NCBI GenBank assembly: GCA_017883185.1
Contig: JADGOB010000024.1
Span: 1 to 39,289 of the forward strand
Origin: Acidobacteriota bacterium
GTDB taxonomy: Bacteria > Acidobacteriota > Vicinamibacteria > Vicinamibacterales > Fen-181
Reading direction: 5' to 3'
DNA length: 39,289 nucleotides
Made by a program: the position numbers and the translations under genes. Position 1 is the stretch's first letter. Every line of letters starts with the position of its first letter. Below, one piece after another: positions 1 through 39,289 of the stretch. Under the pieces are notes generated by a model. It searched no databases. It had not been told where the DNA came from and saw only the letters and a list, made by a program, of their open reading frames with translations.

Positions 1-571
1 CCGCGTCGTCCCGTCCGTCGCGTCACCTGTTGCCCGTCCTCCTCGCCCCGCAGGCCCACGTGTCCCTCGTCGCCAGTCACCCAGCCACCCGCCCGTCGCC
101 CGCGCCCCCCAGCAGCTCGCCGGCCGCCTGCCGCTGCCGTGCTAACGCCGGGTTCCGAAAGAGCTGCACGCGGCCCGGACGTGTTGACAGCAGCCGCGCC
201 CCGGAGTAATATGCCGCCCTTCAACCGCACGTCCTTTCTTGCGCTCGCGTCATTCTCCTCTCGCCGCCGTCGCCGTCGTCGGACCGGACTCGTCGCCGCA
301 CCCCGGGTCGCCTGGCGTCACGCGCGTCGTTCCCATGGGTCGTTCGGACAGGCGGAGCGCCTGGCCGAATGCGAAACGAACTTCGGCCCCCGCTCTTTCC
401 CCGTGATCTCGGACATGTTCGGAGGGTGGTCCCGGCGCATGGGCAGTGGCCGGTGATCGGTTGATCCGTTGGCAGTGGATCACGGCATCAGCGTGACGCT
501 TGATCCACTGACCGCCGTTCTTTGGATCAAGGGGCGACCGCAGCCATGCGCCGCATCTCCGCGGAGGATCC
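1..571. other. No convincing gene; C-rich edge and leader of the next gene
   Basis: No frame in this stretch looks like a real protein. The first 130 bases are strongly C-rich and G-poor on the plus strand, unlike the rest of the window, and the overlapping open frames are arginine-rich shadows. Positions 461-530 hold an ordered set of GATCC boxes, listed separately. The C-rich edge may be real spacer or a contig-end artefact; the sequence alone cannot decide. Confidence 0.5.
461..530. promoter_or_regulatory. Cluster of four alternating TTGATCC/GGATCAA boxes
   Basis: Boxes lie at 461-467 (TTGATCC), 475-482 (GTGGATCA), 500-507 (TTGATCCA) and 522-530 (TTGGATCAA), alternating in orientation. 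Two of them extend to a perfect 10-bp inverted repeat: CAGTGGATCA at 473-482 and TGATCCACTG at 501-510, 18 nt apart. The cluster ends about 40 nt before the esterase start codon. An operator array for an unknown repressor or activator is plausible; a transcript hairpin is the alternative. Confidence 0.45.
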
Positions 572-2467
572 ATGAAGCACCGTCCATTCGTGCTCGCCCG
601 GGCACTGGCCCTGACGGCGATCATGGCCCTGGCCTTCGCGCTCGGTGCGATCCTCGAGCCCGGCCGCGCGCAGGAAGCGAAGGAAGCGCCCGACGTCAAG
701 ACGCGGTATGCGAAACAGGAAGTGATGATCCCGATGCGCGACGGGACCAGGCTCTTCACCATCATTTACACGCCGAAGGACACGTCGCAGACATACCCCT
801 TCCTCCTCACGCGCACCGCCTACAGCATCGCCCCCTACGGCCCCGACAACTACCGGGCCGTCGTCGGCCCGAGCGAGGAGTTCACGCGCGAGGGCTACAT
901 CTTCGTCTACCAGGACGCGCGCGGCCGATTCAAGTCCGAGGGCACGTTCGTCCATCACCTGCCCTTCGATCGATCGGGACGGCCGAACGAGAGCACGGAC
1001 ACGTACGACACGATCGAGTGGCTGCTGAAGAACGTCCCGAACAACAACGGGCGCGTCGGCCAGTGGGGCATCTCGTGGGACGGATGGGAGGCGTCGATGG
1101 GCATGATCGACGCCCACCCGGCGCTGAAGGCCTCGTCGCCACAGGCGCCGCCGCAGGACCAGTTCCTCGGCGACGACTACCACTCGGGCGGGGCGTACCA
1201 GCTGATGTACGGGTTCGCCTGGATGTCGTCGAACGCCCGCGCCCGCACCGCGCCGACCGAGCAGCGGACGACGCGGTTCGACTATGGGACGCCGGATGGC
1301 TACCGGTTCTTCCTGGAGCTGGGCGCCGCCGCCGACGCGATCAATTACTTCGGCGACACCGTGCCGACCTGGAACGACCACATGCAGCACGGCACGTACG
1401 ACGACTACTGGAAGGCGCGCAACGTGCCCAAGGATTTGGGCGGCGTCCATCATCCGGTGCTGATCGTCGCCGGCTGGTTCGACGCGGAGGACTTCTACGG
1501 CCCGTTCCGCATGTATCGCGCGCTGAAGGAGACCAACGCCGACCGCACCACGCTCGTCGTCGGGCCCTGGGCGCACGGCGGGTGGGCGCGGGGCGACGGC
1601 GACCATCTCGGCGCCATCCCGTTCGGATCGAAGACCAGCCAGTACTACCGCACCGAGGTCGAACTTCCCTTCTTCAACTTCTATCTGAAGGACAAGGGCC
1701 GCCTGGACCTGCCGCGCGCGCTCGCGTTCGAGACGGGGCGGAACGAGTGGCGGCGGTCCGACGTGTGGCCGCCCGCGCAGACGGTCGAGAAAAAGCTGTA
1801 TCTCCAGGCCGGCGGCAGGCTCACGCTCGACGCGCCAGCCGGCGTCGGCGCCAACGCGTTCGACTCGTATGTCAGCGACCCGATGAAGCCGGTCCCGTAC
1901 ACCGCGGAGTTGCGGACGACCGAGGGGCAGATCTTCACTGTCGAGGACCAGCGGTTTGCGTGGAGCCGGCCGGACGTGCTCTCCTACGAGACTGACCCGC
2001 TGGGCGAGGACCTGACCATCGCGGGCTCCATCACGGCGACGCTGCACGTCTCGACGACCGGCACCGACTCGGACTGGGTGGTGAAGGTGATCGACGTCTA
2101 TCCGAACGGCACGCCCGATCCGCAGCCCAACCCCGCGAACGTCCGGATGGGCGGCTATCAGATGCTGCTCGCCGGCGATCTCCTGCGGGGCAAGTTCAGG
2201 GACGATCTGTCGGCGCCGAAGCCGATGATCCCGGGAAAGATCACCCGCGTCGAGGTCGGGCTCGGCGACCGCTACCACACCTTCCTGAAGGGGCACCGCG
2301 TGATGGTGCAGATCCAGAGTTCGTGGTTCCCCATGTTCGATCGCAACCCGCAGACGTTCGTGGACATCTACCACGCAAAGCCATCCGACTACCGCAAGGC
2401 GACAGAGCGGGTCTACCGCACGCCAACGTGGCCGTCGCACGTGACGGTGACGGTCAGTCGGAACTGA
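572..2467 (+). CDS. Secreted CocE/NonD-type hydrolase, alpha-amino-acid ester hydrolase-like
   Basis: This is a serine hydrolase of the X-Pro dipeptidyl-peptidase S15/CocE superfamily. The start ATG has a GGAGG at 563-567. Residues 1-33 form a signal peptide (hydrophobic 10-28, then GRAQE). The alpha/beta-hydrolase domain holds the nucleophile Ser168 in GISWDG, acid Asp304 in GWFDAED and His335 in GPWAHGG. Asp202 (in GDDY), Glu306 and Asp307 match the carboxylate cluster that in Acetobacter-type alpha-amino-acid ester hydrolases binds the substrate amino group. The C-terminal part, from about residue 390, is the jelly-roll domain typical of PepX_C proteins. At 631 aa it is of normal length. 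Family members hydrolyse alpha-amino esters and can act on beta-lactam side chains; the natural substrate here is unknown, and a periplasmic peptidase or ester scavenger is most likely. It seems monocistronic. Confidence 0.9.
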   Translation: MKHRPFVLARALALTAIMALAFALGAILEPGRAQEAKEAPDVKTRYAKQEVMIPMRDGTRLFTIIYTPKDTSQTYPFLLTRTAYSIAPYGPDNYRAVVGPSEEFTREGYIFVYQDARGRFKSEGTFVHHLPFDRSGRPNESTDTYDTIEWLLKNVPNNNGRVGQWGISWDGWEASMGMIDAHPALKASSPQAPPQDQFLGDDYHSGGAYQLMYGFAWMSSNARARTAPTEQRTTRFDYGTPDGYRFFLELGAAADAINYFGDTVPTWNDHMQHGTYDDYWKARNVPKDLGGVHHPVLIVAGWFDAEDFYGPFRMYRALKETNADRTTLVVGPWAHGGWARGDGDHLGAIPFGSKTSQYYRTEVELPFFNFYLKDKGRLDLPRALAFETGRNEWRRSDVWPPAQTVEKKLYLQAGGRLTLDAPAGVGANAFDSYVSDPMKPVPYTAELRTTEGQIFTVEDQRFAWSRPDVLSYETDPLGEDLTIAGSITATLHVSTTGTDSDWVVKVIDVYPNGTPDPQPNPANVRMGGYQMLLAGDLLRGKFRDDLSAPKPMIPGKITRVEVGLGDRYHTFLKGHRVMVQIQSSWFPMFDRNPQTFVDIYHAKPSDYRKATERVYRTPTWPSHVTVTVSRN

Positions 2468-2752
2468 CGCGGCCAGCCGGAGGCCGAGGATGTCAATCGC
2501 GAATCCCATCGAAGCCTGGAATTCATCCCGAGCGCCTTCACAATGGAATGGGGCCGCTCGATCCGGGGACCCCAGCCGTTTGCGGGTAGGTAACAGACCC
2601 CCCGTTATCGGACACCCGGCCGCGAGCCTCACGCTCCTCGACACGGCGAACGCGGGAACCGCGATCCGCGATGCGCGCCTGCTCAGCGACGAGAGCGCGC
2701 GGTACAACCTTTGGCACCGTCTTCCGGACGATCAACGTGTCCACGCTCGCGC

Positions 2753-5131
2753 TCAGAACCCCACGGTCAGCCCCGCGTAGACGTTCCTCCCGGCGGCCGG
2801 GATGAACAACGCCACGCCGCCGTCCACGTAGCCGAACGACGTGTAGCGACGGTCGAACAGGTTGTTGATGCGCAGGTCGAGCGCCGTTCGTCCGAAGCCA
2901 GTGCTGCGGCGGAGACGGTCGGGCAGCGCCAGCTTCGCCGCGACATCGACCGTCGTGTAGGACGGGTTCACGAGGTTCTGGTTCTGAGTGTTGTCGAGAA
3001 AGAATTCTCCGACGTGGCGCAGCGCGATCGACACGCGGCTGGCGCCAAAGTCGGCGCGGGCCGAGATCGAACCCATCACGTCCGGGAAGCCGGCGATGCG
3101 GTGGCCGTCGTAGATGATCACTCCCCCGAGGAAGTCGTGCTCGCGGTAGCGCGTGAACGTGTTGCGCGACACTGAGAGCGCGGCGTCCACGCCGAAACGC
3201 TTCGCGACCGTCGCGCTGCCGTCGACTTCCAGGCCCATCCGGCGCGACCTGGCGCCGTTGCCGTAGATCGGCACACCGTTGTCGTCGAGCGCGCCCGCGT
3301 AGACGATCTCGTTGAGGAACTGCATCCAGAACGCGTTACCGCGCACGTGCCAGCCCGGGCCCCGCCACGACGTGCCAGCCTCGACGTTCCAGACGTCCTC
3401 GGGGGCGAGCGACACGACCGTCGAGTAGTAATCCTGCGGGTCGTAGAGATTCTGGAAGAACGGCTCCCGCATGCCGCGCGCAACGCTCACATACGCCTCG
3501 CCGGCCGGGGCGAGTTTGAAGATTGCGCCCGCCCTCGGCAGGACGAACCCGTAGCTCTGCGTGAAGGCGACGTGCTTCAACTGATCGTCGGACAGCTCAT
3601 AGCTATGATGCGAGAACTGGAGGCCGCCCGTGAGCGTCAGGCGCGACGTGGCGGCGTAGCGCGCCGTCACGGCGCCCGCAGCCGTGTCCTTCGCCGCGCG
3701 GTAGTCGTAGTAGCGATGGTCCGGCGCGACGCCGACGGGATAGTACTGCGCCCAGGTCACCTCGCCCACGTGGTGCGCGCGGTGGATGCGCACTTCCCCG
3801 TTGACGTCGACCCCGAGGCGGCCGAACTGGTGGGAGAACGACGGCACCCATCCGGCGTCCCACTCGCCCACCGTGCGGCGCCGCACGAGGTCACTTTGCG
3901 TGATCGCTCCTCCGCCCGGCTGCTGCAGGTTCGGCAGCTCGTATTCGAACAGCGACTGACGCGCACGGAACTGGTCGTAGTAGCCGTTTCCCTGGAACGC
4001 GTAGAGGGTCTGACTGAACCGCGTGCGCTCGGAGAACGTCACGTCGTGCACGAACTGGTAGTGTGGCTGGAAGAAGTTGTCGATCTCGCCGGGATACGAC
4101 AGCGGGTTGCTGCGCCGGTCGCGATCAGGGTTACCGGTCAGACCGCCGTTGAGCACGCTCTGGTCCACGCCGTTGTAGGCGAGATGCGTCTGTTCGGGTC
4201 CGCCGAACAGGACCACGCGCATGCGGGACCGCGCCCCGTAGCGGGCGACCGAAAAGTAGTAGTTCCACATGTCCACCCACGACTGGTCGCGGTAGCCGTC
4301 CGTCGTGAGTTTCGAGTACCGCGCTGAAAATGCCCAGACCCCGTCCACGAGACCCGAGTCCCAGAGCACGGTGAGACGCTTCGTGTTGTACGACCCGGCG
4401 CCGAACTGGACGGAGAACGCGGGCTGGACCGACGGAGACGCGGTGGTGAAATCGATCGCGCCGCCCAGTCCCGAGAGACCCGACACCCCGCGCTGCACCT
4501 GCACGTCCCCCGCCGTCGACATGAAGTCGGCAAGATCGATGAAGAACAGCTCGCCCGACTCCGCATCGTTGAGCGGCGCGCCGTTGAGCATCACGCGCGT
4601 CCGCGCCTGGCCGAAGCCGCGGATCGAGAAGTATGAGTAGCCGATCCCGTTGCCGCTGTCGTTGGACGTGAAGACGCCCGGCACCACCTGCGACAGCAGC
4701 ACGGCCGGGTCCTGGCCCCAGTAGGTTTCGGCCACCCTCTCCTGCGGCACGTTCGTGAAGCTGGCGGCATCTGCCCCTTCACGGACGCGCGTCGCCGTCA
4801 CTTCCACGCGGTCGGTCACCGTCACGATGGGCGCAAGCCGCACGTCGATTGCCGACGACGCCTTCACCTCGACCGTCGTTCGCTGGACGTAATAGCCCGG
4901 ATGGGAGATGACGAACGTGGCCCGATCGACGGCCCCGACGTCGATCACGAACCGCCCGTCGGCATCGGCCTTCACGAACGCGTGCGTCTCGAGAATCTCG
5001 ATCCGCGCAGGAACAGGACTGGAGGTATCCGCGTCCACGACGCGGCCGGACACAGGATGAGATTGAGCAGCGGCCGGAACGGCCAGGAACTGGAGCGTGA
5101 TGAGCAGGATCGACAGGATGACGGTTCGCAT
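2753..5131 (-). CDS. TonB-dependent outer-membrane receptor under TPP riboswitch control (probable thiamine receptor)
   Basis: This is an outer-membrane ligand-gated channel powered by TonB. I place the start at 5131 because GGAGGG lies 5-6 nt before that ATG; the ATG at 5143 overlaps this ribosome site. The order is signal peptide (1-24, ending AAAQ), carboxypeptidase-regulatory-like beta domain (about 25-100), plug domain (about 120-230, with SIRGFGQARTRVMLNG) and a beta-barrel ending in the usual C-terminal Phe. The length, 792 aa, is normal. The leader carries a clear TPP riboswitch, so the substrate is probably thiamine, its phosphates or a precursor; TPP-controlled TonB receptors are known from Bacteroidetes. 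No inner-membrane thiamine transporter is adjacent. The substrate is inferred from regulation only. Confidence 0.9.
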   Translation of the reverse strand: MRTVILSILLITLQFLAVPAAAQSHPVSGRVVDADTSSPVPARIEILETHAFVKADADGRFVIDVGAVDRATFVISHPGYYVQRTTVEVKASSAIDVRLAPIVTVTDRVEVTATRVREGADAASFTNVPQERVAETYWGQDPAVLLSQVVPGVFTSNDSGNGIGYSYFSIRGFGQARTRVMLNGAPLNDAESGELFFIDLADFMSTAGDVQVQRGVSGLSGLGGAIDFTTASPSVQPAFSVQFGAGSYNTKRLTVLWDSGLVDGVWAFSARYSKLTTDGYRDQSWVDMWNYYFSVARYGARSRMRVVLFGGPEQTHLAYNGVDQSVLNGGLTGNPDRDRRSNPLSYPGEIDNFFQPHYQFVHDVTFSERTRFSQTLYAFQGNGYYDQFRARQSLFEYELPNLQQPGGGAITQSDLVRRRTVGEWDAGWVPSFSHQFGRLGVDVNGEVRIHRAHHVGEVTWAQYYPVGVAPDHRYYDYRAAKDTAAGAVTARYAATSRLTLTGGLQFSHHSYELSDDQLKHVAFTQSYGFVLPRAGAIFKLAPAGEAYVSVARGMREPFFQNLYDPQDYYSTVVSLAPEDVWNVEAGTSWRGPGWHVRGNAFWMQFLNEIVYAGALDDNGVPIYGNGARSRRMGLEVDGSATVAKRFGVDAALSVSRNTFTRYREHDFLGGVIIYDGHRIAGFPDVMGSISARADFGASRVSIALRHVGEFFLDNTQNQNLVNPSYTTVDVAAKLALPDRLRRSTGFGRTALDLRINNLFDRRYTSFGYVDGGVALFIPAAGRNVYAGLTVGF

Positions 5132-5199
5132 CGTTCCCTCCATCCGGGTCGGTGGGGACCCCGAATGGAAGGCGCGTCGTGCTACGCCCGCCGCTTCGG

Positions 5200-5277
5200 T
5201 TCCCTACGCCGGTGTTACCCGGATCAGGTTCAAAGGGTGTGATCTCAGCCCCGCCACCGGCGGGACACCCCTACGAA
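5200..5277 (-). promoter_or_regulatory. TPP riboswitch (THI element)
   Basis: Read on the minus strand this contains all conserved THI-box blocks: TAGGGGTG, then GGGGCTGAGA, then ACCCTTTGAACCTGATCCGG, then GTAACACCGGCGTAGGGAA. Together these form the pyrimidine-sensor and pyrophosphate-sensor arms of the TPP aptamer. It lies about 70 nt before the receptor start codon. The stretch between has no U-tract terminator but holds a small GGGTC/GACCC stem just before the ribosome site, so translational control is more likely than termination. Confidence 0.95.
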
Positions 5278-5290
5278 GGTGGCTTCCTGT

Positions 5291-5320
5291 ACTCTGACCC
5301 ACCAGGCGCGTGCGGGTCAA
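5291..5320 (-). promoter_or_regulatory. Candidate promoter for the TPP-riboswitch transcript
   Basis: On the minus strand a TTGACC -35 (5315-5320) is separated by 18 nt from a weak CAGAGT -10 (5291-5296). The start point would fall a few bases before the aptamer begins at 5277, which is the right place. The -10 is a poor match. Confidence 0.35.
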
Positions 5321-5339
5321 GTGCGACGGCTCTTTGTGA

Positions 5340-5570
5340 GTGACGCGAATTCGTGTGGATCTCGCGGAGTGGAAATCGTATAAACTAACGTATACTTCCC
5401 CGAGCGGCCCGGTCGTCCTCACCGGGTTTCTCACCCGCGTCGGCGAGGGCCGGGTGTTCGACCTGACACTTGGCCGGCCCCCGGGTCCGGTAACGCTCTT
5501 CATACCCGCGCACGTCGCCGTGCGAGTGCAGGTGCTCGGCGACACCTTGACGGTGACCGGGTTGGATTAG
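5340..5570 (+). CDS. Small hypothetical protein (doubtful)
   Basis: A 76-aa frame opens with GTG and has no clear ribosome site. The product has alternating hydrophobic and polar residues suggesting a small beta-rich domain, with no motif I recognise. The gene would diverge from the TPP-riboswitch transcript. The local AT-rich stretch around 5378-5397 could hold a promoter instead, with the true start downstream. It may be a chance frame. Confidence 0.3.
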   Translation: MTRIRVDLAEWKSYKLTYTSPSGPVVLTGFLTRVGEGRVFDLTLGRPPGPVTLFIPAHVAVRVQVLGDTLTVTGLD

Positions 5571-5886
5571 GACTGGTTCCTTCACGAGTCCGAGCAGGGC
5601 CGGCTGACCAGGCTGCGCCCATCGCCCATCGCTCGACAGTCGAAAGAACGTCGTGTTGACGGCCGACACCGCAGCGCTCAGGGCCTGGCTGGCCGCGCAG
5701 GCGCGCGACGGGGAGATGTTCGGCGACGCAACCAGGTACGTGCGCAAATCGCGGTAGAGCCAGGACGCGGGCGGGAAGGCGTGCCCGTCAGCGTCGTCCG
5801 ATCGGGCACACGCCATGCGGCCCTTCGTGCGGGCATCGTCCTCCGCGCACATCGCCAAAATGGTCGAGAACAGGCAAGCTGGAGAG
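5571..5886. other. Intergenic stretch without a supported gene
   Basis: Both strands show short open frames, but none has a ribosome site, a recognisable motif or convincing composition. A minus-strand frame (5575-5858) has some protein-like segments and could be the remnant of an unknown gene. No RNA gene or clear terminator is visible. Confidence 0.4.
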
Positions 5887-5916
5887 TTGCGACCTCGCGA
5901 ATGGCTTTGCTACAAT
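5887..5916 (+). promoter_or_regulatory. Sigma-70-type promoter
   Basis: TTGCGA (5887-5892), an 18-nt spacer and TACAAT (5911-5916) make a good housekeeping promoter. Transcription would start near 5923, about 50 nt before the next gene's ATG at 5972. The upstream GTG at 5951 lacks a ribosome site. Confidence 0.6.
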
Positions 5917-5971
5917 TCCATGACCTGCGCGAACTCATCCCATCCCGCCAGTGAAATCTTCGGGGGCTTTC

Positions 5972-6655
5972 ATGCAACAGCGCCGGCTTCGGCTCGGTGA
6001 CGTCCTGGACGACTACTGTCCGCGGGAGCGCCGCCTAACCAATCACGCCATCGTCGCGATGATCGACGATGAGATCAAACAAACGCGGTGCACGACCTGC
6101 GACACCGAGCACGAGTTCAAGCGAGGGAAAATGCCGACGCTTCGACGCAAGAAGGACACGGTTTCGACCGCGTACAAAGAGGTGCTGGAGGCCGTGAAGC
6201 CCCCGGTTCCCGCTGGTCCCTCGACAGTGCCGGCGCCGGAGGCCGAACCGCTTGGAGTTGTCGAGGACCAGGAAGGCCTCGAGAACGGGACAGGCGAGAG
6301 TCCGGATTCCGGAGAGGCCGAGGGAAGCCGCGTCCATCGCCGCCTGATTCGCGCGACGCTGCCGCGTCCTGAGAACCAGCAGGTGGTGCGGCCCGTTCAC
6401 GAGTTCACCATGCGGCAGCCCGCGGGGCGGGCCGGGAAGTTCCACGGCGGGGTGTCGCGGGGCGCGCGCCCTGGCGCTGCCGGCGGCGGGCGCGGCGCGG
6501 GCAACGAAAACGGCAACACGCGATCGCCGGCGTTCGGCCGGCCTGCAGGAGGCCGGGGCGGAAGCGGCGGCCAGGGAGGCCACATGTCGGGTCGCACCGA
6601 GGGGCCGCGGCAGTCGCGCGGCGGCCAACCAGCCCGCCACGGCAAGAAGCACTAG
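5972..6655 (+). CDS. Hypothetical protein: Cys-motif N-terminus and Gly/Arg-rich disordered tail
   Basis: I do not recognise a named family. The start is ATG 5972, preceded by GGGGG at 5962-5966. Residues 1-60 are compact and charged and hold a CTTC motif (about residue 40) followed by DTEHEFKRGK, suggesting a small metal-binding or nucleic-acid-binding domain; only one C-x-x-C is seen, so a full zinc ribbon would need His partners or a dimer. The middle is acidic and Pro/Glu-rich. The last 85 residues are dominated by Gly, Arg, Gln and Ser with RG/GGRG repeats, as in disordered RNA-binding tails. A strong promoter of its own suggests an abundant protein. A role in RNA metabolism is inference from composition. 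Confidence 0.75.
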   Translation: MQQRRLRLGDVLDDYCPRERRLTNHAIVAMIDDEIKQTRCTTCDTEHEFKRGKMPTLRRKKDTVSTAYKEVLEAVKPPVPAGPSTVPAPEAEPLGVVEDQEGLENGTGESPDSGEAEGSRVHRRLIRATLPRPENQQVVRPVHEFTMRQPAGRAGKFHGGVSRGARPGAAGGGRGAGNENGNTRSPAFGRPAGGRGGSGGQGGHMSGRTEGPRQSRGGQPARHGKKH

Positions 6656-6773
6656 AGGTGAAGGACAGGACGGGTCGCGATCTTCCAGCCTGACTCCCGT
6701 TTCGATCCCACTCCCAGCGACCGCGCACGCAGAGTCCCGTGCCTCATCCGTCAACGCTCGCTCGAGGCTCTAG

Positions 6774-7547
6774 ATGACCGATCTGTCTGGCCGGCACGGC
6801 GTCGTCGTCGGCATCGCGAACAAGCGATCGATCGCGTGGTCGATTGCCCAAGCGGCCGCCAACGCCGGCGCGCGACTCGCGCTGACCTACCAGGACGTGC
6901 GCCTCGAAGAGAACGTGCAGGAACTGGCGGCGCTGACACGCAACCCGCTCGTTCTGCCCTGCGACGTGAGCCACGACGACCAGCTGGATCGGTTGTTCGA
7001 GAGGATCGATCGCGAGTTCGGAGGTCTGGATTTCGTCGTGCACGGCGCCGCGTTCGCGCCGAAAGCGGAACTGACGGCGCCGTTCGCGCAGACCTCGCGG
7101 GAGGGATTCCGGATCACCCTCGACGTGAGCGCCTATTCGCTGATCGCGATGGCGCGGCGCGCGCAGCCGCTCATGGCGCGACAAGGCGGAGGCAGCATCG
7201 TGACGCTGACCTTCCTCGGCAGCGAGCGCGTGTTCCCCAACTACAACGTCATGGGAGTGGCGAAGGCCGCGCTCGAGGCCAGCGTTCGCTACCTCGCGTA
7301 CGATCTCGGGCGCGACAATATTCGCGTGAATGCCATCTCGGCAGGGCCCATCCGCACGCTTGCCGCAACCGGGATCTCGGGCTTCAGCGAGATCCTGAAG
7401 ATCCACCGCGACCGCGCCCCGCTTCGCCGAAACATCGACGCGGTCGAGGTAGCCGACACCGCGATGTTCCTGATCGGCCCCGACAGCCGTGGCGTGACCG
7501 GCGAGATCCTCCATGTGGACGCCGGGTTCCACGCGGTGGGAATTTAG
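6774..7547 (+). CDS. fabI: Enoyl-[acyl-carrier-protein] reductase (NADH), FabI type
   Basis: This enzyme does the last reduction of each fatty-acid elongation round, trans-2-enoyl-ACP to acyl-ACP. The short-chain dehydrogenase fold shows the FabI-specific GIANKRSIAWSIA cofactor loop (residues 13-25), CDVS (63-66), and the catalytic Tyr157 and Lys164 in NYNVMGVAK. The length, 257 aa, is standard. At the position of E. coli Tyr146 there is Phe147 (TFLGSER), a visible difference whose effect is unknown. It is convergent with the flavin reductase gene, only 12 nt away. Upstream there is only a weak GAGG, 8-9 nt before the ATG. The family call is firm. Confidence 0.92.
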   Translation: MTDLSGRHGVVVGIANKRSIAWSIAQAAANAGARLALTYQDVRLEENVQELAALTRNPLVLPCDVSHDDQLDRLFERIDREFGGLDFVVHGAAFAPKAELTAPFAQTSREGFRITLDVSAYSLIAMARRAQPLMARQGGGSIVTLTFLGSERVFPNYNVMGVAKAALEASVRYLAYDLGRDNIRVNAISAGPIRTLAATGISGFSEILKIHRDRAPLRRNIDAVEVADTAMFLIGPDSRGVTGEILHVDAGFHAVGI

Positions 7548-7559
7548 GCGCGGCATCCG

Positions 7560-8288
7560 TCAGTCCGCGACCGCCAGGTCGTCGGCCCAGTGCTCGGTCC
7601 TGATGTTCGTGCCGGGCACGCCGACGCCCGCGAGCAGGCGAGGCACGCCCTCGACAAGCGAGTCGGGACCGCACACGAAGCACCAGGTGTCGGGTCCGTC
7701 GATCAGCCGCGCCAGGTCGCCCTCGTCAGCTCGTCCCCGCTTGCCCCGCCACGACGCGGGAGCCTCCCGTGTCACAGTTTCTACCAGCTCGATCCGCCCC
7801 GCCTCGGCCAGACCTCGAAACTCGGTCGAGTACGCCAGCTCGTCGGGAGTTCTCGCGCTCTGAAGGACCGCCACTCGCGTTCCGGGTGACCCTGACAGGA
7901 TTTCCCACAGCATCGCACGCAGCGGCGCAATGCCAGTGCCTCCGCCGATCAAGGCGACTGCGCGCGGGTGTGCTCCGCCGGGAAGAACGAAGGAACCCGA
8001 TGGTCCTTCCAGGTCAACCAGGCGGCCTTCTCCAAGCTTGGCGACGTGCGATCCAGGGCTTTCGCCATCGACGACCTGGATGAGGAACTCGAGTTCGTGG
8101 TCGAGCTTCGCTTGCGCAGGAGCGCAGGCGATCGAGTAGGGTTTCCTGATGGGCTGGCCGTGATCACCGAGCAGGGCGTACTGCCCCGCTTCGAACGCCA
8201 GGAGGCGGTTGCCGAGCGCCACCCGCACGATACGGTTGCGCGGTGTCTCACGGATGACGCATGTGATGGGGCAGGTGAGAATCGCCAC
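7560..8288 (-). CDS. FAD/NAD(P)H oxidoreductase of the ferredoxin-NADP reductase family
   Basis: The 242-aa protein has an FAD-binding barrel with RKPYSIA (about residues 48-54) and an NAD(P)-binding domain with GGGTGIAPL (about 115-123) and CGPDSLVEG near the C-terminus. This is the plain reductase core with no fused ferredoxin domain. It moves electrons between NAD(P)H and a one-electron carrier or flavoprotein; the partner cannot be told from the neighbours. The start is GTG at 8288. A TAAGAT (minus strand, 8296-8301) sits 7 nt before it, so a leaderless transcript is possible. Confidence 0.85.
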   Translation of the reverse strand: MAILTCPITCVIRETPRNRIVRVALGNRLLAFEAGQYALLGDHGQPIRKPYSIACAPAQAKLDHELEFLIQVVDGESPGSHVAKLGEGRLVDLEGPSGSFVLPGGAHPRAVALIGGGTGIAPLRAMLWEILSGSPGTRVAVLQSARTPDELAYSTEFRGLAEAGRIELVETVTREAPASWRGKRGRADEGDLARLIDGPDTWCFVCGPDSLVEGVPRLLAGVGVPGTNIRTEHWADDLAVAD

Positions 8289-8305
8289 TCACCCGATCTT
8301 ACCGT

Positions 8306-8347
8306 GGGGTCAGGCCTTGAATCTTGGCATTTTTCACGTCTGACCCC
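8306..8347. repeat. 42-bp element bounded by GGGGTCAG / CTGACCCC inverted repeats
   Basis: A perfect 8-bp inverted repeat (8306-8313 and 8340-8347) flanks an AT-richer 26-nt centre including CATTTTTCACG. It lies between the end of the GGDEF gene and the flavin reductase gene. Intergenic elements with GGGGTCAGA-type ends occur as dispersed repeats in many bacteria (from memory, not checked). It could also act as a terminator or transcript stabiliser. Confidence 0.6.
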
Positions 8348-8360
8348 GGCAGCCACTTCC

Positions 8361-10442
8361 TCAGTTCACTCGCGTGCTCGTCTGGACGGCCGGCGCGAGC
8401 GTGCGGCTCTCGGGAAGATCCTCGAGGACCAGAGACTCCCGTTGCCTGGAAGCCCGCGAGCGGATGCCCAGGCTCTTGCGCGACTTCTTGTCCCGATACA
8501 TCCGCCCATCGGCCGTGGCCAGCAGCGCCTCGTACGTGTCGCCGTCCGCGGGGAACACCGCGGCGCCAATGCTGAGGCCGATACGAACCGGGCAACCCGG
8601 CGCGGCCTCGAAGATGACATCGTGGATGGCCTGCTGCAGTTCCAGTCGCTTCGCCTCGGCCTCTTCCAGTCCACAGCCGGCCAGGACGATGACGAACTCG
8701 TCACCGGCGTAACGGACGCACACGTCGTAGGGCCGAACCGTTTCCCGCAGCAAGCGGGCCACCTCGCGCAGCGCGCGGTCACCGACGTGATGGCCGTGGG
8801 TGTCGTTGACGTTCTTGAAATCGTCGAGGTCGAGGACCAGGATCGCGACCTCGGTGCCGAGACGCTCGGCGCGAGCCAGCTCCCGAGTCAGGTGGGCGAA
8901 CATGTAGCGCGTGTTAGGCAGGCCCGTCAGCGCATCGCTCAACGACGCCTCGCGCGTCTGCTCGTACTCGATCGAGTTGGAGATGGCCGCCGCCGCCTGT
9001 TCCGAGATGCGATCGAGGAGCCGGCGATGCTCGTCCGAGTAGAAGTCCTGGTCCACGTGGTAGAGCGCAAGGCTCCCGACAACCCGGTCGTTCGAAATCA
9101 GCGGGCAGACGAGCGCGGACCGGAGGCGCGGTGCGGCCGGTGGCATGTCGGCCGCCTCGAAGTCCGCGGCAGGCCTGGCGTTCACCAGCGACCGACGGTT
9201 GCGCATGACCCACCCGGCCAGCCCTCTCCCGGGGCGCAGCGCGATGCGCTGGATGTCGTCTCCATCGACGCCAGCCGCAAACCGGCACCGCACGCCCTTG
9301 TCTTCGTCGCCGACGAAGAGCGCGCAGCAGGAGAAGGGCACCAGCGCCGTCAGCTTACCGGCAATCAGCGCCATCGTGTCGGCCAGGCCCAGGCTCGAGC
9401 CGATGGCCTGGGCAATCTCATACAGCGCGTAGATCTCCTGGTGAGCTCGCGCGATGTTGGCGAAGGCGGCCTTCTCCCCGTTCTCGAGCAATCGACGCGA
9501 GCGCGCCAACTCGTGCATATCGTGCTCGCCCGACTCCAGCGCCTGGTCCGCGAGCGGAAGCGTGGGAAGCAACTCCAGGAAGACCGACACCAGGGTCGGA
9601 TCGAGCGCCTTGCCCGATTCCTGGCGCAGGAGAAGCATCGCCATGTCGCCCGACATCCTCTTGTTGTACGGACGGTCGCGCGTCACCGAGTCGAAGTAGT
9701 CCGACACGGCAAGGATCCGCGCGCCCAGCGGAATGTCGTTGCCGCGCAGGCCGAGCGGGTAGCCGGCGCCATCCCAGCGCTCGTGGTGACAGAGCACGAG
9801 CGGAGCCACTGGGTACGGGAACGGCACGTGCTCGATGATCTCGAAGCCGACTTGCGGGTGAATCTTGATCTTCTCGAACTCCTCGTCGGTCAACGGGCCG
9901 GGCTTCGACAGGATGTGCTCGGGCACCGCCAGTTTGCCGACGTCGTGCAGCAGCGCCGCCGTCGCGATCCCCTGAACCTCATCGTCCGAGACGCCGACGG
10001 CGTGAGCGAGGGCCCGCGCGAACGACTGCATGCGGCGAATATGACTGCCTGACGTCTGGTCCTTTGCGTCGATCGCCAGGGCAAGGGCCTCGATCGTCGC
10101 CATGTGCAGCCCGGACAATCGATGCTCCCGTATCGCCGCCTCGGCACACCCGCGGCCCCGGCGATGGCCTTCCCACCAGGCGACACCGGCAACCAGCCAC
10201 AGCCCCCCGGCCTCGATCACCCGGCCGTTCGCCGCCAGCAGGGAGCCGACGACTGTTGCCAGGAGGGCGGTCGGGTAGATCACACCCGGGACTCGATGGT
10301 ACCACCGCGGAATCCAGGTTCCGGCCGTGCGGGAGCGGGCGAGCCCTTGAAGGGGCTTCAGCGCCCACTCGATGGTGGCGCGCAGGCGGACGGTGCACGG
10401 GGTTTGTGGACGATTCACTGCACGGCACCATCGCAAAAGCAC
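8361..10442 (-). CDS. Membrane-anchored HD-GYP / GAF / GGDEF cyclic-di-GMP protein
   Basis: The protein probably both degrades and makes cyclic di-GMP. There are two membrane segments (about 53-70 and 79-92), an HD-GYP phosphodiesterase domain (about 110-290; His166-Asp167 in LLHDVGKL, HHERWDGAGYP at 219-229), a GAF sensor domain (about 340-490) and a GGDEF cyclase domain (about 500-660). The cyclase signature is AGDEF (579-583), a variant still active in some enzymes, with an I-site RPYD (570-573) at the canonical five-residue distance. The GTG at 10442 falls inside a -24/-12-like promoter element, so the true start may be GTG 10418 or GTG 10283. A sigma-54 activator lies directly upstream on the same strand, suggesting control by it. 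Confidence 0.9.
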   Translation of the reverse strand: MLLRWCRAVNRPQTPCTVRLRATIEWALKPLQGLARSRTAGTWIPRWYHRVPGVIYPTALLATVVGSLLAANGRVIEAGGLWLVAGVAWWEGHRRGRGCAEAAIREHRLSGLHMATIEALALAIDAKDQTSGSHIRRMQSFARALAHAVGVSDDEVQGIATAALLHDVGKLAVPEHILSKPGPLTDEEFEKIKIHPQVGFEIIEHVPFPYPVAPLVLCHHERWDGAGYPLGLRGNDIPLGARILAVSDYFDSVTRDRPYNKRMSGDMAMLLLRQESGKALDPTLVSVFLELLPTLPLADQALESGEHDMHELARSRRLLENGEKAAFANIARAHQEIYALYEIAQAIGSSLGLADTMALIAGKLTALVPFSCCALFVGDEDKGVRCRFAAGVDGDDIQRIALRPGRGLAGWVMRNRRSLVNARPAADFEAADMPPAAPRLRSALVCPLISNDRVVGSLALYHVDQDFYSDEHRRLLDRISEQAAAAISNSIEYEQTREASLSDALTGLPNTRYMFAHLTRELARAERLGTEVAILVLDLDDFKNVNDTHGHHVGDRALREVARLLRETVRPYDVCVRYAGDEFVIVLAGCGLEEAEAKRLELQQAIHDVIFEAAPGCPVRIGLSIGAAVFPADGDTYEALLATADGRMYRDKKSRKSLGIRSRASRQRESLVLEDLPESRTLAPAVQTSTRVN

Positions 10443-10447
10443 TGCCG
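10432..10447 (-). promoter_or_regulatory. Candidate sigma-54 (-24/-12) promoter
   Basis: On the minus strand CGGCAGTGCTTTTGCG matches the TGGCACG-N4-TTGC consensus at the invariant GG (-24) and GC (-12), with exact spacing, and at CA and TTGC. Mismatches are C for the first T, plus GT for CG. It lies just before the HD-GYP/GGDEF gene, whose neighbour encodes a sigma-54 activator. Confidence 0.5.
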
Positions 10448-10498
10448 TTACAGCGTGACGGTCGAAAGAACTAGATAACTCTTTTTATTTCAGATGTT

Positions 10499-10555
10499 TA
10501 ATGGAACATATCAGAATGGGTGTGGGGGAGGAGAACAAGCCGAGGTGTTCCATTA
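10499..10555. promoter_or_regulatory. Perfect 10-bp inverted repeat, candidate activator-binding site
   Basis: TAATGGAACA (10499-10508) and TGTTCCATTA (10546-10555) are exact inverted copies 37 nt apart in an unusually AT-rich intergenic stretch. Related TGTTCT half-sites at 10614-10619 and 10625-10630 are spaced 11 bp, one helical turn. The repeat is centred about 105 bp upstream of the start point expected from the -24/-12 element, a usual place for a sigma-54 activator site. Confidence 0.5.
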
Positions 10556-10671
10556 TGTGACAGGAAGGACGGAACGGTAAGGCTAAGGGGTTGAAAAGAC
10601 AGTGCTTTAGGGATGTTCTTTAAGTGTTCTATTTTAGCGCTGGCGCAGTTGCGGTATTTTCCCTTTCAAAT

Positions 10672-12048
10672 TCAGCGTATCTTCTGGTCTAGGGGCGCCA
10701 ACGGTCTGTTTTGGTACATTCCGGCGCGGGCCGGTGCAAGGCCGTACTCTGTGATTTTCCGGTACAACGTCCCTCGACTGATCTCGAGCACCTCCGCTGC
10801 TTCCTTCTTGTTCCAGCCGACGGCGTCGAGCACCCGGATGATCTGGGCGCGTTCGGTTTCGCGGAGCGACTGAAGGCGCTCACGGGTGGCTTCCCCGGGC
10901 GCGGCGTTCGCGTGCAGGAAGTCGACGTCGGTGCCGCGGATCGTTCGACCGGGCGCGGACAGGGCCGCGCGCGACACTGTGCTCTCCAGTTCGCGAATGT
11001 TGCCTGGCCACGCGTAGCTGGCCAGTTGCTCCAGCGCCTCGCGCGAGAAGACCTTGCTGTCGATCGGCAGGCCGTTTGCGGCGCAGTAGCGGGCGAGGAA
11101 CCGTTGCGCGAGCACCGGGATGTCCACCTGGCGCTCGCGGAGCGAGGGGAGGCGAATCGAGAAGGCGTTGACGCGATAGTACAGGTCTTCACGGAACCGC
11201 GTCTCGCGGACGAACTGCTCGAGCGGCCGGTTGGTGGCGGAGATCAGCCGGAAGTCCACCTCGATCGTGCGGTTCCCGCCCAGGCGCTCGAACCGCCGCT
11301 CTTCCAGCACGCGCAGGAGCTTCGCCTGTGCGACGATAGACATGTCGCCGATCTCGTCGAGGAACAGCGTCCCGTGGTTGGCCAGCTCGAGGCGCCCCGG
11401 CTTGCGATCGTGCGCGCCCGTGTACGCGCCCTTCTCGTGACCGAAGATCTCCGACTCGAACAGCGTGTCCGGCAGCGCGGCGCAGTTGACGGCCTGGAAC
11501 CGTCCGCTGCCCCGCCGGCTCAGCTCGTGGATCATCCGCGCCACGACTTCCTTGCCGGACCCTGTCGGCCCGAGGACGAGCACCGCGATATCCGCCTTGG
11601 CGGCCGTCCGGATCCACTCGAAGACGACCAGCATCTTCTCGTCGCGGCCGATCATCTCGCGGAACCGCTGCACGGACAAAGACTGGTCCTCGGGGCTCAC
11701 CGTCGCCCGTCGCTCGAGGAAGTCGTCGAGCATCCCGGCGACCCCGTCGCTCTCCGGCCGGCTTGCCGCGTAGTGCGTGGGTGTGCCGGGCAGGCGCCGC
11801 ACTACCCCGAACGCCACCAGTTCTCCGACGCAATTGTCCACGTCGAGGCGCATCCGGCCGAACACGCGCATCAGCGACTCGACTTCGAACCCTTCGGCTG
11901 GCTGCGAAAAGAGATAGCGGAGGATGCCGGCGCGCAGCGGTGACTGCACCAGCGTTCGGAATCGAGCCTGCGGATCGCTGCCGCCGCGCTCGACGCGCGG
12001 GGAGGGATCGATGGCTTGCCGCGATGGGATCGTCAGCTCTTCGCCCAC
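10672..12048 (-). CDS. Sigma-54-dependent transcriptional activator (enhancer-binding protein)
   Basis: This AAA+ activator remodels RNA polymerase-sigma-54. The N-terminal 120 residues lack a receiver domain; residues about 29-85 resemble a winged-helix unit, so the signal is not a standard phosphorelay. The AAA+ domain has Walker A GPTGSGKE, the sigma-54-contact loop as GAYTGA (Tyr for the usual Phe, a known natural variant) and Walker B LFLDEIGDM, then an arginine-finger region (FREDLYYR). A Fis-type helix-turn-helix (WNKKEAAEVLEISRGTLYRKI) lies near the C-terminus. It starts with GTG without a clear ribosome site. The gene lies 229 nt upstream of the HD-GYP/GGDEF gene, its likely target. 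Confidence 0.92.
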   Translation of the reverse strand: MGEELTIPSRQAIDPSPRVERGGSDPQARFRTLVQSPLRAGILRYLFSQPAEGFEVESLMRVFGRMRLDVDNCVGELVAFGVVRRLPGTPTHYAASRPESDGVAGMLDDFLERRATVSPEDQSLSVQRFREMIGRDEKMLVVFEWIRTAAKADIAVLVLGPTGSGKEVVARMIHELSRRGSGRFQAVNCAALPDTLFESEIFGHEKGAYTGAHDRKPGRLELANHGTLFLDEIGDMSIVAQAKLLRVLEERRFERLGGNRTIEVDFRLISATNRPLEQFVRETRFREDLYYRVNAFSIRLPSLRERQVDIPVLAQRFLARYCAANGLPIDSKVFSREALEQLASYAWPGNIRELESTVSRAALSAPGRTIRGTDVDFLHANAAPGEATRERLQSLRETERAQIIRVLDAVGWNKKEAAEVLEISRGTLYRKITEYGLAPARAGMYQNRPLAPLDQKIR

Positions 12049-12141
12049 GTCTAGCCTGGATGGCCGGACCAGCCCGGCTCTTTGTCTATCGGCCTGGCCA
12101 GGTCACGTCAACAGGCCGAAGAACGCTGCGTTCGAGGTCTC

Positions 12142-12579
12142 TCACTCCCGTCGAGCCGGCACGGGCGAGGCCGGCGCAGCCGACAGCGGCGACCTGAAGT
12201 ACTCGGTCTGATACAGATCGATCAGCTCCTTGATCCGCATCGCATCCCGCTTGCGATGGCCATAGCAGCTGATCGGGCTCACGCCCCCGCTGGTCTCGAT
12301 GAAGACGTCCGAGAAGAGGAGCTTCGTGTCGATCCGCACCGACGCCACGTGGGCGATATGGATGGTGTGTTCGAGCCGACCGATCCACTGGGGCGTGTAG
12401 TGGGCGACCGAGGTCGGCGTGACGCGCACCTGGGTCGGAAAAACGCGATTCCCGCGACTCAGGCGGCTTGCGCGGAACACGTCTCCCGTCCCGAAAGGCC
12501 GTCCTTTCCGGAGCACTACGAAGACCAGCAGGCCGAGAACGACCACGACGATCGCGCCGGCGATGAGCAGTGCCATCAT
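12142..12579 (-). CDS. Small membrane protein with one N-terminal helix and a PH-like domain
   Basis: I do not recognise a named family. The ATG at 12579 gives a protein beginning with a strong membrane segment (about residues 3-24, rich in Val, Leu and Ile) followed by a basic stop (RKGRPF). The frame extends to a TTG at 12615, but that adds an unlikely Thr/Arg-rich tail before the helix. The soluble part (about 30-125) alternates beta strands in a way that recalls bacterial pleckstrin-homology-like domains; this is a weak inference. The end is Ala/Pro-rich. It may be co-transcribed with the queC gene 90 nt upstream. Confidence 0.7.
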   Translation of the reverse strand: MMALLIAGAIVVVVLGLLVFVVLRKGRPFGTGDVFRASRLSRGNRVFPTQVRVTPTSVAHYTPQWIGRLEHTIHIAHVASVRIDTKLLFSDVFIETSGGVSPISCYGHRKRDAMRIKELIDLYQTEYFRSPLSAAPASPVPARRE

Positions 12580-12685
12580 GGCGCCTATTGTCGTCGTTCG
12601 GCATGTCCGGTGCAATGCGCCCGGTGCTACTCTGTTGAACCGTTGCGGCCCGCTTCCCGTCTCACCCCAACAAAAGGACAGTGCA

Positions 12686-12705
12686 GGGCGACGCAGGCGT
12701 CGCCC
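12686..12705. terminator. Perfect 9-bp hairpin directly after queC
   Basis: GGGCGACGC (12686-12694), AG, GCGTCGCCC (12697-12705) form a perfect stem that begins immediately after the queC stop codon on the minus strand. No U-tract follows, so this is more likely a REP-type palindrome acting as a 3' stabiliser or partial terminator. The GTAGGGGCGACGC motif looks like a common dispersed repeat. Confidence 0.5.
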
Positions 12706-13377
12706 CTACCCCCGCGGCGACGCCGCCAGGTACTCCGTCGGATCGGCCACTCCCGCAGCCTCGAACCCATCACGCCGTTCGCGGCACTTGCTGCAGAGCC
12801 CGCAGTGTCGTCCGCCCGACGGGTTCATGCACGAGAGCGTCAGCTCGAAGGGGACGCCAAGCGACGCGCCCAGCCTGATCACGTCCTCCTTGTGCATCCC
12901 CGAGAACGGCGCCTCGATCCGCAATTCGTGCGCGAGGCCCATCGAGAGCGTCCGCGCCATCGACGCGAAGAACTCCGGCGTGGCATCCGGGAACGGGTTG
13001 CCGGCCAGGGGGCCGATCACCAGGCACGGGATGTGGTGGAATGCGCAGAGCATACCCGCCTTGGAGAGCAGCAGCACGTTTCGCCCGGGAAGGTAGACGT
13101 CTTCGTCCGGCGTGTCGTATGCCGGCGGCGCGCCGCGGCGGGCCCAGTGCGTGTCCGGATAGATGTCCGTGACGTCCAGCGACAGGCGAATCAAAGGCAG
13201 CACGCGGGACGCGAAAGGACGGCACTCGAGCAGTCGGGCCACGAGTGCGGCCTCTTCCGTCTCCCACGAGAGGCCGGCGCTGACGTACACCGGTTGCACG
13301 GTTCCGGACCTGGCAGCGTGCGCGACCAGCACCGCGCTGTCGAGTCCTCCGGAGAGGAGCACCGCGATATCCGCCAC
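12706..13377 (-). CDS. queC: 7-cyano-7-deazaguanine synthase QueC
   Basis: QueC converts 7-carboxy-7-deazaguanine to preQ0 with ATP and ammonia, on the route to queuosine in tRNA or deazaguanine DNA modifications. The PP-loop SGGLDS is at residues 9-14, and the zinc site is the C-terminal cysteine set SC-x8-CGLCSKC. The length, 223 aa, is normal. The start is GTG at 13377 with GGAGG 7 nt upstream. It diverges from queD across a 76-nt gap, which supports the pathway call. QueE and QueF are not in the window. Confidence 0.9.
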   Translation of the reverse strand: MADIAVLLSGGLDSAVLVAHAARSGTVQPVYVSAGLSWETEEAALVARLLECRPFASRVLPLIRLSLDVTDIYPDTHWARRGAPPAYDTPDEDVYLPGRNVLLLSKAGMLCAFHHIPCLVIGPLAGNPFPDATPEFFASMARTLSMGLAHELRIEAPFSGMHKEDVIRLGASLGVPFELTLSCMNPSGGRHCGLCSKCRERRDGFEAAGVADPTEYLAASPRG

Positions 13378-13441
13378 TGGCGCCTCCGTTCTACGATTTC
13401 CGTTCCCCGACGTCGAAGATGTCGCGCATTAAGGCCTACTG

Positions 13442-13447
13442 TACAAT
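13442..13447 (+). promoter_or_regulatory. -10 box TACAAT of queD; leaderless start possible
   Basis: TACAAT ends 6 nt before the queD ATG (13454), so transcription should begin at or beside the start codon. There is no Shine-Dalgarno sequence in between. The -35 is not clear. Confidence 0.45.
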
Positions 13448-13453
13448 CGCAGC

Positions 13454-13858
13454 ATGTACTCAGTCACCAAGCGCATCGAGTTCTGTTACGGCCACCGCCT
13501 GCTCGACTACGGCGGCATCTGCAAGCATCCCCATGGGCACAATGCGCTGGCCGAGATCGAGATCCGCACCGACATGCTCGACACCCGCAACATGGTCTGC
13601 GACTTCAGCGACATCAAGCGGGGGATCAAGGGCTGGATCGACCGCGAACTCGATCACAAGATGGTCCTGCGACGCGACGATCCACTGGTGCCGCCGCTCC
13701 AGGCGCTTGGCGAGCCGATCTACCTGGTGGACTCCAATCCCACCGTGGAACTGATCGCGAAGCTCATTTTCACCTGCGCGAAGGAACAGGGCTTCAACGT
13801 CGTGAAGGTTCGCGTCTGGGAGACGCCCACCTCGTTCGCCACCTACATGGGCGAATGA
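13454..13858 (+). CDS. queD: 6-carboxy-5,6,7,8-tetrahydropterin synthase QueD
   Basis: QueD turns dihydroneopterin triphosphate into 6-carboxytetrahydropterin, the first committed step toward preQ0. The zinc-binding histidines are visible in CYGHRL (His14) and HPHGHN, and the catalytic Cys23 stands in CKHPHGH, the C-x3-HGH form typical of QueD. Glu128 in WETPTS is the conserved substrate-binding Glu. The length, 134 aa, is in the usual range. It overlaps a possible ATG of the following phosphatase gene (ATGA), so the two are probably one operon. Confidence 0.92.
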   Translation: MYSVTKRIEFCYGHRLLDYGGICKHPHGHNALAEIEIRTDMLDTRNMVCDFSDIKRGIKGWIDRELDHKMVLRRDDPLVPPLQALGEPIYLVDSNPTVELIAKLIFTCAKEQGFNVVKVRVWETPTSFATYMGE

Positions 13859-13869
13859 CGGGAGGCGTG

Positions 13870-14532
13870 ATGTTCGTCGTCTTCGATCTCGATGGTACCC
13901 TGTTCGACTCGATCGGCGACCTTGTTGTCGCCGTCAACCAGCTCGTCTCCGAGCGCGGCGGGCGTGTCCTCGCGGCCGTCGACGTGTCCAGGATGGTGGG
14001 CGAGGGAGCGAACCTGCTCCTCTCGCGGGCGTTCGACGCGGCCGGTGTGCCCGGCGATCCGGGTGAGGCGTTGCCGCGATTCCTCGAGATCTACGATAGC
14101 ATCCTGCCCGGCGAGACGAGGCCTTACCCCGGGATCCCCGAGATGCTCCACGCGCTCGACGAGGTGGCGTCGCTTGCGGTCTTGACCAACAAGCCCACCG
14201 AGGCCGCGCGAAAGGTCCTGTCGCTGTTCGACCTCGACAAGTTCTTTCGGGGCGTGATCGGCGGCGACGGCCCGTTCTGCCGCAAGCCAAGTCCCGACGG
14301 CCTGTTGCACCTGATCGCCGACGAGGGCGCCGATCCCGCCCACACCCTGATGGTGGGCGATTCCACGGTGGATCTCCTTGCCGCCCAGGCCGCCGGCACC
14401 CGGGCGTGCATCGTCCGCTACGGGTTCGGCTTCGCGGGCTTCGATCGCCAGTACCTCCACGGCGACGAGGTGTTCGTCGATCGTCCATCTGAGATCGCCG
14501 CCCTCGTCCTGGGGCGCCGACATGCAGGTTGA
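13870..14532 (+). CDS. HAD-superfamily phosphatase, phosphoglycolate phosphatase-like
   Basis: The nucleophile motif is FDLDGTL near the N-terminus, motif II is the Thr in LAVLTNKP, motif III is the Lys in CRKPSPDG and motif IV is VGDSTVD. A helical cap (about residues 17-85) marks HAD subfamily IA, as in Gph. ATG 13870 follows GGAGG by only 4 nt; ATG 13855, which overlaps the queD stop, is the alternative and adds five residues. Phosphoglycolate is the usual guess for this type, but related enzymes clean up many small phosphates. Confidence 0.85.
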   Translation: MFVVFDLDGTLFDSIGDLVVAVNQLVSERGGRVLAAVDVSRMVGEGANLLLSRAFDAAGVPGDPGEALPRFLEIYDSILPGETRPYPGIPEMLHALDEVASLAVLTNKPTEAARKVLSLFDLDKFFRGVIGGDGPFCRKPSPDGLLHLIADEGADPAHTLMVGDSTVDLLAAQAAGTRACIVRYGFGFAGFDRQYLHGDEVFVDRPSEIAALVLGRRHAG

Positions 14533-14986
14533 CCAGGCGGCGTGGTCGGGCGACGGCGACTTCACGATCAGGCTGATTGCGGCGCTGCAGCAGATCGACG
14601 AGGTTGTCTACCTCCGGGTCGAGGACGCCCCAGCCAGCCGATCGGGCGCGGGCTACAACCTGCTGGCCAATGAACTCTACGTCGTGTTTGCGACCGAGCC
14701 CAGGCCCGTCGTTGAGCGCTGGCTCGGCATCCTCCCGTGTACCCGGCTGGTCGAGGCACCGACCCTGACGCTTCCCGGTCTGGAATCGAGGCTGGCGGAC
14801 CTCGAGGGCATCGGCCAGGCCGACTACGTCGATGGCGGGATGGTGCAGTACCTCCGGACTGAACGGGTCGTCCCGCCGTACCAGACCCGCGGCTACAAAC
14901 TCGTGGAACTGGTCCGCATCTACGAAGTGCGACCAGTCGGCCCAGGCACGGAAGCTAAAGGCGCCAACCCATCTGACCGACACTGA
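14522..14986 (+). CDS. Hypothetical protein in the queD-phosphatase operon
   Basis: I do not recognise this 154-aa protein. It overlaps the end of the phosphatase gene by 11 nt, so translation is probably coupled. The sequence predicts an alpha/beta fold, with no signal peptide, membrane helix or cysteine cluster. A repeated pattern of the type VVYLRVEDAP / MVQYLRTERVVPP suggests a strand-rich core. The stop is followed 60 nt later by the PilT-like ATPase gene, so it may belong to the same transcript. Confidence 0.75.
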   Translation: MQVDQAAWSGDGDFTIRLIAALQQIDEVVYLRVEDAPASRSGAGYNLLANELYVVFATEPRPVVERWLGILPCTRLVEAPTLTLPGLESRLADLEGIGQADYVDGGMVQYLRTERVVPPYQTRGYKLVELVRIYEVRPVGPGTEAKGANPSDRH

Positions 14987-15046
14987 GTGAGAGAGGCCGT
15001 GCGCGGTGGCGCGGCCAGCGGCCGTGGCGCAAGGAGAGCCACTCAC

Positions 15047-16987
15047 TTGGTCAACTCGCTCTTGACTGCCATCGTCCGGGCGGATGGCGACGCGCTGGTC
15101 ATGCACGTCGGGGAACAACCCTACGTGGTGGCGCCGGCAGGACCGGTGGAACTGTCAGCGCGCCCGCTCACGCTCGAAGCCGTGGCGGGAATGCTCGGGC
15201 AGTTGCTGCCAGCCGGCAGCCGACGCGCGCTCGATGAGCTGGGAGCGGTCGAGCACGAGTTGCCCACGTCGAGTGCAGCCGACGGGGAGCGATTCACGGT
15301 TGTGGCGGCCCGTGGCGGCGACGACATCTGGATTGAAATCCGTCGTCACCGCGGGATGCACGTCGATGTTCCGCTCGAGCTTCCTGCCAGGCCAGGTGCT
15401 GAACCGACGGCCACCCCATCAACCGAACCGCTGGCTGTCGCTGCCGCGCCATCGATGGAAGTGGAAGTGCCCCTCGACCTGGCGGACTCGTTCGATCTTC
15501 CCGACGGTCAGCCTGAGACGGTTGCCGTCCCCGCGGTGGTCGCACCGCCCGCGGTGGTCGCGGCGCTCGCGCCGCCGCCCCCCGAGCGTCCGACGCTCGT
15601 CGCTCCCATTGCTCCTCCGACCGACCAGCGTCCTGTCCCGCGTCCCGAGCGCGTCGAGGACCCGGCGATCGTGGCCGAGACGCTGGCACTGGTCCTCCCG
15701 TCCCCTGCGCTCGAGCGGTTTGCCGCTATCCGGTCGGCCCGCTTGGTAGAAACCGCTGCTCCTTCTGCACCACACGTCATGACTGAATACTCCGATCAGA
15801 CACAAAGTGAATCGAGCCAGGCCGTCGTGCTTCCGCTCGCCCGCAATCCCATCCGGCCCGAGGCGCCGGCCCGCCCGACGCCGCCGCCCCGCATTGCCGG
15901 GCTGGACCGGCTGTTGAGGCTGGCGGCTGCGCGCGGCGCAAACACGCTCTACCTGATGTCGAGCGGGCGGCCGTCGATCCGGGTGGACGGCGAAATTGCC
16001 GCCCTCGATGGCGAACCGCTGCTGGCCGCGCCGGAGGTGGAGTCGCTGCTCCTCGACCTCGCGCCCGAGAGAAACCGCGAGGCGCTGAGGAACGGCGAGG
16101 GTACGGAATGGATGTCCGACGTGCCGGAGGTGGGGCGGTTCCGCTGCCAGAGCTTCCGCGACCACCGGGGCCCTGGCGGGATCTTCCGCATGATCTCGAC
16201 GCGGCCCGCCACGGTGGACCAGCTCGGGCTGTCGCGCGAGATCCAGGCGCTCTGCGCCGAACCTGAAGGCCTCGTCCTGGTGGCCGGGCCGCGCTCGAGC
16301 GGGAAGTCTACGCTCATCTCGGCGTTCGTCGATCTCATCAACCGTGCCCGCAACGACTACGTGGTCACGATCGAAAGCCAGATCATGTGCGCGCACGAGA
16401 GCCGCGGCTGCCTGATCAGCCAGCGCGAGGTGAGGGGCAGCGACGAGGAACTTGCCGCCGTGGTGCGCGCTGCGCTCCGCGAGAACCCGGACGTGCTGGT
16501 CATCGAAGACCTGCGGTCTCCGAAGGTGGTGGCCCTTGCGCTCGAGGCGATGGAGTCGGGCCACCTCGTGATTGGCGCGGTCTCCGCGCACACCACGACG
16601 ACGGCAATCGGGCGCATCCTGGATCGGTTCCCACCCGAGCGGCGCGACCACGTACAGCTGATGCTGGCCGAGGGGCTCCGTGGCGTGGTGTCGCAGGTCC
16701 TGCTGCGGAAAACGGGCGGCGGGCGAGTGGCCGCGCGCGAGGTGCTGCTCAACACTTCGGCGATCGCCAGCCTCATCGCGGAAGGACGAATCAGTCAACT
16801 GCCGCTCGCGCTCGACAGCGGGCGGAAGCACGGCATGGTCCCGCTCAACGACGCCCTGGCCGGCTTCGTCCAGAGCGGTATCGTGGACGTGAAGGACGCC
16901 TACCGGAAGGCGTTTGAACGCCAGGCCTTCCTGGCGGTGCTGCGCCGCGAAGGCATAGACACCTCGTTTGTCGAGCGCCTGGCCTGA
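15047..16987 (+). CDS. Divergent PilT-like ATPase with extra N-terminal domain and Pro-rich linker
   Basis: I place the start at TTG 15047 because AGGAG (15032-15036) lies 10 nt upstream; the frame opens from GTG 14987 without such a site. Residues 1-105 form a small alpha/beta domain, 105-285 is a Pro/Ala/Glu-rich disordered linker, and about 290-640 is a PilT/PilU-type ATPase (PAS-like domain then RecA core). Walker A is GPRSSGKST (414-422), a His box is seen in SAHTTTTAIGRILDRFPPE, and the PilT-like SQVLLRKTGGGRVAAREVLLNT follows. The usual TIEDP is TIESQ (441-445), and the Walker B GEMRD reads EDLRS (487-491), so the catalytic Glu is replaced by Asp488. It may be a weak or regulatory retraction ATPase. 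No pilus genes are adjacent. Confidence 0.85.
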   Translation: MVNSLLTAIVRADGDALVMHVGEQPYVVAPAGPVELSARPLTLEAVAGMLGQLLPAGSRRALDELGAVEHELPTSSAADGERFTVVAARGGDDIWIEIRRHRGMHVDVPLELPARPGAEPTATPSTEPLAVAAAPSMEVEVPLDLADSFDLPDGQPETVAVPAVVAPPAVVAALAPPPPERPTLVAPIAPPTDQRPVPRPERVEDPAIVAETLALVLPSPALERFAAIRSARLVETAAPSAPHVMTEYSDQTQSESSQAVVLPLARNPIRPEAPARPTPPPRIAGLDRLLRLAAARGANTLYLMSSGRPSIRVDGEIAALDGEPLLAAPEVESLLLDLAPERNREALRNGEGTEWMSDVPEVGRFRCQSFRDHRGPGGIFRMISTRPATVDQLGLSREIQALCAEPEGLVLVAGPRSSGKSTLISAFVDLINRARNDYVVTIESQIMCAHESRGCLISQREVRGSDEELAAVVRAALRENPDVLVIEDLRSPKVVALALEAMESGHLVIGAVSAHTTTTAIGRILDRFPPERRDHVQLMLAEGLRGVVSQVLLRKTGGGRVAAREVLLNTSAIASLIAEGRISQLPLALDSGRKHGMVPLNDALAGFVQSGIVDVKDAYRKAFERQAFLAVLRREGIDTSFVERLA

Positions 16988-17000
16988 CAAGACTCAGGAG

Positions 17001-17441
17001 CTATCGTTCCACCAGCATCCCGATCTGCGACAGGAGGAAGTCGAGGACGTCTTCGTCCGTCACGCTGCTGATCGGCGCCTCCGGCCGCAGCAACCCCTCG
17101 CTCGTCGTGACGTTCCGACCGCGCGAGCGGTTGGCGCGCGTGGCGATCTTCGGTGGATCGAGCGACGTGTCGAGCCAGACCTCGACGTAGTCCTCGCCGT
17201 GACGTTCCGAGACAAGGCGCACGCCGTCGGCCGGCGTGAACACCGTGAAGCCTTGGCCCTCGGCCTTGGCCACGTTGGCGACCATGCGGAAGACCGGCGT
17301 CGCCACGTCCCGCAGGAACGCGGAGTACGCCGTCGCCGCCAAGTCCGCCCGCGTCCGCCGTTCCGTCGTCGCCGTCCGGGCCTGCTCGAGCGCCTGGCGC
17401 AGTCGTCGCCTGATGTCGGAGGTTTCCATATCTGTCAGCAT
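17001..17441 (-). CDS. Hypothetical protein
   Basis: I do not recognise this 146-aa protein. The N-terminal 35 residues are strongly helical and charged (RRRLRQALEQARTATTERR), possibly a short coiled coil; the rest predicts mixed alpha/beta with a FTVFTPADGVRLVSE strand pair, and the C-terminal VTDEDVLDFLLSQIGMLVER is an amphipathic helix. It converges with the PilT-like gene 13 nt away. An internal ATG at 17429 (METSD) is an alternative start; neither has a good ribosome site. Probably cytoplasmic. Confidence 0.7.
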   Translation of the reverse strand: MLTDMETSDIRRRLRQALEQARTATTERRTRADLAATAYSAFLRDVATPVFRMVANVAKAEGQGFTVFTPADGVRLVSERHGEDYVEVWLDTSLDPPKIATRANRSRGRNVTTSEGLLRPEAPISSVTDEDVLDFLLSQIGMLVER

Positions 17442-17528
17442 CGTACAATGGATCGAGCCACTCCCGCCGAGCCTCTTTGGTTCCGGCCCGATCGGGTTAT
17501 GCGGGAGGTGGCGCGATGGCGATCACGG

Positions 17529-18626
17529 TTATGTCAGGTTTCTGTAATCGCGTGCAATCGCGACCAGGTCTGTCACGAGGGCGTACGCCGTTTGGGTCAG
17601 CCCCCCGCCCAGCTGCACGACGGCGAACTCGCCGAGCAGGTCGGTCTCGAGCAGCAGCGCGTTTTGCTGACCGCCCAGCGTCGCGAACAGGTGGTCGGCA
17701 GGAAGTTCCTCGACGCCCACCCGCACGACGACACGGCCTTCGCGCCGTTCACCCCGCGCAACCAGCTTCATCCGGCGGCCCAGGTTCACGGCAGCCCTGA
17801 CGTGTGCGCCCGTAAGGTGACCGATGCCCGTCCGCTCCACCTGCTGCGGCGTCATCCTCGCGCCCATCAGGACGTTTGCCAGGGCTGACGCCTTGGCCGC
17901 GGCGTCCCATCCGTCCACGTCGAGCGACGCGTCGGCCTCCGCGATGCCCGCCGCCTGCATCTCGGCCAGCGACGCCGCGAACTCGCGGCCGTTCTCCATC
18001 GCGGTGATGATGAAGTTCGTCGTGCTGTTGACCACGCCGCTGAACCCGTTGATCGTCACCGCCGGCAGCGTCTGGCGGACCATGTTGAAGATCGGGATGC
18101 CGTCCATCACCGCGCCCTCGAACAGGAAGCCGCGGCCCGCCGTCCTCGCGAGGCTGTTGAGTTCGGCATACGCGAACGCCACCGGCCCCTTGTTCGCGGT
18201 GATGACATGCGCGCCGGCGCGGAGCCCCGCGCGCACGTGATCGACGCCCGGCTGCCCGGCGCCGATGTCGAGCAGCGTCGTTTCGACGACGACGATCGGG
18301 CGAGTGCTTCCGGCCTCTCGCGCGGCCTCTGCCACCTGTTCGATCAGCTGGACACCTGACGGGACTGGCGCGCCGCGCTTTCTTCCGGCCCATTCCGGCG
18401 CCTCGATGGCCTCGAGCGACTGGCCTCGCTCAACGAGGTCCAGCGAGCGCGCGACGTCCAGGCCGCGCAGGTCCCGGGCGCTGCCATGCCGCGCCGTCGC
18501 GATGCCAACCACGCGCCAGTCGGCCAGGTGAGCGTCGCGGAGCTCGGAAGCGCGTTCCTCCAGCAGGCGGACGAACCGTCGCCCCACGTTGCCAAAACCG
18601 ACCAGGACGAGATCTGGAGAGAACAT
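17529..18626 (-). CDS. hom: Homoserine dehydrogenase
   Basis: This enzyme reduces aspartate semialdehyde to homoserine with NAD(P)H, leading to threonine and methionine. The N-terminal Rossmann motif is VGFGNVGRR (residues 9-17); TANKGPVA and the family signature around ADASLDVDGWDAAAKASALAN mark the substrate-binding domain, with the catalytic Asp/Lys pair inside it. At 365 aa it lacks the C-terminal ACT regulatory domain of the longer form, so feedback control by threonine is less likely. The ATG at 18626 has GGAG 6 nt upstream. An alternative role in a related semialdehyde dehydrogenase reaction is possible but less likely. Confidence 0.9.
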   Translation of the reverse strand: MFSPDLVLVGFGNVGRRFVRLLEERASELRDAHLADWRVVGIATARHGSARDLRGLDVARSLDLVERGQSLEAIEAPEWAGRKRGAPVPSGVQLIEQVAEAAREAGSTRPIVVVETTLLDIGAGQPGVDHVRAGLRAGAHVITANKGPVAFAYAELNSLARTAGRGFLFEGAVMDGIPIFNMVRQTLPAVTINGFSGVVNSTTNFIITAMENGREFAASLAEMQAAGIAEADASLDVDGWDAAAKASALANVLMGARMTPQQVERTGIGHLTGAHVRAAVNLGRRMKLVARGERREGRVVVRVGVEELPADHLFATLGGQQNALLLETDLLGEFAVVQLGGGLTQTAYALVTDLVAIARDYRNLT

Positions 18627-18660
18627 ATCAGGCTCCAGGCCGGCCGCCTTCCGACCAGTC

Positions 18661-18740
18661 AGCGCAAGACCCGACCCTTCAGCGTGAGCTCAGACCCCTG
18701 AGCGTGAGTTCCGACCCGTCAGCGTCAGTTCCGACCTGGA
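18661..18740. repeat. Four tandem 20-bp repeats
   Basis: Units begin at 18661, 18681, 18701 and 18721 with the pattern AGCGTGAGTTCCGACCC plus three variable bases; the first unit is the most diverged. The period of 20 is exact. The array runs from the intergenic space into the last codons of the aminotransferase gene, so the last copies encode its C-terminus. Confidence 0.8.
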
Positions 18741-19863
18741 GGATACTCTCGAGCCGGGAGAGGCCTTCGAACAGATCGTGCGCGGGGCCGCCAAAGCCAA
18801 TCCTCAGGTATCCATCCATCCCGAAGTGATCCCCCGGCACCATCAACACACTCTTTTCCTCGCGCAGTCGCGTCGTCAGAGTCGTCGAGTTGACCGGTCT
18901 GTGGTAGCGCGCGTAGACAATGGCGCCCGCTTCAGGGGGCGCGAACGAGAAGAGTCTCGAGCGCTGTGACAGCCAGGTGGCCAGCGCGGGCAGGTTGGCG
19001 TTCAGGATGCCCCGGGTGCGCTCCAGGAGGCGTGCGCGGCGCGAGGGTAACAGCGCCAGCGCGGCCAGGCGGTCGTTGACCGCGCCAGGAGCGATGCTCG
19101 TGTAGTCGTGGTAGGCCCACGTGTTCGCCACGAACGACGGCGGCCCGACCACCCAGCCGATGCGCAGGCCAGGCAGCCCATACGCCTTCGACAGTCCGCT
19201 GGTGACAATCGCGCGATCGTAGCGACCCCAGATCGACGGCGTCTCGTGGCCATCGAGCTCGGCGCCGCGGTAGATCTCGTCCGACAGCACCCATGTGCCG
19301 TGTCGCCCCGCTTCGTGGCAGATGGCGTCGAGTGTCGCGCCGTCGAAGCACGCGCCCGTCGGGTTGTTGGGATTGCACAGGAGCAGCAGTCTCGTGCGGG
19401 GCGTGAGCAGCGAGCGGAGCTGATCGACATCCGGCCGCCAGCGGCCGTCGCGTTCGCGCAGAGGCCACTCGAGCACCGTGCCGGCAAACGCGCGCGCGAG
19501 GCCCCACGTCTGCATGTAGTTCGGCGCCATCATCACCACCTCGTCGCCCGGCTCGAGCAGGCTCCAGGTGGAACAGAAGTTCGCCTCCGAGCCGCCGTTG
19601 GTCACGTGGACGTGGTCTGGCGTGGCACCGGGGTACATCGCGGCGATCGCGGACCGCAGCGGGATCGTCCCGTTGGTCTGCGGGTAGCCGAGCCCGACCT
19701 GGAGCAGGCTGTCGCGGTCGTCCTGTTCGTCCACCAGCTCGCCCAGCGTGAGCGGGTGCACGCCGCTTTCCGACAGGTTGATCTCGACCTGGTTCTCCCA
19801 GGTGGACTGCATCCGTTCCATCTCGAAAGGCAGGATCTTCACATGGTCCTCCGGCGCGGCCAT
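18679..19863 (-). CDS. PLP-dependent aminotransferase, class I/II
   Basis: A fold-type I aminotransferase of 394 aa. Visible cofactor residues are the Asn in NPNNPTG (165), Asp195 and Tyr198 in SDEIYRG, and Lys226 in TSGLSKAYGLPGLRIGW, with a C-terminal Arg in LRIGFGGP for the substrate carboxylate. I use ATG 19863 rather than the TTG at 19872. The sequence resembles enzymes annotated as aspartate or alanine-type transaminases; the amino donor cannot be fixed. The last ten codons run into the 20-bp tandem repeat, so the tail may be an addition. It lies upstream of homoserine dehydrogenase on the same strand, which would fit amino-acid metabolism. Confidence 0.88.
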   Translation of the reverse strand: MAAPEDHVKILPFEMERMQSTWENQVEINLSESGVHPLTLGELVDEQDDRDSLLQVGLGYPQTNGTIPLRSAIAAMYPGATPDHVHVTNGGSEANFCSTWSLLEPGDEVVMMAPNYMQTWGLARAFAGTVLEWPLRERDGRWRPDVDQLRSLLTPRTRLLLLCNPNNPTGACFDGATLDAICHEAGRHGTWVLSDEIYRGAELDGHETPSIWGRYDRAIVTSGLSKAYGLPGLRIGWVVGPPSFVANTWAYHDYTSIAPGAVNDRLAALALLPSRRARLLERTRGILNANLPALATWLSQRSRLFSFAPPEAGAIVYARYHRPVNSTTLTTRLREEKSVLMVPGDHFGMDGYLRIGFGGPAHDLFEGLSRLESILQVGTDADGSELTLRGLSSR

Positions 19864-19898
19864 GAACCGCAACGCTGTGTGCGGTATATGCTACCCCG

Positions 19899-20570
19899 AT
19901 GCTGACCTCGGTTGACGCCGTTCTCTTCGATCTCGATGGCACGCTGGTCGATACGATCCCGCTCATCTTCGCCTGCTACGAGCATACGCTCGCGGCGCAC
20001 CTGCCCGGGTACGACCCAGGCCGTCGCGTCATCATCGCGAATCTGGGCCGCTCCCTCAACGACATCCTGTTCGATTTCGCGGCGGCGGCCGGAGTGAACG
20101 ACCCGGCGGCGATGTCGCGCACGATGCTACACACCTACCGGTCGTTCCAGCGCGTGAACATGGATCGCCTGATCCGGCCGTACGACGGGATGCGCGAGGC
20201 GCTGGCCGGCTTGCGCGATCGCGGGCTCACGCTGGGCGTGGTGACGAGCAAGGTGGAGTGGGCCGCTCGGGAGTGCTACGAGCATTACGGCCTGGACGAG
20301 TTCTTCTCGGTGCAGGTGTTCCACGACGACACCGAGCGTCACAAGCCAGATCCAGAGCCGCTGCTGCTCGCGGCGTCCAAGGGTGGGCTGATGGTCGGGC
20401 GCACGGTCTACGTCGGTGACAGCATCCACGACATGGCGGCCGGCCGGGCCGCTGGGATGCAGACGATTGGCGTGCTCTGGGGACCGTCGGAGCGGGAAGA
20501 ACTGCTGCAGGCTGGCGCCGACGAACTGGCGGTCACGCCGGCGGATCTGGTTGCGATCGTGCAGCGTTAG
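19899..20570 (+). CDS. HAD-superfamily phosphatase, PpaX/Gph-like
   Basis: All four HAD motifs are present: FDLDGTLVD (10-18), VVTSK, HKPDPEP and GDSIHDM. A helical cap between motifs I and II places it in subfamily IA. The 223-aa length fits pyrophosphatase PpaX or phosphoglycolate phosphatase; the substrate is not decided by the sequence. It diverges from the aminotransferase gene across 35 nt. No Shine-Dalgarno sequence is seen, while TATATG lies 8 nt before the ATG, so the transcript may be leaderless. Confidence 0.85.
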   Translation: MLTSVDAVLFDLDGTLVDTIPLIFACYEHTLAAHLPGYDPGRRVIIANLGRSLNDILFDFAAAAGVNDPAAMSRTMLHTYRSFQRVNMDRLIRPYDGMREALAGLRDRGLTLGVVTSKVEWAARECYEHYGLDEFFSVQVFHDDTERHKPDPEPLLLAASKGGLMVGRTVYVGDSIHDMAAGRAAGMQTIGVLWGPSEREELLQAGADELAVTPADLVAIVQR

Positions 20571-20587
20571 GGCGATGGCAGTTGCCG

Positions 20588-23314
20588 CTAGAACCTGGTC
20601 CTCCAGCCTACCGACAGATTCCGCCCGGGGGCGTCGATACCCCAGGCGATGCCGCGGTAGTTCTCGTCGCCGACATTCTCGAAATCAATCGTCAGCTCGT
20701 GGCGGGTGCCGATCCGGATTCCGCCCCTGAAGCCGACCGTGACGTACCCGGGCACCTCGGTGAACAACGGCGCGGAGTCGAGCGTTCCCAGCACCCGGCT
20801 CTGCACCTGCGCCAGCGTCTCGCCCGTGGCAATCAGGATGTCGTCCGCGTTGCCCGCGATCCCATCCGCGCCCGACGTCACCCAGCCCCTGGCCGTAGCG
20901 CCGTAGTAGAAGAAGTTCTTGATGTTGGTCCGCGTCCGGGTCGCGCCCGTGCGCCGATCTTCGAGGTCCAGCGTCGAGAGCCGATCCTGGCGCGCCGCGA
21001 TGTGCAGGTAGGGTTCCGCCCACCACCGGCCAGACGGCGCCAGGTATCGCAGCTTCACGTATCCATCCGGCGCCGGCGTGCCGCCTTCGATGTTCGGCGG
21101 CGCCGCGGTCGTCTTGTCCGCGGCGTGCAGATACGTGAACACGGTGTGCAGCGACCACGCGCGCGACGCCTTCCATTCCGCCGTGTGCTCGAAACCGTAG
21201 ATGCGCGCGTCGCCGAAGTTGGTCCGCACGAGCACCGGTGACGAGCTGGCGGCGACGTAGACGACGCCGTTCGCGTTCTGTGAGGTGATCGCCTGGTCGC
21301 CCAGCGTCTTGCCCACGGCTCCCTGCGGCAGGATCAATGCCTGGTACGCGACGTTGTCGTAGACGTCGTTGATGAACGCGAAGAAATCGGTGCTGAACGA
21401 CTTCGCGCGGTAATGAATGCCGCCTTCATAAGAAAGGCTCGTTTCCGGCTGCACCGGCTCGACGGGCTGGGCCGTCGAGACCGCGTTCGCACCGGCCGTC
21501 GATCCCACCGTGGCGTTCATGCCAGCCACGCCCGACGCAGACACCTGGAAGCCCGACCCGGTCAGCCCCACGGTGCCGAGGTCCGTGATGTGCGGCGCGC
21601 GGAATCCGCGGCTGATGTTCCCGGTGAAACTCAGGCCCTCGACGCCCGGCGTCACGACCACGCCGGCCCGGAACGTGCCATTCGACACGGTCTGCGAATC
21701 GTCCGGCCAGAGCGGCTTGCCGTTCACCAGCGGGCTGTCTGAGGCGAGCGATTCGTACGACGCACCGCTGTAGCGCGCGCTCAGCATCACCTGCAGGCGG
21801 CCGGGGATCGCCTCGAGAACATCCTGGACGAAGCCCGCGCCGCTGCGGTAGCCGGCGTTGTCCGGCACCCGGCCGCGTCTCACCGCGACAGCCCCGTTGA
21901 CCGGGTTATACGAGTAAGACGGCGCGTGGATGCGTTCGGGATAGAACTCGCCGCCGATCAGCAGGTCCTGGCGGTTTCCAATCCGCTTGGTCACCTGCGC
22001 CTGGAAGCCGTTCACGTTGGTCCGCTCGAATTCGTGGGTGATCGAAGCCTTCGTGTTGCCGTTTCCGCCCTGGTTCACCCTCTCCTCCCGCTGCGAGTTG
22101 TACGAGTAGGTCGCCGTGAGCTGATCGAACCAGCCGAGGCCCACCCGCTGGTACTTCGCGTAGAAGAAGTCGAGCATCAGGTTCCGGAGGTCGGCGATCA
22201 GGTTGCCGTCGCCACCCAGCAACTGGTCGTACCGCTTCCCATCGTCCTGCTGCGAGCGGCTGTAATAGAGCATCACCTGCTGGTTGGCTGTGGGCGCCCA
22301 GTTGATGCGGAGCATCCCGCCGTACTGTGTGAAGTCGGTGTCGGGCAGGTGCTCAGGCATCAGGCGGTCAGACGAGAGGCCGAGGAAGCGGGTCACAGCG
22401 GCGTGCGAGTCGATCCCTTTGCCGGGACGCAGGTCGTTGATGCGTCGTGCCGCGACGTTTGCGAAGATGCCGAACTGGCCGGCCCGATAGCCGGCTGCGA
22501 GGTTGGCGCCGGCGTTGCTGTCGGCCGTTCCCCCCCTGGCCGAGAACAACCCGTGCCAGGCCCGGTCGCCGCCGCCCGTGAACGACGGCACCTGGGAGAG
22601 GAACTGCACGCTGCCGCCAATCGCGTCGCTGCCGTACTGCGCGGAGTTCGGTCCGCGCAGCACCTCGACGGCCTGCAGGCTGGTGGGTTCGATCAGGTCG
22701 AGAAACGTGCTGACGCCGCCACGGGCCGATGCCGTGGAGTAGCGGACGCCGTCCACGAACACGCTCACCTTGTTGCCCGTGAGCCCGCGAACGTAGATGC
22801 CGGCCATGGTGGGGCTCGTCCGCAGCAGGTGAACGCCAGTCTGCTCCGCCACGGCCTGCGCCACGATTTCCTTGGTGTGTTTCTCGATCTCGGCCGCGTC
22901 GATCACCGTCACCGCCTGCGCGATGGCCGCCGTGTCCTGCACGACCCCTCGCGTCGCCGTCACGCTGACCGTCGCGCGCACGCCCTCCGGTGAGATCGTC
23001 ACTGACACGCCTTCGGTGCCCCCGTCGCCGGGTGCCACCGCCAGGCGCGTCTCCGCGAAACCGGGCGCCACGACGATGAGCAGGTAGCGGCCTGGCCGGA
23101 CCGACGCGAAGTCGAATCGGCCGGACTCGTTGGTCTTTGTCACAGCGACAATCGCCTGCTCCGCGGTGAGCAGCGAGACGGCGGCCCCGACGACCACGCC
23201 GCCGCTGCCGTCGCGAACCACTCCGTTGATTCCCCGGTCCGCCGCGCGCGCACCAGGAGCGGACGCGAGGAGCGCGCAAACGAGAAAAATAAGGGCCAAC
23301 GAAACGCGAAACAT
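20588..23314 (-). CDS. TonB-dependent outer-membrane receptor
   Basis: A 908-aa ligand-gated outer-membrane channel. The start ATG has AGGAG 7 nt upstream. A signal peptide (1-24, ending GARA) is followed by a carboxypeptidase-regulatory-like domain (about 28-105), a plug domain (about 120-245; GIYVRGLTGNKVSVFVDGVRY and VEVLRGPNSAQYGSDAIGG) and a barrel ending in Phe. The plug and barrel look like those of heme/siderophore-type receptors (HmuR/FepA-like), but no ligand motif or riboswitch is present, so the substrate is open. No ABC transporter genes are adjacent. It is divergent from the MoeB/ThiF gene. Confidence 0.9.
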   Translation of the reverse strand: MFRVSLALIFLVCALLASAPGARAADRGINGVVRDGSGGVVVGAAVSLLTAEQAIVAVTKTNESGRFDFASVRPGRYLLIVVAPGFAETRLAVAPGDGGTEGVSVTISPEGVRATVSVTATRGVVQDTAAIAQAVTVIDAAEIEKHTKEIVAQAVAEQTGVHLLRTSPTMAGIYVRGLTGNKVSVFVDGVRYSTASARGGVSTFLDLIEPTSLQAVEVLRGPNSAQYGSDAIGGSVQFLSQVPSFTGGGDRAWHGLFSARGGTADSNAGANLAAGYRAGQFGIFANVAARRINDLRPGKGIDSHAAVTRFLGLSSDRLMPEHLPDTDFTQYGGMLRINWAPTANQQVMLYYSRSQQDDGKRYDQLLGGDGNLIADLRNLMLDFFYAKYQRVGLGWFDQLTATYSYNSQREERVNQGGNGNTKASITHEFERTNVNGFQAQVTKRIGNRQDLLIGGEFYPERIHAPSYSYNPVNGAVAVRRGRVPDNAGYRSGAGFVQDVLEAIPGRLQVMLSARYSGASYESLASDSPLVNGKPLWPDDSQTVSNGTFRAGVVVTPGVEGLSFTGNISRGFRAPHITDLGTVGLTGSGFQVSASGVAGMNATVGSTAGANAVSTAQPVEPVQPETSLSYEGGIHYRAKSFSTDFFAFINDVYDNVAYQALILPQGAVGKTLGDQAITSQNANGVVYVAASSSPVLVRTNFGDARIYGFEHTAEWKASRAWSLHTVFTYLHAADKTTAAPPNIEGGTPAPDGYVKLRYLAPSGRWWAEPYLHIAARQDRLSTLDLEDRRTGATRTRTNIKNFFYYGATARGWVTSGADGIAGNADDILIATGETLAQVQSRVLGTLDSAPLFTEVPGYVTVGFRGGIRIGTRHELTIDFENVGDENYRGIAWGIDAPGRNLSVGWRTRF

Positions 23315-23480
23315 CAGCCAACTCCTGACAAAATGGTATTTGTGGGGTACGCGACTGCGGATCGTGCCAACAATGGCTCGGCACAGTATCGGCCGAAGAG
23401 CGAACTACTACCAGCGGTCGTAGACCGGCCGACGACGCGTTCGCCCCGTCCGGGCCCCGTGATTTGTTAAGATTCTTCCC

Positions 23481-24647
23481 ATGGGAGCAGCCAGCAACCC
23501 GGCGGACGTGAGTCTCTCGGCCGACGAAGTGCGCCGCTACAGCCGTCACCTGCTGTTGCCCGAGGTCGGCCTGGAAGGGCAGCGGGCGCTGAAGGCGGCG
23601 CGCGTGCTGTGCGTGGGCGCAGGGGGATTGGGGTCGCCGGTGTCGATGTACCTCGCCGCGGCGGGCGTGGGCACCATCGGCATCGTGGACAACGACGTCG
23701 TGGACTACAGCAACCTGCAGCGCCAGCTCCTGCACATGACCTGCGATGTCGGCCGGCCAAAGGTCGTGTCGGCAGGCGAGCGGCTGAAGGCGATCAACCC
23801 CGAGGTGCGCGTCGAGGCGCACCAGGTCGTCCTGTCGTCGGCGAATGCGCTCGACCTGTTCTCGCGCTACGACCTGGTGGTCGATGGCACGGACAACTTC
23901 CCGACACGCTACCTCGTCAACGACGCCTGCGTGCTGACCCGCCGGCCGTACGTCTACGGGAGCATCTTCCGCTTCGAAGGACAGGCGTCGATTTTCGCCG
24001 CGGAGAACGGCCCCTGCTATCGCTGCTTGTATCCCGAGCCGCCGCCGCCAGGTCTCGTTCCCAGCTGCGCGGAAGGTGGCGTGCTCGGGGTGCTCCCGGG
24101 CATCATCGGCACTGTTCAGGCAACCGAGGCGCTCAAGCTGATCGTCAAGGCGGGCGAGTCGCTTGTGGGCCGCCTGCTCATTCTCGACGCGCTGCGCATG
24201 CGGTTCCGCGAAGTGCGGCTTCGCCGCGATCCGGAATGCCCGGCGTGCGGCGACCACCCGACGATTCACGAGCTGCAGGACTACGAGCAGTTCTGCGGAA
24301 TGAGGCCACCCGTCGAACCGGCCGCAGAGGGAGACTTCGACATTTCGGCCGAGGAGTTGAAGCAGGTGCTTGAGGGTCGACAGCAGCCGGTCCTGCTCGA
24401 TGTTCGCGAGCCCATGGAGTTCCAGATCAACCGGCTTCCCGGCGCCGTCCTGATTCCGCTGGGCGATCTTCCCGCTACCGTCGGCGACCTCGACGCCACC
24501 CGCGACCTTGTCGTCTACTGCCATCACGGCATCAGGAGCGTTCGCGCGGTCGAGTTCCTCCGCGGGGCCGGCTTCCGCGCCCGCAACCTCAAGGGGGGCA
24601 TTGCCGCCTGGACCGACCATGTCGACCCCACGATGCTGCGCTACTGA
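23481..24647 (+). CDS. MoeB/ThiF-type adenylyltransferase fused to a rhodanese domain (MoeZ-like)
   Basis: It activates the C-terminal Gly-Gly of a small sulfur carrier (MoaD, ThiS or similar) by adenylation and can pass it sulfur. The N-terminal E1-like domain has the ATP loop GAGGLGSP (46-53), an Arg-finger region (NLQRQLLH), the conserved SCAEGGVLGV cysteine, and zinc ligands in CYRC and CPAC. The C-terminal rhodanese domain (about 285-385) has its active Cys in YCHHGIRS. The length, 388 aa, fits MoeZ/MOCS3-type fusions. It directly precedes the isc operon, whose cysteine desulfurase could supply the sulfur. TAAGAT (23468-23473) lies 7 nt before the ATG and there is no Shine-Dalgarno sequence, so a leaderless start is likely. 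Confidence 0.92.
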   Translation: MGAASNPADVSLSADEVRRYSRHLLLPEVGLEGQRALKAARVLCVGAGGLGSPVSMYLAAAGVGTIGIVDNDVVDYSNLQRQLLHMTCDVGRPKVVSAGERLKAINPEVRVEAHQVVLSSANALDLFSRYDLVVDGTDNFPTRYLVNDACVLTRRPYVYGSIFRFEGQASIFAAENGPCYRCLYPEPPPPGLVPSCAEGGVLGVLPGIIGTVQATEALKLIVKAGESLVGRLLILDALRMRFREVRLRRDPECPACGDHPTIHELQDYEQFCGMRPPVEPAAEGDFDISAEELKQVLEGRQQPVLLDVREPMEFQINRLPGAVLIPLGDLPATVGDLDATRDLVVYCHHGIRSVRAVEFLRGAGFRARNLKGGIAAWTDHVDPTMLRY

Positions 24648-24682
24648 GGCGTCCCTTGATCTTCCCGCCTAAGCCTTGTAAA

Positions 24683-24703
24683 ATACGACTCTAGAGGTCG
24701 TAT
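24683..24703. promoter_or_regulatory. Rrf2/IscR-type operator in the isc promoter
   Basis: ATACGAC (24683-24689), a 7-nt spacer and GTCGTAT (24697-24703) form a perfect palindrome resembling the type-1 IscR site (ATA-x-GAC ... GTC-x-TAT). It lies between a TTGTAA (24676-24681) and a TATATA (24701-24706), over the promoter of iscR, so binding of [2Fe-2S]-IscR would block transcription and give autoregulation. Confidence 0.75.
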
Positions 24704-24717
24704 ATAAGGTAGAGCCT

Positions 24718-25182
24718 ATGCTCAGGTTGTCAAAGAAGGCCGACTACGCCTTGATCGCCATGAAACACCTCACCCTGCGTGACGGGCAGGGGTCATCGAG
24801 CGCCCGCGAAATTGCGGAGCAATTCTCGATTCCCGTCGAGTTGATGGCGAAGGTGCTACAGCGACTGGCGCGCTGGGGCCTGCTTTCGTCCCAGCAGGGG
24901 GCTCGGGGCGGCTACCAGCTGGCGCGCGGATCGGAGACCATCTCGGTCGCCGACGTCATCCAGGCGATTGACGGCCCGCTGACGGTCACCGCCTGCTCGG
25001 CCCACAACGAGCGCTGCGGGCAGTTCGCCACTTGCAACGTGCGCGACCCGCTGTGGAAGATCCGCGAGCGCATCGTCACGGCGCTTTCGACGTGCAGCGT
25101 CTCCGAAATGGCGTCCGAGAGTCCCCTGGCCGTTGCAGAGGCGCCGGCCGCTCACGAGGTCGGCCAGACCCACGCCGGGTAG
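24718..25182 (+). CDS. iscR: Rrf2-family iron-sulfur regulator IscR
   Basis: A 154-aa regulator that senses Fe-S cluster supply. The N-terminal winged helix (about 1-75) has the Rrf2 pattern [13 protein letters not shown] and the wing [10 protein letters not shown]. Three candidate cluster cysteines follow at 93, 100 and 106 (C-x6-C-x5-C); in E. coli IscR the spacing is C-x5-C-x5-C, so one residue is added. It is the first gene of the isc operon and sits just behind a matching palindrome. The ATG has AGGTAGAG close upstream. The next gene follows after 8 nt. Confidence 0.92.
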
Positions 25183-25190
25183 GTGAAGTC

Positions 25191-26396
25191 ATGCTGAGAT
25201 TTCCGATCTACATGGACAACCACGCGACCACGCCGGTCGATCCGCGCGTGCTCGAACTGATGCTGCCGTATTTCACCGACCGCTTCGGCAACGCGGCGAG
25301 TCGGAACCACTCCTACGGATGGCAGGCGGAAGAAGCCGTCGACGTGGCGCGCAAGCAGGTGGCCGAGTTGATTGGCGCGACCGCGAAAGAGATCGTGTTC
25401 ACGAGCGGGGCGACCGAGTCGGACAATCTCGCGATCAAGGGCGCGGCCCGCATGTATCGTGAGAAGGGGAACCACCTGATCACCGTTGTCACCGAGCACA
25501 AGGCGGTCATCGACACGTGCAAGCACCTCGAGAAGGAGGGCTTCGACGTGACGTACCTGCCGGTGAAGCGGGACGGCCTCGTGGACCTGGATCGGCTGCG
25601 GGCGGCCATCACCGACCGCACGATCCTGATCAGCATCATGGCGGCGAACAACGAGGTGGGCGTCCTGCAGCCGATCGCGGAGATTGGCAAGATGGCCCGC
25701 GAGCGGGGCGTGTTGTTTCACACAGACGCGGTGCAGGCGGCCGGCAAGGTGCCGTTCGACGTGAACGCGTCCAGCGTGGACATGGCCTCGCTCTCCGCCC
25801 ACAAGATGTACGGCCCGAAGGGCGTTGGCGCGCTCTACGTGAGGCGGCGCAATCCGCGGGTGCTGCTGACGCCGATCATCGACGGCGGCGGCCACGAGCG
25901 CGGGATGCGGTCGGGCACGTTGAACGTGCCGGGGATCGTCGGCTTCGGCAAGGCGGCGGCGATCTGTCGCGAGGAGCTTGCGACGGAGTCGGCGCGGGTG
26001 ACCGGCCTGCGCAACCGCCTGAGCGATGGTCTTCGCCGGGAACTGGACGAGATCTACATCAACGGCTCGGTCGAGCACCGGCTGCCGGGCAACCTGAACG
26101 TCAGCTTTGCGTACGTCGAGGGCGAGTCGCTGTTGATGGGCATCAACGACATCGCGGTGTCGTCCGGGTCGGCCTGCACGTCGGCCACCCTCGAGCCGTC
26201 GTACGTGCTGAAGGCGCTAGGCACGAGCGACGAGCTGGCGCACTCCTCGATCCGGTTCGGCCTCGGCCGTTTCAACACGGAAGAAGAAGTGGATTTCGTG
26301 GTCCAGAAGGTGTCGGCGGTCGTGAAGCGGTTGCGCGAGATGTCGCCGCTCTACGAGTTGGCGAAAGAACATGAAGAAGTGAAAATCAGGGGTTGA
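25191..26396 (+). CDS. iscS: Cysteine desulfurase IscS
   Basis: IscS takes sulfur from L-cysteine as a persulfide and gives it to IscU, and to other acceptors such as thio-cofactor enzymes. The fold-type I PLP enzyme shows NHATTP near the start, the substrate region TSGATESDN, the PLP Lys205 in [10 protein letters not shown], and the persulfide Cys329 in [15 protein letters not shown] on the long loop of the group I (IscS/NifS) desulfurases. The 401-aa length is normal. I use ATG 25191 because AGGTGAAG lies just upstream; the frame is open further 5' inside iscR, but that part is not IscS-like. Its place after iscR and before iscU is standard. Confidence 0.96.
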
Positions 26397-26420
26397 TGTT
26401 GCATTCCCCCGGAGGGGGCC

Positions 26421-26813
26421 ATGTCGTATTCCGAGAAGGTGATCGATCACTACAACAACCCGCGCAATGTCGGGTCGTTGCCGAAAGGTGATACGGCGGT
26501 CGGGACCGGGCTGGTCGGGGCGCCGGAGTGCGGCGACGTGATGAAGCTGCAGGTCAGGGTGAACCCTGAAACCGGCGTCATCGACGATGCGAAGTTCAAG
26601 ACGTTCGGATGTGGATCGGCGATCGCTAGCTCGAGCCTCGCGACCGAGTGGTTGAAGGGCAAGACGCTGGAGCAGGCGCTCGAGATCAAGAACGTCGATA
26701 TCGTGCAGGAGTTGAGCCTGCCGCCCGTCAAGATCCACTGCTCGGTGCTGGCCGAGGACGCGATCAAGGCCGCCATTGCGGACTACAAGCGCAAGCAGCA
26801 GGACGGACAGTGA
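26421..26813 (+). CDS. iscU: Iron-sulfur cluster scaffold IscU
   Basis: IscU is the scaffold on which [2Fe-2S] clusters are built before transfer. Cluster residues are Cys37 and Asp39 (PECGD), Cys64 (FGCGSA) and His106-Cys107. The LPPVK motif (100-104) is the recognition site for the chaperone HscA, which is encoded four genes downstream, so the whole IscU-HscBA cycle is present. The length, 130 aa, is standard. The ATG has GGAGGGGGCC directly upstream. Confidence 0.97.
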   Translation: MSYSEKVIDHYNNPRNVGSLPKGDTAVGTGLVGAPECGDVMKLQVRVNPETGVIDDAKFKTFGCGSAIASSSLATEWLKGKTLEQALEIKNVDIVQELSLPPVKIHCSVLAEDAIKAAIADYKRKQQDGQ

Positions 26814-26842
26814 GAACTTGGGAATCTTGCGAGGGGGACAGT

Positions 26843-27172
26843 GTGGCCATCCAGGTGACCGACGTGGCGGCAAAGCGGATTCGGATGTTGATGGCCAAGC
26901 AGGGGCTGGCCGAGGGCGGCTTGCGGGTGGGCGTGAAGGGCGGAGGCTGTTCCGGCCTCACCTACACCTTCGCGTGGGAAACGCAGGCGCGCGCGGGTGA
27001 CGAGATCATCGAAGGCCCCGAGAACACCAAGGTGTTCGTGGACAAGAAGAGCCTGATCTACCTGAACAACACCGTCCTGGACTACGACTCGAGCCTGATG
27101 AGCAAGGGCTTCATTTTCCAGAACCCGAATGCCAAGGGCACGTGCGGCTGCGGCACGTCGTTCACCCTGTAA
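26843..27172 (+). CDS. iscA: A-type iron-sulfur carrier IscA
   Basis: A 109-aa A-type carrier (HesB/IscA family) that accepts clusters or iron and delivers them, especially for [4Fe-4S] targets. The three conserved cysteines are Cys36 (GGGCSGLTY) and the C-terminal Cys101 and Cys103 (GTCGCGTSF). The start is GTG 26843 with GAGGGG about 6 nt upstream; the longer open frame overlaps iscU and is not IscA-like. It is not a selenoprotein HesB variant: all three positions are Cys. Confidence 0.95.
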   Translation: MAIQVTDVAAKRIRMLMAKQGLAEGGLRVGVKGGGCSGLTYTFAWETQARAGDEIIEGPENTKVFVDKKSLIYLNNTVLDYDSSLMSKGFIFQNPNAKGTCGCGTSFTL

Positions 27173-27182
27173 CGGAGGGGGC

Positions 27183-27881
27183 GTGTCAAGCGAAGCTCGT
27201 ACCCTGACCCTGCAATCGTGCCGCCACTGCGGCGCGGGCGCACCCGCGCAAGTGCATTTCTGCCCCCAGTGCGACCGCATCCTCACGCTGGCGCGCCACG
27301 GCGACTACTTCAGCTTCTTCGGCCTTCCGCGGAAGCTGACCATCGACCTCGCCGATCTCGAGCAGCGCTTCCGGGCGTTGAGCCGACAGTTCCATCCCGA
27401 CTACTTCTACAACGCCTCGACGCCGGAGCGGCTCGCGAGCCTCGAGCGTTCGTCGTACCTCAACGACGCGTTCCGCGTCCTCAAGCAGCCGCTCGACCGC
27501 GCGGAGTACCTGCTGAAGGTCGAAGGGCTGCCGAGCGTGGGGCGACACCAGGACGCGAAGGAACTGCCGGCCGGCGTCCTCGAGGAAGTGTTCGCGCTCA
27601 ACGAGGAGCTCGATGACATCCGCGCCGCCCGCGAGGCCGGCGCGACGCCAGACCAGCTGATGGCGCGGCTCGACGCCGCCCGACGCCCGGTCGAAGAGCG
27701 GGCCGCGCGCCAGGAGGCGCAGCTCGAGGCGCTGTTCTCGCGGTGGGACCGGCAGGTGGACGAGAAGTCTTCCCCCGACGTCCGTCGCGCCACCCTCGAG
27801 TCGCTCCGTGACCTGATCCAGGAGCGGAGCTACATCGCGAACCTGATTGCCGCTGTGAACCGGGAACGCGGCGAATCGTAG
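27183..27881 (+). CDS. hscB: Co-chaperone HscB with N-terminal zinc module
   Basis: HscB is the J-protein that brings IscU to HscA and stimulates its ATPase. The J domain (about 40-110) has the HPD motif at 71-73, followed by the HscB-type three-helix IscU-binding domain (about 140-232). Before the J domain stands a four-cysteine unit, Cys13, Cys16, Cys27 and Cys30 (C-x2-C-x10-C-x2-C), as in mitochondrial HSC20 but absent from E. coli HscB, which also explains the extra length (232 against about 171 aa). The start is GTG 27183 after GGAGGGGG. Confidence 0.93.
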
Positions 27882-27891
27882 ACGACGTCCC

Positions 27892-29763
27892 ATGTCCAAA
27901 GTCGTCGGCATCGATCTTGGCACCACCAACAGCCTGGTTGCCTACGTCGGCAAGGACGGCCCGCTCGTCATCCGCGACGGGTCCGGCGACGGTCTCTTGC
28001 CATCAATCGTGTCGCTTGGCGCGAACGACGTGGTCTACGTCGGTCGCGAGGCACAGCGGCGCTTGCTCACCGAACCGCTGCGCACCGTCTACTCGGTCAA
28101 GCGGTTCATGGGGCGTGGGAGCGACGACGTTCGTGACGAGGCGCGGCTCTTTCCGTTCCGCCTCCGCGGCGAAGCCGGGGGCGTTGTCCGTGTCGGCCTC
28201 GGCGACCGCGAGTTCACGCCGCCAGAGATTTCCGCGTTCATCCTCCGCGAGCTGAAACGGCGCGCCGAGGAGCACTTCCAGGAGCAGGGCGAGTTCGACT
28301 TCGAGGTGGACCGCGCGGTCATCACCGTGCCGGCCTACTTCAACGACGCCCAGCGCACGGCCACCCGCGACGCCGGCAGGATTGCCGGCCTCGAGGTGTT
28401 GCGGATCATCAACGAGCCGACGGCCGCGTCGCTGGCCTACGGCCTCGACCAGCGCAAGACCGGCACGATCGCCGTCTACGACTTCGGCGGCGGCACGTTC
28501 GATATCTCCATCCTGCGCGTGGAAGACGGCGTCTTCCAGGTGCTGGCGACCAACGGCGACACGCACCTGGGCGGAGACGACATCGACCAGTTGATGGTGG
28601 CGCTGGTCACCCGCGAGATGGGCGCGGGGATGGGCGCCGCCGACGCGAGCCCGGCCCGGCTCCAGGCAATCAGGCAGGCGGTGATCCAGGCGAAGTGGGA
28701 CCTCTCGGAGCGGGCCGACACCGAGATCCGCGTGACGGAGCCGGGTGGCGGCGACGCCGGCGCGCCCATCTTCCGCCGGTCTCTCTCTCGCGACGAGTTC
28801 GAGCGCATCATCCGCCCGGTCGTCGAGCGCACGCTCGGGCCCTGCCGGCTTGCGATGGCCGACGCTGGCCTCGAGCCGGCCCAGATCGACGAGGCAGTCC
28901 TCGTGGGAGGCTCCACTCGGATCCCGCTCGTACGTCGATCCGTGCAGGAGTTGTTCGGCCGGCCGCCTCACACCGGCCTGAATCCGGACGAGGTTGTCGC
29001 CCTCGGCGCCGCCATCCAGGCACACATCATGGTCAGCGGCAGCCGCGACATGCTGCTGCTCGACGTGACCCCGCTCTCGCTCGGGATCGAGACGATGGGC
29101 GGCGCGATGTCGAAGATCATCCTGCGCAACTCGACGATCCCGGCGAGCGGCACGGAGATGTTCACCACCTTCGTGGACAACCAGACGGCGGTGGATATTC
29201 ACGTGCTGCAGGGGGAGCGCGAGCTGGTGAGCGACAATCGATCGCTGGCGCGATTCAAGCTGCGCGGCATCCCGCCGATGCCCGCCGGCCTCCCGCGCAT
29301 TCAGGTCAGGTTCCAGATCGACGCGAACGGCATCCTGAGCGTGGGCGCCAGGGAGCTGCGGACCGCGATCGAGCAGACGATCGAGGTGAAGCCCTCGTAC
29401 GGCCTGACCGACGAGGAGGTCGAACGGATGCTCCTCGAGTCGTTCGAGCACGCCGAGGCCGACGTCGAGGCGCGGTTCCTGATCGAGGTGCGGAACGAGG
29501 CCGAGACGGTGCTGCGCGCCACCGAGAAGTCGTTGCGGAACCCAGACCTCGCGGTTGCCGCCACGACCGACCTCGCGCCCGGTGAGCTGGCCGCCATCGA
29601 GTCGGCGCTGGCCGACCTTCGGTCCGTCATGGAATCGAACAACCGGGCCGTGATCGAACAGAAGACCAGGGTGCTGAACGACGTGACGCGGCACCTGGCC
29701 GAGGTGATGATGAATCGGGGCGTGCGAGCGGCGTTGACCGGGAGGAACGTGAACGGGATCTGA
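27892..29763 (+). CDS. hscA: Hsp70-type chaperone HscA
   Basis: HscA uses ATP to release the cluster from IscU. The Hsp70 nucleotide-binding domain has [14 protein letters not shown] (4-17), [24 protein letters not shown] and the adenosine loop [10 protein letters not shown]; the substrate-binding domain begins near residue 390 ([14 protein letters not shown]) and the helical lid near 505. The length, 623 aa, and position after hscB favour HscA over DnaK; there is no C-terminal EEVD-like DnaK tail. It starts 10 nt after hscB, so they are translated together. Confidence 0.95.
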
Positions 29764-29815
29764 TATTGAAGGCGGGAAGGCGGGAAGCCTGCCCGGCTCC
29801 TGCCGGCAGAAAGTC

Positions 29816-30193
29816 ATGCCGAGAGTCACATTTGTTCTCGATGGCGAACGGCGGTCGTTCGACGTGGAGTTGGCCACCCTGCCCTACCAGCACCATGGCC
29901 TGCCGGGGTCGTTGCTCGATGTCGCGCTGGGTGTCGGCGTGCCGATAGAGCATGCCTGCGGCGGAAACTGCGCCTGCACGACGTGCCACGTGATCGTGAC
30001 GTCGGGCGCGGAACACCTGAGCGAGCTGGAAGACGACGAGGCCGACCGCCTCGACACCGCGTGGGACCTGACGCCGCAGTCGAGGCTCGCGTGCCGGGCC
30101 GTGGTCTCGGGCGACGTGGAGTGCGAGATCCCGGCCTATACCCGGAACTACGTCGAGGAAGGTGGCGGCCTCCGTCTCGGCAAGCACGCGTAG
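29816..30193 (+). CDS. fdx: ISC-type [2Fe-2S] ferredoxin Fdx
   Basis: This adrenodoxin-type ferredoxin gives electrons for cluster assembly on IscU. The ligands are Cys48, Cys54 and Cys57 (ACGGNCACTTCH) and Cys93 (RLACRAVV). An extra Cys52 is present; E. coli Fdx also has an extra Cys in this loop. The length, 125 aa, is slightly above the usual 111 because of an insertion near residues 20-30 and a longer C-terminus. It is 52 nt downstream of hscA; that gap has short GGCGGGAA direct repeats. Confidence 0.93.
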   Translation: MPRVTFVLDGERRSFDVELATLPYQHHGLPGSLLDVALGVGVPIEHACGGNCACTTCHVIVTSGAEHLSELEDDEADRLDTAWDLTPQSRLACRAVVSGDVECEIPAYTRNYVEEGGGLRLGKHA

Positions 30194-30296
30194 ACATCTT
30201 CCAGGGCTGAGATCGTCACGGTTGAAGCAAGTTCCTGTGGGGCCCCTGGAATCTGTCTTAGGCGAGGCCGATTGACCGGCCGCGCACGAGGTGTGG

Positions 30297-30316
30297 CGCG
30301 GGCCTTCAGGCCCGCG
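30297..30316. repeat. REP-like hairpin between fdx and iscX
   Basis: CGCGGGCC-TTCA-GGCCCGCG is a perfect 8-bp stem with a 4-nt loop. A related element, also carrying TGGCGC then CTTCAG, lies at 31963-31992. It could shield the 3' end of the upstream mRNA; no U-tract follows. Confidence 0.6.
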
Positions 30317-30329
30317 AGCGGAGTCTTCA

Positions 30330-30536
30330 ATGACCTGGACCGACGCCGAAGACATCGGGATCGCCCTGCTCGAGGCGCATCCTTCGGTCGATCCTCTTGC
30401 CGTGCGGTTCACCCAGATGCGGGAATGGATTCTGCAGCTTCCCGGCTTTGGTGATGCCCCCGAGTCCTCGAACGAGGGCAGGCTCGAGGCGATCCAGATG
30501 GCGTGGTACGAGGAGTGGAAGGACGCGCACTCGTGA
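30330..30536 (+). CDS. iscX: Iron-sulfur assembly protein IscX
   Basis: IscX is a small acidic protein that binds IscS and iron and tunes cluster assembly. The 68-aa product shows the family pattern: MTWTDAEDIGIALLEAHP, then DPLAVRFTQMREWILQLPGF, then EGRLEAIQMAWYEEW at the C-terminus (E. coli IscX has 66 aa). The ATG at 30330 has GGAG about 7 nt upstream. It closes the isc operon, though a REP-like hairpin separates it from fdx. Confidence 0.93.
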   Translation: MTWTDAEDIGIALLEAHPSVDPLAVRFTQMREWILQLPGFGDAPESSNEGRLEAIQMAWYEEWKDAHS

Positions 30537-30549
30537 AGGTGTAGAATCA

Positions 30550-30978
30550 ATGATCATGCGCGCTCACCATGTAGCGGGTGTGGTCGCGGTTGTGCTGCTC
30601 CTGGCCCCGGTCGGAAAGGCGCAGCAGCCCCCAGCGGCGACGACACCCCAGGCATCGCCATCGCGGCCGCAGGCGAAAACGTCCCCTCCCTCCGCGGAGT
30701 CGCTGGGCGTCTCGCTGAAGAGCATTCGCAGGCAGTTGAAGGATGCGCCGAAGACGAAGAAGGGGTCCGGGACCGGGATGCGCTACGACTTCTTCGTGGA
30801 CGTGTTCGGCACGCGGCCGGCGATCGACTTCTTCAAGGACTTCGATCTCTCGACCGGGGGCGGCGTGCGATGGGGCGGCGCCACGCACCAGGAAATCCTC
30901 GACGCGGTCACGCCGTTCCCCTTCCGCAACTACGGCGGGGGTGTTGACCTGCTGTCGATTGGGAGAAAGAAGAAGTAG
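30550..30978 (+). CDS. Small secreted hypothetical protein
   Basis: I do not recognise a family. The 142-aa product has a signal peptide (1-25, hydrophobic 9-20, cleavage after GKA), a Pro/Ala/Ser-rich spacer (26-48) and a basic C-terminal part with RYDFFVDVFGTRPAIDFFKDFDLSTGGGVRWGG-like aromatic and Gly-rich stretches. It begins 13 nt after the iscX stop, so it may be co-transcribed, but nothing ties it to Fe-S chemistry. Likely periplasmic. Confidence 0.8.
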   Translation: MIMRAHHVAGVVAVVLLLAPVGKAQQPPAATTPQASPSRPQAKTSPPSAESLGVSLKSIRRQLKDAPKTKKGSGTGMRYDFFVDVFGTRPAIDFFKDFDLSTGGGVRWGGATHQEILDAVTPFPFRNYGGGVDLLSIGRKKK

Positions 30979-30980
30979 GG

Positions 30981-31014
30981 CGGGCCTTGCCCGACAGCGA
31001 CGGCGTCAGCGCCG
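30981..31014. terminator. Two short hairpins between convergent genes
   Basis: CGGGC-CTT-GCCCG (30981-30993) and CGGCG-TCAG-CGCCG (31001-31014) lie between the ends of the secreted hypothetical gene (plus) and btuF (minus), the second overlapping the btuF stop. There are no clear U-tracts, so they are weak or Rho-assisted terminators at best. Confidence 0.35.
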
Positions 31015-31881
31015 CCGCGCGGGGTGGATCACATCCGCGATCGCCTCGGCGGCGTCCACCAGCCTCGGGCCTGGCACCACGAACTCGTCACCCACCAGCA
31101 ACGCCACTCGGCCTTCCCGTACCGCGGGCACCGCCGGGAGCGTCTTCCACGCGGCTCGCTCCTTGTCGATTTGTTCGGGCGTCAGGCTGCGGCCGTAGTG
31201 CAGGTCGATGATGACCTCGGGGGCCGCGGCGAGAATCGACTCGATGCCGACCCGGACCGCCTCCCGCTTCTCGGCCGCGAAGACGTTGTCGCCGCCTGCG
31301 AGGGCGACGATATCGCTCAGGAACCCGATGCCCCCGCTCGCGTCGATTGCGCGAAGCGCGCCAGGTTCCCGCCCGAAGACCAGCAGCGTCCGCGGGCGCG
31401 GTCGCCCGGCCACGCGCTGCCGGATTGCATCGAGCCGCGCCTGGATCGCGGCCGCCTGTGCTTCGGCCTCCCGCGGCCTGCCGACCACCGCGCCGAGTTG
31501 GCGGATGGTTGATGTGAGGTTGTCGAGGCCGCCCATGACGTACGGAAACGTGGCGATCCCGGCCCGCTCGAGCTTCGTGCGGGTCTCGGGCTGGGTGCCA
31601 TACACCACGACCAGATCCGGACGAAGCCGGATGACTTGTTCGATATCTGGATCGAGCAGCGCCCCGACCTTCGTCAGTCCCTTCACCTCGGGCGGCCACG
31701 TGTCGAAGCTGCTGACGGCGACGACATTCGGTCCGGCTCCGATCGCGAACAGCATCTCGGTGACCGCCGGGACGATCGACACGATGCGCTGAGGCGGCCC
31801 GGTACGAGGCTGGCCGGTCGCACGCGACGCCGCCGGCTGGCTGCAGCCGTCGCTGAAAGCGGCACACGCGATGAGCATCAT
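31006..31881 (-). CDS. btuF: Vitamin B12 ABC transporter substrate-binding protein, BtuF-like
   Basis: A periplasmic binding protein of the TroA/BtuF type with QRIVSIVPAVTEMLFAIGAG at the start of the mature part, the conserved WPPEV, and the two lobes linked by a long helix. It would deliver cobalamin to BtuCD. The start is uncertain: ATG 31881 gives a short hydrophobic leader with Cys residues suggesting a lipoprotein, while the frame runs up to 32019 through a REP-like repeat and is unlikely to be all coding. It lies last in a btuB-btuD-btuC-btuF operon led by a cobalamin riboswitch. A siderophore-binding protein is the alternative, but the riboswitch favours B12. Confidence 0.85.
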   Translation of the reverse strand: MMLIACAAFSDGCSQPAASRATGQPRTGPPQRIVSIVPAVTEMLFAIGAGPNVVAVSSFDTWPPEVKGLTKVGALLDPDIEQVIRLRPDLVVVYGTQPETRTKLERAGIATFPYVMGGLDNLTSTIRQLGAVVGRPREAEAQAAAIQARLDAIRQRVAGRPRPRTLLVFGREPGALRAIDASGGIGFLSDIVALAGGDNVFAAEKREAVRVGIESILAAAPEVIIDLHYGRSLTPEQIDKERAAWKTLPAVPAVREGRVALLVGDEFVVPGPRLVDAAEAIADVIHPARRR

Positions 31882-32242
31882 GATGACGGGGACCCGTCGG
31901 CAGGCCGAGGCTGGCGCAGTCTCCAGGCTCGTGCTGTTGCGACCCGGCAGGGCGACGCCGCCGTGGCGCACGACTTCAGTCCGGTGCTCCACGTGCCTGT
32001 TCGAGGGTGCGACAGCCATGACATCTCAACTCCGCCCAACCCTACGGTCAGCCGCCCGCCATTCGACACGCGCCATTCCGCGTCGCGGTACTCGACCCGG
32101 CCGGGAAGCCGATCGACCAGGATGACCCGGCCGGCGGGATGGCCCTGTCAGGGTATCACGTGCGCGTGCCCACGCGTGTTGGAGCGGCGTCCTCGGGTGC
32201 GCTGACGCCGCCATCGAAGAGATCTCGATTCGTGGTCGCCCG
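31882..32242. other. Gap between btuC and btuF with a REP-like element
   Basis: About 360 bases lie between the btuC stop and the likely btuF start. They hold a palindromic element at 31963-31992. A minus-strand frame without a start codon (about 31878-32148) reads with a protein-like run around 32020-32100; it may be the remnant of a gene. No promoter or riboswitch was found. Confidence 0.4.
31963..31992. repeat. REP-like imperfect palindrome upstream of btuF
   Basis: GTGG-GCAC-GACT arms pair around a CTTCAG-type centre with one bulge (on the plus strand GTGGCGCACGACTTCAGTCC then GGTGCTCCAC). It shares TGGCGC and CTTCAG with the hairpin at 30297-30316, so both probably belong to one dispersed repeat family. 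Confidence 0.55.
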
Positions 32243-33244
32243 TCAGCCGCGGCGGATGAGAAGCCAGAGGAAGAACGGTCCGCCGATCATCGCAGTGAGA
32301 ATGCCCACCGGAAGCACCATCGGCGCGATCAGCGTCCGGGCCGCTACGTCGCACACCACCAGGAACGCCGCGCCGAACAGCGTCGAGGCCGGCAGCACCA
32401 CCCGGTGATCGGCGCCGACCAGCAGCCTCACCAGGTGCGGCACGATGATGCCGATGAAGCCGACCGGTCCGCCGAGTGACACGGCCGCGCCCGTCGCCAG
32501 TGACGCGCTGAAGAAGGCGAGCCGCTGCGTCCGCAAGACATCGACGCCACGCGCCGAGGCGGCATCGGCGCCAAGCGTCAGCAGGTTGAGCGACCGCGGC
32601 AGCCACGCAAACACCGCGAACGCCAGCAGCGTGAACGGCAGCGCCGCCAGGATCGGCGCGTAGCTCCCGACGTCGAGATCGCCCATCAGCCACCGCACCG
32701 TCCTCATCGTCTGCGAGAAGTCGGCCAGGTACTGGATGAAGAGGATGAGAGACGAGAAGAACGCGTTGAGCGTGATGCCGGCCAGCAGCAGGACGTTGGT
32801 CGAGAGGCCATGTCGGCGCACCGTGGACAGGGCGTAGACCACACCCACCGCGCCGAGGGCGCCCGCGAAGCTCGCGATCGGCACGGTCGAGACGCCGGCG
32901 AATGCAAGCGAGATCGGGAAGGTGATGGCGAGCATCGCGCCGAGGGCCGCGCCGGCCGAGACGCCGAGCGTGAACGGTGTGGCCAGCGGGTTGCGGAGCA
33001 GCGCCTGAAAGACGACGCCGGACGCGGCCAGCGCCGCGCCGACGAGCGCGGCCGCCAGCGTGCGGGGCAGGCGCGAGATGAAGAAGATCTGCGCGTCGGC
33101 ATTGTCCGCGAACGGCACGCTCCGGTCGAAGACGCGCCGGAGCGAGATCGGGGCCGACCCGACCATCGGCGCAAACACACACGCCGCCACGGCCATCAGG
33201 CCGAATAAGAGAACGGTGAAGAAGACCCGGCGTCGCAGAGACAT
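32243..33244 (-). CDS. btuC: Vitamin B12 ABC transporter permease, BtuC-like (FecCD family)
   Basis: A 333-aa inner-membrane permease with about nine to ten hydrophobic segments. The FecCD features are RLPRTLAAALVGAALAASGVVFQALLRNPLATPFTLGVSAGA-type blocks near residues 58-100 and the cytoplasmic coupling loop LGGPVGFIGIIVPHLVRLLVGADHR near 260. It would form the pore with the ATPase encoded 21 nt upstream. Transport of cobalamin is inferred from the riboswitch and the btuB receptor in the same operon. Confidence 0.92.
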   Translation of the reverse strand: MSLRRRVFFTVLLFGLMAVAACVFAPMVGSAPISLRRVFDRSVPFADNADAQIFFISRLPRTLAAALVGAALAASGVVFQALLRNPLATPFTLGVSAGAALGAMLAITFPISLAFAGVSTVPIASFAGALGAVGVVYALSTVRRHGLSTNVLLLAGITLNAFFSSLILFIQYLADFSQTMRTVRWLMGDLDVGSYAPILAALPFTLLAFAVFAWLPRSLNLLTLGADAASARGVDVLRTQRLAFFSASLATGAAVSLGGPVGFIGIIVPHLVRLLVGADHRVVLPASTLFGAAFLVVCDVAARTLIAPMVLPVGILTAMIGGPFFLWLLIRRG

Positions 33245-33265
33245 CGTCTGGGATTCGATCGGTGT

Positions 33266-34057
33266 TTAGTCCCGGGCCCGTATTCGACGAAGCGGCACGA
33301 CGGTCAGGTGGCCGGCCGCCTCGTGGTAGTGAACATCCGCCTCGACGTCGTACAGGGCGCGGACCGACTCGCGTGTCAGGACCTGGTCGGTCGGCCCGGA
33401 CGCGATCACCCGGCCCTCGCGCAGCAGCACCAGTTGCCGGCACAGCCCCGCGGCCAGGTTGAGATCGTGTGTCGCGATGGCCATGGTCACGCCGCGCTCG
33501 GCGTTCAGGCGTCGCAACAGCGACGCGATCTCGACCTGGTAGCCAGGGTCGAGCGCCGCGGTCGGCTCGTCGAGCAGCATGAGACCGGCCGACTGCGCCA
33601 GCGCGCTCGCGATGACCACCCGCTGCTTCTCGCCGCCGCTCAGCGTCGGAAAGAGCCGGTGTTCGAGCGCCAGCGTGCCGGTCGCCGCCAACGCCTCGCG
33701 CGCGATCGCCACGTCGTCCTGGCTCTCCAGCTCGAAGGCGCCGAGGTGAGGGTAGCGCCCCATCAGGACAACCTCGAGCACCGAGTACTCGAAGGACAGC
33801 CTGGTTTCCTGGGGAACAACCGCGATCTGTCGCGCGAGATCGCGGCGCGATATGCGCCAGAGGTCGCGGCCATCGATTGTCACGCGCCCGGAAGCCGCCG
33901 GCAGCATGCCGCCGAGTACGCGCAGCAGCGTCGTCTTCCCGGAGCCGTTCGGCCCGAGGATGCCGACCAGGCCCCCGCCCGGGACGTCCACAGAGACGCC
34001 GTGCAGGCCGGCCTGGCCCGGTCCGTAGACGAAACTGACGTCAGCGGCCTGCAGCAA
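33266..34057 (-). CDS. btuD: Vitamin B12 ABC transporter ATPase, BtuD-like
   Basis: A 263-aa ATPase of the FepC/BtuD type. Walker A GPNGSGKTT (35-43), the Q-loop in VPQETRL, signature LSGGEKQR, Walker B LMLLDEPTAALD and the switch His (IATHDLN) are all present. Its start overlaps the end of the btuB gene by 17 nt, so the two are translationally coupled. It energises the BtuC permease encoded next. Confidence 0.94.
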   Translation of the reverse strand: MLQAADVSFVYGPGQAGLHGVSVDVPGGGLVGILGPNGSGKTTLLRVLGGMLPAASGRVTIDGRDLWRISRRDLARQIAVVPQETRLSFEYSVLEVVLMGRYPHLGAFELESQDDVAIAREALAATGTLALEHRLFPTLSGGEKQRVVIASALAQSAGLMLLDEPTAALDPGYQVEIASLLRRLNAERGVTMAIATHDLNLAAGLCRQLVLLREGRVIASGPTDQVLTRESVRALYDVEADVHYHEAAGHLTVVPLRRIRARD

Positions 34058-36395
34058 TCCTGACCCCGATTGTGGCGTTGCGGCCGAGCGCCGGGAAGCC
34101 GAACGTCTCCTCGTAGCGTCGATCGAACACGTTGCCGATTCGCCCGATCACCTCGACAAAGGAGGCGATGCGCCACGACGCGCCGGCATCCACGACGGTG
34201 AAGCCTGGGTTGTAGAACAGCCCGCCGTAGGTGCCGTACGACGGTTCGACGTCGAGCGAACGCGCGCGGCCACCGACGCGGGCGAACGCGGTCAGGCCGC
34301 GACGGGTGAATGTCAGGTCGAGCGAGGCGGAATGCCGAGGCCTTCGCAGGAGCGGATCGCCAACCTGGAACGGGATCGGCGCACGTTCGCCCAGCCGATC
34401 GACCGCCAGGATTTCCGTGTCGAGGTAGGTGTAGGAGAGCCGGGCGCCCAGGCCCCAGGCGGTGCGAAGAGCGCCCGCCAGTTCGACGCCGATCGAGCTG
34501 GCGTTCGAGATGTTGTCGGTGCGGTAGCGGCTCGCGTCCGCCAGCGCCGGGCCGACGGCGACGATCAGATCGTCATACCGGTTGAAGAAGACGGTGGCGC
34601 TGACGACCAGGCGTTCGCTCGCGGCCGCCTGGTCAACGCCCGCCTCGACGCTTCGGCTGCGTTCGGGTTTCAACCCGGGGTTGTCGGTGAACGCGATTTC
34701 CAGGGCATCGGGCGCGCGGATCCCGGTGCCGGCCGCGGCATGGACGCGCGTCCAACCGAGCGTGCCGCCGCGCGAGCCGGCAAACAGGAATGCAGCAGAG
34801 ATCCTGGGGTTCACAAAGGTGCGCACGTCGGTGTCGAACGCCGGCCGCGGCGAGTACGGATCGAGGTTTCGGGAGAGACGATCGCGCTCGATACGCTCTG
34901 CGCGGACGCCCGCGGTCAGCGTCAGTGGCATGACCGGCTGATAGCGGGCCTCCGCGAACGCGCCGGCAACCCATCGCCTGATGGGCACCGGGCCGACAGT
35001 CTCCGCCGTGATGAACGTGCTCGTCGCACGCTCACGCTGAACCTCGGCCCCGGCCGAGACCGCAAGCGCCGTGGACAGGTCCACGTCGGTTTGCGATCGC
35101 ACCCCGGCCCGGCTCGACGCGGATGCCGACAGGCCGTAGGCGCTGGTGAAGTCGCTCGTCAGGTCCAGGTAGTTCGCGCTGATTGTCTGGCGCACGCGGC
35201 GGCCGCCTGGGGCGAACGGCTGCGTCCACCTGCCGCCGACCTGGCGCGTGCCCGTCACCCCGCGCGAGAGTCGATCGACCTGCGTATACGCGCCGATCGG
35301 ATTCGACCCGAACGGACCGGGGAAACCGCGATCGCTCGACGTGATGTGTCCCGTCGCGCGAAGATCCGCTCCGTTCGCGGCGCGCCAGCCCGCCGAGAAC
35401 GACGCGTGCGTCGAGAGGAAGTCGTCGTTCGACACGCGCTCGCCGGTGGCAGGGGCGACGCCGGTGAAACCGTTGCTGGCCACGCGCTCGCCAGACACGC
35501 CCCAGCTCCACGCGCCACGCGATCCCCACGTCCCGGCGGTCACGCGCGATGTCCCGAAACTGCCGCCCTCGATCGCCCCTTCCAGGCGGGGTGACCCGCC
35601 GTGCTTCGTGATGACCTGCACGACGGCGCCAATGGCCTCCGCCCCGAAGAGCGCGCTCTCGGGACCGCGCACCACCTCGATACGCTCCACGTCGCCCGCC
35701 GACAAGGCGGAGAAATCGTAGCCGCCGCCAAAGGCATTGGCCTTGATCCCGTCTACCAGGACCAGCGTGAAATCCGATTCGCCGCCGCGCGGGAACAGCG
35801 ACGTGACGCTGCCACGCCCGCCGTTGCGGGCGACGGTGAGACCGGGCACCGACCGCATGGCGTCCGCAACCGTCTCAACCTGCGCCGCGAGAAGATCGCG
35901 GGCCGAGAGAACCGTGATGGAATCTGCCGCGCGTGCGAGCGGAACTTCGACTTGCGCCGCCGAGACGACCACCGATTCCGTGACGGCGCTGACGTGGAGG
36001 CTGACGGGCACTCGCGCCTCCTGTCCCGGCGCCACCGCGACATCGATCGGATCGGCCCGAAACCCTTCTGCCATCACGCGAAGCTCGTAGCGGCCCGGCG
36101 CCACGGGCGAGAAGCGGAACTCGCCCTCCGTGTCGGCCTCGGTCGTGGCCACGACCGACAGCGCGCTGGCGAGCACGACCCGGGCACGCGGGACGCGCGC
36201 CCCATCGGGATCGGTGACCGTTCCCCGAACGCTCGCGGCGGGCGGGTCCGCGGCCACCTCGAGCGACCGGTGCGCACCCGCCGCGGGTGAGATGAGGGTC
36301 CCCGCCTCTCCGCCGGGCGCGGGAAGCAAGAGGAAGATCAGAAGAAAGAGAGAGAGGCCCCCCGTCCGGAGGGCGAGTCGCGGGATCTGCAGCAT
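34041..36395 (-). CDS. btuB: TonB-dependent vitamin B12 receptor, BtuB-like
   Basis: The outer-membrane cobalamin receptor. I use ATG 36395 (AAGGA 6 nt upstream); the frame runs on to a GTG at 36458 inside the riboswitch leader. The 784-aa product has a signal anchor region (about 11-30), a carboxypeptidase-regulatory-like domain (about 52-130), a plug (about 150-260; LVLVDGIKANAFGGGYDFSA then IEVVRGPESALFGAEAIGA) and a barrel. It is the first gene of the B12 operon and the cobalamin riboswitch precedes it, which fixes the likely substrate. Confidence 0.93.
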   Translation of the reverse strand: MLQIPRLALRTGGLSLFLLIFLLLPAPGGEAGTLISPAAGAHRSLEVAADPPAASVRGTVTDPDGARVPRARVVLASALSVVATTEADTEGEFRFSPVAPGRYELRVMAEGFRADPIDVAVAPGQEARVPVSLHVSAVTESVVVSAAQVEVPLARAADSITVLSARDLLAAQVETVADAMRSVPGLTVARNGGRGSVTSLFPRGGESDFTLVLVDGIKANAFGGGYDFSALSAGDVERIEVVRGPESALFGAEAIGAVVQVITKHGGSPRLEGAIEGGSFGTSRVTAGTWGSRGAWSWGVSGERVASNGFTGVAPATGERVSNDDFLSTHASFSAGWRAANGADLRATGHITSSDRGFPGPFGSNPIGAYTQVDRLSRGVTGTRQVGGRWTQPFAPGGRRVRQTISANYLDLTSDFTSAYGLSASASSRAGVRSQTDVDLSTALAVSAGAEVQRERATSTFITAETVGPVPIRRWVAGAFAEARYQPVMPLTLTAGVRAERIERDRLSRNLDPYSPRPAFDTDVRTFVNPRISAAFLFAGSRGGTLGWTRVHAAAGTGIRAPDALEIAFTDNPGLKPERSRSVEAGVDQAAASERLVVSATVFFNRYDDLIVAVGPALADASRYRTDNISNASSIGVELAGALRTAWGLGARLSYTYLDTEILAVDRLGERAPIPFQVGDPLLRRPRHSASLDLTFTRRGLTAFARVGGRARSLDVEPSYGTYGGLFYNPGFTVVDAGASWRIASFVEVIGRIGNVFDRRYEETFGFPALGRNATIGVRIAAGR

Positions 36396-36479
36396 GGACT
36401 GTCCTTCGGCGTCTGTCGCGCCGAACTCCCGGCGGGATCCGTAGGAACGGACCTGCACGGGGAGTAGAGGGACGTGCCG

Positions 36480-36662
36480 GGCGGCCAGGTTTCCTGACTC
36501 GCGGATCCGCGCGAACGCTGCCGCCTTCCCATGCCCTCAGGCACAGTGACGGGATCTCTCTGGAGATCCTCTGCGGCGTTCGCTCCCCGCTTACAGTGGC
36601 GTGACCGTGTGGGCTTCGAACCCACTTCGCTTGGACGCCGGCGAACCGTCGGTTATCGGTGG
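36480..36662 (-). promoter_or_regulatory. Cobalamin (B12) riboswitch
   Basis: On the minus strand the conserved blocks are present in order: GAAGTGGGTTCGAAGCCCAC, CGGTCACGCCACTGT, AAGCGGGG, then GGGAAGGCGG and the B12 box GAGTCAGGAAACCTGGCCG at the 3' end. It leads the btuB-btuD-btuC-btuF operon and ends about 85 nt before the btuB ATG. A TATACT on the minus strand (36665-36670), inside the end of the peroxiredoxin gene, is a candidate -10 for its transcript. Confidence 0.94.
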
Positions 36663-37178
36663 TCAGTATAGAACAGAACGCGGGTCAGCGGGGCACCCTC
36701 CATAAACCTTTGCGATCTCCTGCACGATCTCGTCGTGGCTGGGGAACTCGAACTGCGACGAGGCGACGAAGCTGTAGCGGATCACGCCCTGCCGGTCGAT
36801 GAGGAAGAGTGCCGGCCGCGCGATGTTCCACGCGTCGAACCCGACCGGGTGCCACACACCGTACGCCTTCACCGTGTCCCGGGAATCGTCCACCAGGATG
36901 TTGAACGGCAGGCCGGAATCCTCGATGTAGCGTCGCACCTTCTCGGATCGTTGCGCCACGACGGCGACGACCTGCGCGCCGTACGACAGGTACTGCGCGG
37001 AGTGGTGTGCCAGTTCACCGAACTGGCGGCGACAGTTCGGTCACCAGGTGCCCCGGTGGAAGGCGAGCAGCACCGGTCCCAGCATGAAGTAGTCGGCGAG
37101 CGACTTCATCTCGCCGCGCTGGTTCGGCAGCGTGAAGAGCGGGGCCGGTGTGCCTGGCAAGAGCGTCGGGTGGCGCAT
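36663..37178 (-). CDS. Selenocysteine-containing peroxiredoxin-like protein (in-frame TGA read as Sec46)
   Basis: From ATG 37178 (GAGG 8 nt upstream) the frame codes for an AhpC/TSA-type peroxiredoxin: LLPGTPAPLFTLPNQRGEM, FMLGPVLLAFHRGTW, then TGA at 37041-37043, then PNCRRQFGEL. After it the protein continues in the same frame without further stops through GVWHPVGFDAWNIARP and LFLIDRQGVIRYSF to 36663. Homologues of this family have W-C-P-x-C here, so the TGA stands exactly at the first active-site Cys: a U-P-N-C centre (Sec46, Cys49). A hairpin fitting a bacterial SECIS starts 14 nt after the TGA. The 171-aa length is normal for the family. It is third in a moaB-moeA-peroxiredoxin operon, 36 nt after moeA. 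The alternative is a recent nonsense mutation; the exact position and hairpin argue against that. SelA, SelB, SelC and SelD are not in this window. Confidence 0.85.
37009..37027 (-). promoter_or_regulatory. Candidate bacterial SECIS element
   Basis: GCCAGTTC-GGT-GAACTGGC is a perfect 8-bp stem with a GGU loop in the mRNA. The loop begins 22 nt after the UGA and has G at its first two positions, as the general bacterial SECIS model expects. A second, mutually exclusive hairpin (CCGAACTG/CAGTTCGG, 37018-37040) starts immediately after the UGA. Confidence 0.7.
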
Positions 37179-37214
37179 GAACGTGACCTCGGCGCGGACC
37201 GCAGGGCGCCCGCG

Positions 37215-38438
37215 TCAGAAGAAGATGACTTCCACCATCTGTCCCTTTTCCACGATGTCGGTCTGCGCGGGGATCTCGATGTAGCCGTCGGCCTGCGACA
37301 TGCTCGTGATGTCGCCCGAGGCCTTGAACGCCGGCATCGCGGTCCCGTCCTCGACGCGCACCGTGTAGAACTGGTGGCGGCCGGTGGTGGATACGACCCG
37401 CTGGCCGAGCGGGAGCACGATCGAGCGCGGCGCGACCTCGGGCAGTCGCGCAAGCCGCCGGAGCAGGGGCACGACGAGCATGTAGCCGTTCGACAGGCAT
37501 GACGTGGGGTAGCCCGGCATCCCGAGCACCGGTTTGCCGTCGACCAGCCCGAACAGCGTCGGCTTGCCCGGCTTCACCGCGATGCCGTGGAAGACCACCT
37601 CGCCGCGGGCCGCGATCGCATCCAGGATCAAGTCCCGTTCTCCGACGGAACTTCCGCCGGAGAAGATCACGAGGTCTTCGGCAAGGGCGACGTCCAGCGC
37701 GCGGTTGAGATCGGCGAGCGTGTCGGCCGATGTCGGGTGCGGCACAGGCACGGCGCCGTGCTCGGCGATGATCGCGCCGAGCGTGAACCGGTTGATGTCG
37801 TAGATCTGGCCGGGCCCGAGCGGCTGCCCGGGCGAGACAATCTCGTTGCCCGTGGAGACGATCGCGACCCGGGGCCGGGCGAACACCTTCACCCGATCGA
37901 ACCCCAGCGCCGCAATGGCGCCGACGCGGCTCGGCGTCAGGTACACGCCCGCCGAGAACAGCGCCTGGCCGGTGCGAATGTCGGCGCCCTGCCGGCCCAC
38001 GTTCTGTCCGGGATAGACCGGGCTGAAGACGCGCACCTGGCCGTCGTCGTCCTTCTCGGTCTTCTCCACCATCACGACAGCGTCGGCCCCGGCCGGCATC
38101 GGCGCACCGGTCGCGATTTCCGCGCACCCGCCGCGCGCCACCCCAAGGGTCGGCATCTGCCCGGTGTAGACCTTCTCCACCACCCGGAGCACCTTCGGAT
38201 CGAACGGCCCGGCGCCGAAGGTGTCCTCGGCGATGACCGCGTAGCCATCCATCGCTGCGCGCGAGAAGGGCGGCACATCCTGATCGGCAACGATGCGGTG
38301 CGCGAGAACCCGCTGGTGCGCCGCCTCGAGCGGCACCGTCTCGACGCGCGCGATCGGCTGCGCGGCGTCGAGCAGCAAGGCCCGCGCCTCCTCGAGCGGG
38401 ATCGTCCCGCGAATCGGTCGCATCGATGCCTCGCTCAT
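37215..38438 (-). CDS. moeA: Molybdopterin molybdenumtransferase MoeA
   Basis: MoeA inserts molybdate into adenylylated molybdopterin to make the molybdenum cofactor. The 407-aa protein shows the MoeA signatures DVPPFSRAAMDGYAV near residues 50-65, the MPAGADAVVMVE hinge, and the MogA-like domain with STGNEIV and SGGSSVGERD, then KPGKPT and GMPGYPTS. ATG 38438 overlaps the moaB stop by 4 nt (ATGA). The frame extends upstream inside moaB but that is not MoeA-like. Confidence 0.95.
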   Translation of the reverse strand: MSEASMRPIRGTIPLEEARALLLDAAQPIARVETVPLEAAHQRVLAHRIVADQDVPPFSRAAMDGYAVIAEDTFGAGPFDPKVLRVVEKVYTGQMPTLGVARGGCAEIATGAPMPAGADAVVMVEKTEKDDDGQVRVFSPVYPGQNVGRQGADIRTGQALFSAGVYLTPSRVGAIAALGFDRVKVFARPRVAIVSTGNEIVSPGQPLGPGQIYDINRFTLGAIIAEHGAVPVPHPTSADTLADLNRALDVALAEDLVIFSGGSSVGERDLILDAIAARGEVVFHGIAVKPGKPTLFGLVDGKPVLGMPGYPTSCLSNGYMLVVPLLRRLARLPEVAPRSIVLPLGQRVVSTTGRHQFYTVRVEDGTAMPAFKASGDITSMSQADGYIEIPAQTDIVEKGQMVEVIFF

Positions 38439-38938
38439 CGGGACGCTTCCCTCACCAGGTGGCCCAGTTCCGGCAGCACGAGCTTCGTCATCGCCAGGCG
38501 GACGGCGTTCTCGGAACCCGGCAGCGAGATGATCACTTTCTTCTGCACCACGCCGGCGCAGGCGCGGCTGAGCATCGCGGCCGAGCCGATCTCCTGGAAG
38601 CTGAGCATCCGGAACAGCTCGCCGAAGCCGTCGAGCCGCTTCTCGAGCAGCGCGTCGATCGTCTCGAACGTCGTGTCGCGGGACGTGATGCCGGTCCCGC
38701 CCGTGGTGATGACCACCTGCACGTTCGGGCTGGCCAGCTGATCGCCAATCGCCGCGCGCACCTGGTCGGGCTCGTCCCGCACGATCTTGCGCCCGGCCAC
38801 CTGGTGGCCCCCTGCCCACAGCAGGTCGAAGATGGCGCGCCCGCTGGCGTCTGTGGCCTCGGTGCGGGTGTCGCTGATCGTCAGGATGTAGCAGTTGGCC
38901 ACGGCGGGCGATTGCGCCTTGTGTTCCAAGTGTCCCAT
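38435..38938 (-). CDS. moaB: Molybdenum cofactor biosynthesis protein MoaB/MogA-like
   Basis: This protein adenylylates molybdopterin before MoeA adds the metal. The MoCF-binding fold shows LTISDTRTEATDASG, VVITTGGTGITSRDTT (about 75-90) and SLPGSENAVRLAM near residue 140. The length, 167 aa, is usual for MoaB. It is first in the moaB-moeA-peroxiredoxin operon. No ribosome site is seen before ATG 38938, but TATGAT lies 6 nt upstream, suggesting a leaderless transcript. Confidence 0.93.
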   Translation of the reverse strand: MGHLEHKAQSPAVANCYILTISDTRTEATDASGRAIFDLLWAGGHQVAGRKIVRDEPDQVRAAIGDQLASPNVQVVITTGGTGITSRDTTFETIDALLEKRLDGFGELFRMLSFQEIGSAAMLSRACAGVVQKKVIISLPGSENAVRLAMTKLVLPELGHLVREASR

Positions 38939-38944
38939 AGGGAA

Positions 38945-38950
38945 ATCATA
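38945..38950 (-). promoter_or_regulatory. -10 box TATGAT of the moaB operon
   Basis: TATGAT on the minus strand ends 6 nt before the moaB ATG, so transcription would begin at or beside the start codon. No convincing -35 is visible. Confidence 0.4.
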
Positions 38951-38995
38951 CCGTAGACGGCCAATTCCGCGCGCCAGGGGTGTAGCATGGCGACG

Positions 38996-39074
38996 GGCGG
39001 GCTTGCCACGCCGAAGCCCATAGGGCGAAGGCCGACAGGCGGGCTTGCCACGCCGAAGCCCAGAGGGCGAAGGC
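38996..39074. repeat. Two direct repeats of 37 bp, period 42
   Basis: Copies at 38996-39032 and 39038-39074 begin GGCGGGCTTGCCACGCCGAA and differ at one base (T or G in the AGCCCA-x-AGGG block). Each contains a GGGCTT / AAGCCC inverted pair, so each copy can fold into a hairpin. They lie in the gap between the divergent moaB and ABC ATPase genes and look like copies of a dispersed intergenic repeat. Confidence 0.85.
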
Positions 39075-39087
39075 GGGAGACAGTGTC

Positions 39088-39289
39088 ATGGCGGCAGTGT
39101 TCGAGATTCGCGGCCTGACGAAGATCTACGTCATGGGCGAGGTCCGGGTGCACGCGCTGCGCGGCATCGATCTCGACATCGACGAAGGCGGCGTTGTCGT
39201 CATTCTCGGCCACTCGGGCAGCGGCAAGTCCACGCTGCTCAATATCCTGGGCGGCCTCGACGTCCCGACTGCGGGGCGCGTCCGCTACC
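39088..39289 (+). CDS. ABC transporter ATPase, LolD/MacB type (truncated by window end)
   Basis: The first 67 residues of an ABC ATPase are visible: [27 protein letters not shown]-type start, then Walker [19 protein letters not shown]. The pattern (a GEV-HALRG segment before Walker A) is that of the LolD/MacB/FtsE group that drives lipoprotein release or MacB-type efflux. Walker B and the signature motif lie beyond the window. The ATG has GGGAG about 8 nt upstream. Confidence 0.88.

Follow-up and report, generated by a model that had tools for sequence, protein, structure and literature searches.

A conserved in-frame TGA in an AhpC/TSA redoxin gene points to an apparently selenocysteine-only, moeA-linked branch of a known selenoprotein kind in Acidobacteriota

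The window, that is, the whole stretch of 39,289 nucleotides that was analysed, harbors close to its end a redoxin gene of the AhpC/TSA type, which is preceded on the same strand by two genes related to the molybdenum cofactor (Moco) (Table 1). When the minus strand was translated from 37178 to 36663 with TGA taken as selenocysteine (Sec), it was observed that a product of 171 residues contained a single internal TGA and ended at a terminal TGA (36663-36665). This product reads MRHPTLL...FHRGTW-U-PNC-RRQF..., with Sec46 placed within RGTW-U46-PN-C49, and its ATG start follows a ribosome-binding region (ccGAGGTcacgttcATG). The Pfam AhpC-TSA model (PF00578) matched residues 8-135 with 103 bits (cut-off 26), which shows homology on both sides of the TGA. 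The initial annotation, which had described an AhpC/TSA frame split by one TGA at this codon, with flanking homology and a normal start and ribosome site, was exact in these respects. The tail past approximately residue 160 was unconserved, the protein of a sister genome ending at 162, and neither a signal peptide nor an anchor was apparent at the N-terminus; the Sec redoxin is probably cytosolic.

Table 1. Features of the Sec redoxin locus in the window.
Feature	Positions	Strand	Basis
Sec redoxin gene, AhpC/TSA (Prx-fold), 171 aa with Sec46-Pro-Asn-Cys49	36663..37178	-	Frame translation, Pfam, orthologues
Candidate bSECIS hairpin GCCAGUUC-GGU-GAACUGGC	37009..37027	-	Fit to published model, synonymous constraint
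In-frame TGA, codon 46, almost certainly read as selenocysteine	37041..37043	-	TGA in every clade member found
Ribosome-binding region, GAGGT 7 nt before ATG	37181..37192	-	Sequence
moeA (molybdopterin molybdotransferase), directly upstream, 36-nt gap	37215..38438	-	Pfam MoeA_N, MoCF_biosynth, MoeA_C
moaB/mogA-like molybdopterin-binding protein, overlaps moeA	38435..38938	-	Pfam MoCF_biosynth, 107 bits

The order of these genes was found to be widely kept. In 18 of the 19 class members, moeA was placed directly upstream of the Sec redoxin gene on the same strand, with gaps ranging from -1 to about 114 nt, and in seven of the class members the moeA stop and the redoxin start overlapped as TGATG. 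This arrangement spans several families of the class, and moaB/mogA-like matches adjoined moeA in nearly all loci of the relatives. On the other hand, this link is lost at locus L034, and moeA was not found beside the Sec redoxin gene in the Rokuibacteriota locus described below or in the loci of other classes. On the other side of the gene, a cobalamin riboswitch (36466-36665, minus strand), whose first bases are the Sec redoxin stop codon, precedes a TonB-dependent receptor (34041-36458, minus strand). Elsewhere in the window, a TPP riboswitch (5184-5282, minus strand) was observed directly upstream of a TonB-dependent-receptor-like ORF (2753-5143, minus strand), which is probably involved with thiamine uptake.

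The in-frame TGA was conserved wherever the gene was found. Among 193 genomes of the class, TGA occupied the same codon in 20/20 orthologues, all of which kept the frame without other stops; one of these copies was split over two contigs and read URNC (the active site of locus L109, genome G131, is URNC, not UPNC). In a set of 100 genomes, comprising the source genome and 99 relatives, 18 orthologues with 54-96% identity and the window gene each presented one TGA at RGTW-U-PNC and were otherwise open, the second TGA of one sister orthologue being its natural stop at codon 163. A pattern scan of 84,980 GTDB species, using FHRGTWxPN (residue left free) or AWNIARPA (residue avoided), revealed 15 confirmed relatives, one of them in a Rokuibacteriota genome (43% identity), and TGA was present in 15/15. 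When 396 genomes across the phylum were searched, with clade membership defined as F.RGTW-U-P.C ... IA[RH]PA, 10/10 further clade loci from other Acidobacteriota classes also carried TGA. In a maximum-likelihood tree, the 29 rows of this RGTWU clade formed one supported group (96/92) with no Cys row inside; rows from the phylum search that read FYRG-x-W-U-P-x-C fell outside it. A Cys version of the clade was found neither in the 193 class genomes nor in the 396 phylum genomes nor by the GTDB pattern scan; more distant redoxins with Cys do exist. The expectation that the TGA column would be Cys in all homologues did not hold, the column being TGA throughout the clade, and the random stops and decay that the initial annotation had named as contrary evidence were not seen in the 20 orthologues. 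By the Nei-Gojobori method, dN was lower than dS both before and after the TGA in 9/9 pairs, with a ratio of 0.14-0.31 after it; both sides of the TGA are under purifying selection.

The source genome is a fragmented draft of 395 contigs in which tRNA-Sec (62 bits, anticodon TCA), selA (536 bits) and selB (362 bits) were identified. Of the selA, selB, selC and selD genes by which the initial annotation had proposed to judge the matter, only selD was not found in this assembly; candidates in the genome were weak matches whose sequences resembled ThiL and HypE, not SelD, and were rejected. In the same genus, selD was found above cut-off in 4/4 sister genomes, each time with one TGA. The DNA downstream of selD in one sister (G001) aligned at 96-98% to a contig of the source genome (C6), the second base of which corresponds to the point about 630 bases past the selD end. 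The likeliest reason why selD is absent is therefore a contig end, since contig C6 starts beyond the place that selD occupies in the sister. Over the 100 genomes, selA was present in 18/19 carriers of the Sec redoxin and in 67/81 non-carriers, a co-occurrence that fits but does not discriminate. It was also observed that in most genomes of the order selD itself contains one in-frame TGA (loci L059-L067), whereas a few relatives have none.

A bacterial SECIS (bSECIS) element has been modelled as a stem-loop with G within the initial two positions of the loop, located 16-37 nt after the UGA and with a minimum free energy of -7.5 or below (PMC13188914). The hairpin found in the window gene, which has 8 bp, a 3-nt loop with G as its first base and an energy of -11.0 kcal/mol and lies 21 nt downstream of the UGA, falls within these constraints, and a qualifying hairpin was present in 20/20 sequences examined. 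The summed energy of -253 was below that of 100/100 codon-usage-weighted synonymous shuffles (-203, sd 17), in rows that are related to one another, although the energy of most single sequences was unexceptional against the shuffles. Moreover, GC-rich synonymous shuffles often yielded similar hairpins, and the fit to the model says little by itself. Synonymous codon conservation reached its gene-wide maximum at codons +5 to +16 after the UGA, at the hairpin, and the rare Gly codon GGT (12/222 in the reference set) was placed at the hairpin loop in 11/18; a conserved protein and GC-rich codons confound this hairpin signal. Covariation in the hairpin was not above shuffles (111/500). RNAalifold proposed a different 5-bp hairpin, without covariation, and in the minimum-energy fold of the single sequence CCGAACUG was paired with CAGUUCGG. 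Since these folds compete with it, the SECIS register can be regarded only as a candidate, and the hairpin downstream of the UGA is compatible with the bSECIS model without being proven.

In the AlphaFold model (pLDDT 90, pTM 0.87), Sec46 lies immediately before helix 47-65, and a structure search placed PrxQ/Bcp and AhpE as the nearest solved folds, followed by ResA. The active site was aligned with those of the BCP-type and TlpA-type proteins of the source genome itself. In this alignment, Sec46 corresponded to the Thr/Ser of the peroxiredoxin (Prx) motif and to the first Cys of the TlpA CxxC, Cys49 to the Prx peroxidatic Cys and to the second Cys of CxxC, and Pro122 (33/35) to the Prx catalytic Arg and to the TlpA loop proline. 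Cys49 was the only conserved Cys, and the classical signature PxxxT/SxxC(U) with a conserved Arg was absent. Judged from these correspondences, the chemistry of the Sec redoxin should be thioredoxin-like despite its Prx-like fold.

The Sec redoxin was also compared with described families. PrxQ/Bcp and AhpE were its best neighbours in the PDB by fold and by sequence, but the Prx Thr/Ser is replaced by Sec and the Arg by Pro. ResA, TlpA and DsbE share the CxxC arrangement (UxxC in the Sec redoxin) and a Pro at the cis-Pro position; in contrast to them, no signal peptide or anchor was apparent, and the NCBIfam models for ResA (46.6 bits, cut-off 170) and DsbE (35.5 bits, cut-off 123) scored low. 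The model for SelL-related redox proteins (NF040769), which are related Prx-like redoxins, matched residues 12-108 with 51.8 bits, below its cut-off of 120, and no NCBIfam model was above cut-off. Selenoproteins combining UxxC with an AhpC-TSA domain are already known as "Prx-like thiol:disulfide oxidoreductase" (PMC2398784, Table 2), with WP_010940744.1 as a published representative. These proteins (PF00578, UxxC/UxxU; 'Prx-like 1' of the Global Ocean Sampling) share with the Sec redoxin the AhpC-TSA domain, the UxxC motif (here UPNC) and Sec in the first position. When domain, motif and description were compared, the RGTWU clade differed in its RGTW-U-P-x-C and NIA(R/H)PA motifs, in the lack of any Cys member found and in its adjacency to moaB-moeA in Vicinamibacterales. 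The initial description of an undescribed selenoprotein thus stands for the clade, whose motif strings did not occur in the literature searched, and not for its kind. Since the kind is known, the RGTWU clade is regarded as a new branch of it, linked to moeA and apparently Sec-only.

Other candidates were noticed in the same material. Two more AhpC/TSA genes of the source genome (L002 and L003, on contigs C29 and C139) present TGA at the Prx peroxidatic position, in the motifs FVUATEF and TGGUTAEC, and are likely Sec peroxiredoxins. In many genomes of the order (e.g., L038, L039 and L042), long redoxins of some 370 aa bearing SADWU-P-x-C also contain a TGA, and they represent a widespread further selenoprotein.

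It remains to weigh what else the TGA could mean. One nonsense change, or a misread TGC/TGT in a draft of so many contigs, would be enough to produce a lone in-frame stop; however, some 30 independent genomes belonging to many families share this TGA, and they show neither a further stop nor a frameshift. A pseudogene or sequencing or assembly error, excluded by the conserved TGA together with dN below dS on both sides, can be given virtually no credence. The open frame, and nothing further, would also suit a TGA read as another amino acid, such as Trp, through a genome-wide code change or leaky read-through, a reading that we consider highly improbable. In fact, the adjacent moeA terminates with TGA at most loci, and in seven of them this stop overlaps the next start; the Sec redoxin gene itself ends in TGA, internal TGA was restricted to selected redox genes at Cys-type sites, and a dedicated tRNA-Sec is present. 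Code reassignment was rejected, as TGA serves as a stop next door. The initial proposal of a selenoprotein is strongly supported by the conserved TGA, tRNA-Sec, selA and selB, selection, the SECIS-compatible hairpin and the sister genomes, and, from the sequences compared, the in-frame TGA is almost certainly read as Sec.

The function admits more than one reading. The initial annotation had proposed a Sec peroxidase with higher peroxide reactivity than its Cys relatives, that is, a true peroxiredoxin in which Sec attacks H2O2 or organic peroxides. Selenols react fast with peroxide, the Pfam AhpC-TSA match is above cut-off, and PrxQ/Bcp/AhpE ranked above ResA among solved folds, but the anatomy of the active site speaks against this proposal: Sec46 holds the Thr/Ser position, Cys49 the peroxidatic one, Pro122 replaces the catalytic Arg, and the PxxxT/SxxC...R site is lost. 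A Sec peroxidase is thus improbable. As to the neighbourhood, the moeA adjacency may reflect a shared promoter only, the redoxin being a general thiol reductant without a role in Moco metabolism, a reading compatible with what is proposed here for Sec and the active site. It is favoured by the lack of an adjacent moeA at L034, in the Rokuibacteriota copy and in those members of the clade that belong to other classes, whereas the order kept in nearly all class members over several families, with the stop/start overlaps, goes against it; its chances are about even.

The reading that we prefer, and hold to be quite probable as a whole, is that of a selenoprotein gene encoding a Prx-fold, TlpA-type redoxin whose role would be that of a thiol:disulfide oxidoreductase or reductase and not that of a classical peroxiredoxin, with a possible link to Moco. 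The UGA at codon 46 would be decoded by tRNA-Sec and SelB, the machinery for which is encoded in the genome, with the aid of a SECIS hairpin just downstream. The predicted site comprises the Sec46 selenolate and Cys49 (UxxC) at a helix N-terminus, with Pro122 at the cis-Pro position. Most likely, Sec46 would attack a disulfide, sulfenate or peroxide, Cys49 would resolve the intermediate as a selenenylsulfide, and a cellular thiol reductant would then reduce it. The adjacency to moeA suggests co-expression with molybdenum-cofactor synthesis, and the protein perhaps has a role in molybdenum-cofactor metabolism. In Vicinamibacterales, the Sec redoxin and moaB-moeA are probably expressed jointly, and for this reason the main client of the redoxin may belong to Moco insertion or to the protection of Mo-enzymes; for example, the redoxin could keep the dithiolene, or the thiols of MoeA or a client, reduced during Mo insertion. 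The stronger proposal, that the Sec-only UxxC clade serves Moco metabolism in Vicinamibacterales through translational coupling to MoeA, in Moco assembly or protection, appears doubtful. No paper linking such a selenoprotein to moeA or Moco was found in the literature search.

Misannotation of this gene and its relatives is likely, given that they are covered by no NCBIfam model and that a standard gene caller would end the frame at the TGA. For most selenoproteins a Cys twin exists, and a clade for which no such twin was found would be well suited to the question of why Sec is retained. Finally, the steady adjacency to moeA offers a concrete connection, open to testing, between the use of selenium and that of molybdenum in a major soil phylum.
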